Assembly: GCF_013214175.1 (NCBI RefSeq)
Contig: NZ_JABSPA010000002.1
Location: 1,178,001-1,242,000 of the forward strand
Direction of reading: 5' to 3'
DNA from: Colwellia sp.
Lineage (GTDB): Bacteria; Pseudomonadota; Gammaproteobacteria; Enterobacterales; Alteromonadaceae
Length of the DNA stretch: 64,000 bases
Shown here in pieces: positions 1-64,000 of this stretch; the first letter of the stretch is position 1; each line of letters starts with the position of its first letter. The notes under the pieces were generated by a model, which searched no databases, was not told where the DNA came from, and was given only the letters and a program-made list of their open reading frames with translations. Made by a program: the position numbers and the translations under genes.

Positions 1-71
1 TGATTAGTACTGAGGGAGAAGTAAGTGAAAACGCAAAAATCAATATCAGTTCCTGTCCGGTTTCGCCATCA

Positions 72-491
72 GTGCAGAGTAAAGCCAAGATACTCTTGTT
101 GAAAGTCACTGGGCTATTTTGTGTTGGTTTAGCTATATTAGGTGCGATATTACCTGTGCTGCCAACAACGGTTTTTTTAATTATGGCGGCGGCCTGTTTT
201 GCTAAATCGTCACCACGAATGCAGAAAAAATTACTGGCAAATAAAACCTTCGGTCCCTTGATTATCGATTGGCAACAACATAGAAGTATCCCCAAAAAAG
301 CAAAGCGCATGGCATTGTTAACCATTGTTTTATCGGTGTGTTGGTCGGCTTTTCTGTTACAAAATACACTATTAACTGGGCTTGTTGTCGCACTTGTTAT
401 TGGTCCCTTTATTTTTTTACTGCGCTTACCTCTAAGTAAAGGAACCATAAGCAAAGAAGTAATCAGTAAAGCAGCCATTAGTAAAGAATAA
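72..491 (+). CDS. YbaN/DUF454 family inner-membrane protein
   Basis: Small integral membrane protein of the DUF454 (YbaN-like) family, whose function is not established. A hydrophobic N-terminal hairpin contains the typical LPxLPTTVFL segment near residues 27-36. It is followed by a conserved cytoplasmic stretch (FAKSSPRMQKKLL, then FGPLIIDWQQH) and a second hydrophobic region near residues 80-115. The C-terminus ends in short S-K-rich repeats. The start is uncertain. A GTG at 72 gives a protein of the usual family length, but the frame stays open back to base 3, so the true start could lie outside the window. No good ribosome binding site precedes the GTG. Confidence 0.75.
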   Translation: MQSKAKILLLKVTGLFCVGLAILGAILPVLPTTVFLIMAAACFAKSSPRMQKKLLANKTFGPLIIDWQQHRSIPKKAKRMALLTIVLSVCWSAFLLQNTLLTGLVVALVIGPFIFLLRLPLSKGTISKEVISKAAISKE

Positions 492-618
492 AGTAAATAA
501 CTAAACAACCGATAAAGCATAGAGTAGCAATTTACAGACTCTCTACTCTCTAGTACAAGAGGTTGAGGGAGAAAATCTGCATTATCGATTTTCAGCTAAT
601 AAACTTGCTAGTAAAAGG

Positions 619-1230
619 CTATGCAAGCGCCTTATTTACTATTATCGCTAAATGATCCGGTAATGTTAAACCTAAAGCAATGTCATGTGCTTGCGCTGAC
701 ATTTTGCTCCAGGTTAATTGTACAATACGAACAATCTTAGCTTCATTATCTTGCTCGGTATACTTACCCGAAAACTCATCAAAGTAATGCATAAGAAAAA
801 TTAAGCAGGCGACATCTTCTAACGTTTGACTATCTCTACTTGTTTTCAAATTGTCCTTACGGATAATAGCAGCACATTGCTCCGCTTGTTCTGTCGCGTA
901 ACCCTGCTCAATCATAATACTTGCCGCTAGTTCAGCATGAAACTTACCTTGAGCAATTCGCCATTGATAATATCCCGCTTTTCCTTCGCTAAACTCTGTG
1001 CGCTTTAACTGCCAGCGTTTAATGTGCTGAGCTCGAACAGCAATTTGTAATAACTCATTTGCTTCAGGCCAATATTTTTTTAAGCAGTCAGTCATTTGTT
1101 GACCGTAAATTAATTCTTTTACTTGGCTAGTCCCATTTAATAATATTGTATTTGGGTCTTGGCGATTAACGTCGTCAATGGCGGCTAAGGTATTAGTTAA
1201 TTTTTCTCTAGTCATTTTAAAATAAACCAC
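619..1230 (-). CDS. DUF4202 domain-containing protein
   Basis: Soluble protein of about 200 residues matching the DUF4202 family: an N-terminal 'AIDDVNRQDPN' segment, a 'KELIYGQQM' motif, 'QIAVRAQHIKRWQ' near residue 85, a FHAE segment, and 'TLEDVACLIFLMHYFDEF' near residue 140. Family function is unknown. The several conserved histidines and acidic residues resemble helical metal-binding (HD-like) folds, which is an inference. The GTG at 1230 gives this extent, and an ATG five codons in (1215) is equally likely. It is transcribed alone, away from pyrG, and the 600-bp gap upstream holds the pyrG promoter. Confidence 0.8.
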   Translation of the reverse strand: MVYFKMTREKLTNTLAAIDDVNRQDPNTILLNGTSQVKELIYGQQMTDCLKKYWPEANELLQIAVRAQHIKRWQLKRTEFSEGKAGYYQWRIAQGKFHAELAASIMIEQGYATEQAEQCAAIIRKDNLKTSRDSQTLEDVACLIFLMHYFDEFSGKYTEQDNEAKIVRIVQLTWSKMSAQAHDIALGLTLPDHLAIIVNKALA

Positions 1231-3474
<2,244 letters not shown>

Positions 3475-3484
3475 CCTCTTTATC

Positions 3485-3511
3485 AAAACCGTAGCTAACG
3501 CTGCGGTTTTT
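3485..3511 (+). terminator. Intrinsic terminator after pyrG
   Basis: Arms 3485-3495 and 3500-3510 form an 11-bp stem with one G-U pair and a TAAC loop, ending in a T run, 11 nt after the pyrG stop. Confidence 0.8.
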
Positions 3512-3559
3512 GCTTTCAGTTTAGTAATATTAAAAATTAACTTTACCGTTCAAAGCATT

Positions 3560-3594
3560 ATACCAATTGCACTAATTTATTGAGCACTTGGTAT
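3560..3594. repeat. Small intergenic palindrome with ATACCAA arms
   Basis: Arms ATACCAATTGC (3560-3570) and GCACTTGGTAT (3584-3594) pair with one mismatch around an AT-rich loop, 35 nt before the eno start. A shorter element with the same ATACCAA/TTGGTAT arms occurs at 20168-20182 after lysS, suggesting a dispersed genomic repeat. Confidence 0.5.
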
Positions 3595-3601
3595 TACTTG
3601 A

Positions 3602-5044
<1,443 letters not shown>

Positions 5045-5078
5045 AATATACTTAATTCATAACAGAACTAAATATATG

Positions 5079-5107
5079 AAAAACGCGACCTAGGTCGCGT
5101 TTTTTTG
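5079..5107. terminator. Intrinsic terminator, bidirectional, between eno and the hydrolase gene
   Basis: Perfect stem AAAACGCGACC (5080-5090) with GGTCGCGTTTT (5093-5103), followed by further Ts on the plus strand and, because it is preceded by an A run, by Ts on the minus strand. It can serve both eno and the convergent gene. Confidence 0.85.
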
Positions 5108-5138
5108 TGGCTGTAGTTTAATGTAGGAAGGGGGAGGA

Positions 5139-5942
5139 TTACTCTTTAGGAAAGCTGTTTATTATATTTGTAATTAACTTCGCTGTTCGTTCAGGGCTCT
5201 CTAATGGAAACATATGGCCACCAGGAGTAGTCTGTAGCTTGATATGTTTGTTGAGTTTGATAAAGCGACTAAATATATGATGAGGGAAAACATCGGTAGT
5301 AGTGCCATAAACCAAGGTTGCAGGTATAGTTAATTTATTTTTATAACTCGATAAGTTTGAAGGGATATTTCGAAAGATATTTGCTTCAACTTGCGCGTCA
5401 AAAGTCAGCTCTAATTGATTGTTACGCTCACATATACCATGAGTAATATAATCGTTTAAACAACGACTATCAAAGTCCTTAAACAGTTTTCTGCCAGAAA
5501 AGAGCGCGCCAATATCTGAGCCCAATGGCCACTGAGCACGACGGTTTTCAGCACGTCCGGCAGGGCTAAATTTATCTATCCATCTCGTTTTCTTTACCAG
5601 TCTCGCCGCTAGAGCACCAGCGCCACTCAGGGCAGGGGGATCTAACATGATCAGCCCGTTAAATAAATCAGGTCTTTGACAGCAAGCAATAAAAGATATT
5701 ACGCCACCAAATGAATGGCCTAGGCAGATGACTTTCTTACCATTCACTTGATTGCTTTCTACATAACTTATTAACTCTTCTACTTGAGCTTGCCAGTTAT
5801 GGTTAATCGGTTTTTGTTTACTGTGACCATATTTATCTAAGGCGATGACCTGCATATTTTCAGGCAGGTAGCTAAAAAAGGTTTGATAGCTACCTGCTGG
5901 AAATCCGTTAGCGTGGGCGAAATTAATGATATGTTTTGGCAT
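5139..5942 (-). CDS. Alpha/beta hydrolase fold protein
   Basis: Predicted serine hydrolase of unknown substrate. It shows the family opening 'INFAHANGFPAGSYQTFF' with an oxyanion-type HANG motif, the nucleophile elbow GHSFGG (Ser near residue 73 of this form), an acid residue probably in 'YGTTTDVFP', and a late histidine in 'TPGGHMFPLE'. The ATG at 5942 aligns best with relatives. The frame continues to a TTG at 6005 that would add 21 residues without an obvious signal peptide. It is convergent with eno and probably monocistronic. Confidence 0.85.
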   Translation of the reverse strand: MPKHIINFAHANGFPAGSYQTFFSYLPENMQVIALDKYGHSKQKPINHNWQAQVEELISYVESNQVNGKKVICLGHSFGGVISFIACCQRPDLFNGLIMLDPPALSGAGALAARLVKKTRWIDKFSPAGRAENRRAQWPLGSDIGALFSGRKLFKDFDSRCLNDYITHGICERNNQLELTFDAQVEANIFRNIPSNLSSYKNKLTIPATLVYGTTTDVFPHHIFSRFIKLNKHIKLQTTPGGHMFPLESPERTAKLITNIINSFPKE

Positions 5943-6097
5943 TGGTGAAATTAACAAGTAAAAGAGACTAGGATGAAATTTAAACGGGTGTTTAAATTTT
6001 GTCAACTGCTTAGTATTTTTAAGGTGTTAATTTAAAGATGTTAGCTTAAAGAAATAAAGTTAAGGGAATAAATTTAAAGGAATAAACAACAGACATA

Positions 6098-6123
6098 AAA
6101 AAGCCCAGCATACTGGGCTTTTA
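6098..6123 (-). terminator. Intrinsic terminator after the DUF3545 gene
   Basis: Stem AAAAGCCCAG (6099-6108) with CTGGGCTTTT (6113-6122), loop CATA. On the minus strand it is followed by six Ts, so it best ends transcripts of the DUF3545 gene. Confidence 0.75.
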
Positions 6124-6158
6124 TGATTATCTGAGATTGTTTTTAGCTTATTTACTCA

Positions 6159-6332
6159 TTAGAACTCTTCTAACATATATTCCAATGAGTCCTCATACAT
6201 GCGCATATCTTTTTCTAGCTGAAATTTATCTCGAATGGATTCTATTTCTCGCCATTTTCTTTTAGTTGTTGATGCCACACGTTTTTTTGCTACTTGATTT
6301 GTTGAGTTGAAAACTTGGTTTATCTTATCCAT
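6159..6332 (-). CDS. DUF3545 family small protein
   Basis: A 57-codon ORF. The product begins MDKINQVF and has a basic centre, TTKRKWREIESIRDKF (residues 22-37), and an acidic end, EDSLEYMLEEF. The KRKWREIE core is the hallmark of the DUF3545 family, small marine gammaproteobacterial proteins of unknown role. The ATG at 6332 is preceded by an AAGGGG Shine-Dalgarno about 8 nt away. It is flanked by its own terminator and by the transaldolase terminators, so it appears to be an independent unit. It is probably cytosolic, helical and highly charged. Confidence 0.75.
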   Translation of the reverse strand: MDKINQVFNSTNQVAKKRVASTTKRKWREIESIRDKFQLEKDMRMYEDSLEYMLEEF

Positions 6333-6413
6333 TAAGCGCCCCTTATTTTTACCATCACATCGAAAAACAATTGCCCTTACTTTTTATCACATATCTTTAA
6401 GGATTAAAACGAA

Positions 6414-6474
6414 AAAACGCATATTCCTTACGAATTATGCGTTTTAAATGGTCGTTTTTTGAATAAAAAACGAC
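6414..6474 (-). terminator. Double hairpin terminator after tal
   Basis: Reading the minus strand after the tal stop, the first hairpin (GTCGTTTTTT/AAAAAACGAC, 6451-6474) is AT-rich. It is followed by a 10-bp stem AAAACGCATA/TATGCGTTTT (6414-6445) that ends in a T-rich tail. The second is the more convincing intrinsic terminator. Confidence 0.7.
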
Positions 6475-6483
6475 TGGCGTATA

Positions 6484-7446
6484 CTAGAGCATAGCGGCTA
6501 ATTGCTGTTCAAGCTTAACTTGATCAATGGTAAAGTTGCGAATACCTTCCGCTAGTTTCTCTGTTGCCATGGCATCTTCATTCATCAACCAACGATATTT
6601 TGCTTGGCTTAATACCGGCTCTTTCTCTGCAGAAGCTTCACTGGCAGTAAGTTTTTGTATAACAGTCTCGGTACTATTAGCTAATTCATCCATTAATGCT
6701 GGGCTGATAGTTAAACGGTCACAACCTGCTAATTCAAGAATTTCGCCAATATTTCTAAAGCTAGCACCCATTACTACGGTATTGTAACCTTGTTCTTTAT
6801 AATAATTATAAATACTGGTAACAGAAACAACACCAGGGTCTTCATTGCTAGCATAGTCAGTACGACCAGTATCTTTTTTGTGCCAATCTAGGATGCGACC
6901 AACAAAAGGTGATATTAAAAATACACCGGCTTCAGCACAAGCGCGTGCTTGGGCAAAGCTGAATAGTAAAGTAAGGTTACAGTTAATTCCTTCTTTTTCT
7001 AGTTGCTCAGCGGCTTTAATGCCTTCCCAAGTTGAGGCAAGTTTAATTAAAATTCTATCGTTGCTAATGCCTGCTTCGTTATACATGGCAATTAGCTTAT
7101 GTGCTTTAGTAATTGATGCTGTGGTATCAAACGATAATCTAGCATCTACTTCAGTAGATATACGACCAGGTACTGTTTTTAGAATTTCCAGACCAATTAA
7201 TACTGAAAGCTTATCTGCAGCATCAATAACTTGCTGCTCAGCATTGTCAGATTGTGTAATAGCCCAAACAACAGCATCTTTTACTAACCCTTGGTAATTA
7301 GGTAATGAAGCAGCTTTTAATAAAAGCGATGGGTTTGTTGTTGCATCTTGAGGTTGGAACTTTGCGATCGCCTCAATGTCACCTGTGTCAGCCACAACTG
7401 TGGTCATTTGTTTTAATTGCGCAAGCTGTGAAGAAGAGTTTGTCAT
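6484..7446 (-). CDS. tal: Transaldolase
   Basis: Transfers a three-carbon unit between sugar phosphates in the non-oxidative pentose phosphate pathway. It is 320 residues, the size of the TalA/TalB class. Signatures are [13 protein letters not shown] near residues 34-46 and [18 protein letters not shown] near residue 134, whose lysine forms the Schiff base. Downstream are [29 protein letters not shown] in two blocks and the phosphate-binding 'VMGASFRN'. The ATG at 7446 gives a family-like N-terminus. It stands alone between the DUF3545 gene and the divergent yaaA, with a double hairpin terminator downstream. Confidence 0.95.
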
Positions 7447-7713
7447 GACGTTACCTTATTTTTATCCTTGAAAAATTGATTGCTGAACATTTCAAAATTA
7501 GATAATGAATGTAGCTGGAGAAATATTACAACAAAAAAATAAAAAAGCACCCTTTATTGCGCTATTTTCACCAAGTTGTTGTGATTTTGTTTTTAACTTA
7601 CGCCAAAGGTGATTGATTAGGCTTATCTTGCCCTAGATTAAACGCTGTTAACTCACTCAACGCTTATGATATATTACGTCTTATTAAGGTCTCACTAAAA
7701 TTGGCAAAAAAAT

Positions 7714-8487
7714 ATGTTACTTGTTGTTTCACCTGCAAAAAAATTAGATTTTGAATCTCCGTTAGCGACAGATAAATTTAGTCAACCTAGTTTACTTGAG
7801 CAAAGCCAGTTATTGATCGACGATTGTATCAAGCTTGCTCCGAGTGATATCGCTAGTTTAATGAAGCTGAGTGATAAGCTTGCCGGCTTAAATGCCGCAC
7901 GTTTTGGTGAGTGGTCAACCCCCTTTACTACGGATAATGCTAGGCAAGCCATCTTAAGTTTTAATGGTGATGTTTATACCGGACTTGACGCTGCTAGCTT
8001 TAGTGAAGAAGATTTTGATTTTGCTCAACAGCATTTTAGAATATTGTCTGGCTTATACGGTTTGTTAAAACCCCTTGATTTAATGCAAGCTTATCGCTTG
8101 GAAATGGGCTGTAAACTTGCTAATAGTCGCGGTGCTAATTTATATCAATTCTGGGGTGATATTATTACCGGTGAACTTAATAAAGCCTTGAGTGAGCAAG
8201 GTGATGAGGTGCTTATTAACCTAGCGTCAACCGAATACTTTAAATCAGTAAAGAAAAAGTCTTTGAATGCCACCATAATCACACCTTTGTTTAAAGATTG
8301 GAAAAATGGTCAATATAAAATTATTAGTTTTTATGCCAAAAAAGCTCGTGGTTTTATGGCGCGTTATATTATTCAAAATAAATTAACCTCCGTTGAGCAA
8401 ATCAAAGATTTCGATTTGGCGGGTTATCAATACAATGACAGTTTATCTCAAGGTAACGACTGGGTTTTTACCCGTAAAGACCTCTAG
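7714..8487 (+). CDS. yaaA: YaaA/UPF0246 family peroxide-stress protein
   Basis: Cytosolic protein of the YaaA (DUF328) family. In E. coli the family member limits intracellular unincorporated iron during peroxide stress and binds DNA. The diagnostic start [16 protein letters not shown], the '[19 protein letters not shown]' segment near residues 116-134, '[13 protein letters not shown]', and the end '[12 protein letters not shown]' are all present. The 257-residue length is normal. The ATG at 7714 is preceded by no strong Shine-Dalgarno. It is divergent from tal and followed by the TIGR03546 gene after 125 bp. Confidence 0.92.
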
Positions 8488-8535
8488 CTATTACCTTTGA
8501 GTGATTGGCGACAATATTCATTAGACTATATATTT

Positions 8536-8592
8536 AAACATTTTGCAGGAGAGTTGAAGTTGTTAACTTTACTCGCCAAATTTATAAAATAA
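8536..8592 (+). repeat. Fossil duplicate of the TIGR03546 translation start
   Basis: About 47 bp starting AAACATTTT at 8536 is repeated, with changes, at 8591-8637, where it contains the real start of the next gene. The first copy keeps a Shine-Dalgarno (AGGAG) and a TTG followed by the codons for LTLLAK, then runs into a TAA at 8590. It therefore encodes a 10-codon mimic of the gene's N-terminus (LTLLAKFIK against LTLLAKLFH). Confidence 0.7.
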
Positions 8593-8612
8593 ACATTTTA
8601 ACAGGAGGTGAC

Positions 8613-9146
8613 ATGTTAACTTTACTAGCAAAGCTTTTTCATGCCTTAAACAGTGATAGTTCCATTAGGCAAATAGCCTTAGCAATAGCGTTAGGTTTTA
8701 TAGTGGGTTTATCACCACTATTTACTTTGCATAATATCGTGATAATCTTTTTTGTCTTACTCATTAGGGTGCATTTAGGTAGCTTCATTCTTGCGGTTGG
8801 TTTCTTCTCCGGGCTGAGTTACTTACTCTCTCCTGTTATTGTTCAGGTGGGTGAGTCATTACTAACACAACCTGCTCTTGCTGACTTTTTTACCGCGCTC
8901 TACCAACTCAGCATATTTAAACTCGCCCATTGGCATCATACATATACCTTGGGTGCGTTTGTTTTAGGTGTGGTGTTATCTGCGCCAATATATTTTATCA
9001 GCAAGTTTATGATTGAGAAATACCGCGTACATATAATGACATTTTTTGAGAAGTTTAGAATTGTTAAAGCACTAAAAGCCTCTAAGTTTTATAGCTTATA
9101 TAGTAGTTTTTCTGGTGACTCTAGCCTAACTAAAGGAGGCCTGTAA
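8613..9146 (+). CDS. TIGR03546 family membrane protein
   Basis: Predicted inner-membrane protein of 177 residues matching the TIGR03546 family, which is always seen beside TIGR03545 as it is here. Hydrophobic segments lie at about residues 20-50, 55-80 and 112-132, with a basic C-terminal tail. The N-terminal stretch 'ALAIALGFIVGLSPLFTLHN' resembles the DUF2062-type membrane fold. Function is unknown. An AGGAGGTGAC Shine-Dalgarno, almost perfectly complementary to 16S rRNA, precedes the ATG. Its stop overlaps the start of the next gene (TAATG), so the two are translationally coupled. Confidence 0.85.
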   Translation: MLTLLAKLFHALNSDSSIRQIALAIALGFIVGLSPLFTLHNIVIIFFVLLIRVHLGSFILAVGFFSGLSYLLSPVIVQVGESLLTQPALADFFTALYQLSIFKLAHWHHTYTLGAFVLGVVLSAPIYFISKFMIEKYRVHIMTFFEKFRIVKALKASKFYSLYSSFSGDSSLTKGGL

Positions 9147-10951
9147 TGGCTCGTTTTATTCGTTGGCAAGGTATGATTGCCTTTATTGTATTAAGTGCTT
9201 TAGTAGCAGTATTTATCTATTTATTTGCCGCAAGCTTAGTAAAAAAAGCGATAGTCAGTTCAGCTGAAAGTGCTTTTGGCGCAGAAGTAAATGTTGCAGA
9301 GGTTCAGCTTTCATACTCGCCATTGCAGTTAAGCGTTCTAGGTTTTCAAGTAACCGACAAAGAAGCCCCTACGCAGAACTTATTCAGTTTTGAGCGTGCC
9401 ACTGCCGGTATCGATGTTTGGCAATACTTATTTGGTAAGATCATTATTGATGAACTTGAAGTAAGTAAATTAGAATTTTCTAGCATTCGTACACAAGCGG
9501 GTAAAGTTTACCTCAACGAGCAATCGGATGGAGAAGCAACTGAAATAAGCTTAGCTGAGCAAACCAAAGCCATGCTACCGGAAGTTGATATGAAACTACC
9601 GGATGTTAAAACCTTACTTAATGACAGTAACTTATTAACGGTTAACGCCAGCAAACAACTACAAGATAGTTATAAAGCTGAACAAGTGAAATTAAAAGCA
9701 TTGCAGGCGCAACTGCCTAATAAAGCGAAGCTGAAATCTTACCAAGATAAAGTCAAATCTTTAGGCAAGATGAAAGTGAATTCATTAGCGGATATAGAAA
9801 AAATCAAAGCTAAATTCGATAAAATCAAAGCCGAGTTTAAAGCGGATCAAGCACTGGTTAAAAAAGCTAAACGACAAATATTAGCCAGCAAGAGCCTTTT
9901 AGCTCAGCAAGTTAGTGAACTAAAAGATGCACCAAGTAAAGATTGGCAACAAATTGAAAAAACGTATCAACTTGAAAGTATCGATACCGAAGACTTTGCT
10001 CATATCCTCTTTGGCGAGCAAGCGCGTGAATATGTGCAAAAGGCTCAATGGGCCTATGATAAAGTGTCACCTTTTCTTGATAATACTAATGGTGAAGAAA
10101 CTACTGAAGCGGCACAGAACCATGCAAAAGGGCGCTTTATCAGCTTTAAAGAAGAGTCACCATTACCATCAGTATTAATCAAAAAGGCACTTTTTTCTAT
10201 TCAGCTTGCTGAGGGAGAAGTAACGGTTAGTGGTAGTGAGTTAACACATCAACATTGGATTAGGGGTAAAGCCAGTCTAATGAATATTAACTCAAGCGCT
10301 AATGGTGAACTTAGCCTTAGTAGTAACTTCATGCAGTCAAAATCAGGTGATTTTAAGGCTAACGGAGAATGGTTGGTAAATGATAGAAAGTTATCAAATA
10401 CTGAATTGACCAAAAGCAAAGCGCTAACCTTATCCCTTGAGAAAGCACAGCTTAGCGGTAAGGGCAGCTTTGACTTAATCAATAGCGAAGTTGTCGCAAC
10501 TAATCATATCTCGCTAAAGCAGGCAAGTTATCAAGGTCAGGCTAAGTCTACAATCACTCAATTATTACTCGATACCGTTATGTCATTAGATAGTTTAACT
10601 ATTGATGTCGGTGTCCGTGGTGAGCTAAGTAAGCCAAACTTTACTATTGCCTCGTCATTAAATGACGCTTTAACGGGTGCATTTAAACAGCAGGTTGCCG
10701 GAAAACTTAATGACTTTAAGGACAAAGTGAATAAAGGCTTAAATGAGAAATTAGCTAATGCCTTGAAGTTAGGTGATAGTCAAGCGGCAGAGCTGCTTGA
10801 TCTTGAGGCCTTATTAACGGATACCGATAAAGCGCTGGCAGACTTAAAGAATTCAGATATTGTTAAACAGCAGCAGAAAAAGCTAGAAGATAAAGCCAAA
10901 GATAAGTTAAAAGATAAGTTGAAAAATAAACTTGGCGATTTATTTGGTTAG
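9146..10951 (+). CDS. TIGR03545 family membrane-anchored protein
   Basis: A 601-residue protein matching TIGR03545, of unknown function. One N-terminal membrane anchor (about residues 10-32) is followed by an AsmA-like stretch ('VQLSYSPLQLSVLGFQV', then 'KIIIDELEVSKLEF'). A long lysine-rich probable coiled coil (about 165-255) comes next, then a beta-rich domain, and the C-terminus is again Lys/Leu/Asp-rich (about 540-601). Topology suggests that most of it is periplasmic. It is coupled by a TAATG overlap to the TIGR03546 gene. Inference: the pair may act in envelope lipid or protein organisation, by analogy with AsmA-like proteins; the family itself gives no function. Confidence 0.85.
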   Translation: MARFIRWQGMIAFIVLSALVAVFIYLFAASLVKKAIVSSAESAFGAEVNVAEVQLSYSPLQLSVLGFQVTDKEAPTQNLFSFERATAGIDVWQYLFGKIIIDELEVSKLEFSSIRTQAGKVYLNEQSDGEATEISLAEQTKAMLPEVDMKLPDVKTLLNDSNLLTVNASKQLQDSYKAEQVKLKALQAQLPNKAKLKSYQDKVKSLGKMKVNSLADIEKIKAKFDKIKAEFKADQALVKKAKRQILASKSLLAQQVSELKDAPSKDWQQIEKTYQLESIDTEDFAHILFGEQAREYVQKAQWAYDKVSPFLDNTNGEETTEAAQNHAKGRFISFKEESPLPSVLIKKALFSIQLAEGEVTVSGSELTHQHWIRGKASLMNINSSANGELSLSSNFMQSKSGDFKANGEWLVNDRKLSNTELTKSKALTLSLEKAQLSGKGSFDLINSEVVATNHISLKQASYQGQAKSTITQLLLDTVMSLDSLTIDVGVRGELSKPNFTIASSLNDALTGAFKQQVAGKLNDFKDKVNKGLNEKLANALKLGDSQAAELLDLEALLTDTDKALADLKNSDIVKQQQKKLEDKAKDKLKDKLKNKLGDLFG

Positions 10952-10976
10952 TTTATTCAGTTTGAATTTTAGATAA

Positions 10977-11013
10977 AAAAAGACCGTATTGCTTAAAGCA
11001 TTACGGTCTTTTT
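10977..11013. terminator. Bidirectional intrinsic terminator
   Basis: Stem AAAAAGACCGTA (10977-10988) with TACGGTCTTTTT (11002-11013), extended by an inner TGCT/AGCA stem and a TAA loop. T runs occur on both strands. It ends the TIGR03545 transcript and may stop srmB read-through. Confidence 0.85.
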
Positions 11014-11135
11014 ATTGGTGATGCTTTTACTAGTAGCTACACATTGCTACCGTAAAGCCCCAACCATGATAAACGCCACCATCTTTGGCGTTATATCAAT
11101 GTAACACTTAGCGAGGGCTAGAATTTAGCAAGGGG

Positions 11136-12392
11136 TTACTTCGCTGCTTTTTTTGCTTGCTTAGCTTTTCTCTTTACGTGTTTCTTAGCTTTGGCTTTTT
11201 TCTGCGAGTTAGTAAGCTTAAGTTTTACCTTCTTATTAACCACACGAGATTCTTTGTGCTGTGGTCGTAACTCTTGAATAACACGACGTGGCAGACGTTC
11301 TTTGGTATAGCGCTCTATTTTACCAATAACAGCCATATCATGTGCTTCAATTAAGGAAATGGCAGTACCTTTATTACCAGCACGACCTGTGCGGCCAATA
11401 CGGTGAATATAAATATCTACTTTGCGTGGCATATCAAAATTGATGACATGGCTGATGTCATCAATATCTAAACCGCGGGCAGCAACATCGGTAGCTACTA
11501 ATACTTTCACATCACCATTTTTGAAGCGTTCAATGGCCTTGTTACGTTTATCTTGCGGCATTTTTCCTTCTAGCCAAACACAAGGTAATTCTTCAGCGTA
11601 AAGTTTACCCGAAAGAGTTTGTACAGTTTCACGTTTATTAGCAAAAACGACAGTACGTTCGACGCCTTCTTGCTTCAATATATTGATCAACATATTTAAC
11701 TTGTGATTAGAATCATCAGCTAAGTGAAGCCATTGATGAATTACCGCTTTCTCTTTGCGTGAAGGGTTTGATTCTAAAAATATAGGATCGTCCAGTACTT
11801 CTTTGGCAAAACCTAGTACACCAGCACCTTCTAAGGTTGCTGAAAATAACATGGTTTGTTTGCGCCAGCGGGCTTCAGCAACAATGCGGTTGATGGTGTC
11901 ACTAAAACCAATGTCGAGCATGCGATCGGCTTCATCTAGCACTAATATTTCAATTTCGCGGGCATCAAACTGCTCATTTTCAATATATTCTAATAATCGA
12001 CCTGGCGTTGCCACTAATATATCGGTTGTCGATGTAAGAATATCAGTATGACTGCCATAGTTAACACCACCTGTTATAACACCCGTTTTGATTTTAGTTA
12101 GCTCAGTAAGTTGCTTACTATCTTCGCCAATTTGTATCGCTAACTCTCGAGTTGGCGTTAAAATTAACACCCGAGGAAAGCCAGGTTGAGTACGCGGATA
12201 GTCTAATAAATGTTGAGCAATAGGTAATAAAAAGGCGGCGGTTTTACCCGTACCAGTTGGGGCTGATGCTAGTATATCCTTGCCGGCCATCGCTTCAGGG
12301 ATCACTAGATCTTGAATTGAGGTAGGCTTGGTGTAACCAAGTTTATTGATACTGGCTAATAATTCTGAGTCTAGATCGAATTGCTCAAACAT
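11136..12392 (-). CDS. srmB: ATP-dependent RNA helicase, SrmB-like
   Basis: DEAD-box helicase. E. coli SrmB assists early 50S subunit assembly, and cold-adapted bacteria rely heavily on such helicases. Motifs in order: Q motif region 'YTKPTSIQ', Walker A SAPTGTGKTAA (near residue 46), PTRELA, TPGR, DEAD (DEADRMLDIGF near 154), SATLEG, 'VFANKRE', and ATDVAARGLDI with HRIGRTGRAG. The 'TRWRKQT'-like 'EARWRKQTMLFSATLEGAG' and 'QWLHLADD' match SrmB more than RhlE or RhlB. The basic tail (about 375-418, rich in Lys/Ala) is a probable RNA-binding extension. It lies downstream of fldB on the same strand with its own promoter candidate. Confidence 0.9.
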   Translation of the reverse strand: MFEQFDLDSELLASINKLGYTKPTSIQDLVIPEAMAGKDILASAPTGTGKTAAFLLPIAQHLLDYPRTQPGFPRVLILTPTRELAIQIGEDSKQLTELTKIKTGVITGGVNYGSHTDILTSTTDILVATPGRLLEYIENEQFDAREIEILVLDEADRMLDIGFSDTINRIVAEARWRKQTMLFSATLEGAGVLGFAKEVLDDPIFLESNPSRKEKAVIHQWLHLADDSNHKLNMLINILKQEGVERTVVFANKRETVQTLSGKLYAEELPCVWLEGKMPQDKRNKAIERFKNGDVKVLVATDVAARGLDIDDISHVINFDMPRKVDIYIHRIGRTGRAGNKGTAISLIEAHDMAVIGKIERYTKERLPRRVIQELRPQHKESRVVNKKVKLKLTNSQKKAKAKKHVKRKAKQAKKAAK

Positions 12393-12435
12393 AGGGGATA
12401 ATTCACTAAGGGTTAAAAAGGTTAATATGGCGGCA

Positions 12436-12483
12436 ATTATAGTGGTTTTAGCCCTTGCTGTAACTATTTATCGCAAGGGCTAA
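12436..12483 (-). promoter_or_regulatory. srmB promoter candidate overlapping a hairpin
   Basis: On the minus strand a TATAAT (12441-12436) lies 44 nt upstream of the srmB start. A weak TTACAG -35 sits 16 nt before it. An 11-bp perfect stem (TTAGCCCTTGC 12448-12458 with GCAAGGGCTAA 12473-12483) covers the -35 region and could act as the fldB transcript end, although it lacks a T run. Confidence 0.4.
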
Positions 12484-12537
12484 GTAATCAATAGAGTAGC
12501 GTCGCTGTGGAAACTATTATTGAGTGGCTGGGGCTAA

Positions 12538-13056
12538 TTAAAGTAAGCTACTGTACTCGACTAATATCTGCTCACACCAAGTATCTAAACGATCATCCGT
12601 TAAGCTATATTGGCTATCTTCATCTAACGACAACCCTACAAATAGCTCGCCATCAGCTGTTAATGCCTTTGAGGCTGCAAACTCATAACCTTGAATCGGC
12701 CAATAGCCAACTGGTTTAGCGCCTTGTGCCAGTACTTGCTCGTGTAACATGCCAAGTGCATCTTGAAACCATTCGCTGTAACCAACTTGGTCGCCCATAC
12801 CATATAAGCCAATAATCTTATCTGAAAGATCTAATTGGTTAATATCACTCCAAATTGATTCCCAATCCTCTTGCAGCTCACCGTAATCCCAAGTGGATAT
12901 ACCTAAAATTATAAAGTCATAATCAAGGCACAGTGCCAAAGGTTGCTCTTTGATATTAAATATATCAACCAGATCGGCACCGATTATTGCCTGGATTTTT
13001 TCGGCAACTATCTCTGTGTAACAAGTGGTTGAGCCATAAAACAAACCAATTTTCAT
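12538..13056 (-). CDS. fldB: Long-chain flavodoxin, FldB type
   Basis: FMN-binding electron carrier of 172 residues. The phosphate-binding loop is 'YGSTTCYTEIVAEKI' (residues 8-22). The flavin-flanking loops are 'GISTWDYGELQEDWE' (about 53-67) and 'LYGMGDQVGYSEWF' (about 87-100). The YGSxTCYTE loop is characteristic of FldB rather than FldA. The end 'DERL-DTWCEQIL' type tail is conserved. In E. coli the order is fldB-xerD-dsbC-recJ-prfB-lysS. Here fldB lies beside dsbC but divergently, and xerD is absent from the interval. Confidence 0.92.
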   Translation of the reverse strand: MKIGLFYGSTTCYTEIVAEKIQAIIGADLVDIFNIKEQPLALCLDYDFIILGISTWDYGELQEDWESIWSDINQLDLSDKIIGLYGMGDQVGYSEWFQDALGMLHEQVLAQGAKPVGYWPIQGYEFAASKALTADGELFVGLSLDEDSQYSLTDDRLDTWCEQILVEYSSLL

Positions 13057-13379
13057 TTTGCTATTTCCAATGTTGATATATATATCCGCTCTACTTCAAG
13101 AGACAAGTTCAGGATCACAGAGCAATTTCACAGGGATTTTAGCAAAAACATTTATCTTTGTTTACAAGTTAATTCACTATAGTCGCGATTTTAAGTTGCA
13201 AATAATGTCTCATGGCTGTAATTTCCTTGGATAAAATTAGGTCTATTCAAATGAGCCGTTATGTTTAGCTTATTTTTTATAGCGTTATTGCTGTTAGTTA
13301 ATTAAAAATCCATTAAACATTAATTAAAAGTTTATTAGCCATTTGTTACCTATTTATTAGGAAACTGTTAGGAATCAAT
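13057..13379. other. Divergent intergenic region between fldB and dsbC
   Basis: About 320 bp, AT-rich, with no ORF and no strong hairpin. It must hold the divergent promoters. I cannot single out a convincing pair of -35/-10 boxes. A TTAGGA Shine-Dalgarno lies directly before the dsbC ATG. No trace of xerD is visible here. Confidence 0.5.
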
Positions 13380-14174
13380 ATGTATAAAACGTTCTTTTTT
13401 AGCGTAGCACTGGCTACGTTTAGCTTAGCTTTATTTACCCAAGGCGCCCATGCTGAAGGGCAGGCTAATGTGCCTGCGACATTAGCTAAAACAGCTAGTG
13501 ACCCAAGTGTGCTTGATGTTGAAGCGTTAAAAGCAAAAATCAATAGTTCTTTAGGTTTAACCGTTATTAAAGTTGAAGCGACACCGGTACCTGGTATTGC
13601 TTTGCTCGTCACTAATCAAGGTTTGTTTTACGCCAGTTATAATGGTGATTTTTTCATTCAAGGTAAGGTCTATAGTTTAGGCAGTACAGTGACCGATTTA
13701 GCTGAAGAAAGCTTAGCGAAAATTCGTCTTGAAGGTATAGAAAACTTTAAAGATGACATGATTGTTTATAAAGCAGAAAATGAAAAGTATGTGGTAACAG
13801 TGTTTACCGATATCACTTGTGGCTATTGTCGCAAAATGCATGAACAAATGGCAGATTATAATGACCGTGGCATAACCTTTCGCTACCTAGCTTATCCACG
13901 CTCAGGTATTAAAGACAGAATGGGTAATTTGAGTCAAGGTTTTAAAGATTTACGCTCAGTATGGTGTAGTGACGATACTGCAAAAGCATTAACCAAAGCT
14001 AAAGCCGGTAGTGGTATCCCTTATCGAATTTGTGACGCACCAATAGAAGCACAGTTTGATTTTGGTCGCCAAATAGGAGTTAACGGTACGCCAGCAATTA
14101 TCTTATCCAATGGTATGATGATCCCTGGTTACCAACCACCTGCACAATTAGAAGAGTTATTGAAAAAGACTTAA
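13380..14174 (+). CDS. dsbC: Thiol:disulfide interchange protein DsbC
   Basis: Periplasmic disulfide isomerase. A cleavable signal peptide (about residues 1-25, ending AHA) is followed by the dimerisation domain ('LKAKINSSLGLTVIKVEATPVPG' in two parts) and a linker. The thioredoxin-like domain then carries the catalytic C147-G-Y-C150. A second cysteine pair (VWCSDD and RICDAP) and the cis-proline loop 'VNGTPAIIL' near residue 237 are present as in E. coli DsbC. At 264 residues it is slightly longer than the E. coli protein. A terminator follows and recJ begins 135 bp later, the conserved order. Confidence 0.93.
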   Translation: MYKTFFFSVALATFSLALFTQGAHAEGQANVPATLAKTASDPSVLDVEALKAKINSSLGLTVIKVEATPVPGIALLVTNQGLFYASYNGDFFIQGKVYSLGSTVTDLAEESLAKIRLEGIENFKDDMIVYKAENEKYVVTVFTDITCGYCRKMHEQMADYNDRGITFRYLAYPRSGIKDRMGNLSQGFKDLRSVWCSDDTAKALTKAKAGSGIPYRICDAPIEAQFDFGRQIGVNGTPAIILSNGMMIPGYQPPAQLEELLKKT

Positions 14175-14216
14175 GTTTTTATTACTCTGCTAAATAGTTG
14201 TTATGGCTTACCTTAT

Positions 14217-14252
14217 AAAAGTACTTGCTGATTATCTGTAAGTACTTTTTTT
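14217..14252 (+). terminator. Intrinsic terminator after dsbC
   Basis: Stem AAAAGTACTT (14217-14226) with AAGTACTTTT (14240-14249), followed by Ts. The loop is 13 nt. Confidence 0.7.
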
Positions 14253-14309
14253 ATGTTAAAAATAACTCTGTCCGCAAGCCGTAAATATCCTAACTGAGAC
14301 CGAATAAAG

Positions 14310-16073
14310 ATGATTAAAAAAATCATTCGCCGAGCACAAGTATCAACTGCTCATTTGCCAGATACTTTACCCGAAACGATAAAACAAATTTATGCTAGCC
14401 GAGGCATGCAATCAGCGCAAGAGCTTGAGCTTAATGTTGCTCGTTTACAAGGCATGTCGGCTGATACTGCGCTTATGGGCATGGACAAAGCATGTCAATT
14501 ATTACATCAAGCGTTATTAAATAAAACACGCATTATAATTGTTGGTGATTTCGACGCTGATGGCGCCACAAGTACCGCCTTAATGATGACAGCGCTTAAT
14601 CTGTTTGGTAGTAATCACCATGACTTTATTGTGCCTAATCGATTTGAATACGGCTATGGCTTAACTCCTGAGATTGTTGATCTTGCTGCCCAGCAACAAG
14701 CACAAATGTTAATTACTGTTGATAATGGTATTAGCTGTATTGCCGGCGTTAAACGCGCTAAAGATCTTGGCATGCAAGTTATCGTTACTGATCATCATTT
14801 ACCAGGGCATTCATTACCCAATGCTGATGCCATTGTTAATCCCAATCAAGTCGGTTGTAATTTCCCCAGTAAAGCCCTTGCCGGTGTTGGCGTGGCATTT
14901 TACTTGATGCTGGCGTTAAGAAAATATTGCCGAGAGCACAACTTCTTTACTGAACAAGGTATTGCTGAGCCCAATATTGCCCAGTTATTAGATTTAGTTG
15001 CCCTTGGCACAGTAGCGGATGTGGTATCACTTGATGCAAATAATCGTATTCTCGTGGCTCAAGGTTTAAAGCGTATTCGCGCCGGACAAACACGGCCGGG
15101 TATCCAAGCCTTGATTGAAATCGCCAATAAAAACCAGCAAAGGCTGGTTGCCAGTGACTTTGGTTTTGCTCTTGGTCCACGTATTAACGCTGCTGGCCGC
15201 TTAGATGATATGTCTTATGGAATCAATTGTTTACTTGCCAATGACTTATCGAGTGCCCGCGTAATGGCGGCTGAACTCGATGATTTAAATAAAACCCGCC
15301 GAGAAATAGAGCAGGGTATGCAACAAGAGGCGGAGCGTGTACTTACATCACTTAATTTTGATGAAGAGCACTTACCCAGTGCAATTTCACTCTTTCAAGC
15401 TGATTGGCATCAAGGGGTTATTGGTATTGTTGCCGGACGTTTAAAAGAAAAGTTTCATCGTCCATGTATTGTCTTTGCTAAAGCGAAAGTCGAAGATAAT
15501 GATTCTGAACACGCCGAAATTAAAGGCTCAGCACGTTCAATTCCGGGTTTACATATTCGTGATTTACTTGAACACATTGATAGCCAAAACCCAGACTTAA
15601 TTATTAAGTTCGGTGGTCATGCCATGGCAGCAGGTTTATCAATTAAAGAAAAAAACTTTACGCTATTTCAGCAGAAGTTTGATGAATTGGCTGAAAAATG
15701 GTTAAAACCGGAAGACTTAGAAAGCATCATCCTTTCCGATGGTGAATTAAGTGCAAACATGCTGACTCTTGAATTTGCCGAGCAATTACGTGAAGCGGGT
15801 CCTTGGGGACAAAGTTTTCCCGAGCCGTTATTTGATGACACCTTCACCCTAATACAGCAGAGAATTGTCGGTGAAAAGCACCTGAAGATAGTGGTAGAAA
15901 AAGACAGTGCTCAAGGCAAGCAGGTTTTTGACGGCATTGCCTTTAATGTTGATGTTAAAGCTTGGCCTAATACACAAGTTAAACAGGTTCATCTTGCTTA
16001 CCGTCTCGATGTTAATGAATTTCGTGGCAAGCGTACCGTACAACTGATGATTGCTGATATTCGTACTGTCTAA
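14310..16073 (+). CDS. recJ: Single-stranded-DNA-specific exonuclease RecJ
   Basis: 5'-3' exonuclease on single-stranded DNA, used in RecF-pathway recombination and mismatch repair. DHH-family motifs are VGDFDADGATSTA (about residues 78-90), 'ITVDNGI', VTDHHLPG (about 158-165), 'VALGTVADVV', and 'GPRINAAGRLDD'. The DHHA1 domain has 'GIVAGRLKEKFHRP' and the GGHAMAAGLS motif (about 435-444). The C-terminal OB-like domain follows. The 587-residue length is typical. It is followed at 66 bp by the frameshifted fetB-like gene, which interrupts the recJ-prfB adjacency of E. coli. Confidence 0.95.
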   Translation: MIKKIIRRAQVSTAHLPDTLPETIKQIYASRGMQSAQELELNVARLQGMSADTALMGMDKACQLLHQALLNKTRIIIVGDFDADGATSTALMMTALNLFGSNHHDFIVPNRFEYGYGLTPEIVDLAAQQQAQMLITVDNGISCIAGVKRAKDLGMQVIVTDHHLPGHSLPNADAIVNPNQVGCNFPSKALAGVGVAFYLMLALRKYCREHNFFTEQGIAEPNIAQLLDLVALGTVADVVSLDANNRILVAQGLKRIRAGQTRPGIQALIEIANKNQQRLVASDFGFALGPRINAAGRLDDMSYGINCLLANDLSSARVMAAELDDLNKTRREIEQGMQQEAERVLTSLNFDEEHLPSAISLFQADWHQGVIGIVAGRLKEKFHRPCIVFAKAKVEDNDSEHAEIKGSARSIPGLHIRDLLEHIDSQNPDLIIKFGGHAMAAGLSIKEKNFTLFQQKFDELAEKWLKPEDLESIILSDGELSANMLTLEFAEQLREAGPWGQSFPEPLFDDTFTLIQQRIVGEKHLKIVVEKDSAQGKQVFDGIAFNVDVKAWPNTQVKQVHLAYRLDVNEFRGKRTVQLMIADIRTV

Positions 16074-16139
16074 CACAGGCTCTGGCTACCTAGAGAAACC
16101 AGCATTAAAAATAGCACCAATAAAAACTAAGGATTTTAA

Positions 16140-16864
16140 ATGGAGCAAGCACTGGCTACTATCCCACTGACTAAACTTGCCATCGCTTTTATTCCCGTGG
16201 CTTTGGTACTAATTCTTTTAGCTTGCTGGTCATTACCACAAAAGCGAACCTTGCATGCCTTAGTGCGCATGTTAGTGCAGTTATTGTTAGTAGGTTATGT
16301 TTTAAGCTATATTTTTGCCAGTGATAATGCCTGGGTTATAGGTTCATTACTGCTGGTGATGGTACTGTTTTCAAGTTGGATCGCGTTAAATAATATTGAG
16401 TCGCCGCGAAAATCTCTTTTTAACAGTGCTTTTTTAGCTATTTTCATCAGTAGCTTGGTGGTTTTAGTCGTCATCACCCAAGGTGTCTTGAATCTAGAGC
16501 CCTGGCATCAAGCGAAAACGCTAGTGCCACTCGCTGGTATGGTATTCGCCAATGGCATGAATAGCGTCAGTTTATGTGGAGAGCGTTTTTTGCCGAACTT
16601 AATCGCGGTGAAAGTTTTATAAATGCCCGTAACATTGCTTTTAAAGCGTCGATGATACCTAATATTAACGCCTTGTTTGCCGTTGGCATTGTTTCTCTGC
16701 CGGGCATGATGACAGGGCAAATACTTGCTGGCGTCTCGCCATTTATCGCAGCGCGCTATCAAATTATGGTGATGTGTATGGTCTTTGCTTCAGCGGGATT
16801 AGCATCGGCGATATTCTTAGTATTAAACAAAGAAAAAAAACCAAACCGCAATAATCTTATATGA
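16140..16864 (+). pseudogene. FetB/YbbM-like (UPF0014) ABC permease, interrupted by a frameshift
   Basis: Two overlapping reading frames together give one UPF0014 permease of about 240 residues, the family of the iron-linked exporter permease FetB. The first frame (16140-16622) carries the N-terminal membrane segments and 'LVPLAGMVFANGMNSVSLCGERF'. The second frame (from about 16592 to 16864) continues 'FAELNRGESF', then 'NINALFAVGIVSLPGMMTGQ' and 'RYQIMV'. The switch falls at a run of six Ts (16586-16591), where a seventh T would restore one continuous protein. It could be a sequencing error, a true inactivating deletion, or a slippage site. No FetA-like ATPase gene is adjacent. AAGGA precedes the ATG. 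Confidence 0.8.
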
Positions 16865-17078
16865 CTAATTCGTTATGATTACTTATTTAGAAAAGTCGTT
16901 ATAAAAAATAGTAATAAAGCTAGGTATATAGGTAAGAATAAAAGTAACTTTAAAAAGTATAAAGGCGAGTTGTTAGGCGTATATTTACCCCCTTATTTAC
17001 GTTACAATGCGCGACTATTTGTCTTTTGCCCGTTAAGGTAGCTAAAAGACTGTTAATTAAATTAATGCTTGAAGATTT

Positions 17079-18177
17079 ATGTTCGAAACAAATCCAATAT
17101 TAAGTAAATTAAAAGAAATCCGTGCACGTGCTAATTCGCTTCGGGGGTACCTTTGACTACGACGTTAAAGCAGAACGTTTAGTTGAAGTTTCTCGAGAGT
17201 TAGAGCAGCCAGAAGTTTGGAATGAGCCAGAGCGTGCTCAAGCCTTAGGTAAAGAGCGTAGTGCCCTTGAAGAAGTGGTCAATACGATTGTCGAGCTTGA
17301 AACTGGTTGTGAAGAAATCGCAGATTTAGTTGAGCTAGCGGTTGAAGAAGAAGATCAAGAAACCTTCGACGATGCAGAAGTAGAAGCTGCTGCCCTTGAT
17401 GCTGTCTTAGAAAAATTAGAATTTCGCCGGATGTTTTCGGGCGAGCAAGACGCCAATAATTGCTATTTAGATATTCAATCTGGCTCAGGCGGCACTGAAG
17501 CGCAAGATTGGGCTGAAATGTTGATGCGTATGTACTTACGCTGGGGTGAAGCACACGGTTATAAAACCGAAGCTATTGAAGTCACCGATGGCGATGTTGC
17601 CGGCATTAAAGGCTGTACGATAAAATATACCGGTGAATATGCATACGGTTGGTTACGCACTGAAACAGGTGTACATCGCTTAGTACGTAAATCGCCGTTT
17701 GATTCATCAGGTCGCCGCCATACCTCATTTGCTTCAGCGTTTATTTATCCTGAAATTGATGACAACATTGAGATTGATATCAATCCGGCAGATTTACGCA
17801 TTGATACTTACCGTGCATCAGGTGCTGGTGGGCAACATGTTAATAAAACCGACTCAGCAATTCGTATCACCCATATTCCTAGTGGAGCTGTGGTGCAATG
17901 TCAGGCAGACAGATCTCAGCATAAGAATCGCGCGACAGCGATGAAGCTGCTTAAAGCCAAATTGTATGAAATAGAAATGCAAAAGAAAAATGAAGGCAAA
18001 CAAGCATTAGAAGATGGTAAATCAGATATTGGTTGGGGCAGTCAAATTCGCTCTTATGTATTAGATGATAGCCGTATTAAAGATTTACGAACGGGTGTTG
18101 AAAATAGAAATACCCAAGCCGTTTTAGACGGTGACTTAGATAAGTTTTTAGAAGCCAGTTTAAAATCTGGTTTGTAG
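17079..18177 (+). CDS. prfB: Peptide chain release factor 2, with programmed +1 frameshift
   Basis: Recognises UGA and UAA stop codons and triggers peptide release. The ATG at 17079 opens a 25-codon frame ending at CTT-TGA-C (17151-17157). Skipping T17154 gives GAC and the remaining 340 codons, for 365 residues, exactly the E. coli length. The internal Shine-Dalgarno-like CGGGGG lies 3 nt before CTT, as in the classical autoregulatory site. Functional motifs are the SPF tripeptide in '[11 protein letters not shown]' and the GGQ in '[11 protein letters not shown]', with alanine at the position equivalent to E. coli 246, where strain K-12 has threonine. It is followed by a degenerate copy of its own 3' end, then lysS. 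Confidence 0.96.
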
Positions 18178-18187
18178 AATCGGCATG

Positions 18188-18295
18188 CGGGTGTTGAAAA
18201 TAGAAGCAGCATAAACCAAGCAAGCCGTATTCAAACTGTAGTAATACGGTGACTTAGATAAATTTTTAGAAGCCAGTTTAAAGTCTGGTTTGTAG
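18188..18295 (+). repeat. Degenerate tandem copy of the prfB 3' end
   Basis: The segment beginning GGGTGTTGAAAATAGAA at 18188 and ending at a TAG at 18293-18295 matches the last ~85 bp of prfB (from about 18093), with small insertions in the middle. The final 45 nt (GGTGACTTAGATAAatTTTT...GGTTTGTAG) are almost identical. It is out of any gene and looks like an untranslated duplication scar. Confidence 0.8.
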
Positions 18296-18348
18296 CAGTA
18301 ATCATAGATTAACCAACATTGAGGTAAGCACTTTAGCGTGTTTACGTC

Positions 18349-18373
18349 ATTCCCGAAGTGTCTTGTCGGGAAT
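18349..18373. repeat. REP-like hairpin with ATTCCCGA arms
   Basis: ATTCCCGA (18349-18356) pairs with TCGGGAAT (18366-18373), flanked by CGTC and CCATGAA. This resembles the 'GTCATTCCCG...CGGGAATCC' dispersed repeats found in many bacterial genomes. Confidence 0.5.
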
Positions 18374-18481
18374 CCATGAACACATTATGGATTCACTAAA
18401 GGTAATAGAGGAAAGACATAGTTACCTCAACAAGGTGTGAATCACACATTGAAAAATTAAAGATAACTTTGAGAAACTAAC

Positions 18482-20056
18482 ATGACAGATAAAGCCAATA
18501 ATACACCCGTAGCACAAGACGAAAATAAACTGATTGCTGAGCGCCGTGTAAAGCTTGAAAAGATTCGCTCTAATTGTTCCGCTAATGGTTTTCCTAACGA
18601 TTTTAATCGTGAACACTTAGCCGCTGACATCCAAGCTGAACATGGTGAAAAAACCAAAGAAGAACTTGAAGAGCTACAGGTTACTTATGCTATTGCCGGT
18701 CGTGTTATGGCAAAACGTGGACCATTTTTAGTGATACAAGACTCGTCAGGTCGTATTCAAGGTTATGCTGAAAAAACCGTGCAAAAAGAAATAAGAGCTA
18801 AATGGGGTTCATTAGATATCGGTGACATAATTGGTATTAAAGGTATCTTACATAAATCAGGTAAAGGTGATCTTTACGTGAACATGGATGAGTACTCACT
18901 ATTAACTAAGTCATTACGCCCATTACCAGAAAAATTCCACGGCTTATCTGATCAAGAAACTAAGTACCGTCAGCGTTACGTTGATTTAATTATCAATGAA
19001 GAGACCCGTAATACTTTTAAAATGCGCTCAAAAATAGTTGCTGGAATTCGCAACTTCTTAACGCAGCGTGATTTTATGGAAGTTGAAACACCTATGTTGC
19101 AAATCATACCGGGCGGCGCAACGGCTAAGCCATTTATGACGCATCATAATACTTTTGATCTTGATATGTACCTACGTATTGCGCCAGAGCTTAACTTAAA
19201 ACGTTTAGTGGTTGGTGGTTTTGACCGTGTTTTTGAAATTAACCGTAGTTTCCGTAACGAAGGTATTTCAACTCGTCATAACCCAGAATTCACTATGATT
19301 GAATTTTATCAAGCGTATGCTGATTTTAATGACATGATGAATTTAACCGAAGAAATGTTACGTACCATTGCTCAAGATGTACTAGGTACTACCACTATTC
19401 GTAATACCGTTAAAAATGCTGATGGCGAAGTAGTAGAAGAGAAATTCTATGACCTTGGTAAGCCGTTTGTACGTTTATCTATGGTTGATGCTATTTTACA
19501 ATACGGCAAAGAACATCGCGCTGCAGCACACCTTGATGAAGCCGTATTACGTGACCCTGAAAATAACTTTGACGCAATTAAAGCCATGGCTAAAGCTGTA
19601 GGTGTTAAAGAAAGTAGTGCTTCTAAAGTTTGGGGCCCAGGTAAATACATTTGTGAAATATTCGAAGAAGTTGCCGAGCATTTATTAGATCAACCAACGT
19701 TTATCACAGAATACCCGTGGGAAGTTTCACCATTAGCACGTCGTAATGATGAAAACTCATTTATTACCGACCGATTTGAATTTTTTGTCGGTGGTCGTGA
19801 ATTAGCCAATGGTTTCTCTGAGCTTAACGATGCTGAAGACCAAGCTGAACGTTTCCAAAAACAAGTAGCAGAAAAAGATGCTGGCGATGATGAAGCTATG
19901 CACTATGACGCTGATTACATCACAGCCCTAGAATATGGTTTACCACCAACGGCAGGTGAAGGCATTGGTATTGACCGTTTAGTGATGTTGTTCACTGATT
20001 CACCAACAATCAAAGATGTTATCTTGTTCCCGCATATGCGCCCTGAAGCGGAATAA
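18482..20056 (+). CDS. lysS: Lysyl-tRNA synthetase, class II
   Basis: Charges tRNA-Lys. The N-terminal OB-fold anticodon-binding domain (about residues 65-165) has '[13 protein letters not shown]' and 'GDIIGIKG'. The class II catalytic core follows: motif 1 around '[12 protein letters not shown]', motif 2 '[15 protein letters not shown]', and motif 3 '[13 protein letters not shown]'. At 524 residues it is normal length. It follows prfB as in E. coli, but about 300 bp of duplicated and REP-like DNA separate them. A terminator follows. Confidence 0.96.
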
Positions 20057-20523
20057 TAACTTAAGACTCATTTCTTATTCGTTAACATCGAAAACTAAAG
20101 CCTGTTGTTTATAGTGTTTATCACACTGTAACAATGGGCTTTTTTATGTGCGTTAATCAATACACCTATACCAAGTTGGTATTAATACTTAAGTGAATAA
20201 AAAGTAGTACTTTTTTGGAATTTACATTCGGTTAACAAATTGTTATTGTTAGCTTTGTAGATATTTTAAACTCATCGCAGTGCATGCCTCTTGAAATTGA
20301 GGAACGTACTTTGCGCACTACAATATAGCTCTTCTCAATAATCTACGATTAGTCTGTGATATCGAACTCTCACTAGTCAAAACCCTCTAGACTCCTAGAA
20401 CCGACAAAAGTCTTAATCGTTCATCGTCCATCAATTTTGGTGGTCAATAAATATTGAAAAGAGATAATTATTTTTTAATAAAATAGCCATGAAGGCAAAT
20501 AATAAAACAACGCAGGAATAATA
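20057..20523. other. Intergenic region after lysS
   Basis: Contains the lysS terminator (20097-20145) and a short palindrome ATACCAA/TTGGTAT at 20168-20182, related to the element before eno. Beyond these I see no ORF and no strong promoter match for the ABC genes. Confidence 0.5.
20097..20145 (+). terminator. Intrinsic terminator after lysS
   Basis: Nested stem: AAAGCC/GGCTTT outside, TTGTT/AACAA in the middle, AGTGT/ACACT inside, ending in six Ts. Confidence 0.75.
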
Positions 20524-21426
20524 ATGTTAATAATAAAAAACCTATCCAAAACGTATGATAATGGCGTTAAAGCGCTTGATAACGTCAACTTAGAAATACC
20601 AAAAGGCATGTTTGGTTTACTTGGCCCAAATGGCGCGGGTAAATCGTCATTAATGCGTACCATAGCAACGTTACAAGATGCAGACAGCGGTAGTATTGAC
20701 TTTGATGGCATTGATGTACTCAATGATCCTCAAGCCTTAAGGCAACGCTTAGGGTATTTACCGCAAGATTTTGGTGTATATCCTCGTATTAGCGCGTATG
20801 AATTACTTGATCATTTAGCCATATTGAAAGGCTTAAAAAATGCAGGCGAACGCAAAGAAGCGGTAGAAGGGTTGTTAGCACAAACTAACCTTTATCAGCA
20901 CAGAAAAAATGCCGTCAGTGGTTTTTCTGGGGGTATGCGTCAACGTTTCGGTATTGCTCAGGCGCTATTAGGCGATCCAGATATATTAATTGTGGATGAG
21001 CCAACCGCGGGTTTAGACCCTGAAGAACGTAATCGTTTTCATAACCTGTTAGTGGGCTTAGGTGAAGAAAAGGTCATTATATTATCAACACATATTGTTG
21101 AAGATGTGACTGAACTTTGTCCTAATATGGCGGTGTTAGCATCAGGTAAAATAGTACTTGAGGGTAACCCTATTGAAGTCACTAACCAGTTAAATGGTCA
21201 AATTTGGCGTAAAGCAATTACGCAAACTGAGCTAAGTAATATTGAAGAGCAATACAATGTGATTTCTAAACGCTTATTTGCCGGACAAACTATCGTGCAT
21301 ATTATGGCTGAAAATGCGCCATTAGGTTTTGAAGCGGCTCCCGCGAATTTGGAGGATGTATATTTTTCAACATTAAACCAGCATCGTTCAACTCATCAAG
21401 CAGCAACAAAAAGCAAAGTTGCTTAA
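20524..21426 (+). CDS. ABC transporter ATP-binding protein
   Basis: Single ATPase domain of 300 residues. Motifs are Walker A GPNGAGKSS (about residues 37-45), Q-loop 'LGYLPQDFGVYP', signature FSGGMRQRFGIAQALL, Walker B 'ILIVDEPTAGLDP' and the H-loop histidine in 'LSTHIVED'. The C-terminal 70 residues are a family extension. It starts the operon with the permease-peptidase fusion 29 bp downstream and is presumed to power it. Substrate unknown. Homologues of this pair are mostly called CcmA-type export ATPases. Confidence 0.88.
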   Translation: MLIIKNLSKTYDNGVKALDNVNLEIPKGMFGLLGPNGAGKSSLMRTIATLQDADSGSIDFDGIDVLNDPQALRQRLGYLPQDFGVYPRISAYELLDHLAILKGLKNAGERKEAVEGLLAQTNLYQHRKNAVSGFSGGMRQRFGIAQALLGDPDILIVDEPTAGLDPEERNRFHNLLVGLGEEKVIILSTHIVEDVTELCPNMAVLASGKIVLEGNPIEVTNQLNGQIWRKAITQTELSNIEEQYNVISKRLFAGQTIVHIMAENAPLGFEAAPANLEDVYFSTLNQHRSTHQAATKSKVA

Positions 21427-21455
21427 TTAGCGAAATAAAGGATGAGGAATCTATT

Positions 21456-24400
21456 ATGTTAATAAAAATGTTTGCCTTTGAATGGCGATACTTTACTCGA
21501 CAACCTTCTTTTTATGTCACCAGTTTACTGTTTTTTTTACTGACTTTTTTTGCCACAGTAAGTGAAAATATACAAATTGGCGGTGGCGGTAATGTATTAT
21601 ATAACGGGCCATTTTCTATTGCCCAAACACTACTGATCATGGGCATATTTGCCATGTTTTTAGTCGTTAATTTTGTTGCGAGTACGGCAACCCGAAATGA
21701 AACCAGTAAAATGTCGGAGTTACTTTACAGTAAACCGATTAATCCATTAAGTTACCAACTGGGTCGTTTTTTAGGCTCATTTGCGATTGTTGCTACAGTA
21801 TTTGCTTTTGTACCTTTAGGCATACTTATCGGTACTGTTCTAGGTGAACTAGCGGGTTGGGTTGATACTGAACGTTTAGGGCCAACTAATTTAAGTTACT
21901 ACTTTAGTGCTTATTTTTACTTATCATTGCCTAGTTTATTTGTGCTGTCTTGTTTTTTTTATGCCGTAGCTATTAGGTTTCGTTCTATGATGGCGGTTTA
22001 TTTATCTGCCGTTGCTTTATTTATTCTTTACTCTATTTCAGGACAGTTATTGAATGAACCTGAATACAGAACATTGGCGGCATTACTTGATCCATTTGGC
22101 TTGAATACTTTTGGTGAAGTAACCCGTTATTGGACTATGTTTGATAAAAATAATAGCCCAATAGAGCTATCGGGGATTTTACTTGAGAACCGTTTGTTAT
22201 GGCTTGGCGCTTCTGTGGTAATTATGGTGTTGTTTGGTGGTTTTCGTTCGAAAGTACGTTTAAGCCAAGGCAAAGTAAAAAAGCAAAGCAAAAAAGCACT
22301 GAAAAAAGCTGAACAACAGCTAACACTGCAAACTGAAAAAATCCCTCAGTTATTACAAAACAATATTTCTACAAAAAGTTCTGGTATTCAAACTGGTTCG
22401 CATATGCGCATGCGTATATTATTTGAAATTAAACAAGTGATTTTCAGTGCACCATTTTTGGTGTTATCAGTATTAACTATTTTTATGTTAGTCGCTCCAT
22501 TGGTAGACCCGCAAGGTATGTTTGGTACGCCTAATTGGCCGTTGACGCAAAGTATGGTTTCATTAATTTCTAACTCAACAGGCTTGTTAATGATGATCGT
22601 GCTGGCCTATTACAGTGCTGAAATTGTCTGGCGTGAACGTAATTCAGGCATGGGTGATATTGTCGACTCTATGCCAGTGAACAATATAACTTTTTGGTTA
22701 TCAAAAATAATTGCAATCAGTTTAGTACTGGCACTTTTATATGTTTGTGGCATAGCGGTTGCTGTGGTAAATCAGTTATTACAGGGCTATAACCATATTG
22801 AGCTATCCCAGTATGTAATACGATTAGGTTACGTTAATTTACTGCCACTAATCTTTACTGCTGTACTCGCATTTTTCTTACAAGTGATTAGCCCAAATAA
22901 ATATATAGGTATGTTGTTATTTGTACTCTTTATTATTAGCTCTCTAACCTTAAGTAGCTTTGGTTTTAGCCACAATATGTTTCAGTTTGGCAGTGCACCA
23001 CAGGTGTTATATTCAGATATCAATGGTTATGGTAGCTTTTTAACAAGCCAGCATTGGTATACGCTTTATTGGGGCGGCTTAACTATTGTTTTTGCAAGCT
23101 TGACCTATGCACTTTGGCATAGAGGACCAGCGCAAAAAATTAAAACACGTCTAAATAAAGTCAGTTATTATCTTGCTACGCCAGGTAAAGTAAGCATAGC
23201 TTTAGGTTTAGTACTGTTTATCGGTGCAGGCAGTGTCATTCATTATAATACCCGTATTGTTAATGAATTTGTGATTAGTGATGATAGTGAAGACTTGCAA
23301 GCTGCCTATGAGAAAAAATATGTTGAGCATCTTAATGCGGCAATTCCGATCATTACCAAAACCCATGCAAAAGTAGATATTTACCCCGAAGAAAGGCGAA
23401 TTGAAGCGGTTGCTGAATTAACGCTAACAAATACCTCAAACACTGCTATTGAAAAGTTCTTAGTCACTAAACCACAGCATACACAACAATGGAATGTTGA
23501 AATTGACGGCGGTACTCTAGGTGAAATGGATACTCAGTTTAAAAGCGCATGGTTTGTTTTTGATAAACCTTTACAACCCGGTGAAATCCGTCAAGGTAAG
23601 TTAACCGTAACGCGAGATAATAATGGTTTCACTGATGGTAATTATGACGTTACCTTAGTTAAAAATGGCACCTTCATAAATAACTTTGAATTGTTTCCAA
23701 CCTTTGGCTATCAAAAAGGCTTTCAGCTCAGCGATCGCCATAAACGTCGTAACCATGATTTAGAACCCTTGCAACGAGCAAATAAACTTGAAGATGACCG
23801 CTTTTATAATGAGAGCTTTTTCGGCAATGGTGTTGGCTTTATTGATTTTGAAGCAACAATTTCAACTGCGAAGAATCAATTTGCTATCGCACCGGGTTAT
23901 CTACAATCTGAAAAAGTGGTTGGTGAGCGAAAAATTTATCATTATAAAATGGATGCCCCAATCGTAAACTTTTACTCTTTCATGTCTGCAGATTTAGCGA
24001 GTAGAAAAGAGCAATATAAAGGTATTGATATTGAAGTGTATTTCCACAAAAATCATGTAATGAACGTGGATAGCATGATAGCGTCAGTGAAAGACTCTAT
24101 TGATTATTTCACGGAACACTTTGGCCCTTATCAACACAAGCAACTACGTATTATTGAATTTCCAGGGTATAGAAGTTTTGCGCAAAGCTTTGCTAATACC
24201 GTACCGTACTCTGAAAATATTGGTTTTATCAGCGATGTACGTAACCCCGAAGATATTGATCCAGCTTATTATGTGACGGCCCATGAAGTCGCTCACCAAT
24301 GGTGGGGACATCAAGTAGGCGCCGCTAACGTGCAAGGCAATGCGATTATCTCGGAAACGCTTTCACAATATAGTGCGTTAATGGTAATGGAGAAAAAATA

Positions 24401-25067
24401 CGGAGAAGAAAAAATCCGTAAGTTCTTGAAATACGAATTAGATCGTTATTTACGTGGACGAAGTGTTGAGTCTATAGAAGAAATGCCACTTTATCGTAGT
24501 GAAAATCAGCAATATATTCATTACCGTAAAGGCTCTGTTGTGATGATGGCACTTAAAGATCGTTTAGGTGAGCAAAAGGTTAATACAGCGTTGAAGGCAT
24601 TTTTAACAGCGTTTAAGTATCAAAGTACGCCTTATCCTACCACTCTAGATTTAATGGCTTACTTAACAAAAGAAGCGACAGAGCAAGAACAAGCGTTTGT
24701 CAGTAATTTGTTTGAACATATTAGTTTATACGACCTCAAGACAACCGATGTAAAAGTAGTGGCTGTTGACGGTATGGATGACTTTTATGACGTAACACTT
24801 ACTATTGATGCCGCTTTAAAAAGAGCTGATGGTCAAGGTAAAGAAACTGAGGTTGAGTTTGTTGACTCAATCGATATTGGTTTATTTAGTGCTGACCCTG
24901 AAGATCTCTCAGCCAAAGACTTTGTTTTATATTTAGCTAAACATGAAATTAAAACCGGTAGTAACGAAATCACCGTGCGGGTAAAGGGTAAACCTAAATT
25001 TGCTGGTGTAGATCCTTTTGTGAAATACATTGACCGAGATAGTGCCGATAATATTTATCGTTTATAA
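21456..25067 (+). CDS. ABC permease fused to an M1-family metallopeptidase
   Basis: A 1203-residue fusion. Residues 1-570 contain about twelve membrane segments in two blocks of six (about 15-255 and 330-545), separated by a lysine-rich linker near 270-300. After a further membrane segment near 585-605, the remainder is an M1 aminopeptidase-like domain. It has HEVAHQWWGHQ (zinc HExxH near residue 943) and the downstream glutamate in 'ISETLSQYSAL'. The GAMEN exopeptidase motif of classical M1 enzymes is not seen; 'NTVPYSENIGF' stands in its place. The peptidase should face the periplasm. It is encoded with its ATPase, so the complex may couple peptide cleavage to transport (inference). Confidence 0.88.
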   Translation: MLIKMFAFEWRYFTRQPSFYVTSLLFFLLTFFATVSENIQIGGGGNVLYNGPFSIAQTLLIMGIFAMFLVVNFVASTATRNETSKMSELLYSKPINPLSYQLGRFLGSFAIVATVFAFVPLGILIGTVLGELAGWVDTERLGPTNLSYYFSAYFYLSLPSLFVLSCFFYAVAIRFRSMMAVYLSAVALFILYSISGQLLNEPEYRTLAALLDPFGLNTFGEVTRYWTMFDKNNSPIELSGILLENRLLWLGASVVIMVLFGGFRSKVRLSQGKVKKQSKKALKKAEQQLTLQTEKIPQLLQNNISTKSSGIQTGSHMRMRILFEIKQVIFSAPFLVLSVLTIFMLVAPLVDPQGMFGTPNWPLTQSMVSLISNSTGLLMMIVLAYYSAEIVWRERNSGMGDIVDSMPVNNITFWLSKIIAISLVLALLYVCGIAVAVVNQLLQGYNHIELSQYVIRLGYVNLLPLIFTAVLAFFLQVISPNKYIGMLLFVLFIISSLTLSSFGFSHNMFQFGSAPQVLYSDINGYGSFLTSQHWYTLYWGGLTIVFASLTYALWHRGPAQKIKTRLNKVSYYLATPGKVSIALGLVLFIGAGSVIHYNTRIVNEFVISDDSEDLQAAYEKKYVEHLNAAIPIITKTHAKVDIYPEERRIEAVAELTLTNTSNTAIEKFLVTKPQHTQQWNVEIDGGTLGEMDTQFKSAWFVFDKPLQPGEIRQGKLTVTRDNNGFTDGNYDVTLVKNGTFINNFELFPTFGYQKGFQLSDRHKRRNHDLEPLQRANKLEDDRFYNESFFGNGVGFIDFEATISTAKNQFAIAPGYLQSEKVVGERKIYHYKMDAPIVNFYSFMSADLASRKEQYKGIDIEVYFHKNHVMNVDSMIASVKDSIDYFTEHFGPYQHKQLRIIEFPGYRSFAQSFANTVPYSENIGFISDVRNPEDIDPAYYVTAHEVAHQWWGHQVGAANVQGNAIISETLSQYSALMVMEKKYGEEKIRKFLKYELDRYLRGRSVESIEEMPLYRSENQQYIHYRKGSVVMMALKDRLGEQKVNTALKAFLTAFKYQSTPYPTTLDLMAYLTKEATEQEQAFVSNLFEHISLYDLKTTDVKVVAVDGMDDFYDVTLTIDAALKRADGQGKETEVEFVDSIDIGLFSADPEDLSAKDFVLYLAKHEIKTGSNEITVRVKGKPKFAGVDPFVKYIDRDSADNIYRL

Positions 25068-25111
25068 CAAGTAATGCTTAGCTGCAGATAAGTTATAGTG
25101 TTAAAACATGT

Positions 25112-25160
25112 AAAGCCTTGTGTAAAACTCTGTACAGAGAGTGATACACCGGGCTTTTTT
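25112..25160 (+). terminator. Intrinsic terminator after the permease-peptidase gene
   Basis: Nested stem AAAGCC...GGGCTTT with inner GTGT/ACAC and ACTCT/AGAGT helices, ending in six Ts. Confidence 0.7.
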
Positions 25161-25311
25161 CTTTATTTAACCTCTAACGCTATTTTTCTTAGCCGTAATT
25201 GCGTAGATTAGGGCACTTATAAAATATAACAATAATATTCTCCTTGAAAGTAAGGGTAACCTAAATTCAACGGATAATTTTTAAAGTGAATGCAAGAGAG
25301 TGAGGAAGTAA

Positions 25312-26658
25312 ATGGGTGTTTCAAGAGGCGGCTTTAGTTCGCGTTTCGGTTTTATCATGGCAGCGGCAGGTTCGGCTGTTGGTTTGGGCAATATATGGGG
25401 TTTTCCAACCCAAACCGCGAGTAATGGTGGTGCTGCTTTTGTGCTCGTTTATTTAGTCTTGGCATTTTGTTTAGCTTACCCAGCTTTTATGGCGGAACTG
25501 TTAATTGGCCGTTATGGTCAAGCCAATGCCGTGAGTAGTATGCAAAAAATTGCCCGTAATACTTGGCAAAAACGCTTTGGCTTTGTCGTTGGTTTTGGCG
25601 GCATTATTTGTGCGGCACTTATTTTAAGTTTTTATGGCATTATCGCCGGTTGGATGATGTCTTATGCCATTGAACCCCTAGCAAGGTTAGTGGGTTTAAC
25701 TGGCGCAGCTGACTGGTTGATAAATCACTCCCTTATACGCAATATTCTATTTACCGCGTTCTTTATGGGACTGACCATTTTAATCATTCGAAGTGGTGTT
25801 GAGCAGGGCATTGAGAAATGGTCAAAGCGCCTGATGCCTATGTTAATCGGTTTACTGATATTATTAATCATTTATGTTTTTACCCTTGAAGGCGCAAGAG
25901 AGGGCTTTAATGCCTATTTAAATCCTGATTTTTCTCGAGTATTAGAGCCTGATCTATTGATCAGTGCTTTAGGGCAAGCATTTTTCTCCTTGTCACTGGG
26001 TACCAGCGTGATGATTATTTATGGCTCTTATATTGCGAAGAAAGAAAACTTAGTGACTCTAGGCGCACAAGTGACCCTAATTGATGTCTCTATTGCCTTT
26101 TTAGCAGGTTTATTAATTATCCCATCTATGTATGTAGCACAGGCGCAGGGCGTAGCTATATTCGCCGAAGACGGCAGTTTAATATCTGGCTCTAACTTGG
26201 TCTTTACGGTTTTGCCGGCATTATTTTCGGGAATGGGCTTTGTTGGTTTATTTGTTGCCTTTGGCTTCTTTGTTTTAATGTCTATTGCGGCATTAACATC
26301 GAGTATATCTATGTTGGAAGGACCGGTATCGTTTGCGGTAGAACGTCATGATATACCACGTGAGCGAGCAACCACCTTTATTGGCTTAGGCATTTTAGTG
26401 CTAAGTATTATTATTGTGGTTAATTTAGAATGGATGTTAGATTTTGTTGCTATTTTATCAACGCAATATGGTCAGCCTATCATCGCCATGCTGTGTTGTG
26501 TCTTTGCCACTTGGATATGGCATAGAAGTGATATCTTAGCGGAGATTAAACAAGGTAATGATACCGCGGAACATAGCCTCTTCTGGAAGATTTGGCCTTG
26601 GTACACTAAGTTTGTATGTCCGACAGCTATTGCATTAGTATTCTGGCATTCTCTTTAA
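25312..26658 (+). CDS. Sodium-dependent transporter, NSS (SNF) family
   Basis: Sodium-coupled amino-acid or amine symporter of 448 residues, with eleven to twelve membrane segments. The conserved first helix 'SRFGFIMAAAGSAVGLGNIWGFP' (in two parts, residues 10-32) contains the sodium- and substrate-binding unwound GxAVGLGNIW. 'NGGAAFVLVYL' and 'FFSLSLGTSVMIIYGSY' (helix 6, about 225-241) are also characteristic. Substrate cannot be set from sequence. Its stop codon forms part of a large palindrome. No partner gene. Confidence 0.9.
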   Translation: MGVSRGGFSSRFGFIMAAAGSAVGLGNIWGFPTQTASNGGAAFVLVYLVLAFCLAYPAFMAELLIGRYGQANAVSSMQKIARNTWQKRFGFVVGFGGIICAALILSFYGIIAGWMMSYAIEPLARLVGLTGAADWLINHSLIRNILFTAFFMGLTILIIRSGVEQGIEKWSKRLMPMLIGLLILLIIYVFTLEGAREGFNAYLNPDFSRVLEPDLLISALGQAFFSLSLGTSVMIIYGSYIAKKENLVTLGAQVTLIDVSIAFLAGLLIIPSMYVAQAQGVAIFAEDGSLISGSNLVFTVLPALFSGMGFVGLFVAFGFFVLMSIAALTSSISMLEGPVSFAVERHDIPRERATTFIGLGILVLSIIIVVNLEWMLDFVAILSTQYGQPIIAMLCCVFATWIWHRSDILAEIKQGNDTAEHSLFWKIWPWYTKFVCPTAIALVFWHSL

Positions 26659-26761
26659 CGACACCTGTTTGAAGTTTATACTGCGTTATCGTATGTTCGT
26701 GTAGCAGACTACACGTCACATATTATGTCTTGTATAAACACCAAACAGATAGCCGTTAACC
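26653..26761. repeat. About 109-bp imperfect palindrome at the end of the NSS gene
   Basis: The centre is CGTGTAG-CAGA-CTACACG. Outer arms are CTGTTTGaaGTTTATA against TATAAACacCAAACAG, then TTAACG/CGTTAA, with unpaired internal stretches. The left end contains the NSS stop codon. The landmarks ACTGCGTT on the left and CTTGT on the right are shared with the palindrome at 4923-5044. Confidence 0.6.
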
Positions 26762-26784
26762 TATTTGTTAAGGTTAGCTAAACC

Positions 26785-27047
26785 TATACCCGTCACCACT
26801 CAAGATGCATATTCAGAGCGCTTGAGGTATTTCAATTCAAGGCGCAGTGATGAAGGAATGGTTATTCCCTTCTAAGTCACTGCAACGAAGAAGTGGAATT
26901 GCTCAAACGCTTCTCTGATGGGTTTAAAATGTCTTTATGCAGCGGTAAATAATCAAAACATAGAGTGACTATGTTTGAATTATTCTCCTTGCCTAAAGGC
27001 ATTTTAATTCCCACTGAAATCGAGCACTTTGAATGGTAACGGGTATA
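26785..27047. mobile_element. MITE-like element with 24-bp terminal inverted repeats
   Basis: A 263-bp non-coding element bounded by TATACCCG... (26785-26808) and its near-complement ...CGGGTATA (27024-27047), about 20 of 24 positions matching. The interior has further partial palindromes and no ORF of use. The ends start and finish in TATA, compatible with insertion at a TA target. No transposase is present. The size and structure fit a miniature inverted-repeat element or a large intergenic repeat. Confidence 0.65.
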
Positions 27048-27084
27048 TAAAACTCTATAGCTGTAATGTTTGAAAGTTCCAGCC

Positions 27085-27777
27085 TTAAAGCCTTGGCCAG
27101 TTTAACTGCCAAGGTTTTTTTATTGCCGTTAATAGCTCATTAACCTCTGTATTTAAGTAATAATCACCGTTACTCGGTAGCGAAGTAAACTCAAACTCTT
27201 CACCTAAATAAGTAAACTTCAGTGCATAGGCATGTAAATAACCTCGGTCTGCTTTTGAGGTACTGTAATAAAGTTGGTCGCCAACAATGGGCGCGCCTAT
27301 GCTCGCTAGTGCTACCCGTAATTGGTGGGTTTTACCCGAATGAGGTTTAAGCAGATATAACCTTTGCTTGTTAGCAATGCTATAAGAGAAAAACTGGGTA
27401 ATTGCCGGGTTTTCCATGGTGCGTAATAACTTAAACATGCCACGGCGACTTTTTGCCATATCACCTTTAATTAGACCCTGTTTTTTACTCGGTTTTTTAT
27501 CCGCAATGGCAAGATAGTATTTTTCGATATCGTGATCATTAAAAAGCTGACCAAAGGTTTGTGCACAGGTTAGATTTTTGGCAAAGATTACCAAACCTGA
27601 AGTCATTTTATCTAAGCGGTGTACTGGGTAAAGTTCGGCATTCTTATTATGGCTTTGTATTTGCTGTTTTACTAAAGAGAATAGCCCGGAGCCGATTTTA
27701 CCTTCATCATGAAAATTAACGCCCGGTTCTTTATCAACCACAATAAAATCATGATGTTCTGTAATAGTTTTAAACAT
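27085..27777 (-). CDS. RluA-family pseudouridine synthase (TIGR01621 type)
   Basis: RNA pseudouridine synthase of 230 residues. It has the catalytic motif HRLDKMTSGLVIFAKN (Asp near residue 55), 'PHSGKTHQLRVALASIGAPIVGD' in two blocks near residues 144-166, and 'YLHAYALKF'. It lacks an S4 domain. The short form and the start 'ITEHHDFIVVDKEPGVNFH' match the TIGR01621 subfamily, whose RNA target is not established. Divergent from the M16 peptidase gene. Confidence 0.88.
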   Translation of the reverse strand: MFKTITEHHDFIVVDKEPGVNFHDEGKIGSGLFSLVKQQIQSHNKNAELYPVHRLDKMTSGLVIFAKNLTCAQTFGQLFNDHDIEKYYLAIADKKPSKKQGLIKGDMAKSRRGMFKLLRTMENPAITQFFSYSIANKQRLYLLKPHSGKTHQLRVALASIGAPIVGDQLYYSTSKADRGYLHAYALKFTYLGEEFEFTSLPSNGDYYLNTEVNELLTAIKKPWQLNWPRL

Positions 27778-27855
27778 TTAAATTAACCGAAAAGACTTTA
27801 TGTTTGCTATGATAATTCAATCATAAATATTTTACTCTTTTTACAGGATGTTATT

Positions 27856-30747
27856 TTGCGAAAATCTCCTCAAAGCCGCTTTTCTGCGCAGGTAATAAAT
27901 AAATTTAAATCTACATTTAAAGTCACGGCGATAGCCGCTAGTACAGCGTTATTATTTGCTTGTAGTAGTCAAGAAACGACGCAGTTACCTACCGGCGTAA
28001 GTTTAATTGAAACGGTTACAGCTCAACAAGGTACGCTTAATATACCTTTTAAAAAGTACCAGTTAGCTAATGGCTTAACGGTGATTTTACATCAAGACAA
28101 CTCTGACCCTTTAGTACATGTTGACGTTACCTACCATGTTGGCTCAGCCCGTGAACAGCTAGGTAAGTCCGGCTTTGCCCATTTCTTTGAACATATGATG
28201 TTTCAAGGCTCACAAAATGTTGCCGATGAGCAGCACTTTAAAGTGGTTACGCAAAGTGGCGGCGACTTAAATGGCACCACCAATTCAGATCGTACTAACT
28301 ATTTTGAAACTGTGCCGAAAAACCAATTAGAAAAAATGTTGTGGCTTGAGTCTGACCGTATGGGTTTTTTACTTGAAGCTATCACTCCAGAAAAATTCGA
28401 GATACAACGTGCAACGGTAAAAAATGAACGTGGTCAAAATGTTGATAATCGTCCCTATGGCCGATTAAATGAAACCGTGAATCAAATGATCTTCCCACGA
28501 GAACACCCTTATTCATGGCCTGTTATTGGTTATATGTCAGATCTAGACCGCGGCACAGTAACTGATTTAAAAGAGTTTTTCTCTCGTTGGTACGGACCTA
28601 ATAATGCGGTATTGACTATCGGTGGTGATATCGATGAAGCGCAAACGCTTGCTTGGGTGAATAAGTACTTTGGTGCATTTAATGCCGGTCCTACGGTAGA
28701 AAACATTGCTAAGACGTCAGTTACCCTGACCGATAATCGTTATTACTCCTTTACCGATAACGTTTCTTTGCCATTACTTTACATTAGCTTTCCAACGGTT
28801 TACGGCATGCATGCTGATGAGCCTGCATTAGATGTATTAGCGAATATTTTAGGTGGAGGTCCAACATCACTACTTTATAAAAACTTAGTGAAATCTGGCG
28901 TTGCCGTACAAGCAGGAGCGAGTCATCCATGTCGTGAATTAGCGTGTGGTATGAATTTCTTTGCTTTGCCAAACCCACAACAAGGTTTATCACTGACAAA
29001 AATTGAGCAAGTAATTAATGACACGCTAGTTGAGTTTGAAGAGCGCGGTGTAAATGCCGATGATTTATTAAAAACCAAAGTAGGCATTGAAACTGGCACC
29101 ATTTATGGGTTGCAAAGTGTTTCAGGTAAAGTATCTAACTTAGCTCATTATCAAACCATGCTAGGTAATGCTAATTACACTGAACAACAAGTGGCTCGTT
29201 ATAATAAAGTGACCAAAGCCGATGTTATGCGAGTATTTAAGCAATATATTCAAGGCAAGGGCGCGGCAGTATTATCCATAGTGCCTCACGGACAAGAAGC
29301 GCTAATAGCAAAAGCAAACAACTTTACTCTGCCGGATATCAGTAAGCCACCAACGCTGGCACAACTTGATACACCACTGATGAAAAACACCAGTGATTTT
29401 GATCGCAGTGTTATGCCTAGCTCTGGCGCAAACCCACAGATTACCGTACCAAGTTTATGGCGTGAGAAATTTGATAATGGCATTGAAGTGATTGCCACTA
29501 AAAACAGTGAAACACCAACGGTAAGTTTATTACTAAGTCTTGATGGCGGTGTCTTACTCGACTCAGTCGAAAAAGCCGGCTTAGCGAGTTTAACCGCGGG
29601 CTTAATGAATGAAGGCACTACCGTACACAGCAAAGAAGAGTTATCGAATGAACTCGCTAAACTTGGCAGTGATATCTCTATCGGTGCAGCAGGTCGTAAC
29701 ACTTATATCAAAGTTAACAGTTTAGTTAAAAATCTTGATGCGACGCTAGCGTTAATGAACGAAATGATGTTTAAACCTGCCTTTGCTCAAGAGGATTTTG
29801 ATAGAGTTAAAAATCAGTTAATTCAAGGATTAGAGCAAGGTAATAAAGATGCACGTACTTTAGCCAGTAGAGCATTAAAGCAAGTGACTTACGGTGAGAA
29901 TAATCGCTTTGGTTTAGCTGATAGCGGCACCATAGCTACGGTATCGGCTATATCACTTGATGATATCAAAGGCTTTTATCAAGCTTACTTTTCACCGGCT
30001 AAGGCAAGTTTAGTGGTAGTGGGAGATATTGATAAAGCTGAGTTATTAGCGAAATTGTCGCCCTTGAAAGCTTGGCAGGGCAAGGACTACAGTATTCATG
30101 GTGATTATCAGTTCCCACAAGTAACGCCAAATAAACTTTATTTTGTGGATTTACCTAATGCCAGTCAATCGGTAATCAAGCTTTCTCGCCGAGCAATGAC
30201 TTATGATGCAACAGGTGAACACTTTAAAGCAACGTTAATGAATTATCCGCTAGGTAGCGCGTTTAATAGCCGTATTAATTTAAACCTACGTGAAGACAAA
30301 GGTTATACCTACGGCGCCTCAAGTTACTTCTCGGCAGGTAAAACCCTCGGCCGCTTCAGTGCTGGCGCTAGTGTTAAAAAAGAGCATACCTATGATGCTA
30401 TGCTTGAAATCGAAGCAGAGCTGAAAAATTACCAGCAACATGGCTTAACGGATGATGAGGTTACCTTTATGCGCCAAGCTATTTCACAAAATGAAGCGTT
30501 AAGTTTTGAAACGCCGAGTCAAAAAAGTGGTTTCTTAAGACAATTGTTACAATTTAATCTGCCGGTTAATTACGGTGAGCAACAAGGTGAAATTATCAAA
30601 AACATCACCCTTAAGCAGTTAAATGCGATTGCCGCAAAAGAATTAGCAAAACCTATGCAATGGATTGTGGTTGGTGACGGTCAAGTAGTTAAGCCACAAT
30701 TAGAAAAGCTTGGTATTGAAGTGGTTGATTTAGAATTGGCCAAATAA
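27856..30747 (+). CDS. M16-family zinc metallopeptidase, lipoprotein
   Basis: A 963-residue protein with a lipoprotein signal (ALLFAC, lipobox Cys near residue 36) and two tandem M16 halves. The N-terminal half has the inverted zinc motif HFFEH (HxxEH, near residue 110) with the downstream glutamate in 'ATVKNERGQNVDNRPYG'. The second half, from about residue 535 ('FDNGIEVIATKNSETP'), has lost the motif, as is normal for these two-domain pitrilysin-like proteins. Probably an envelope peptidase acting on oligopeptides. The start is TTG at 27856 with ACAGGA 7 nt upstream; no ATG in frame fits. Terminator downstream. Confidence 0.88.
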   Translation: MRKSPQSRFSAQVINKFKSTFKVTAIAASTALLFACSSQETTQLPTGVSLIETVTAQQGTLNIPFKKYQLANGLTVILHQDNSDPLVHVDVTYHVGSAREQLGKSGFAHFFEHMMFQGSQNVADEQHFKVVTQSGGDLNGTTNSDRTNYFETVPKNQLEKMLWLESDRMGFLLEAITPEKFEIQRATVKNERGQNVDNRPYGRLNETVNQMIFPREHPYSWPVIGYMSDLDRGTVTDLKEFFSRWYGPNNAVLTIGGDIDEAQTLAWVNKYFGAFNAGPTVENIAKTSVTLTDNRYYSFTDNVSLPLLYISFPTVYGMHADEPALDVLANILGGGPTSLLYKNLVKSGVAVQAGASHPCRELACGMNFFALPNPQQGLSLTKIEQVINDTLVEFEERGVNADDLLKTKVGIETGTIYGLQSVSGKVSNLAHYQTMLGNANYTEQQVARYNKVTKADVMRVFKQYIQGKGAAVLSIVPHGQEALIAKANNFTLPDISKPPTLAQLDTPLMKNTSDFDRSVMPSSGANPQITVPSLWREKFDNGIEVIATKNSETPTVSLLLSLDGGVLLDSVEKAGLASLTAGLMNEGTTVHSKEELSNELAKLGSDISIGAAGRNTYIKVNSLVKNLDATLALMNEMMFKPAFAQEDFDRVKNQLIQGLEQGNKDARTLASRALKQVTYGENNRFGLADSGTIATVSAISLDDIKGFYQAYFSPAKASLVVVGDIDKAELLAKLSPLKAWQGKDYSIHGDYQFPQVTPNKLYFVDLPNASQSVIKLSRRAMTYDATGEHFKATLMNYPLGSAFNSRINLNLREDKGYTYGASSYFSAGKTLGRFSAGASVKKEHTYDAMLEIEAELKNYQQHGLTDDEVTFMRQAISQNEALSFETPSQKSGFLRQLLQFNLPVNYGEQQGEIIKNITLKQLNAIAAKELAKPMQWIVVGDGQVVKPQLEKLGIEVVDLELAK

Positions 30748-30803
30748 AACCTTAGGTATAACAAATAAAGCCGAAATTTAATTACTAGGTATTGAAAAAC
30801 ATT

Positions 30804-30844
30804 AAAAGACCCCTTATTAATATCGTATCAATAAGGGGTCTTTT
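30804..30844 (+). terminator. Intrinsic terminator after the M16 peptidase gene
   Basis: Perfect 15-bp stem (30804-30818 with 30830-30844), GC-rich at its core (GACCCC/GGGGTC), ending in Ts. Confidence 0.88.
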
Positions 30845-30929
30845 GTTTTAGACACTTAAACCCTTACTCGCTAAATACTAAATTAAGCTAATGGCTCTAC
30901 TTAGCGCATTCGTATAGATAGGAATTATT

Positions 30930-32534
30930 TTGACACTCTCATTAACAGATTATATTGGCGCCTTTAGCCAAAGTGAAAATTTAGCTGCCGTTGCCGGTAT
31001 TGGGCGCGGTATAGAGCGAGAAGCATTGCGCATATTGCCAGAAGGTAAATTATCTGAGCATAGTCATTATCATCAGCTGGGTTCAGCGCTGACCCATGGA
31101 CAGATAACTACCGATTATTCAGAGACTTTGCTTGAATTCATTACCCCGGTAAGTTATTCACCAGAGCAAGCTATTGCCCAATTACAAGACATTCAAAAGT
31201 ACACCTTTGAGAATATTGAAGGAGAACTGTTGTGGCCGATGAGTATGCCTTGTTTTGTTAATGATGCTGAAAAGATACCGCTTGCTCAGTATGGTAGTTC
31301 TAATATTGGTAAAATGAAGACGGTTTATCGTCAAGGGCTGAAAAATCGTTATGGCTCTATGATGCAAGTCATCTCAGGAATTCATTTTAACTTTTCATTT
31401 TCGCAAGATTTTTGGCAAGTACAACATAAGCTACATGAGACTGCAAAAATAGAGTCATCAGGTGAGCAGTCGTTACCGCTAGGTGACTTCATTTCTGAAC
31501 GCTATTTTTCTATCTTAAGAAATTATAAACGTTTTTGTTGGTTGATCCCCTATTTATACGGTAGCTCTCCGGCGATCTGTGGCTCTTTCTTACAAGGTAT
31601 AGAACATAAGTTACCTTTTAAAAAATCACCTTTTGGCGCGCTTTACCTTGAGCATGCTACTTCTTTACGCATGAGTGATTTAGGTTATACCAGCTCTGAG
31701 CAATCAACCTTGAAAATCTGTTACAACAACTTGGCAGATTATGTTGATGGTGTACAACAAGCGATAAAACTAAAATCTAAAGACTTTGCAGGCATTGGTG
31801 TCAAGGTTAACGGCCAATACCAACAACTGAACGACAATGTACTACAAATTGAAAATGAGCTGTATGCACCTATTCGTCCTAAACGAGTGGCTAAATCTGG
31901 AGAAAAGCCCTCTGTTGCGTTAGGAGAGCGTGGAGTAGAATACATTGAGGTGAGAGCTCTTGATGTTAATCCTTTTTCAGATACCGGTATTAGCATCGAA
32001 CAAGTTCACTTTTTAGATATATTCCTTACCTTTTGCGCTTTTGTCGACAATAAAGAGTTTGATTGCGCGGCACAAAAAATTCATGACTCGAATATGAATG
32101 AGGTAGTGTTACGTGGTAGAGACCCTGAGTTATTATTGTCTGATAGCAATAACCTAGGTGAAGTTAAACTTAAATCGGTTACTACTTGGGGTAATGAGAT
32201 ATTTGAGCAGCTGCAACTTGTGGCTGAGCTGTTAGATAAGGCTTACCAAACCAGTAATTACAGTGCCGCTATTGTTCGTGAGCAAGCTAAAATTAATGAT
32301 GCTAGTTTAACGCCTTCGGCGCAGCTAATATTGGCTATTCAAAAGCAGAGTTTATCAAGCTATGCTTTAGAGAAAGCCAGTCAATATCAACAACAGGCGA
32401 AAGCTCGCGATTACCAGTTTTATAACCAAGCCTTCTTTGACGAAAGTGTGCCGGCTTCTCATCAAGCGCAAGCTGAAATTGAAGCAGGTGATGTACTAGA
32501 TTTCGATGAGTTTTTATCTGACTATTTCGCTTAA
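30930..32534 (+). CDS. gshA: Glutamate-cysteine ligase
   Basis: First enzyme of glutathione synthesis, joining glutamate and cysteine with ATP. It is 534 residues and of the proteobacterial GshA type: 'GIGRGIEREALRI' near residues 22-34, 'TDYSETLLEFITP' near 60-72, 'SGIHFNFSF' near 147-155, 'YIEVRALDVNPF' near 335-346. The start codon is TTG at 30930, preceded by ATAGGAA at good spacing. The next elements downstream are a minus-strand terminator and the small-RNA-like array, so no operon partner. No gshB is in the window. Confidence 0.93.
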   Translation: MTLSLTDYIGAFSQSENLAAVAGIGRGIEREALRILPEGKLSEHSHYHQLGSALTHGQITTDYSETLLEFITPVSYSPEQAIAQLQDIQKYTFENIEGELLWPMSMPCFVNDAEKIPLAQYGSSNIGKMKTVYRQGLKNRYGSMMQVISGIHFNFSFSQDFWQVQHKLHETAKIESSGEQSLPLGDFISERYFSILRNYKRFCWLIPYLYGSSPAICGSFLQGIEHKLPFKKSPFGALYLEHATSLRMSDLGYTSSEQSTLKICYNNLADYVDGVQQAIKLKSKDFAGIGVKVNGQYQQLNDNVLQIENELYAPIRPKRVAKSGEKPSVALGERGVEYIEVRALDVNPFSDTGISIEQVHFLDIFLTFCAFVDNKEFDCAAQKIHDSNMNEVVLRGRDPELLLSDSNNLGEVKLKSVTTWGNEIFEQLQLVAELLDKAYQTSNYSAAIVREQAKINDASLTPSAQLILAIQKQSLSSYALEKASQYQQQAKARDYQFYNQAFFDESVPASHQAQAEIEAGDVLDFDEFLSDYFA

Positions 32535-32586
32535 AACTAGGTAGGACTGAGTGAATTCTTAATAGATAAACCAGTAGGATAGAGAT

Positions 32587-32612
32587 AAAAAAAGCGCGTC
32601 AAGTTGACGCGC
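32587..32612 (-). terminator. Minus-strand intrinsic terminator facing gshA
   Basis: Stem GCGCGTCAA (32594-32602) with TTGACGCGC (32604-32612), preceded on the plus strand by seven As. Read on the minus strand this is a GC-rich hairpin followed by seven Ts. It would stop transcripts coming from the array region before they run antisense into gshA. Confidence 0.75.
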
Positions 32613-32985
32613 CGGTTATCTAAGCAAACAATACTTAAATTAAATGAAAGCAATCCAGGGAAGAATGTTTCAATAGTTAAGACGTCGTATCAAACGAGAA
32701 GTTCACTTTATTTAAAAATTATTTATATTCATTAAGTTCATCCTGATAAAAACTGCCATAGTTTAATTCATTACCTAGAGCGCAGTAGACTACCATTTCC
32801 CCTTTTAGAACGCCCTGAAGCTTGTTTTAGCGATGAAAATGGCTAAAGCGAATACCTTACAAGTGATAGTGGAATAATAAGGCTGTTACGCTTACATGGT
32901 CTGTTATTAAACCTTATACCCATTCCGTTAAATTATTACCCACTTTTGCGGGGTAAAATACGCCAACGCGGCGTTGCTCTCAATC

Positions 32986-33066
32986 AAGCACCTAACTAAA
33001 ACTAAAAGGCGCGGTAAAAGCATGAGACATCACTAATAAGAGGCGGAATAACATAGCTGTTATTCG
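32986..33066 (-). ncRNA. Array unit 1 (type A), degenerate small-RNA-like unit
   Basis: Type A core on the minus strand: GAATAACA-GCTA-TGTTATTC hairpin, then a shared single-stranded stretch containing ATTAGTGATG and CATGCTTTTACC, then a decayed terminator (GCGCCT against AGGTGC, no T run). Most likely a dead or processed copy. Confidence 0.45.
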
Positions 33067-33094
33067 GTACATTTTCAGTTATTGAATTCTAGAC

Positions 33095-33203
33095 AAAAAA
33101 AAGCGCCTAACTAAAACTAGAAGGCGCGTAAAACATGAAACACTAAGGGAATAACATAACTGTTTAGTAAGAGTGCCACTTTTATGTTTAGTTCACATTA
33201 TTT
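33095..33203 (-). ncRNA. Array unit 2 (type B), candidate small RNA
   Basis: Minus-strand unit ending in a strong terminator: GCGCCT/AGGCGC stem (33103-33127) followed by eight Ts (33102-33095). Core ACTCTTACTAAACAGTTATG then TTATTCCCTTAGTG. Its sequence, including about 40 bp upstream (GTGAACTAAAC region), is nearly identical to unit 6, which suggests that a promoter is included in the conserved block. Confidence 0.6.
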
Positions 33204-33244
33204 CTAATTAAACATTAAAACTCACGATTTAATTTAGGGAAACC

Positions 33245-33297
33245 CGTAAAGCATGAGACATCACTAATAAGAGGCGGAATAACATCATGGTTATTCT
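33245..33297 (-). ncRNA. Array unit 3 (type A), lacking its own terminator
   Basis: Core identical to unit 1 over about 45 nt (GCATGAGACATCACTAATAA on the plus strand), with a GAATAAC/GTTATTC hairpin. At its 3' side only a weak GGGAAACCC remains, with no T run. Confidence 0.45.
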
Positions 33298-33315
33298 ATT
33301 CGCTGAATCGCAGAC

Positions 33316-33399
33316 AAAAAAAGTGCCTAACTAAAACTATAAGGCGCGGTAAAAGCATGAGGCGTCACTAATGAGGTCGGAATAACATAGTTGTTATTC
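33316..33399 (-). ncRNA. Array unit 4 (type A), candidate small RNA
   Basis: Minus-strand GAATAACA-ACTA-TGTTATTC hairpin, variable middle, then a GCGCCT/AGGCAC stem with one mismatch (33323-33347) and seven Ts (33322-33316). A TAGAAT overlaps the 5' hairpin, in a context (ATTCAGC..) shared with unit 3. Confidence 0.5.
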
Positions 33400-33418
33400 T
33401 ACTTGCTGAATGTCAGGT

Positions 33419-33511
33419 AAAAAAAGCGCTCAACAGTCTTTTAAAGGAACGAGAGAGCGTGTAAAAGCATGAAACGGTACTAATGATGGCGGAATAACAG
33501 TGTTGTTATAG
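33419..33511 (-). ncRNA. Array unit 5 (type A variant), candidate small RNA
   Basis: Divergent type A core (GGCGGAATAACA on the plus strand) with a 5' hairpin of ATAACA/TGTTAT type. The terminator is ACGCTC/GAGCGC (33426-33460, one G-U) with a longer, different loop, then seven Ts (33425-33419). Stem bases differ from units 2 and 6 while pairing is kept. Confidence 0.5.
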
Positions 33512-33530
33512 TTATCTCTAAATCCTAGGC

Positions 33531-33637
33531 AAAAAAAAGCGCTTAACTATAAAAGTAAGCGCGTAAAACATGAAACACTAAGGGAATAACATAACTGTTT
33601 AGTAAGAGTACCGCTTTAAGGTTTAGTTCAAATTATT
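33531..33637 (-). ncRNA. Array unit 6 (type B), candidate small RNA
   Basis: First unit in transcription order. Core as in unit 2 (ACTCTTACTAAACAGTTATG), terminator GCGCTTA/TAAGCGC (33539-33562) followed by eight Ts. Compared with unit 2 the stem has changed on both sides (GCGCCT/AGGCGC to GCGCTTA/TAAGCGC), i.e. compensatory change. Confidence 0.6.
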
Positions 33638-33759
33638 TTTATTTATTATTAAATAATTTTATCGGTTAACTTAAAGATGATAAATTTACTCGCAATAACT
33701 GCCATTGGTTAAGTGTTTCTGGCATTATCAAGGTAGATTTAAATAACTGTTATTTGTAT

Positions 33760-34380
33760 ATGCCTTCATGTAAAAAGACCTTAATAACTGCTGCAAGTGT
33801 TTTATTGCTGGTAAGTTGTGCAACACCACCTCCTAAAAACCCTGAAAATATTTGTGAAATATTTCGCGAACACCGTGATTGGTACTTTGCCGCTAAAGAT
33901 GTTCGTGAGCGCTGGGGTGTGCCTATACATGTGCCTATGAGTATGATGTATCAAGAAAGCTCTTTTCGTCATAATGCCATCCCACCAAGAGATTACCTCT
34001 TTGGTTTTATTCCTTGGGGTAGGGTGAGCAGCGCATATGGCTATGCTCAAGCTAAAACCATGACTTGGAAAGACTACGTGCGGGAAACAGGCAATTCAGG
34101 TGCTGATCGCGATGACTTTGATGATGCCATTGATTTTATGGGCTGGTTTATCTTTAAAACCCAAAAAGTGAATGGTGTCTCCAAATGGGACGCATATAAC
34201 CAATACCTAAATTACCACGAAGGCTGGGGTGGCTTTAAGCAGAAAAGCTATAAGAAAAAGCCTTGGTTAGTTAAGGTGTCGCGTAAAGTGGATAACCGAG
34301 CTAGGCGTTATAGTAGTCAATTAAAGAGCTGTGAAAAAGATCTCGATCATGGTTGGTTATGGCGATTATTCTTTGGCTAA
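33760..34380 (+). CDS. SLT-type transglycosylase-like lipoprotein
   Basis: Lipoprotein of about 206 residues: signal 'TLITAASVLLLVSC' with the lipobox Cys near residue 20, then a lysozyme-like domain. The catalytic glutamate is likely in 'MMYQESSFRHNA' (near residue 66), and 'SSAYGYAQAKTMTWKDY' and 'YLNYHEGWGGF' match SLT transglycosylase motifs. It probably cleaves or remodels peptidoglycan from the outer membrane's inner face. The ATG at 33760 is preferred; a TTG two codons upstream (33754) is possible. It is divergent from the small-RNA-like array. Confidence 0.8.
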   Translation: MPSCKKTLITAASVLLLVSCATPPPKNPENICEIFREHRDWYFAAKDVRERWGVPIHVPMSMMYQESSFRHNAIPPRDYLFGFIPWGRVSSAYGYAQAKTMTWKDYVRETGNSGADRDDFDDAIDFMGWFIFKTQKVNGVSKWDAYNQYLNYHEGWGGFKQKSYKKKPWLVKVSRKVDNRARRYSSQLKSCEKDLDHGWLWRLFFG

Positions 34381-34716
34381 AGTAAATCATTGCATATTAG
34401 TTATGCAGGCTAATTTTTACCAGCTTAGATCTAGTAATGATCATAAACACAGTGCCATAAAGATTGTCATTTTCTTCTTTTTACAACGAAAAAGCGCTAA
34501 GGCTAGCTGTGATAATAGCTTCAGCAATAGCTAGCGTTTTAAGAAGAAAAATAGAAAATAAAGACTGTTTTTTTGTTAAATAGTTGTTGATATAACAAAG
34601 TGCTGCTACTGATAGGGTTGGCTATTGTTATCCACAGAAATTGTGGAAAGCTGAATGAGGTTATTCGAAAGCCCTATTCTGTGGATAACTTTGTGGTTAA
34701 CTTTGTTACTGTTTAA
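34381..34716. other. Intergenic region between the SLT gene and the CorC-type gene
   Basis: Convergent intergenic region with no ORF of interest. It holds a loose hairpin around 34490-34545 (arms AGCGCTaaGGCTAGCT and AGCTAGCGTTTT) that may serve as terminator, and the paired DnaA boxes listed separately. Confidence 0.5.
34628..34688. promoter_or_regulatory. Two perfect DnaA boxes in inverted orientation
   Basis: TTATCCACA at 34628-34636 and its exact complement TGTGGATAA at 34680-34688, 43 bp apart. An inner CCACA/TGTGG small hairpin and a further TTTGTGGTTAA follow. Both boxes match the E. coli consensus exactly. The neighbourhood lacks dnaA, gidA or other origin genes, so a DnaA-titration or regulatory site is more plausible than an origin. 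Confidence 0.5.
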
Positions 34717-36003
34717 TTATTCGTCTTCGGGGTTATCATCAATAAAATGCTCAGGCATTACCCGTACTGTTTTTATCATATTGCCTGCCACATCAATGAT
34801 TTCTACAGGGTAGCCTGAAATTCGCAAACTAATATTACTCTGTGGAATCTCTTCTAAGTATTCGATAATCAAGCCATTAAGAGTTTTAGGTCCATCTGTG
34901 GGCAATTGCCATGACATCTCTTTATTAATATCACGAATACTGGCACTAGCATCGACTAAATAGCTGCCATCTGGCTGCAAGGTAACTTCATCACTGGTGG
35001 GTGGCGTCATGGTGGTGGTGAAATCACCAACAATTTCTTCAAGAATATCTTCCAAAGTAACTAAGCCCTGGATATCACCGTATTCATCAACCACTAAGCC
35101 CAAGCGTTCTTTAGCATGCTGAAACTTTAATAGCTGAATATTTAATGGTGTGCCTTCAGGAATAAAATATAATTCACGAACCGCTCTAAGTAATGTCGCC
35201 TTAGTAAATTGGTTTTTGGATAGAAGCTTTAATGCGTCTCTGGCATGTATATAACCGACAACATCATCTATGCTATCGCGATAAAGCAGCACTCGAGTAT
35301 GGTTTGATTGAGTAAGTTGCTTCTGTATTTTTTTCCAATCATCGTTAACATCTATACCTACTAATTCATTGCGGGGAATCATGATGTCTTCAACCGAGAC
35401 CTTTTCTAAATCTAAAATGCTTACTAGCATAGCTTGGTCGCGCTGATGCAATAGCGCACCTGATTCGTTTACTACCGTTCTTAATTCCTCACTACTAAGA
35501 CTATGTTGCTCTCTTTGTTCAGCATTAATACCTAAAAGCATCAAGAAACTATTGGTTATCCAGTTGACCACGACCACTAGAGGGAAGAGTAGTTTAAGTA
35601 ATAAGCTTAAAATTATTGAGCTCGGGAAGGCCACTTTTTCCGGGTACAGCGCTGCGAGAGTCTTAGGGGTGACTTCAGCAAAAATTAGGATGACTAAGGT
35701 TAATACTACGGTGGCAATCAAAATTCCCATGTCACCAAATAAGCGTAAACCTATTACCGTGGCAATAGCCGAGGCTGCGATATTAACCAGGTTATTACCA
35801 ATAAGAATTAAACCAATAAGGCGGTCAGGGCGAGCAAGTAATTTACTGACTCGCTTAGCACCTTTGTGCTTTTGTTTTTCGAGGTGACGTAATCGATATC
35901 TATTCAATGACATCATGCCGGTTTCAGAGCCTGAAAAATAGGCAGATAAAACGATTAAGATGCCAAGAATGGTAAAGAGCATCTGGGTGGATATACTGTC
36001 CAA
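34717..36003 (-). CDS. CNNM/CorC-HlyC family protein (YfjD-like)
   Basis: Inner-membrane protein of 428 residues. The DUF21 (CNNM) transmembrane domain spans about 1-190 with 'SAYFSGSETGMMSLNRYRL' (GSETG motif near residue 27). Two CBS domains (about 205-330) include 'IMIPRNELVGID', 'YRDSIDDVVGYIHARD' and 'VVDEYGDIQGLVTLEDILEEIVG'. The C-terminal CorC/HlyC-associated domain is about 345-425. Family members are implicated in magnesium/cobalt efflux or tolerance. The order ffh-ypjD-yfjD with ffh divergent matches E. coli. It is probably cotranscribed with the ypjD homologue 113 bp upstream. Confidence 0.88.
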   Translation of the reverse strand: MDSISTQMLFTILGILIVLSAYFSGSETGMMSLNRYRLRHLEKQKHKGAKRVSKLLARPDRLIGLILIGNNLVNIAASAIATVIGLRLFGDMGILIATVVLTLVILIFAEVTPKTLAALYPEKVAFPSSIILSLLLKLLFPLVVVVNWITNSFLMLLGINAEQREQHSLSSEELRTVVNESGALLHQRDQAMLVSILDLEKVSVEDIMIPRNELVGIDVNDDWKKIQKQLTQSNHTRVLLYRDSIDDVVGYIHARDALKLLSKNQFTKATLLRAVRELYFIPEGTPLNIQLLKFQHAKERLGLVVDEYGDIQGLVTLEDILEEIVGDFTTTMTPPTSDEVTLQPDGSYLVDASASIRDINKEMSWQLPTDGPKTLNGLIIEYLEEIPQSNISLRISGYPVEIIDVAGNMIKTVRVMPEHFIDDNPEDE

Positions 36004-36116
36004 AAAGGGAATTTCCTTTAGCTAAAGTAAAAGTTAAAAATTAAAATAATGATGTAACACTGCTAGCTTATACCAGCAGTGTCATTGCGACAAGGGCAGG
36101 GAGAAATAGTGGTTAT

Positions 36117-36914
36117 TTATAAAATGAATTCTTTAACCAAGCGGCTACCAAAGTAAGCTAATGTCAGTAAGCCACTGGCACTGATCATTAATACCAAGAC
36201 TCGGTGACCACGCCAACCTTTTTCAAAGTGTCCCCAAAGAATAAGGCAATAAATAGCAAAAGCTAGCAGTGATAGTACAGTTTTATGAGCATTTTCTTTC
36301 GCCAGAAAGTTATCAAGGAAAGCAAAGCCAATAACTTCACTAACAAATAGAATGGCTGTACCTACGGTTAAGATACTAAAAAGTTGCTTCTCTACTTGCA
36401 TAAGTGGTGGTAAATGAGCGACAGCGGTCAAGTTTTTATTTTTTAGTTTTAAGTTGATATAAGTGACTTGGAAGGCAAATAAGGTCGCAATAATGAGAAT
36501 GCAATAAGCAATTAAGGCAAAACTGATATGGCTCAATAAAATGACTTTCTCTACCACCAAGGGAATGGAGTCAATGGGCGGAAGAAAGATGATGACTAAT
36601 TGCCATAAGCCGGTAAAACCATAGACCACGGGTAGCAATAAATTGACTTTAAAGCGCAGCGCCACCAGAGTAATCACCATTGTGATAACTAAGCTGACTA
36701 AGGAAATCACATTGGGTAAGTTAAAGTTGATACTGTTTTGGGAGAAGAATAATAAGGCATCATTAAAGCCATGTACCGTGATAGCAGCAGTAGCTAAACT
36801 TAATACTAAAGTGATATTCGGTCCTTTAGGATGAAATAATCGTGTAACGATTGCTAACGTAGCAAGTATATAAAGCACAAAAGCTAAACTTGAACCTATA
36901 ACCAAAAAATCCAC
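36117..36914 (-). CDS. ypjD: YpjD-like inner membrane protein, CcsA/cytochrome c assembly family
   Basis: Polytopic protein of 265 residues with about eight membrane segments, a member of the CcsA-like cytochrome c assembly family (E. coli YpjD/CorE). 'LLSHISFALIAYCILIIATLFA' near residues 125-146 and 'HKTVLSLLAFAIYCLILWGHFEKGWRG' near 210-236 (in parts) contain the conserved histidines; these could bind haem, though no WWD signature is seen. E. coli YpjD is linked to magnesium/cobalt handling rather than cytochrome assembly. GTG start with AGGGG upstream. Divergent from ffh. Confidence 0.83.
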   Translation of the reverse strand: MDFLVIGSSLAFVLYILATLAIVTRLFHPKGPNITLVLSLATAAITVHGFNDALLFFSQNSINFNLPNVISLVSLVITMVITLVALRFKVNLLLPVVYGFTGLWQLVIIFLPPIDSIPLVVEKVILLSHISFALIAYCILIIATLFAFQVTYINLKLKNKNLTAVAHLPPLMQVEKQLFSILTVGTAILFVSEVIGFAFLDNFLAKENAHKTVLSLLAFAIYCLILWGHFEKGWRGHRVLVLMISASGLLTLAYFGSRLVKEFIL

Positions 36915-37169
36915 TAATTAACCCCTAAAACAACGGAACATATCCATTAAAAAATTGATTCTATCAGATAAAATCTCCTGCGCCATGTGATTCGTGCAAA
37001 GTATTGACTTAAATTAAAGAAAACCAAAGGTTATTTTATTCACAAGCTACTCAGTACTTTAATTGAGAATAGCGAATGAATCTTGTGCACTAAAGTATTT
37101 ATAATTCACTTTTATCAGCACTAAATGACATGCGGGACTATCTGCTGTCGCATCTTAGGGATATTTGGG

Positions 37170-37175
37170 TATAAT
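37170..37175 (+). promoter_or_regulatory. -10 element of a probable ffh promoter
   Basis: Consensus TATAAT at 37170-37175, 43 nt before the ffh ATG, with only a weak -35 (GTCGCA) 17 bp upstream. The divergent ypjD gene leaves about 300 bp of intergenic DNA here, with nothing else recognisable. Confidence 0.4.
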
Positions 37176-37217
37176 AGCAGCATTAACCTCACCTATATTT
37201 CGCTGTTAGAGTATTTC

Positions 37218-38606
37218 ATGTTTGACAATCTTTCCGATCGCTTAAGTAAAACGCTTAAAAACATTAGTGGCCGTGGCCGTTTAACCGAAGACAATATTAA
37301 AGATACCCTACGTGAAGTACGTATGGCATTACTTGAAGCCGATGTCGCTTTGCCCGTTATTCGTGAATTTATTGCTAAAGTAAAAGAGCAAGCGGTTGGT
37401 ACCGATGTTTCTAAAAGTCTCTCCCCAGGTCAAGTTTTTGTCAAAATTGTACAGAAAGAACTTGAATCAGCCATGGGTGAAGTCAACGAAGGCCTTGATT
37501 TAAAAGCGGCGCCACCAGCTATCGTATTAATGGCTGGTTTACAAGGTGCGGGTAAAACCACTTCTGTTGCTAAGTTGGCAAAGTTTTTAACCGAACGTGA
37601 AAAGAAAAAAGTATTAGTTGTCAGTGTCGATGTCTATCGTCCAGCAGCGATAAAACAGCTGGAAACCTTAGCCGATGAAATTAATGTTGGTTTTTTCCCA
37701 AGTGATATCTCGCAAAAACCCATTGATATCGCTACTGCCGCTATTGATCATGCGAAGAAAAACTTCTTCGATGTCTTAATTGTTGATACTGCCGGCCGTT
37801 TACATATCGATACAGCCATGATGGCCGAGATTCAGCAACTTCATGCCGCTATCAACCCAGTAGAAACTCTTTTCACTGTTGATGCCATGACTGGTCAAGA
37901 TGCAGCGAATACTGCAAAGGCCTTCAATGATGCCTTACCATTAACCGGTATTATCTTAACCAAGACCGATGGTGATGCTCGCGGTGGTGCAGCGCTCTCT
38001 ATTCGTCATATTACCGGTAAGCCAATCAAGTTTATGGGTGTCGGTGAAAAAATTGAAGCGCTAGAGCCATTCCATCCAGATCGTATTGCCTCACGTATCT
38101 TGGGTATGGGTGACGTACTTTCGCTTGTTGAAGAGATAGAGCAAAAAGTTGATAGAAAACAAGCTGAGAAATTAGCTAAAAAAGTTAAAAGTGGTAAAGG
38201 TTTTAGTTTAGAAGACTTTCGTGACCAGCTTGTGCAAATGAAAAGCATGGGCGGCATGATGGGCATGATGGATAAACTGCCGGGTATGGGCAATATGTCT
38301 GATAAAATCAAAGATCAGATGGATGATAAAATCACCGTGCGTATGGAAGCCATTATTAATTCAATGACTCCGGGCGAACGTGAACGTCCTGATATTATCA
38401 AAGGTTCTCGCAAGCGTCGTATTGCTGCCGGCTCTGGTACTCAGATCCAAGATGTTAATAAAATGCTCAAGCAATTTGCTCAAATGCAAAAAATGATGAA
38501 GAAAATGTCAGGTAAAGGCGGCATGAAGAAAATGATGCGCAGCATGCAAGGCATGATGCCACCAGGTGGTGGAATGGGCGGTGGCGGCGGTATGTTTGGC
38601 CGTTAA
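37218..38606 (+). CDS. ffh: Signal recognition particle protein Ffh
   Basis: GTPase and signal-sequence-binding subunit of the signal recognition particle, targeting membrane proteins to FtsY/SecYEG. From the ATG at 37218 it is 462 residues. The N domain starts MFDNLSDRLSKTLKNISG. The G domain has GLQGAGKTTSVAKLA (about residue 106), 'DVYRPAAIKQL', DTAGRLHID (about 190) and 'TKTDGDARGGAALS'. The methionine-rich M domain ends 'GMMPPGGGMGGGGGMFGR'. The same frame is open upstream to an ATG at 37125, but that leader overlaps the promoter and is not conserved. A terminator follows. Confidence 0.96.
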   Translation: MFDNLSDRLSKTLKNISGRGRLTEDNIKDTLREVRMALLEADVALPVIREFIAKVKEQAVGTDVSKSLSPGQVFVKIVQKELESAMGEVNEGLDLKAAPPAIVLMAGLQGAGKTTSVAKLAKFLTEREKKKVLVVSVDVYRPAAIKQLETLADEINVGFFPSDISQKPIDIATAAIDHAKKNFFDVLIVDTAGRLHIDTAMMAEIQQLHAAINPVETLFTVDAMTGQDAANTAKAFNDALPLTGIILTKTDGDARGGAALSIRHITGKPIKFMGVGEKIEALEPFHPDRIASRILGMGDVLSLVEEIEQKVDRKQAEKLAKKVKSGKGFSLEDFRDQLVQMKSMGGMMGMMDKLPGMGNMSDKIKDQMDDKITVRMEAIINSMTPGERERPDIIKGSRKRRIAAGSGTQIQDVNKMLKQFAQMQKMMKKMSGKGGMKKMMRSMQGMMPPGGGMGGGGGMFGR

Positions 38607-38650
38607 TCCTCACTTTGCTAATAGTAAGCTAAATACTTATCTATTCTAAT

Positions 38651-38675
38651 AAAGGTCGCATTCGCGGCCTTTTTT
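38651..38675 (+). terminator. Intrinsic terminator after ffh
   Basis: AAAGGTCGC (38651-38659) pairs with GCGGCCTTT (38664-38672), one G-U pair, ATTC loop, followed by Ts. Confidence 0.8.
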
Positions 38676-38834
38676 ATTTTCAGCAATAAAAAAATGTAAA
38701 ATATAACAGATAAGAAAGCAGTAAATTTAAGTTACATCAAATGCTGTTAGCCAATGCAGTTATAAGTAAACTACAATGATCATCATGCCAAGTATGATGC
38801 ACTATGAAGACAGTACGCTATCGGCGATATGAAC

Positions 38835-38917
38835 GGCCGTTAATCCTCACTTTCCTAATATTAAGCTTAATACTTATCTATTCTAATAAGGTCACATTCG
38901 CGGCCTTTTCTATTTTA
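38835..38917 (+). repeat. Degenerate second copy of the ffh 3' end and terminator
   Basis: Starting at GGCCGTTAATCCTCACTTT, about 83 bp repeat the ffh stop codon region and terminator (38598-38680) with roughly 10% changes. The copy of the terminator hairpin is mismatched, and no open frame leads into it. About 150 bp of unrelated AT-rich DNA separate the copies. Confidence 0.8.
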
Positions 38918-39146
38918 TCTCGATTAAGTTTATCGCTTCACTTGCCTATATTGGTAATTTGTTGCTATAAATCAATAAAGGTAACATTAACTTACATCTT
39001 TATGAGATTTATTCGCATTTGTGTTTAACTTTGTGTATTATGCGGGCAATTAAAATAATACAAAATAGCTCTAGTCTACATGTTATCACTCAGTATTTAA
39101 CATTGAGCTAACATTTTTGGCACTAATGAGCTCAATTGGAGTAGTA

Positions 39147-40937
39147 ATGAAATTTCAAAGAAAAGCACTCGCTATAGCCGTAATGGTAGCAACCTCAACG
39201 TTAAGCGCTTGTTCAAGTGACGATGTCAAAGAAATAATTAACGACAAAATAACTAAAATAGAATTATCAAGTAACTCAGTTGATGAAAATTCAAAAGGTG
39301 CTGAAGTTGGCTCTATCTCTACAGATATTTTAGATTCAATAAAATCATTTACTTATTCAACAGACAATGAAAATTTTGTTATTTCGGGTAATACATTAAG
39401 CCTAGCCGCTGAATACTCATTTGATTATGAAAAAGAACAAACAGTAGATGTTAATATTACAGCTACTGATAGTAGCGGTACTGCTGTTACAAAGGTACTA
39501 AGCATCGAAGTAAATGATTTACTTGATTACTACGGTTTTATGAGCAAAGTTGGTGATGTCAACAACTCAAGTGTTTCTTACGGTGGTCAATCTGCACGTC
39601 ATGCATTAATTGCCGAGCTGAAACATTACATTGGTAAAGGCGGTTTACAAGCTGATTTAGCTAATGGCGATTTAACCACTGAGCAGCAAGTTATTGATAA
39701 GTTAAATAGCTACTATGATGCCACTGAAGAATCGTGGGATGGATTTGAAATTACTTTCACTACAGCGAAACAAAAGTTATTTAAAGAATTATCAAGTAGC
39801 TATAAAAGCTTAAAATCTAAAGTTGCTGGTAATGATTCTGGTGGTCAACACAAGTTATGGAATGGTGAACAAAATGCAGACGGTCACTACAATGGTGTAA
39901 ACATCGCCTTTGCTGGTTGGTCTGAATGGGAAACTGTTGCTCCTCTTGTCCCTGCTGAGGATGTTCTTCCACAGAAAACACCTCATGGTCTTGTTCAACA
40001 ATATTTCAAACAAATTGCTGATATTGCCATTGGTACTTTGGGTGATAAACGTTATGTACCAGGTGCAGAGCAAGTTGTAGATAATGAAATACCTGTTTAC
40101 GTTACTGATAATGGTTTAGATTTAAATCAATTAATTCAAAAGTTTTTATTGATGTCAGTGGCTTACTCACAAGCTACTGATGATTACTTGGATGAAGCTA
40201 AAGGTTTAGCGGCAGATAACATAGCTCAAGATAAAGGCACTAAAGATTACACCTCATTAGAACATCAATTTGATGAAGGTTTTGGTTATTTTGGTGCAGC
40301 AAGAGACTACTTGTCATATAGCGACGATGAGATCGCGAGTAAAGGTGGTCGTGATGAATGGCAGGGTCAACATGATACTGATGGTAAAGATGGTATCGAC
40401 TTAACGAGTGAGTTTAACTTTGGTAACTCAGTTAATGCCGCTAAACGTGACCGTAAAGCTGTTGTGTCTACTGATTACACTAAGCAAGCCATGGATGCTT
40501 TCTTAAACGGTCGTAAACTTATTAATGATAATGCTGGTATGGCATTAACTGAAGCGCAAATGACTGAGTTAGAAGGCTACCGTGATGTTGCCGTTGATGC
40601 ATGGGAACGTGGCGTAGTTGCTACAGTTATCCACTATATCAATGATCTAGATGCAGATTTGGCAAAAGTTGATACTGCAGAGTTTGATTATGCAACAACA
40701 GCTAAACACTTCTCTGAGCTAAAAGGTTTTGCTTTAGGTTTACAATTTAACCCATACTCACCAATTGCTGGTACTGACGAAGCTAAATTTGCTAAGTTTT
40801 TAGAGCTTCATACGCTATTAAAAGATGCGCCAGTTTTAACTGGGGATGTTACTGGTTATCGTGAAGATTTAGCATTAGCTAGTGAGTTGTTACGTATAGC
40901 GTACAACTTTAATGCTGAAAACGTTGCTGCTTGGTAA
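39147..40937 (+). CDS. DUF4856 domain lipoprotein
   Basis: Outer-membrane-type lipoprotein of 596 residues from the ATG at 39147 (GGAG 8 nt upstream); an in-frame ATG at 39117 lacks these features. Lipobox 'STLSAC' lies near residue 23. A short cadherin-like domain follows (about 35-115: 'LSSNSVDENSKGAEVGSI'). The DUF4856 domain comes next ('ELKHYIGKGGL', 'EHQFDEGFGYFGAARDY', 'EAQMTELEGYRDVAVDAWERG'). DUF4856 proteins accompany imelysins and TonB receptors and are thought to act in iron uptake, although mechanism is unknown. First gene of a probable four-gene locus. Confidence 0.88.
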   Translation: MKFQRKALAIAVMVATSTLSACSSDDVKEIINDKITKIELSSNSVDENSKGAEVGSISTDILDSIKSFTYSTDNENFVISGNTLSLAAEYSFDYEKEQTVDVNITATDSSGTAVTKVLSIEVNDLLDYYGFMSKVGDVNNSSVSYGGQSARHALIAELKHYIGKGGLQADLANGDLTTEQQVIDKLNSYYDATEESWDGFEITFTTAKQKLFKELSSSYKSLKSKVAGNDSGGQHKLWNGEQNADGHYNGVNIAFAGWSEWETVAPLVPAEDVLPQKTPHGLVQQYFKQIADIAIGTLGDKRYVPGAEQVVDNEIPVYVTDNGLDLNQLIQKFLLMSVAYSQATDDYLDEAKGLAADNIAQDKGTKDYTSLEHQFDEGFGYFGAARDYLSYSDDEIASKGGRDEWQGQHDTDGKDGIDLTSEFNFGNSVNAAKRDRKAVVSTDYTKQAMDAFLNGRKLINDNAGMALTEAQMTELEGYRDVAVDAWERGVVATVIHYINDLDADLAKVDTAEFDYATTAKHFSELKGFALGLQFNPYSPIAGTDEAKFAKFLELHTLLKDAPVLTGDVTGYREDLALASELLRIAYNFNAENVAAW

Positions 40938-40993
40938 GCGTTTATTGCTAGTCTAGGGCATTAAAACTCTAGGTTAGACAATTAAAATTTTTA

Positions 40994-41030
40994 AACAAAG
41001 CTTGAACAGGGATGTTGTTCGAGCTTTGTT
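40994..41030 (+). terminator. Hairpin between the DUF4856 and imelysin genes
   Basis: AACAAAGCTTGAAC (40994-41007) pairs with GTTCGAGCTTTGTT (41017-41030), 14 bp with one T-G pair. The T run after it is poor, so it may be an mRNA-processing or attenuating structure that gives the first gene higher expression than the rest. Confidence 0.5.
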
Positions 41031-41124
41031 GCGTTTAAATACTTAGTAACTTGCATCATTGTGCAAGGGGAAATTGTTGTTAAGGTTTAAGCAAGATATA
41101 GGTCAAGTTAAGGTAAATAAATTC

Positions 41125-42417
41125 ATGAAGTATCCCAAAGAACTCTCTTTAGCTCTTTCATTCAATAAGAAGCTTATTTCCGTGGCACTTGCCTCAGTAT
41201 TTTTGGTAAGCGCTTGTGGTGAAGACTCATCCAGCAGCAGTGGTGAGGGCTTTAATAACAGCCAAAACACTAATACCGATTTTGACCAAGGCAAGTTAAT
41301 TGTCAGTATCGTTGATAAGGTTATTACGCCCACTTATCAACAATTTTCTTCGGTAGCTTCTTCTCAACAACAAGCAATCAGTAATTACTGTGTGCAAGAG
41401 TCAGCACTTGCCTTGGGTACTGGTAGTGAAACACTAGTAAATGATGCCAAAGTATTGGCAAAAGAAAGCTGGCGTAATGCTATGAACTCATGGCAACAGG
41501 CGGATATGATGCAATTGTCCCCTTTGCTAATTGGTGATGGAGCTTTACGAAATAATATCTATTCATGGCCTACACAAAATACTTGTGGTGTTGACCTTGA
41601 TGTAACTTACTTTAAAGCCGGCAGTGTTAATGGCCAACCTTACAATATCGCTACGCGAACAGCCTCACGTAAAAGTATGGTCGCCTTAGAGTACTTACTT
41701 TTCAATGATAACCTTGCTCACTCTTGTACTGGTTCAACAAAACCGGACAGCTGGGATAATCAAACAGAACAATACCGTAAAGTTGTCCGCTGTGAATTTT
41801 CTAGTGAAGTGGCCAGTGATATTGTAAATAACGCTGATGAGCTATTAACTGCTTGGTTAGGCAGTGATGGTAATGGTGGTTACGCCGCTAAACTTAAAAG
41901 CGCAGGCACTGTCGGCAGTGATTTTGCCACGCAACATGAAGCAGTAAACAAATTAAGTGATGCCATTTTTTACCTCGATAAATACACCAAAGATGGCAAG
42001 TTAGCGAAACCGCTAGGATTGTTTGCCAATGAATGTGGTGCACAAGCTTGTCCCGAGGCCGTTGAGTCAAAATATGCTAACCACTCGATTAAAAATATCA
42101 CTAATAACTTACAAGCGCTGAAAATGTTTATGCAAGGCAGTTTAACTGCCGATGAAGTAGATGCCTTGGGTTTTAGTCATTACTTAATTGATGTTGGTGA
42201 TGAAGTTACCGCTAACATCATTAATGAGCATGTAGAACTGGCTCTAGCGGATACTAAAAATTATCAAGAATCACTTGCGACAACATTAGCAACAGACTCT
42301 GATAAAGCCTTGGCAACCCATGGCGAGGTAAAAAACATTACCGATAAACTAAAAAGTGACTTTATTACCAGCCTAGCTTTAGAGCTGCCAAAAACTTCTG
42401 CTGGAGATAATGATTAA
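41125..42417 (+). CDS. Imelysin family lipoprotein (iron-regulated protein A-like)
   Basis: Periplasm-facing lipoprotein of about 430 residues. The lipobox is 'FLVSAC' near residue 31 of this form, followed by a Ser-rich linker. The imelysin fold follows: 'KESWRNAMNSWQQADMMQLSP', 'IYSWPTQNTC', and the conserved 'SRKSMVALEYLLFND' that carries the family's glutamate. The usual GxHxxE motif is not obvious. Imelysins (once called peptidase M75) bind or handle iron or haem; no peptidase activity is proven. The start is uncertain: ATG 41125 has a poor Shine-Dalgarno, while TTG codons at 41074/41077 follow AAGGGG. Its stop overlaps the next ATG. Confidence 0.85.
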   Translation: MKYPKELSLALSFNKKLISVALASVFLVSACGEDSSSSSGEGFNNSQNTNTDFDQGKLIVSIVDKVITPTYQQFSSVASSQQQAISNYCVQESALALGTGSETLVNDAKVLAKESWRNAMNSWQQADMMQLSPLLIGDGALRNNIYSWPTQNTCGVDLDVTYFKAGSVNGQPYNIATRTASRKSMVALEYLLFNDNLAHSCTGSTKPDSWDNQTEQYRKVVRCEFSSEVASDIVNNADELLTAWLGSDGNGGYAAKLKSAGTVGSDFATQHEAVNKLSDAIFYLDKYTKDGKLAKPLGLFANECGAQACPEAVESKYANHSIKNITNNLQALKMFMQGSLTADEVDALGFSHYLIDVGDEVTANIINEHVELALADTKNYQESLATTLATDSDKALATHGEVKNITDKLKSDFITSLALELPKTSAGDND

Positions 42418-44774
42418 TGATGGCTAATTCGACAAAAAAATTCACCCTGTCAACGACAGCACTTGCGCTGTCAATTGCACTATCTACCAGCTTAATACCG
42501 CTATCAAAAGCAATAGCGGCGGATGAAACCAATAACAAAGCTTCAGGCAATAATGCTCAAACAACTACGGCGGCAAGTACCGCAAGTAATATTAATGAAA
42601 TTGCTGATGGTATCAGCAATAAAGTTGATTTTATTGAGCGTATTCAAATTATTGGCCGCGGGGATAAACTAAGAACTGAAGGTGGTTCAGCCACTTTAAT
42701 TGGTGAAGCTGAGTTAGAAAAATTCAAGTTTGATGATATTAACCGTGTGCTTTATAACGTGCCCGGTGTCAATATTCGTGAAGAAGATGGTTATGGTTTA
42801 AGACCTAATATCGGCTTTCGTGGCGCTACCCCAGAGCGTAGTAAAAAGATTACTGTAATGGAAGATGGTATTTTAATCGGCCCCGCACCTTACTCTGCTC
42901 CAGCGGCTTATTATTTTCCTATGATGTCTAAAATGACTTCTATAGAAGTATTTAAAGGCCCTGCGGCAATAAAATATGGTCCAAATACCGTTGCTGGCGC
43001 ATTGAATATGACAACACGTGCTGTGCCTGATGCCCAAGAGGGTATGATAGATTTGTCAGCGGGTAGTGATGGTTATAGCAAAGTACACGGTTATTACGGC
43101 ACGAGTATTGGTGATCTTGGCGTATTAGTTGAAGCTATAAATATGCAAGCCGATGGCTTTAAAGAGCTGGATGGTGGCGGCTCTACGCTTTATGGCAACG
43201 GTGATGGTAATACCGGCTTTGATAAAAATGACATTATGGCGAAGTTTCGTTATGACCTAACTACAGGCAGTGTTGATCATACTTTTGGCTTAAAAGTCTC
43301 TTATGCAGACGAAAAGTCCAATGAAACATACCTAGGGTTAACCGACGACGACTTTTACGCCAGCCCAGATCGTCGCTATGCTGCTAGCGAATTAGATAAT
43401 ATGGATTGGCAGCATGAGCAGTTCCAGTTTACTCACTTTATGCAAACCAATGATTTTGATATTACCACACGTGTTTATCGCAATAATTTTCAGCGTTCGT
43501 GGTTTAAAATAAATGGTTTTAAAAAGTTTGATAATCAATATAGTGATTTGCAAGATATCTTAGCCAACCCCGAAGATGATGGTAATGCCGATTTTTATCA
43601 AGTATTAACTGGCCAAGCCGATAGTGCTGGAGAACATGAGAAAATTATTGTTGGTGATAATGCCCGTGAATATTATTCACAAGGCATTCAAACCGAGCTT
43701 TATTTTGAACAGCAGCTGTTTGGTTTAAATCATAAATTTAATATTGGTGCTCGTTTTCATCAAGATCAAATTGAACGTAATCATACCGAAGATACTTTTG
43801 ATATGCGTGATGGTCATTTAGTTAGTGATGGCGAAGCGCAAGTTAAAGGTAGCACCAATCGCGAACAAACTGACGCTATCGCGGTATTTTTTAAAGATAC
43901 CATTAAATACGATGCCCTTGATATAACGTTAGGCCTGCGTGGTGAGTTTATCGATTCGACTTATCAAAATCGTGTTGTTGGAAAAGAAGATGATTGGCAA
44001 AAGAAAAGCTCACATATTTGGTTACCTAGCTTGAGTTTGTTTTATACGGTAAATGAAAACCTAGGTTTACTTTTTGGTGTTCATGAAGGCTTTATTCCTA
44101 CCAGTCCAAAAGAAGGCCCGGAAACTGAAATTGAAAATAGCGTTAATTATGAGTTTGGCGGCCGTTTTTATCAGGGCGATTTACAAGCCGAGGCGATATT
44201 TTTCTATAACGATATGAGTAACTTAAAAGAAAGTTGTTCGTTCTCTGCGGCATCATCTTGTAGTGATAATTTAGATAAAGAATATAACGGTGGTGAAGTT
44301 GATGTCTACGGCTTGGAGTTCTCTACCAGTTATACTGCTAAACTATCCGAGCAATTAGATGTACCAATGTCAGTTGTTTACACTTACAGTGACTCAGAAT
44401 TTAAAAATAGCTTTGAATCTGATTTTACAATGTGGGGCACTATCACGGCTGGTGATGGTTTACCTTATTTAGCAGAGCATCAATTAACGCTAAACCTTGG
44501 TCTTACTGCGGAGCAATGGGATATTAACTTTATTGCCCGTTATGTTGGTGAAATGCTTGAAGCTTCGGGTGAAGATGTGACTTTGTCAGGTGAAACAACG
44601 GAAGCTTATGTTGTTGTCGATTTATCAGCAAGCTATTATCTTGGCCAGTATGGTAAAGTCTATATCAAAGCCGATAATATCCTTGATAGCCAAGAAATTG
44701 TCAGCCGTAGACCTTATGGCGCAAGACCAAGTAAACCACAACAGATGTTTGTCGGTTATCAATATAGTTTCTAA
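42417..44774 (+). CDS. TonB-dependent receptor, FecA-like
   Basis: Outer-membrane receptor of 785 residues. A signal peptide (about 1-36, ending AIAADE) is followed by a plug domain: 'INRVLYNVPGVNIREEDGYG', 'GFRGATPERSKKITVMEDG', 'EVFKGPAAIKYGPNTVAGALN'. The 22-strand barrel ends in the terminal aromatic 'FVGYQYSF'. The plug motif 'PYSAPAAYYFPMMSKM' resembles FecA, the ferric-dicitrate receptor. No N-terminal FecR-signalling domain is present, so it is not a transducer. It overlaps the imelysin stop by one base (TAATG), so it is translationally coupled. Confidence 0.9.
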   Translation: MMANSTKKFTLSTTALALSIALSTSLIPLSKAIAADETNNKASGNNAQTTTAASTASNINEIADGISNKVDFIERIQIIGRGDKLRTEGGSATLIGEAELEKFKFDDINRVLYNVPGVNIREEDGYGLRPNIGFRGATPERSKKITVMEDGILIGPAPYSAPAAYYFPMMSKMTSIEVFKGPAAIKYGPNTVAGALNMTTRAVPDAQEGMIDLSAGSDGYSKVHGYYGTSIGDLGVLVEAINMQADGFKELDGGGSTLYGNGDGNTGFDKNDIMAKFRYDLTTGSVDHTFGLKVSYADEKSNETYLGLTDDDFYASPDRRYAASELDNMDWQHEQFQFTHFMQTNDFDITTRVYRNNFQRSWFKINGFKKFDNQYSDLQDILANPEDDGNADFYQVLTGQADSAGEHEKIIVGDNAREYYSQGIQTELYFEQQLFGLNHKFNIGARFHQDQIERNHTEDTFDMRDGHLVSDGEAQVKGSTNREQTDAIAVFFKDTIKYDALDITLGLRGEFIDSTYQNRVVGKEDDWQKKSSHIWLPSLSLFYTVNENLGLLFGVHEGFIPTSPKEGPETEIENSVNYEFGGRFYQGDLQAEAIFFYNDMSNLKESCSFSAASSCSDNLDKEYNGGEVDVYGLEFSTSYTAKLSEQLDVPMSVVYTYSDSEFKNSFESDFTMWGTITAGDGLPYLAEHQLTLNLGLTAEQWDINFIARYVGEMLEASGEDVTLSGETTEAYVVVDLSASYYLGQYGKVYIKADNILDSQEIVSRRPYGARPSKPQQMFVGYQYSF

Positions 44775-44793
44775 ATTCTAGTCACTTTTGAGC

Positions 44794-44825
44794 TATATCA
44801 AAACAATAACCGTTGTTTTGATATA
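44794..44825. repeat. Perfect 13-bp AT-rich hairpin after the receptor gene
   Basis: TATATCAAAACAA (44794-44806) pairs exactly with TTGTTTTGATATA (44813-44825). There is no T tract, so termination is uncertain. Confidence 0.5.
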
Positions 44826-44874
44826 GGCTAGCGCCTTATATTTATTCTAATTTTAAAGCTTATAAGGCGGTTTT

Positions 44875-45825
44875 GTGCTGGATTTTTTATCAATTAACAT
44901 ATCGGAACTCAGCCAATATTTTTTTGATGCAAATAAACGTATTTACATTGTTTATCTACTCTCTGCACTAGCGTTGGCTGTTCCTGTTTATTGGCTGAAA
45001 TTTTCAGGTTTTTCCCTGTTGCCATTCTTACGCTTTGTTTTTCCAAAGTCTGTTTATACACATAAATCTGCTCGGCATGATTATGTCCTGCTAGTGGTAA
45101 ATAAACTGATCAAATCAGCATTATTTCCGCTGGTAGTCATTACCATGGCGCCTATTGCTATTGGCGTTTCATCAGCAATAGAATACCTATTTGGTTACCT
45201 AGAGCCCATAGCTTTATCTACTACCGTTATTATTGCCATTTTTACCGTATTACTTTTTTTATTTGATGATTTTACCCGCTTTTTATTACATTATATTTTG
45301 CATAAAGTCCCGGTGTTGTGGGAGTTTCACAAGGTTCATCACTCCGCTTTAGTGCTTACACCCTTTACCATTTATCGCAGTCATCCAATTGAGAGCTTAC
45401 TGTACGCCTTTAGAATGACGTTAACCCAAGGTTTGGTTGTCGGGCTCTGTTATTACTTCTTTGGTCCAACATTGAAGATGTACGATATCTTAGGGGCAAA
45501 CGCTTTGGTGTTTATGTTTAATTTTTGTGGCTCAAATTTACGCCATAGTCATATTTGGTTAAGTTGGGGTGATAAGGTAGAGAATTACTTGATAAGCCCA
45601 GCCCAACATCAAATACACCACAGTGATAACCCTAAGCACTTTGATCGTAACTTCGGCTCAGCGCTTGCGCTATGGGATAGGTTATTTTTCTGTCACATTA
45701 AAGCCTCACAAGTGGGAAAAATCACTTACGGCATCAGTGTTAATCACCAAGGGCATAATAGTTTGCTGCAAATATATTTTGAACCCTTCAAAAAGGCTGC
45801 TCAAAGTCTTCTGCCTAAGCGGTAG
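44875..45825 (+). CDS. Fatty acid hydroxylase/sterol desaturase superfamily protein
   Basis: Membrane di-iron hydroxylase-like protein of 316 residues with about four membrane segments. The histidine clusters are HYILH (HxxxH, near residue 140), HKVHH (near 156) and HQIHH (near 243), plus 'RSHPIE'. The superfamily includes sterol desaturases, carotenoid hydroxylases and alkylglycerol monooxygenases. The substrate here is unknown. It starts at a GTG after AAGGCGG, 100 bp behind the receptor gene. A di-iron enzyme next to iron-uptake genes fits an iron-responsive unit, but no Fur box is visible. Confidence 0.85.
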   Translation: MLDFLSINISELSQYFFDANKRIYIVYLLSALALAVPVYWLKFSGFSLLPFLRFVFPKSVYTHKSARHDYVLLVVNKLIKSALFPLVVITMAPIAIGVSSAIEYLFGYLEPIALSTTVIIAIFTVLLFLFDDFTRFLLHYILHKVPVLWEFHKVHHSALVLTPFTIYRSHPIESLLYAFRMTLTQGLVVGLCYYFFGPTLKMYDILGANALVFMFNFCGSNLRHSHIWLSWGDKVENYLISPAQHQIHHSDNPKHFDRNFGSALALWDRLFFCHIKASQVGKITYGISVNHQGHNSLLQIYFEPFKKAAQSLLPKR

Positions 45826-46054
45826 CAGAGAAAATAGTTCTTTATAACTTGTTGTTAACTATTTTCTTATAGGCTAGCTATACTCTTTAGCAGTCACTTA
45901 ATTTCTCCGTTTTTATAGCACAAAGCGCTTCGTCAATTAACGTGATCTGTTGACAGTAAGCTCACTGTTTAGTTATGTCATGAAACTCTGTAAGTAAATC
46001 ATGCAAGTAAACCGTGGGCTTTAGTTATAGACTCTAATTGAGGTATTCGGCTAT

Positions 46055-47680
46055 ATGGCTAAAAGCAAAGCCAGTAAAAATGTTACTCGAGAACATACAG
46101 CAAAGGCTGAAAGTGTCGGCTTTTTCAAACGTTTTGCTTTTGTTTTCGAAAGCATATTTATTATCCTCCTTACTGCCGTATCACTCTGGCTAACGCGTTT
46201 AGTCGATGTACCTGAATTTGTCATGCAAATGTCTAGTAAACAGCAAGATTGGCGCTTAGATGAAATCATTACCTTCGCCAGTATTTCTGCCCTTGGTTTA
46301 TTAATATTATTAATTCGCTACAGCTTATATTTACGTAATAAAATGAAGCGACAATTTGTGGCCGAAGAAGAAATTAAACGCCTAGCTTTTTTTGATAGCT
46401 TAACTAACCTGCCGAACCAAGAACTTTGCCTAAATCGTTTACAGCATGCCTTAGCAGGCGCAGCAAGAAGCAATACCACAATAGCGGTGTTATTTATTGG
46501 CATTGAAGACTTTAAGTCTATCAATGATAAACAAGGCCACGAGAGTGGTGATAAGTTACTGCAACAAGTCGCCAAGCGCTTATCAAGAGAGTTACGCTCT
46601 GGTGACACCTTAGCGAGAATTACTGGTGTCGAGTTTCTAATAATACTTGAATCACTTTCGCCCACAGAAGATATAAATTATTTTGCAGCTAAGTTATTGG
46701 TAAAGCTTACTAAATGCTACAGAATTTCGATGCAAGAAATGTATATAACCAGTAATATTGGTATTGCTGTCTATCCTAATGATGGAGAGCACAGTAAAGA
46801 ATTAATAAAACATGCAGATACTGCGATGTGTTTCGCCAAGGAAAAAGGCCGTAATGGCTTAGCCTTCTTTTCTAAAGAGTTACAACAGCAAGTCAACACC
46901 AAGAAAAAAATTGCCGAACAATTACTTGAGGCTATGGAGAAGGATGAATTTACTTTACATTACCAACCAATAGTATCAACAGCCTCTAATGAAATCATCG
47001 CTGTTGAAGCCTTATTACGTTGGCATAATGAATTCCTTGGTAATTTGGCGCCGGATGTTTTTATCCCCATTGCCGAAGATATAGGCATGATGGCACAAAT
47101 AGGTGATTGGGTGCTTAACCAGGCTTGTTTACAGAACAAAACTTGGCAGCAGATGGGATATCCGGGATTAGTGATGTCAATTAATATGTCTGTAATGCAA
47201 TTAGGTATAAGGGATTGCGCTGCCACCATTTCCCGTTCGCTAGCTGATAGTAACTTAGAGCCCCAATACCTAGAGTTAGAGTTTACTGAAAAAACTCTGA
47301 TGAAGGATGCCAAACAATCCATCGTGCAACTTAGGCAATTGAGTGATTTAGGTGTTTCTATCGCCCTTGATGACTTTGGTACCGGATACTCTTCAATAAA
47401 GTATTTATCTAAATTTAAACTTAACAAATTGAAAATAGACGGTAGTTTTATAAAAAACATCCCTAAAAGTGAAACTGATGTCATGGCTACTCGAGCCATG
47501 ATTGCTCTAGCTAGGCAATTAAAGCTACACGTAACCGCTGAAGGAGTCGAAACTGCCGAGCAGCGTGAGTTTATGGCGGTGAGTCATGTGAACTCTATGC
47601 AGGGCTATCACTTTAGTCATCCTGTTGACGTCAAAGCCTTTGAGCAGCTACTGCAATCCCCGTCCTGGCAGCAAACTTAA
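46055..47680 (+). CDS. EAL-domain c-di-GMP phosphodiesterase with degenerate GGDEF
   Basis: Inner-membrane protein of 541 residues. Two membrane helices (about 25-47 and 72-90) border a short periplasmic loop. The GGDEF domain (about 108-270) has TGVEF in place of the active-site GGDEF, so it should not make c-di-GMP. The EAL domain (about 285-530) is intact: EALLRW, 'INMS', 'EFTE', 'LDDFGTGYSS', 'LKID', 'AEGVET', hence probably an active phosphodiesterase. Downstream, after 200 bp, is the rpsP operon on the same strand. Confidence 0.88.
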   Translation: MAKSKASKNVTREHTAKAESVGFFKRFAFVFESIFIILLTAVSLWLTRLVDVPEFVMQMSSKQQDWRLDEIITFASISALGLLILLIRYSLYLRNKMKRQFVAEEEIKRLAFFDSLTNLPNQELCLNRLQHALAGAARSNTTIAVLFIGIEDFKSINDKQGHESGDKLLQQVAKRLSRELRSGDTLARITGVEFLIILESLSPTEDINYFAAKLLVKLTKCYRISMQEMYITSNIGIAVYPNDGEHSKELIKHADTAMCFAKEKGRNGLAFFSKELQQQVNTKKKIAEQLLEAMEKDEFTLHYQPIVSTASNEIIAVEALLRWHNEFLGNLAPDVFIPIAEDIGMMAQIGDWVLNQACLQNKTWQQMGYPGLVMSINMSVMQLGIRDCAATISRSLADSNLEPQYLELEFTEKTLMKDAKQSIVQLRQLSDLGVSIALDDFGTGYSSIKYLSKFKLNKLKIDGSFIKNIPKSETDVMATRAMIALARQLKLHVTAEGVETAEQREFMAVSHVNSMQGYHFSHPVDVKAFEQLLQSPSWQQT

Positions 47681-47777
47681 CCCAGTATTGAGCTGACCAA
47701 CTATCCTTTTACGCCATGTTTTATTTAAATAGGCAAGAGTAGTAATAAACCGAACTAGTCTATTAGATAAATAAAGC

Positions 47778-47805
47778 TTGTAAAAAGCCTCTAAAAGCGT
47801 AGAAT
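47778..47805 (+). promoter_or_regulatory. Promoter candidate of the rpsP operon
   Basis: TTGTAA (47778-47783) and TAGAAT (47800-47805) with 16-bp spacing, followed by a GC-rich CGCGAG discriminator, typical of stringently controlled ribosomal operons. The leader to rpsP is about 70 nt. Confidence 0.5.
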
Positions 47806-47883
47806 ACGCGAGCTTTTCTGTCGTTTATCGGCAGGAAGTGTCTGGAAAATCCGTTTTAACACTTAACATATATAGAGGACGAT

Positions 47884-48129
47884 ATGGTTACCATTCGTTT
47901 AGCTCGTGGCGGCGCTAAAAAGCGTCCATTCTATCAGGTTGTTGTTGCAGATAGCCGTAACTCTCGCGATGGTCGTTTCATCGAGAAAGTTGGTTTCTTC
48001 AACCCAACAGCACAAGGTCAAGCAGAAAAATTACGCTTAGATCTAGACCGTATTACCCATTGGGTAGGTCAAGGTGCGACAGTATCTGATCGTGTGGCTA
48101 AGTTAGTTAAAGACGCAACTGCGGCTTAA
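47884..48129 (+). CDS. rpsP: 30S ribosomal protein S16
   Basis: Structural protein of the small ribosomal subunit, 81 residues, normal length. It opens [21 protein letters not shown], followed by '[19 protein letters not shown]' and '[15 protein letters not shown]'. GAGGAC lies before the ATG. It is first gene of the rpsP-rimM-trmD-rplS operon, conserved across Gammaproteobacteria; spacing to rimM is 27 bp. Confidence 0.97.
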
Positions 48130-48156
48130 TTGCTTAGTAGGTATTAGGAGAATTTT

Positions 48157-48684
48157 GTGAGTAAAGAACAACAGATCACCTTAGGTAAAGTAGGCGCTGT
48201 TTATGGCATCAAAGGCTGGTTGAAAATTCATTCATTCACGGGTGAAACCGATGCCATACTTGACTATTTCCCTTGGTCATTAAAATTAGGGAATAAGATA
48301 CAAACAGTAGAAATTACTGATTGGCGCAAGCATAACAAAGGCCTAATTGTGAAAGTGGCGGGTATTGATGACAGAGACGAAGCGCAAGCATTAGTCGGCT
48401 CAGAAATACAAACCAGTGAAGCAGCGTTACCAGAATTATCGCAAGATGATTTTTACTGGCGCGATTTAATAGGTATGTCTGTTGTGACTAACAAGGGTTA
48501 CGACCTGGGTGTAGTTTCAGACATGATGGAAACTGGCGCTAACGATGTACTGGTTGTGAAAGCTAACTTAAATGATGGTTTTAGTAAGAAAGAGCGGTTA
48601 ATCCCTTATCTTTTTGAACAAGTTATCGAGTCTGTTAGCATTGAAAATAAACAAATCTGTGTTGACTGGGATCCGGGTTTTTAA
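48157..48684 (+). CDS. rimM: Ribosome maturation factor RimM
   Basis: Assists 30S subunit maturation and binds S19. It is 175 residues: RimM domain with 'LGKVGAVYGIKGWLKIHSFT' near residues 9-28, then the PRC-barrel domain with 'FYWRDLIGMSVVTN' and 'LIPYL' and the end 'IENKQICVDWDPGF'. GTG start, preceded by AGGAG. Its stop lies 3 nt before a possible GTG start of trmD, so the two are likely coupled. Confidence 0.95.
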   Translation: MSKEQQITLGKVGAVYGIKGWLKIHSFTGETDAILDYFPWSLKLGNKIQTVEITDWRKHNKGLIVKVAGIDDRDEAQALVGSEIQTSEAALPELSQDDFYWRDLIGMSVVTNKGYDLGVVSDMMETGANDVLVVKANLNDGFSKKERLIPYLFEQVIESVSIENKQICVDWDPGF

Positions 48685-48723
48685 CTTGTGACTAGCACTA
48701 CCTCTACTAAAGAGAAAAACAAA

Positions 48724-49509
48724 ATGTGGATTGGGGTTATTAGCCTTTTTCCCGAAATGTTTAATGCTATCACGGAGTACGGGGTAACAGGTCGAGCGAT
48801 TCGTAATGGGTTAATTGAATTTCAGTTATGGAATCCAAGAGACTTTACCCATGATAAACATCGTACCGTTGATGATCGTCCTTATGGCGGTGGTCCGGGT
48901 ATGTTAATGATGGTGCAACCATTACGTGATGCAATAGCTGAAGCGCGTAAAGCTGCGGATGCTGATGCTGCCATTCATGGTGGTAAAAAGGCTAAAGTTA
49001 TCTACTTGTCTCCGCAAGGAAGAAAGCTTGATCAACAAGGCGTAAGTGAATTAGCACAACATGATCGACTAGTATTTATTGCTGGGCGATATGAAGGCAT
49101 AGACGAGCGATTAATCGCGTCAGATATTGACGAAGAATGGTCGATCGGCGATTACATTTTAAGTGGTGGTGAACTCCCTGCGATGAATGTGATTGATGCC
49201 GTAGCACGCTTAGTGCCAGGCGTTTTAGGACATAAAGAATCAGCAGAGCAGGACTCCTTCTCTAACGGTTTATTAGATTGTCCTCATTACACTCGGCCAG
49301 AAGTAATGACTACTCCTAACGGGGACGAAATGTCAGTACCAAAAGTGTTGCTTAGTGGTAATCATGAACACATACGCTTATGGCGACAAGAGCAATCTTT
49401 GCTAAGAACGTGGACTAGAAGACCAGAATTATTAATTAACCTAGCTCTGACAGCTGAGCAGGAAAAAGCACTCGCTTTAATTAAAAAACAAGCGAAGCAA
49501 ACCACTTAG
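48724..49509 (+). CDS. trmD: tRNA (guanine-N1)-methyltransferase
   Basis: Makes m1G37 in tRNAs, preventing +1 frameshifting. The knot-fold SPOUT motifs are '[17 protein letters not shown]', '[15 protein letters not shown]', '[13 protein letters not shown]', '[18 protein letters not shown]' and '[12 protein letters not shown]'. The ATG at 48724 gives the family N-terminus [13 protein letters not shown] and 261 residues. A GTG at 48688, only 3 nt after the rimM stop, would add a 12-residue polar leader and cannot be excluded. The C-terminal domain is complete. Confidence 0.95.
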
Positions 49510-49535
49510 ACTGTGCACACTAGGAAGAAGGTATT

Positions 49536-49889
49536 ATGAGTAAAATTCTTGATATGCTCGAGCAAGAGCAATTAAAAACTGATCTACCAACATTCGCTCC
49601 GGGCGATACTGTTGTAGTTCAAGTAAAAGTTACAGAAGGTGAGAAATCACGTCTTCAAGCATTTGAAGGTGTAATTATTGCTGTTAAGAATCGTGGCTTA
49701 CATTCTGCTTTCACTGTTCGTAAAATTTCGAACGGTGTTGGTGTAGAACGTGTATTCCAGACACATAGCCCAATTGTTGACTCAATTGAAGTGAAACGTC
49801 GCGGTGATGTTCGTCAAGCTAAACTTTACTACTTGCGCGAGCTATCTGGCCGTAAAGCACGTATTAAAGAAAAATTGGCTAAGAGATAG
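49536..49889 (+). CDS. rplS: 50S ribosomal protein L19
   Basis: Large-subunit protein at the 30S-50S interface, 117 residues. Typical blocks are '[17 protein letters not shown]', '[16 protein letters not shown]', '[18 protein letters not shown]', '[17 protein letters not shown]' and '[19 protein letters not shown]'. GGAAGAAGG precedes the ATG. It closes the rpsP operon and is followed by a strong terminator. Confidence 0.97.
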
Positions 49890-49928
49890 AAATATTTCTT
49901 ATACATTTTTCTGTAAAGAAAGTTTGAA

Positions 49929-49963
49929 AAAAAGCCTGAATAAGCAATTATTCAGGCTTTTTT
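49929..49963 (+). terminator. Intrinsic terminator of the rpsP operon
   Basis: Perfect 15-bp stem AAAAAGCCTGAATAA (49929-49943) with its complement (49948-49962), GCAA tetraloop, T run. Confidence 0.9.
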
Positions 49964-50185
49964 GTGTTTAAAATTTGAAAAGTTATTGTCTGCACAGTGC
50001 CTGCTCAATATCGACTAACAACAAACGTTAATATTTTCCCTGGTGTCATTTTATAAAGTATCGGCTACTCTGTCATAGTCATTGCAAATATATTTTTAAT
50101 TCTCTGTAATTTTTGCTTTAAAAAACCTGTCAATCTAGTACAAGTAAAATAACCAATGAAATTCTCCAAGGGACAAGGACTCACC

Positions 50186-52474
50186 ATGGCATCAATGAGC
50201 AAACCTTATTTAGTTAGAGCATCACTATTAGCTGGCTTTGCCATTTTTATGGGCTTGGCATTATCCTTTGTGGTTTATCAATCAACAGAAAAGGTTAAAA
50301 GCAACGCCATAGATCTGGTTAGCCATCGCATCCCTATTTTGACCAGTATTAATGAACTAATCGCTGATTTAAGTGAGCAAGAGCGGGTTATATATGAATA
50401 TTATCGTTCACAAGATAATGACACCTTCCGTCAGTCATCTACAGCAGTTATGAATACCTTTGATATGCACTTAGCGGTTATATTATCGCAAGATCGCTTT
50501 TCCAGTGAAGCGGCTGTTATTGTTAAAGATCAGAAAAAAATCGTTGTTTTATTTGACGATTTTTATCAAGCGATGCAAGTTGACGAAGATAATTGGGATG
50601 AAATGCGGGCTATCTTATCGCAAGTATCAAAGGTAAGGCGACAACTACTGCCAACACTTAAATTTATTGAAATGCAAACCAAAAAAACTGTGGATGAAGG
50701 TCATCAAGCTACGTTAGCGCAAATGGCTATCTCACGTTGGTTAGTCATTATTTATGGCGTGGCGATTGTGCTTATTGCTGGGGTTATTTCTTGGTATATT
50801 CGCCAGTACATGCTAACTCAAGCAAAAAATACCCGCTTAGCGCTGTTTTCACAGCAAAATCCTAATCCCATCTTAAGTGTTAATAATGTAGGTGAGGTTG
50901 TCTTTGCTAACCCCGCGTGTGGAAAACTACTGCTTTGTGTGGGCTATCAAGCTAATGAAGTCGACTATTTGCTCCCCAGTAATTTCTTGTCTTTAAGGCA
51001 GCTGCTGAGCTCACAACAAGAACATAGTATGGTTGTTGAGCAAGTACTTAATGATCATATATTACAGATTAGTGTCTATTGGCATGAAGAGATTGATGCT
51101 TATGATATTCACATTAAAGATGTTACCGAACGCAAACTAGCAGAAGAGCAAGTGAATCATCTGGCGTTTTATAATCAAGGGACTAATTTACCTAACCAAT
51201 ATAAATTTAATCGCGATATTGATAATGCCATTAAAGCAGGAGAAAATTTCTCTATTGGTATTTTTTCTATTCGTGCTTTTGATGAAAAAGTGAGTACATT
51301 AGGCCTAGAGTCAACGGAGGCATTAGTTAAAGCCTTAGCTAAAAATATTTCTCAAGCATTACCCGTAGGTGTTTATTTTTATCAGACTAATGATAGTCAA
51401 TTTGGCTTGTTGTGTAATAAAAGTAATAATTCATTAGCGCTGCAAAAACTCACAAAAGTGGTTAGCGCTGTGGCCGAGCAGCCATTGCTAACTCATTGTG
51501 GTGAGTTCTTTGTTGAATTGGATTTCGGCTATGGTTGTTATCCAACCCATGGTGAAGATCGTAATTTTTTGATCAAGAGTGCCCATAGTGCCTTAGCGGT
51601 AGCTAGCGAAGATGAGCATAATAATTTTTGCCTCTATCAGCCTAAGTTCTCAGAAGATAGGCAACATAATAGTGAGTTAATTAATAAACTTCGCCATGCG
51701 GTGGCCAAAAAAGAATTGTTTTTAGTCTTTCAGCCGCAACTTGATATTCAGAGCAATCGCGTTACGGGTATTGAAACCTTGGTTCGTTGGCAGCACGGTG
51801 GTGAGATTATTTCACCAGTAGATTTTATCCCGCTAGCTGAGCAATCAGGGCTAATTATTCCCATTGGGCAGTGGATATTAGAGCAAGCTTGCCTGTTTGC
51901 TAAGCGCTTAGTGGATTTAGGTTATATCGACATTGTTGTTGCTGTGAATGTATCGCCTCGTCAATTTACTCATCCACAGTTTTGTCACACAGTGAAAAGT
52001 ACTCTTGAAAATGTACAATTGCCAGCACAAAACCTTGAGTTAGAAATTACTGAGGGGGTTTTTATGCACAATGAAGAAAACACCCTAGCAGTGCTGCAAC
52101 AGCTAAAATCGTTTGGCTTACATTTATCTATTGATGACTTTGGTACGGGGTATTCATCGCTTTCTTATTTAAAGCGCTTTCCTATTGATAAGTTGAAGAT
52201 TGACCAGTCATTTATTCGTGACTGTCATCAAAATGATGAAGATAAAGCGATAATAAAAACCATTGTTTCGTTAGGGAAAAGCTTAAATCTATCTTTAATT
52301 GCCGAAGGCGTAGAAGAAGAAAGCCATGTTGAGTTTTTACGTGGTTTAGGTTGTCATGAAATTCAAGGTTACTGGTTTAGTAAACCCGTGTTAGCTGAGC
52401 AACTCATTACCTTACTTGTTGAAAAGGGCGGTGATATTCAGGTTGAGCCGTTAAAGTCGAGACCCACAGCATAG
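50186..52474 (+). CDS. EAL-domain phosphodiesterase with MCP-like sensor and degenerate GGDEF
   Basis: Inner-membrane protein of 762 residues from the ATG at 50186, which has AAGGA 6 nt upstream; an ATG at 50156 lacks a Shine-Dalgarno. Two membrane helices (about 8-30 and 182-204) bracket a helical periplasmic sensor. A PAS-like segment ('ALFSQQNPNPILSVNNVGEVVFAN') follows. Then comes a GGDEF domain with NDSQF at the active site (degenerate). The EAL domain is intact: ETLVRW, 'VNVSPRQF', 'LEITEG', 'IDDFGTGYSS', 'LKID', 'AEGVEE'. Probable c-di-GMP phosphodiesterase. A second protein of this design lies at 46055-47680. Confidence 0.87.
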   Translation: MASMSKPYLVRASLLAGFAIFMGLALSFVVYQSTEKVKSNAIDLVSHRIPILTSINELIADLSEQERVIYEYYRSQDNDTFRQSSTAVMNTFDMHLAVILSQDRFSSEAAVIVKDQKKIVVLFDDFYQAMQVDEDNWDEMRAILSQVSKVRRQLLPTLKFIEMQTKKTVDEGHQATLAQMAISRWLVIIYGVAIVLIAGVISWYIRQYMLTQAKNTRLALFSQQNPNPILSVNNVGEVVFANPACGKLLLCVGYQANEVDYLLPSNFLSLRQLLSSQQEHSMVVEQVLNDHILQISVYWHEEIDAYDIHIKDVTERKLAEEQVNHLAFYNQGTNLPNQYKFNRDIDNAIKAGENFSIGIFSIRAFDEKVSTLGLESTEALVKALAKNISQALPVGVYFYQTNDSQFGLLCNKSNNSLALQKLTKVVSAVAEQPLLTHCGEFFVELDFGYGCYPTHGEDRNFLIKSAHSALAVASEDEHNNFCLYQPKFSEDRQHNSELINKLRHAVAKKELFLVFQPQLDIQSNRVTGIETLVRWQHGGEIISPVDFIPLAEQSGLIIPIGQWILEQACLFAKRLVDLGYIDIVVAVNVSPRQFTHPQFCHTVKSTLENVQLPAQNLELEITEGVFMHNEENTLAVLQQLKSFGLHLSIDDFGTGYSSLSYLKRFPIDKLKIDQSFIRDCHQNDEDKAIIKTIVSLGKSLNLSLIAEGVEEESHVEFLRGLGCHEIQGYWFSKPVLAEQLITLLVEKGGDIQVEPLKSRPTA

Positions 52475-52497
52475 CCAGCTAGGGGGAAATAACTCTT

Positions 52498-52643
52498 GTG
52501 TAGCACGAAGTGCCTCGGTGGTAAGTTATTAATTTATTCAAAGGTTAAAACTGACTACATCACCACAGAGAACACCGAGGCTGCGCTACACCGAGAAGAG
52601 AGTAAACATAAGTGCACTTTCTCTGTGTAGCATTAAGTGCCTG
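52498..52643. repeat. Intergenic cluster of GTGTAGC / GCCTCGGTG repeats
   Basis: GTGTAGC...GCCTCGGTG (52498-52520) recurs in inverted orientation as CACCGAGGC...GCTACAC (52573-52591). A third, direct partial copy (TGTGTAGCAttAAGTGCCT) lies at 52624-52642. There is no ORF between. It looks like a small palindromic repeat unit after the EAL gene. Confidence 0.5.
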
Positions 52644-52693
52644 TGTGCACAGGTGGTGCTTATCTCAGAATAAAAATTCCGGTAAGTGTACTA

Positions 52694-53431
52694 TTAAGCT
52701 AATGTCCGACGAAATAGTTCCACTGACATACCATAAACTCTTAAGGCAAGCTGAGGATCATAGCGCTCGCCTTCATCACGCATAAACGCATGCGAGGCAT
52801 TAAACTCATGCCATGAGAACGTATTGCCCGAAGCTAAAAGGTTTTTGTGAATCATCATACGACCTGCATCTGGAATATGTGGGTCTTGTTTGCCCCAAAT
52901 CATTAATAGCTCGGCTTTAATGTCTTTAGTGCGTGTTAGTGTGTCATTGCCCTCAGCACTGGGTAAATCGCCTGAATGAATATCGGTGGCATACAAACAA
53001 GCAGCAGCTAAAATATTCTCATTTAATGCCGCGCGATAAGCTAGATGACCACCAATGCAAACGCCCATGGTGCCAATGTTACCAGTGCAATATTCTTGCT
53101 GATGTACGAAGTCCACTAAGGCTTGGGTATCGCTATCATGATGCTCTAAAGGTTTAGCCCACTTATCTTGATTACCTTTGTCTTTACCGGCATCGTCGTA
53201 ACCTAACACAGTGCCAAGAGGGTTTAATTCATGGAATACTTCAGGTACCAGTACCACAAAGCCATGTCCCGCCATCAATGCTGCTGTTCTTGCTATTGGC
53301 GCAGTTTGTTGGAATATTTCAGAGTAAAAAATAATAGTGGGGAACTTGCCTGATGCTTGTGGACGATAAACATAGGTACGCATGGTGCCTGTTGGCGTTT
53401 CTATATCTTGGCTGTGCTGTTGAATGATCAT
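52694..53431 (-). CDS. Dienelactone hydrolase family protein
   Basis: Alpha/beta hydrolase of 245 residues. The cysteine nucleophile elbow is GVCIGGHLAYR (Cys near residue 123), with the aspartate in 'IWGKQDPHIP' and the histidine in 'FNASHAFMRD', the Cys-Asp-His triad of dienelactone hydrolases. The true substrate is unknown; such genes occur widely outside aromatic-degradation clusters. The start gives MIIQQHSQDIETPTGTM with no signal peptide. It is divergent from arfA. Confidence 0.87.
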   Translation of the reverse strand: MIIQQHSQDIETPTGTMRTYVYRPQASGKFPTIIFYSEIFQQTAPIARTAALMAGHGFVVLVPEVFHELNPLGTVLGYDDAGKDKGNQDKWAKPLEHHDSDTQALVDFVHQQEYCTGNIGTMGVCIGGHLAYRAALNENILAAACLYATDIHSGDLPSAEGNDTLTRTKDIKAELLMIWGKQDPHIPDAGRMMIHKNLLASGNTFSWHEFNASHAFMRDEGERYDPQLALRVYGMSVELFRRTLA

Positions 53432-53660
53432 TATTACTTTAATGTCCTTGTGCTAAATGAGTGCGGTGTGACTGTAATCTAGGTATAGATTACAAGAAAG
53501 TAGCGTTATTAGCTGCTTTTGTATATAGAAATAAAGAAGTTGAGGGAAAAGCTTAACTAGAAAGTTTTTTACAAAGCTTGTGTATTTTAGCTGTATAATA
53601 ATCAAACGTTACCATAAGGTAATGACATTCAGTCATTGATAAAATTTAAAAGGATAAATC

Positions 53661-53879
53661 ATGAGTAAGCAGACAAATGCATTAGCGAAAGCTAAGAGCA
53701 CAGTAACAAAGAAAAGTGAAACGGAGCTGGGTAGGGGAAAAATTAAAGATAACTTTTTAGCGGCACTAGTAACATCAAAGCTTTATAAGATGCAGGTGGT
53801 TAAAGCGAAAAAAGGTAAAGGTTCGTATCAGCGTAAAGCTAAAAATGTAAGAGGAGAGTCTTATTTAATGGCGGCTTAG
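53661..53879 (+). CDS. arfA: Alternative ribosome-rescue factor ArfA
   Basis: Rescues ribosomes stalled on mRNAs without a stop codon by recruiting RF2, as a backup to tmRNA. The 72-residue product has the ArfA core 'GRGKIKDNFLAALVTSKLYK' (about residues 24-43) and the basic 'KAKKGKGSYQRKAKN' (about 48-62), with an N-terminal Ser/Thr/Lys-rich extension relative to E. coli. The 3' end of the ORF, including its TAG stop, is folded into a long terminator-like hairpin. AAAAGGA lies before the ATG. A TATAAT at 53594-53599 is a likely -10. Its partner RF2 is encoded at 17079-18177. Confidence 0.88.
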   Translation: MSKQTNALAKAKSTVTKKSETELGRGKIKDNFLAALVTSKLYKMQVVKAKKGKGSYQRKAKNVRGESYLMAA

Positions 53880-53915
53880 CAAGTAATTGCTAGCCCTTAT
53901 TAAATAAGACTTTTT
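53857..53915 (+). terminator. Terminator/RNase III-type hairpin spanning the arfA stop codon
   Basis: Left arm AGTCTTATTTAAT (53857-53869) lies inside the coding sequence and pairs perfectly over 13 bp with ATTAAATAAGACT (53899-53911), followed by Ts. An inner stem GGCtTAGC/GCTAGCC encloses the loop. The TAG stop (53877-53879) is inside the inner stem. Cleavage of the stem would leave an arfA mRNA without a stop. Confidence 0.8.
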
Positions 53916-53952
53916 ATCTTTAGAGTTCAAACCTATGCACTTGGCTCAGGAT

Positions 53953-54081
53953 CGTCATCCCCGTGGTGTTTTAATCGGACGTGCCATGGATGGCACTTAT
54001 TAGACAATGCATGGAGCTTATTGTCCTGAATCCAGTGTATAAAGAGCAATGGATCTTCGATCAGAGACTTCGAAGATGACG
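53953..54081. repeat. Structured intergenic repeat with CGTCAT/ATGACG ends
   Basis: Outer arms are CGTCAT (53953-53958) and ATGACG (54076-54081). Internal hairpins are GTGCCAT/ATGGCAC (53981-53996), GACAAT/ATTGTC (54003-54025) and ATCTTCGA/TCGAAGAT (54053-54077). There is no ORF. It resembles multi-hairpin REP-type elements. Confidence 0.5.
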
Positions 54082-54166
54082 TTTACAAAAATTTCCGGAG
54101 TAAACTACATAGGCATGTTAGAGTCGTTTGAAAGAGTAAATGTTATAGAATCGTACTACCCTTATT

Positions 54167-55198
<1,032 letters not shown>

Positions 55199-55350
55199 CT
55201 ATAGCCGATACCATTTTAAGTGCAGGGGGCATTGCCATGGTTTATTGCAAAGTTCAAAGGCTAAGCGACGACAACTACTCTATTTAGTGAAGCTATTCAG
55301 TTAAGCCACATCAGCTAAGTCTTTCCAATTCAACTATTCTAGTTAAGTTA

Positions 55351-58266
55351 TCATTCATCTTGCACATTAATGGCGAGGAACTCTTCAAGCTCAACGAGTA
55401 GTTCAGCAAAATTATCTTTTAGCTTAATTGATAGTGATTCAATATCGACACAGTTATTTTCCTTCACGTCTAACTCAATCTCAAGAGCACACTGGGCCAA
55501 CTTTTTCGCTTCAAGGTTGGCACTTGAGCCTTTTATTTTATGCGCGATAGCTTCAATTGATTTTATATCTTTGGCCGTCATCGCTTGAGTTAACTTATCT
55601 ATTTCACCGGGTATATCCTGACAATACATAGCGACTATCCGCTCAGCTAGTTGCTGATTTTGTCCAACCCTTTTATAGAATTCACCTTTCCCCCAAATCT
55701 GATCGCTGTTACTTTCATCTGCTGTGTTTATTGCATTATCTTTACTGGTAATATCTTGCTCGGTTTGTGTGGGGCTTACAGATTCAAGCTCTTCTAAGGA
55801 CATATTCAGCGCATTGAGTAGACTATTTTCTAGGGCAATAATATCGACCGGTTTAGTTAAGTAGTCATTCATACCGGCATTAATACACTTTTCTCGATCG
55901 CCACTCATAGCGTTTGCCGTCATAGCAATAATATATATATCGTTATAATCTCGTTGCGAATTTCTGATGGCTCTCGTTGCGGTATAGCCGTCCATTATCG
56001 GCATCTGGCAATCCATTAGTATCACATCAAAATAGTCCTTTTCTAAGCAAGCTAGTGCCTCTTCGCCATTATTCGCTATTTCAACTTGCGCACCTAAGTT
56101 TGTTAATAGGGTTTTGGCAACAATTTGGTTGATGGCGTTATCTTCTACTAATAATACTCGGGTAGATTTAGGCAAGGGTTTAATAGTTATTTTCTTATTA
56201 TTAGCGCTGGCGGGTAATAATTTCTGCTGACTAGTTGGCTCACTACTATTTGCCGTTTGAATTAACGCATGGGCTAAATCTGCAGTAATAACAGGTTTTG
56301 GCAGGCTAAAATCAAAACCTAAGTTGGCAAAGTACTGTGCATCACCGGGTCTAGCTAAGGAAGTAAGCATAATGAGTTTTAAATTTTCGAACTGTTTATA
56401 GGCTCTTATTATTTGCCCTAGTTGCGCGCCATTCATTTCAGGCATTTGCATATCCAAAATGGCAATGTCAAAGTTTGACTCGCTAGCCTTGGCAAAGTTT
56501 TCAGTCAAAGATGAGAACGCCGTTTTAGCATTATCAGCTTGACTGACATCTGCTCCCCATAATTTAAGCTGGCCATACAATACTTCTCTATTGGTTTTAT
56601 TATCATCAACAATTAATATTTTATAAGCCGATAAGTCTACTTGTGGCAATTCTGCTTTAAGGGTATCGCAGGACTCTAATAACAAGGTAAAACTAAAAGT
56701 ACTACCTTGGCCTTGTGTACTGGTTACTGTGATGTCGCCATTCATTAACTGGCATAATTTTTTTACTATGGCTAAGCCCAAGCCTGTGCCACCGTATTGG
56801 CGTGTCGTTGAGCTATCTTCTTGGGTAAAACGTTCAAACATAGAATCTAATTTATTCTGCGCGATACCTATGCCGGTATCGGTAACTGAACAGGAAAACT
56901 GCAGATGTTTTTCATCAATAGTCTCAATCTTGGTGCTGATAACCACTTCACCTTGAGTGGTAAACTTAATGGCATTGCTAATTAAATTAGTCAGAATTTG
57001 TCTGATCCTATGCGGATCTCCTTTGGTGACCACATGCTTTAATTGAGAAACGTCAACGATAAGCTCTAAGTCTTTCTCGTGTGCTATATGTGCCATGGTA
57101 GAGCTAAGGTTACTCACTAGCTCAGCTAAACGTATTTCCACTGATTCAATGACTAACTTATCGGCTTCTATTTTTGAAAAATCAAGAATGTCATTAATTA
57201 TATTTAACAACGAGCTAGCGCTAACAGTGGCAAGGTGAGCATGATGATTTTGCTCATGGGTCATTTCACTTTGCTTTAATAAACTTAACATGCCAATAAC
57301 ACCGTTGAGTGGTGTGCGAATTTCATGACTCATCGTTGCCATAAAATCAGCTTTAACCTGGTTGCTGCTAATTAACTCGCTGGCCTTGAGCTCTAACTGC
57401 TCGATAGCTAAGCCCATTTCTTCATTGGCAAAATTGACTTGCTCTTGTTTGTTCATCATTTCCACATTGGAGTCAGCCAGTTTTTTTGCATCTTTCTTAA
57501 TGCGACTAACAAAGATAAATAGTACTAAAGTGATAAGAACTATCATTGCAAACAAAACGATAAAGGTGGCTTTTAACGAAGATTGCGCGGTTAATTGCGC
57601 TTTGTCTACGGGTAAAATTACTTCCATCACGCCTCGAACATCGCCTAGTTTCCAGTCATCTTTAGGTGTTTGTGCATGATTGTTATGGCAATCAATACAA
57701 CCTTCGCGCATAACATCAGCAATAGCGTAACGTATCGCCATCTGACCATTAACCTCTTCAAAACGAAAGAAGGCTTGCTCTGGATTTTTCGTTAAACTAT
57801 CCCAAGCTTGTTGAGAGAAATCTTGGCTAAAAATCGTTTTATTTTCTTGCTCTCGCCAAGGAAAAGGGTAGCGGCTATATAAAAAGGTTTGAGCACCTGA
57901 TTGAAACTTACCTATTTCCTTGCCTAACGCCATGCTTAAGGTTGCCGGCAAAGGGATGGCATTTTTAATGTTTTTGTAATCGTGACTTATGGTGATGTTT
58001 TGCTTTTTAGCGGTATTCACTACTTCATTGGTATAAAGGGTGCGAAAGGCGGATAAAGCTTCTAAATAGCGCTGTGCATTGAGTTCTGATGTGTGGTTGG
58101 TCAGTGACTTGGTGGTACTCGATAGAAAAAAGTAGGCACTGACTATGCCTGTGACCATTAGCAATACTGCTATTTGTAGGGAAAATCGAATTGTAAATTC
58201 ACTGATTTTAAAGCGCAGAGCCGTCGACTTTCCTTGCATATTACCTCGCACGTTATCTAAGTCCAT
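55351..58266 (-). CDS. Hybrid sensor histidine kinase with CxxCH (Tll0287/DUF3365-like) sensor
   Basis: A 971-residue inner-membrane kinase. Membrane helices at about 30-50 and 230-252 enclose a periplasmic DUF3365/Tll0287-like domain that contains CIDCH (near residue 190), a c-type haem attachment motif. Next come HisKA with MSHEIRTPLNG (phospho-His near residue 315) and HATPase_c ('NLISNAIKF', 'DTGIGI', 'GGTGLGLAI'). Two receiver domains follow: 'KILIVDDNKTNREVL' with 'LDMQMPEMNG' near 600, and 'RVLLVEDNAINQ' with 'MDCQMPIMDGYTA' near 745. The Hpt domain ends it (AHKIKGSSANL near 890). BarA-like architecture. No cognate regulator gene is adjacent; haem redox or ligand sensing is an inference. 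Confidence 0.88.
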   Translation of the reverse strand: MDLDNVRGNMQGKSTALRFKISEFTIRFSLQIAVLLMVTGIVSAYFFLSSTTKSLTNHTSELNAQRYLEALSAFRTLYTNEVVNTAKKQNITISHDYKNIKNAIPLPATLSMALGKEIGKFQSGAQTFLYSRYPFPWREQENKTIFSQDFSQQAWDSLTKNPEQAFFRFEEVNGQMAIRYAIADVMREGCIDCHNNHAQTPKDDWKLGDVRGVMEVILPVDKAQLTAQSSLKATFIVLFAMIVLITLVLFIFVSRIKKDAKKLADSNVEMMNKQEQVNFANEEMGLAIEQLELKASELISSNQVKADFMATMSHEIRTPLNGVIGMLSLLKQSEMTHEQNHHAHLATVSASSLLNIINDILDFSKIEADKLVIESVEIRLAELVSNLSSTMAHIAHEKDLELIVDVSQLKHVVTKGDPHRIRQILTNLISNAIKFTTQGEVVISTKIETIDEKHLQFSCSVTDTGIGIAQNKLDSMFERFTQEDSSTTRQYGGTGLGLAIVKKLCQLMNGDITVTSTQGQGSTFSFTLLLESCDTLKAELPQVDLSAYKILIVDDNKTNREVLYGQLKLWGADVSQADNAKTAFSSLTENFAKASESNFDIAILDMQMPEMNGAQLGQIIRAYKQFENLKLIMLTSLARPGDAQYFANLGFDFSLPKPVITADLAHALIQTANSSEPTSQQKLLPASANNKKITIKPLPKSTRVLLVEDNAINQIVAKTLLTNLGAQVEIANNGEEALACLEKDYFDVILMDCQMPIMDGYTATRAIRNSQRDYNDIYIIAMTANAMSGDREKCINAGMNDYLTKPVDIIALENSLLNALNMSLEELESVSPTQTEQDITSKDNAINTADESNSDQIWGKGEFYKRVGQNQQLAERIVAMYCQDIPGEIDKLTQAMTAKDIKSIEAIAHKIKGSSANLEAKKLAQCALEIELDVKENNCVDIESLSIKLKDNFAELLVELEEFLAINVQDE

Positions 58267-58656
58267 TTGAAATATTCATCATAGAAGAATAAACGATGCC
58301 TTATGTATAGCTTATTATTACAGTTATCTCACGCTATTTTAAATCATTTAGCTTTGAGTTTTTGATAATAGACTATTTGTTTTTTTGAGTTAATTATCAA
58401 AAAAAACAATTGATTAAGAATTGATGAAATTCTATGTAGCCATATTTAACAAGCAGTAGATTGCTTATCTAGCTTGTTATTGAGTCGACAAAGTTGCTAA
58501 AACCCTGCCTTTGGCACTGCTACTTAACCATTTACTGCTATTCGGCCGGTCAATGGGCGATTTGAGCCATTTTTATCGCGGGTAACAGTATAAACTTGCG
58601 CGCTAATGCGGTAACGTCAGCATATTCAGTACATTCAAGTTAATAAAGGTCAAGTT
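58267..58656. other. Divergent intergenic region between the kinase and DUF2237 genes
   Basis: No ORF. One AT-rich inverted repeat, TTTTTGATAAT (58359-58369) with ATTATCAAAAA (58393-58403), could be a hairpin or operator. It must also hold the promoters of both flanking genes; no clear boxes are seen. Confidence 0.45.
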
Positions 58657-59046
58657 ATGGAACAAGTGATAGCAATGGATGAGTCAATTAATGTTTTTGG
58701 TGAAGTACTAGAAGACTGCAGTGGTGAGCCAGTAACCGGATTTTTCCGAGATAATAAATGTAATACTTGTGCACAAGATGTCGGTTCACATACCGTTTGT
58801 ATTGAAGCCAGTCAGTCATTTCTTGAGTTTTCACGTTTTAAAGGCAATGACTTGTCAACACCCGTACCTGAAGTTGACTTTAAAGGCATTAAAGCCGGTG
58901 ATACTTGGTGCCTGTGTGCAGCACGCTGGTTAGAGGCTTATGAAAATGATAGAGCGCCGCGAGTACATTTACGAAAAACTCATCTTAAAGCTCTGGAAAT
59001 AGTGCCTATTGAGTTATTAAAAAAATATGCCTTGGATTTGAACTAG
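58657..59046 (+). CDS. DUF2237 family protein
   Basis: Soluble protein of 129 residues covering a whole DUF2237 domain: 'NVFGEVLEDCSGEPVTGFFR', 'CNTCAQDVGSHTVC', 'FLEFSRFKGNDLSTPVPEVDF', 'GDTWCLCAARWLEAY', 'THLKALEIVP'. The family is widespread in bacteria and some eukaryotes and has no assigned role. Conserved cysteines (near 20, 35, 47, 87, 89) could bind a metal. AAAGGTCAAGTT precedes the ATG. It is 66 bp upstream of the prolyl aminopeptidase gene and may be cotranscribed. Confidence 0.9.
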   Translation: MEQVIAMDESINVFGEVLEDCSGEPVTGFFRDNKCNTCAQDVGSHTVCIEASQSFLEFSRFKGNDLSTPVPEVDFKGIKAGDTWCLCAARWLEAYENDRAPRVHLRKTHLKALEIVPIELLKKYALDLN

Positions 59047-59112
59047 CGCAAGATAAAACAAGCACTAAGCAAGGCCAGCCTAGAAAAAATCACCTTTGAA
59101 GAGAATAAAAGT

Positions 59113-60069
59113 ATGAACAAAATGAATGAGTTTTATCCGGAAATATCGCCATTTAATGACTTTTTACTCGATGTAGATGGTCAACATCAAATTTATATTG
59201 AGCAATGTGGTAACCCACAAGGTCAGCCAGTGCTTTTTATTCATGGCGGTCCTGGTGGCGGCTGTTCAATCAATGACAGACGCTTTTTCGATCCAGAGCA
59301 ATATCATATAATTTTATTTGATCAACGTGGTTGTGGTCGTTCATTACCCCATGGTTGTTTAGATAATAATGAAACCAGTTTCTTAGTGGCTGATATAGAA
59401 AAAATTCGTCAGCACTTACAAATTAAGCAATGGCATGTATTTGGTGGCTCATGGGGCTCAACCTTATCTTTAGTCTATGCACAAACTCACCCGATAAGTG
59501 TTAGCAGTTTAGTGTTACGTGGCATTTTCTTAGGTCGTGATGTTGATACTAACTGGACTTTCTCTGGTGGTGGCGCCACACGTATCTTCCCTGATTATTG
59601 GCAAGACTATGTTGATGTTCTACCACAAGGCAGCGCACAAGCTAATACCAAAGCTGCTTATGAAATGTTAGTGGGTGAAGATAAAGTGCTCGCGCAAAAG
59701 GTTGCCAGCGCATGGAGTCTATGGGAAACACGCTGCTGTACTTTAATTCCTGATCAAGCTTTTGTTGATGCGAAAAGTGATGATAAGGCCACGTGGACCT
59801 TAGCACGTCACGAGGCGCACTATATGGTTAATGATTGTTTTTTAACAGATAATCAAATTTTAGCTAATTGCGATAAAATAAAAGATATTCCAACCGCAAT
59901 AGTACACGGCCGTTATGACATTGTTTGCCCAGCCGATAATGCTTGGTTATTACATCAAAAGTTGCCTAACTCAACACTCGTGTTAAGCGAAGCTTCGGGT
60001 CATGCTTCAGTAGAGCCAAATACTAAACATCACCTTATTGCCGCGACACAGGCGATGTTATCGCTATAA
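59113..60069 (+). CDS. pip: Prolyl aminopeptidase
   Basis: Releases N-terminal proline from peptides (peptidase family S33, alpha/beta hydrolase). It is 318 residues. The oxyanion motif HGGPGGG lies near residues 44-50, with 'DQRGCGRS' near 75-82. The nucleophile is in GGSWGS (Ser near 116), the acid in 'HGRYDIVCPADNA' near 272-284, and the histidine in 'EASGHAS'. No signal peptide, so cytosolic. Probably in one unit with the DUF2237 gene. Confidence 0.9.
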   Translation: MNKMNEFYPEISPFNDFLLDVDGQHQIYIEQCGNPQGQPVLFIHGGPGGGCSINDRRFFDPEQYHIILFDQRGCGRSLPHGCLDNNETSFLVADIEKIRQHLQIKQWHVFGGSWGSTLSLVYAQTHPISVSSLVLRGIFLGRDVDTNWTFSGGGATRIFPDYWQDYVDVLPQGSAQANTKAAYEMLVGEDKVLAQKVASAWSLWETRCCTLIPDQAFVDAKSDDKATWTLARHEAHYMVNDCFLTDNQILANCDKIKDIPTAIVHGRYDIVCPADNAWLLHQKLPNSTLVLSEASGHASVEPNTKHHLIAATQAMLSL

Positions 60070-60080
60070 CCTTTCTGTCT

Positions 60081-60105
60081 GGATAACTTTGCTACCAAGT
60101 TATCC
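60081..60105 (+). terminator. Hairpin after pip
   Basis: GGATAACTT (60081-60089) pairs with AAGTTATCC (60097-60105). The T tract is short (GTTTA), so a weak terminator. Confidence 0.45.
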
Positions 60106-60284
60106 GTTTAACGTTATCAAGGTAAAATAGCAGTAGGGGGCAACAACAGTATTTTTTTTACTTGTGTTGCCATCACTATCTCGCTACTTGCGTGAAAGTA
60201 ACGTAAAATACTGGCATTGATTTATTTACACCTATGCTCGCGTTGTAAAAACGAGTAATTGTAGCCATAGACTTAAGGCCAACC

Positions 60285-60605
60285 ATGAAAAAAACATTTG
60301 AATTAACCCATGAAAAAGTAAAACTGGAAAGACGTGTTGATGCGGTAAAGAACGAGGTTAAAAAATACCTTAAAAGAGAACGCAACAAAAAGTTACCAGC
60401 GGGTGCTGATTATTGGGACTTTGATTGCCAATTCGGTAATACCAAAGAAGAAGCTGAACCAGTGCAATTGTCAGACATTAATAAACGCATTGATAAAACT
60501 CAAGTTGACGGTTTAACGTCATTTTATATTGAGATCATCGCAAAAGAAGGCGTTAGAGTCTTTACCCCAAGAGATGAAGCCGATATTGATTTTGATGACG
60601 AATAG
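60285..60605 (+). CDS. DUF6172 family protein
   Basis: Small soluble protein of 106 residues: MKKTFELTHEKVKLERRVDAVKNEVKKYL start (given here in family terms), core 'KRERNKKLPAGADYWDFDCQ' near residues 31-50, 'FYIEIIAKEGVR' near 80-91, and an acidic tail 'DEADIDFDDE'. This matches the DUF6172 family, of unknown function. The charged N-terminus is helical. It is monocistronic, with a strong terminator downstream. Confidence 0.8.
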   Translation: MKKTFELTHEKVKLERRVDAVKNEVKKYLKRERNKKLPAGADYWDFDCQFGNTKEEAEPVQLSDINKRIDKTQVDGLTSFYIEIIAKEGVRVFTPRDEADIDFDDE

Positions 60606-60628
60606 TTAGTCGTTTAATATCCGTTGAT

Positions 60629-60656
60629 AAAACCGAGCCATGTGCTCGGTTTTTTT
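60629..60656 (+). terminator. Intrinsic terminator after the DUF6172 gene
   Basis: AAAACCGAGC (60629-60638) pairs with GCTCGGTTTT (60644-60653), followed by Ts. Confidence 0.85.
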
Positions 60657-60674
60657 ATGGGCGAAAGCATATTT

Positions 60675-60726
60675 ATACTAGCAAGGGGGATTAGCAATGG
60701 AGTTTGTTAATGCCCCTTGCTAGTAT
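60675..60726. repeat. 52-bp near-perfect palindrome
   Basis: A 14-bp perfect outer arm (ATACTAGCAAGGGG, 60675-60688, against 60713-60726) continues inwards with ATTAGCAA/TTGTTAAT. This gives a stem of about 23 bp with two mismatches and a 6-nt loop. It is 95 bp upstream of the beta-barrel gene and 19 nt beyond the previous terminator. Confidence 0.7.
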
Positions 60727-60821
60727 GCCCGCTTATTTATAAATGTAATAAAAATGTTAAATTTAATAGACACATATTTTTATGTTTATTCTCTCATAGA
60801 AAAGAAACAGGATGTTTTTCA

Positions 60822-61511
60822 ATGAATAAAATTGCCTCGGTATTATCAACGATGGTATCAACTCTATTCTTCAGCGTTCCCGCTTTAGCGGATGCTGGAT
60901 TTTATGGAGAACTCTCTTTAGGTTTGACTCAAAATAGTGGCAAACTAAGTACTTTTTCAACAATTGCCAATACAAATGGAGCGTTGTTAGCAGAGCCCAT
61001 AGCCGAAACAGTAAACCTTTCAGGAGATAGCATGTCTGCGGCTATTAAATTAGGCTATCAATTTGGCCAATACTTTGCTGTTGAATTGGGTCACAACAAA
61101 TATGGTAACTTGGATGGATTTGACATTGATGAGTTTGGTGACGCTGTTATTGATAAAATAGAAAGCTCTTCAAGTACTGTTGGCATTAAAGGTCTTTTAC
61201 CACTTTTTGATGACTTCTCTGTATTTGCCCGTTTAGGTATTGCTAATTGGGATTTTGAAGCCAGTTCAACTAACTCCTCTTTGCCAAATGAATTAGTGCT
61301 AATAAAAGGTGATGGTAACGATATTTATTATGGTGTTGGTGCAGAATACCGTATTTATGAGACCTTTAGCATTGGAATAGAATATTCCGTTATTGATATG
61401 GGCTTGAGCGAGGCGGTATCAGAAAACTATGAATACCTTAGTTATTCAGGCACAACGACTGTTGACTATAAAATAGAAAGTATATCCTTATCACTCAAAA
61501 TGAGTTACTAA
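60822..61511 (+). CDS. Outer-membrane beta-barrel protein
   Basis: Secreted barrel of 229 residues. The ATG at 60822, with ACAGGA about 9 nt upstream, gives a signal peptide ending 'SVPALA' before DAGFYGELSLGL. The same frame is open to 60717, but that leader is not signal-like. The sequence alternates polar and apolar residues in short strands ('SAAIKLGYQFGQYFAVELGHNKYG', 'FSIGIEYSVIDMG') and ends 'SISLSLKMSY' with a terminal aromatic, as in eight-stranded OmpA-like or OmpW-like barrels. No peptidoglycan-binding OmpA domain. Function unknown. Confidence 0.82.
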   Translation: MNKIASVLSTMVSTLFFSVPALADAGFYGELSLGLTQNSGKLSTFSTIANTNGALLAEPIAETVNLSGDSMSAAIKLGYQFGQYFAVELGHNKYGNLDGFDIDEFGDAVIDKIESSSSTVGIKGLLPLFDDFSVFARLGIANWDFEASSTNSSLPNELVLIKGDGNDIYYGVGAEYRIYETFSIGIEYSVIDMGLSEAVSENYEYLSYSGTTTVDYKIESISLSLKMSY

Positions 61512-61596
61512 TTACAGCTAGTATAAAGCCCCCTAGCATTAATTATAGAGGCGGATTTATCACTCTATAAACACAATCCACCATGTCAAAAAATAG

Positions 61597-61630
61597 CAAA
61601 AAGCATCCAGATACAAGCGGGTGCATTTTT
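61597..61630 (+). terminator. Terminator candidate after the beta-barrel gene
   Basis: AAAAAGCAtCC and GGgTGCATTTTT form an imperfect hairpin with a T-rich end. Confidence 0.5.
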
Positions 61631-61637
61631 ATTTCTG

Positions 61638-61751
61638 TGTCATTTTAGTAAAATGACAGCGTTGTCAATTGTAAGGTTCAATGTTATGGTGATTGACTTG
61701 TACATTTAATTTACAGTTAATTACTCTAAATATAGAGTAAAAACGTAAATT
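61638..61751. promoter_or_regulatory. Palindromic sites upstream of acs
   Basis: The 530-bp gap before acs holds no ORF but two palindromes. At 61638-61658, TGTCATTTT and AAAATGACA flank AGT, a perfect 9-bp dyad with operator-like form. At 61708-61751, TTACTCTA/TAGAGTAA (61721-61740) are nested inside AATTTAC/GTAAATT. Either could bind a regulator of acetate metabolism. I do not recognise a known consensus. The acs leader beyond 61751 is AT-rich and otherwise featureless. Confidence 0.45.
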
Positions 61752-62043
61752 AAGACTAAAGCCGTATATGAAAAACGAATTAAAAATTCTAGCATGTTAG
61801 TTAAGCAATTATCGCAGCGGTATAAATGATGAAAACGTTATTGCTGGAAATAGCGCAAGCAATACGTTAAAACTATGTTCAATGAAATTTTAACGAATGT
61901 TTAGCTAATTTTCAGAGAGTAGCCATAGAATAGTTAGCGTTAATAAAATAAAAAGATAAAGAACTAATATAAGAAAATTATAAGAAACAATTAATAAAAT
62001 ATTTCAAGTTAATCACCTCAAGTTAAGTCCGAAGGAAGAGAGA

Positions 62044-63990
62044 ATGAAAGAATTAAAATTACGTTATCCAGTGTCTGATAAAGCTAAAGCGGATACTCAT
62101 ATTGATGCGGCTAAATACGATGCCATGTACAAACAATCAATTGAGCAACCTGATGAGTTTTGGGGCGAGCAAGCGAAAGAATTTATTGATTGGTACCAAC
62201 CATGGGACAGCGTAAGTAAAGTTGATTTAAAAAACTCTGAAATTAGCTGGTTCTCGGGCGCTAAACTTAATGTCAGTTATAACTGTATCGATCGTCACTT
62301 AGCGACTAAAGCTAATGATACCGCCATCATTTTTGAAGGCGATGATCCAAGTGATGATTCAAAAGTTACTTATCAAGAGTTACACGACCATGTTTGTCGT
62401 TTAGCTAACTTATTAAAAGAACGCGGCGTTAAAAAAGGCGACCGTGTTTGTATCTACATGCCGATGATCCCTGAAGTGGGTTATGCCATGTTAGCCTGTG
62501 CGCGTATTGGCGCAATTCATTCTGTTGTCTTTGGTGGTTTCTCTACTGAATCTATTAAAGCCCGTGTTTTAGATGCTGACTGTAAAGTCATTATCACTGC
62601 TGATGAAAGTCTTCGTGGTGGCAAGCGTATTCCATTAAAAGCGAATGTTGATGCAGCCGTTGCTGATTGTCCAAATGTGCACTCAGTGATTGTTGTTGCC
62701 CGTACTGGTGGAGATGTTGCTTGGAATGAGAAAGTTGACATTAACTATGCTGATGCTGTCGCAAAACAATCTGCGGTATGTGAACCAGAAATCATGGACG
62801 CAGAAGATCCATTATTTATTCTTTATACCTCAGGTTCAACAGGTACACCTAAAGGTGTAGTACATACCTGTGGTGGCTATATCTTATATGCGGCTATGAC
62901 CCATAAATATGTATTCGATTACAAAGAAGGCGAAATTTATTGGTGTACCGCTGATGCTGGTTGGATCACAGGCCACTCTTATATATTCTATGGCCCGTTA
63001 GCAAACGGTGCAACCACCTTAGTATTTGAAGGTGTACCAACTTACCCTGATGCGGGTCGTTTCTGGCAAGTATGTGAAAAACATAAAGTTAATATATTTT
63101 ACACCGCGCCAACCGCTATTCGCGCGCTAATGAGTGTTGGTGATGACTTAGTTAACCAATCTGATTTATCGTCATTACGTTTATTAGGTACCGTTGGCGA
63201 GCCAATTAACCCTGAAGCTTGGCATTGGTATTATGAAATTGTTGGTAAGAGCAATTGTCCAGTTGTTGATACTTGGTGGCAAACAGAAACCGGCGGTATT
63301 TTAATTACTTCACTACCAGGTGCTGTTGATATGAAACCAGGTTGTGCTGGTAAACCGTTCTTTGGTGTACAGCCAGCGTTATTTGATAAAGAAGGTAATA
63401 CCCTTGAAGGCGAAAATGCAGGTTTGTTAGTAATGACAGCCAGCTGGCCAGGACAACTACGTACAGTTTACAACGACCACAAGCGTTTCTATCAAACCTA
63501 TTTAGGTCAATATCCAGGTAATTACTTTACTGGTGATGGCGCTAAACGTGATGAAGATGGTTTCTATTGGATCACCGGTCGTGTTGATGACGTATTGAAC
63601 GTATCAGGTCACAGACTTGGCACTGCAGAAATTGAAAGTGCGCTAGTACTTCACCCGGCTGTTGCTGAAGCGGCTGTTGTTGGTTACCCACATGAAATTA
63701 AAGGCCAAGGCGTATATTGTTACGTGACCTTAATGGGTAATGCGACCGAGTCTGATGAGTTAAATGTTGAGCTACGTGAATTTGTTGCCAAAGAATTAGG
63801 CCGTTTTGCTAAGCCTGATTATGTGCAATGGGCACCAGGTTTACCGAAAACACGTTCAGGTAAAATCATGCGTCGTATTTTACGTAAGATTGCTGAAAAC
63901 GATGTTGATAGCTTAGGTGATACTTCAACATTGGCAGACCCAAGTGTTGTTGAAAACTTAATTGCTAAACGTATTATTCATGGTGGTTAA
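62044..63990 (+). CDS. acs: Acetyl-CoA synthetase
   Basis: Activates acetate to acetyl-CoA via acetyl-AMP, the high-affinity acetate route. It is 648 residues, full length. Motifs of the adenylate-forming family are '[15 protein letters not shown]' (near residue 262), 'TWWQTETGG' (near 412), '[20 protein letters not shown]' and '[18 protein letters not shown]' (near 495-530). The C-terminal '[17 protein letters not shown]' contains the lysine that is the acetylation-control site in other Acs proteins. GAAGGAAGAG precedes the ATG. The stop is ten bases before the window end. Confidence 0.97.
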
Positions 63991-64000
63991 TACCTAGCAG

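Follow-up and report, generated by a model that had tools for sequence, protein, structure and literature searches.

The array between gshA and the SLT_4 gene

In the window, by which we mean the whole 64-kb stretch of Colwellia DNA that was analysed, the 3' end of gshA (32534) and the start of a transglycosylase ORF (SLT_4, PF19489; 33754) enclose an array of small-RNA-like units, together with a dispersed repeat and a separate sRNA gene close to gshA. The features are:

33603..33629, minus strand: sigmaE-type promoter of unit 6 (type B), GAACTA-N16-TCTTA, with the geometry seen upstream of rpoE
33531..33596, minus strand: unit 6, putative type B sRNA of 66 nt, predicted +1 at 33596, T run ending at 33531, fold z -2.70
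33419..33499, minus strand: unit 5, type A, promoterless, from seed to T run
33316..33387, minus strand: unit 4, type A, promoterless, from seed to T run
33245..33296, minus strand: unit 3, type A, without terminator
33168..33194, minus strand: sigmaE-type promoter of unit 2 (type B), GAACTA-N16-TCTTA
33095..33161, minus strand: unit 2, putative type B sRNA of 67 nt, predicted +1 at 33161, T run ending at 33095, fold z -2.85
32986..33065, minus strand: unit 1, type A, T run missing beside the dispersed repeat
32914..32985, strand not assigned: dispersed repeat of about 72 bp adjoining unit 1, 40 places in the source genome
32678..32704, minus strand: sigmaE-type promoter of the gshA-proximal sRNA, GAACTT-N16-TCTTA
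32587..32671, minus strand: putative gshA-proximal sRNA ("unit 7"), 85 nt, predicted +1 at 32671, T run ending at 32587, three-hairpin fold, z -4.97

We found all six related minus-strand units, of two subtypes, where the original prediction had placed them. Their seeds (TGTTATTCC) start, from unit 6 to unit 1, at 33591, 33499, 33387, 33284, 33156 and 33053 on the minus strand, and the units are linked by repeat families, with 24 columns invariant across the six. Runs of seven to eight T are present in units 6, 5, 4 and 2 (33538-33531, 33425-33419, 33322-33316 and 33102-33095), and there is none in units 1 and 3, which had been described as lacking a terminator. A seventh T run, at 32593-32587, lies beyond the six array units. 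The original prediction needed revision here: the array does not lie opposite gshA, which ends at 32534 without overlap and towards whose 3' end the units point, and the segment 32587-32612, read as a terminator closing the array, is the end of a separate sRNA gene that has a promoter of its own. The view of the units as small RNAs with terminators stands insofar as minus-strand sRNA genes are present, but a recognisable promoter accompanies only two of the six array units.

SigmaE-type promoters and predicted start sites

Both type B units have GAACTA-N16-TCTTA upstream (from 33629 and 33194), in agreement with the earlier suggestion of promoters inside the type B repeats, and the gshA-proximal sRNA has GAACTT-N16-TCTTA (from 32704). 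On the two strands of 464 kb of the source genome (the 64-kb window and 20 further stretches of 20 kb each), the pattern GAACT[AT]-N16-TCTTA matches three times, each time in this cluster. In the 400 kb beyond the window there is no match at spacer 16, and across spacers 13-19 a single one, with a spacer of 17. The rpoE-rseA locus was located through the RseA family, and the ORF before rseA is RpoE (TIGR02939 equivalog, 312.6 bits, cut-off 236.15). GAACTT-N16-TCTTA stands just upstream of the likely rpoE start, where it is the sole coding-strand match of a looser pattern at that locus; under the same looser pattern, the rpoE locus of the relative G033 has the corresponding site and one weaker match elsewhere. 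Genes for RseA and Hfq are both present in the source genome.

In E. coli, micA carries GAACTC-N16-TCTGA-N6-GAAAG, with the annotated +1 seven nucleotides past the -10 element. The same six-nucleotide gap would put the +1 of the type B units at AGTTATG (33596 and 33161) and that of the gshA-proximal RNA at GAAACATT (32671). A loose unit pattern gave 131 matches, some of them spurious and within genes, in the first 30 loci (the source genome and 29 same-genus genomes), and the 61 promoter matches found there all have a 16-nt spacer, though 14-19 was allowed. Across 56 distinct promoter windows the spacer is poorly conserved, apart from the base before TCTTA (C in 55 of 56), and the AGT at the predicted +1 is identical in all 56; these windows had been selected for GAACT, TC[TA]TA and a loose seed, AGT not being a selection criterion. 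A scan for the sigma70 consensus found 6 sites against 4.7 expected, nothing above shuffles. In the cluster, RpoE-type promoters immediately precede predicted intergenic RNAs that have terminators, the arrangement by which the class of sigmaE sRNAs is recognised, and sigmaE, the sigma factor of envelope stress, appears to activate these genes. Readings of the locus as integron attC sites or as sigma54 promoters were considered by eye only and dropped.

Terminators and RNA folds

The covariation proposed for the terminator stems is borne out in the type B tails, where 33 of 33 distinct sequences fold into a stem before the T run, with compensatory changes: where paired, the fifth pair is UA, CG or UG and the sixth UA, CG, GC or AU. 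Compared with shuffles, the two type B copies of the window fold with z -2.70 and -2.85 and the gshA-proximal RNA with z -4.97. A simple terminator scan found 2 sites against 1.1 expected, namely the seventh terminator and one weak site; it missed the array terminators because their stems have longer or bulged loops, and individual folds do recover those of type B. RNAalifold on a MAFFT alignment (A2) did not recover the terminator, since the T runs were misaligned, and returned only four pairs, so that the type B model built for homology searches (R1) is essentially a sequence model. A 5' hairpin (GAATAACA/TGTTATTC) had also been proposed; it is present in the promoterless type A units but does not hold for the type B RNA, whose predicted +1 falls inside the corresponding stretch, so that the upstream arm would be outside the RNA. 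Given U runs of 7-8 and an Hfq gene in the genome, binding of these RNAs by Hfq is plausible.

Conservation of the sRNA family

Of 147 genomes searched, model R1 matched the full set of 39 from the same genus and 17 from other genera of the family; in the genomes of other families it gave no match at E<=0.01. A model of the gshA-proximal RNA (R2) found matches in 27 of these 39 genomes, in 13 from elsewhere in the family and in three from elsewhere in the order, several of them weak. The exact 21-nt core TTCCCTTAGTGTTTCATGTTT was found in 79 stretches of a genome-contig database, with titles naming Colwellia, Thalassotalea, Thalassomonas, Pseudocolwellia and Cognaticolwellia as well as unclassified Alteromonadaceae, Colwelliaceae or gammaproteobacterial genomes. 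A plasmid search gave no match. The 103 distinct core copies include two without upstream sequence, and a sigmaE-type promoter precedes 95 of the 101 that could be scored, always with a 16-nt spacer (16 was tried first, 15 and 17 were allowed). The -10 element of these 95 is TCTTA in 77, TCATA in 14, TCTGA in 3 and TCTCA in 1, and the remaining six copies have GAACTT with a deviating -10. A U run (at least six T) follows in 96 of the 96 copies with enough downstream sequence.

Synteny extends beyond the genus. Among 20 regions fetched around R1 matches, nine, all from other genera, contain both gshA and SLT_4, and each of the nine has one to five sigmaE-type units between the two genes (28 in total). 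The other 11 regions have no gshA within the 4 kb fetched; ten of them hold at least one unit and one (L217) has none under the pattern. The gain and loss of units, which the original prediction had framed as birth and death, is supported. Promoter-bearing members without gshA in 4 kb occur in L212, L215, L216 and L218-L224, with six in tandem in L212; an additional match with a 15-nt spacer in L223 looks spurious.

Relation to MicA and other known sRNAs

E. coli MicA, itself sigmaE-dependent, is encoded in the luxS-gshA gap, on the strand opposite to gshA and immediately past its 3' end. The Colwellia cluster shares with it the antisense position just 3' of gshA, a GAACTN-N16-TCTNA promoter with the +1 seven nucleotides after the -10, and a terminator with a U run (MicA RNA is 73 nt in E. 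coli), but it comprises several genes rather than one and is followed by SLT_4 rather than luxS. Neither the MicA-like position nor the sigmaE class of the promoters was part of the original prediction. Local alignments of the gshA-proximal RNA with MicA were within shuffles in all 15 pairs, and Rfam searches of 32500-33760 and of three relatives returned no MicA row at E<=10. Homology of the two RNAs is therefore unsupported by alignment or Rfam. The position is shared, and common descent is possible.

As for other families, neither the 64-kb window nor nine loci from relatives gave an Rfam 15 match at the gathering score; the original prediction, too, had recognised no known family. The best row below threshold in 32500-33760 lies at the gshA-proximal RNA (E=0.041; its 30.3 bits fall short of the gathering score, 81), the best in three relatives has E=0.046, and there was no RybB row in the searches of that segment and the three relatives. 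Among the papers listed from the literature covered, which takes in PMC5864184 and PMC13414033 but few subscription journals, none on this family was found.

That sigmaE-dependent sRNAs silence outer-membrane protein mRNAs is well known (PMC1804206, available text). RybB follows the same logic as proposed here, a sigmaE-made sRNA repressing many omp mRNAs, but the targets predicted here are receptors, not porins, and the flanking genes are not the same (PMC1804206, same text). VrrA, an sRNA of Vibrio cholerae, likewise depends on sigmaE and targets the mRNA of an outer-membrane protein (PMC2628432, available text); it differs in being 140 nt long, and was compared with the array by description. 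Tandem sibling sRNAs are also known: according to the portion of PMC4211561 available, OmrA/OmrB and PrrF1/PrrF2 are related sRNA genes side by side, with two copies each, whereas up to five promoter-bearing units occur in one gshA array of this family (L016, L207), each with its sigmaE-type promoter. What appears to be new here is a family of predicted sRNAs that has no Rfam entry, is multiplied at the place that micA occupies in E. coli and has promoterless units inside the array.

Predicted pairing with TonB-dependent receptor mRNAs

The source genome has 39 TonB-dependent receptor genes and G033 has 44. The start regions that we compared, from -50 to +30, came from 29 of the 39 and 27 of the 44 (30 receptor loci were sampled per genome, those absent from the test having failed the gene-picking rule) and were set against a background of 283 genes of the source genome (G000), which served for G033 as well, includes one receptor and may include other outer-membrane genes. 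For nucleotides 1-28 of type B the mean duplex energy was -13.8 kcal/mol on receptors of the source genome and -12.7 on those of G033, against -10.8 for the background, an enrichment with unadjusted p=5e-5 and p=0.0038, respectively. The receptor difference was reached by 0 of 60 mononucleotide-shuffled seeds for either genome, nucleotides 1-19 alone and 18-32 alone each gave 0 of 100, and receptors also paired better than 57 secreted-like background genes. Among the better-looking sites are GGGGAATAACAACT|ATG (L141), TTGGGAATAATACTAAT|ATG (L146) and GTAAGGGAAAGTCA|ATG (L138), and the word TAAGGGAA of the last also occurs in L199 of G033. An earlier, smaller test, superseded by the 283-gene one, had compared 36 outer-membrane genes (29 of them receptors) with 43 background genes and gave p=0.003 for type B and 0.76 for unit 7.

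For the gshA-proximal RNA there was no receptor enrichment by energy (p=0.71 in the source genome, 0.31 in G033); its nucleotides 12-29 gave a weak 6-mer enrichment (p=0.048 and 0.031), and a shuffle comparison gave 2 of 100 for G033 and 32 of 100 for the source genome. Start codons were chosen heuristically, by a rule that rewards Shine-Dalgarno words, and since in addition the p values are unadjusted, receptor targeting has the standing of a prediction: the statistics suggest TonB-dependent receptor mRNAs as targets of type B RNAs.

Weighing alternative explanations

Tandem arrangement, variable number and palindromic units are what one would also expect of a REP- or MITE-like DNA repeat that mimics RNA genes and has no RNA function, and a truly dispersed repeat does adjoin the array: the segment of about 72 bp at about 32914-32985 occurs at 40 places in the source genome (E<=1e-6, itself included), is also matched in relatives, and unit 1 ends at it exactly where its T run is missing. 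No inverted repeat was found around it in 32860-33010. The array itself behaves differently from dispersed copies devoid of conserved expression signals, since its other blastn matches in the source genome, among the 19 listed, are just 16-39 nt long with E>=0.127, since promoter, start region and terminator stay in register across copies, and since the terminators covary; we therefore consider such a repeat very improbable. A closer competitor accepts sigmaE control but makes a few other mRNAs the main targets, as MicA has ompA, with the receptor signal reflecting the composition of start regions. Exact complements of 12 nt of the seed fit this view, as they are at a start codon in 4 of 18 non-array places (drawn from 30 of the places listed), never at that of a receptor, and at the one place in the source genome they are not at a start codon. 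So do the gshA-proximal RNA, without a consistent receptor signal, and the 22 of 283 background genes that pair strongly with type B (<=-16 kcal/mol). However, shuffled seeds of equal composition never matched the receptor difference and receptors outscored secreted-like genes, which leaves this explanation, in our estimate, on the unlikely side.

The type A units call for a separate judgement. No sigmaE-type promoter (GAACT-N16-TCTTA) was found upstream of these four of the six array units, and as a recognisable promoter is confined to the two type B units, the type A ones are unlikely to be genes in their own right. That they are decaying duplicates without function has, to our minds, a somewhat better than even chance: besides having no promoter, two of the four in the window are without terminator, a type A unit delimited by a T run on either side folds no better than shuffles (z 0.49), and units anchored on the 3' module alone are present in 12 of the 30 loci. 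Yet the seed is well kept. A search that demanded the seed listed 43 promoterless units preceded by a T run; anchoring on the 3' module alone gave 25, of which 16 have the exact seed, 7 one mismatch and 2 two mismatches. The 23 with at most one mismatch come from 12 of the 30 loci, and an arm of at least 5 bp complementary to the seed lies just upstream in 70% of them against 18% after shuffling, although recent tandem duplication could explain this too. Type A units may accordingly be silent duplicates, read-through products or sponges. We hold improbable a two-tier device in which moderate stress would engage type B only, and high sigmaE activity would let polymerase run past one terminator after another and reach the type A units. 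In that case the self-complementary arm of type A would hide the seed or mimic its target, and type A RNA would act as a sponge that limits receptor repression.

A probable sigmaE-dependent sRNA module at the gshA flank

We consider it likely that the locus holds a MicA/RybB-like sigmaE sRNA module expanded into an array, with type B repressing outer-membrane protein mRNAs, chiefly those of TonB-dependent receptors. Promoters, terminators, conservation and synteny are read directly from the DNA; expression, Hfq binding, repression and any role of type A are inferred. Misfolded outer-membrane proteins would free sigmaE, which would then transcribe the two type B genes and the gshA-proximal gene. 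Their RNAs, about 66 and 85 nt long, would stop at intrinsic terminators with 7-8 U. The 5' region of type B, AGUUAUGUUAUUCCCUUAGUGUUUCAUG, probably with Hfq, would pair with the ribosome-binding and start region of outer-membrane protein mRNAs and thereby repress them, receptors above all. Extra type B copies would raise the dose, and type A units, as promoterless duplicates, would yield RNA only when polymerase passes a terminator upstream of them.

The family adds an sRNA absent from Rfam to ocean bacteria with dozens of TonB-dependent receptors. As unit number differs between genomes, it offers a natural test of sRNA dosage and of the birth and loss of sibling sRNAs. In L206, L208, L209 and L214, all from other genera, a further promoter-bearing unit is the one nearest SLT_4, with cores such as TTTCCCCTGGAC or TTTCCCTTGA; these are perhaps a third sibling type.

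MicA and its surroundings are conserved in Enterobacteriaceae (review PMC4618604, available text), and a MicA homolog has been placed in the bp3441-pyrD gap of Bordetella (2025, PMC12235514, available text). We found gshA in 20 of 24 genomes of other families, the locus being cut in one (L089). In the other 19 flanks a strict promoter pattern finds sRNA-like genes in two (L081, L082), reading by eye adds three (L075, L080, L073), one of them with two tandem units, and no obvious sRNA-like gene was seen in the remaining flanks. This suggests that sigmaE-type sRNA genes sit 3' of gshA in several bacterial families, their RNAs being unlike one another in sequence. Antisense sRNA-like units 3' of gshA (GCAAGAGTTGTTTTTTCAT or similar, followed by a terminator) number two in L080 and one in L073, which represent two other families, and by eye they differ in sequence from both MicA and the Colwellia array.
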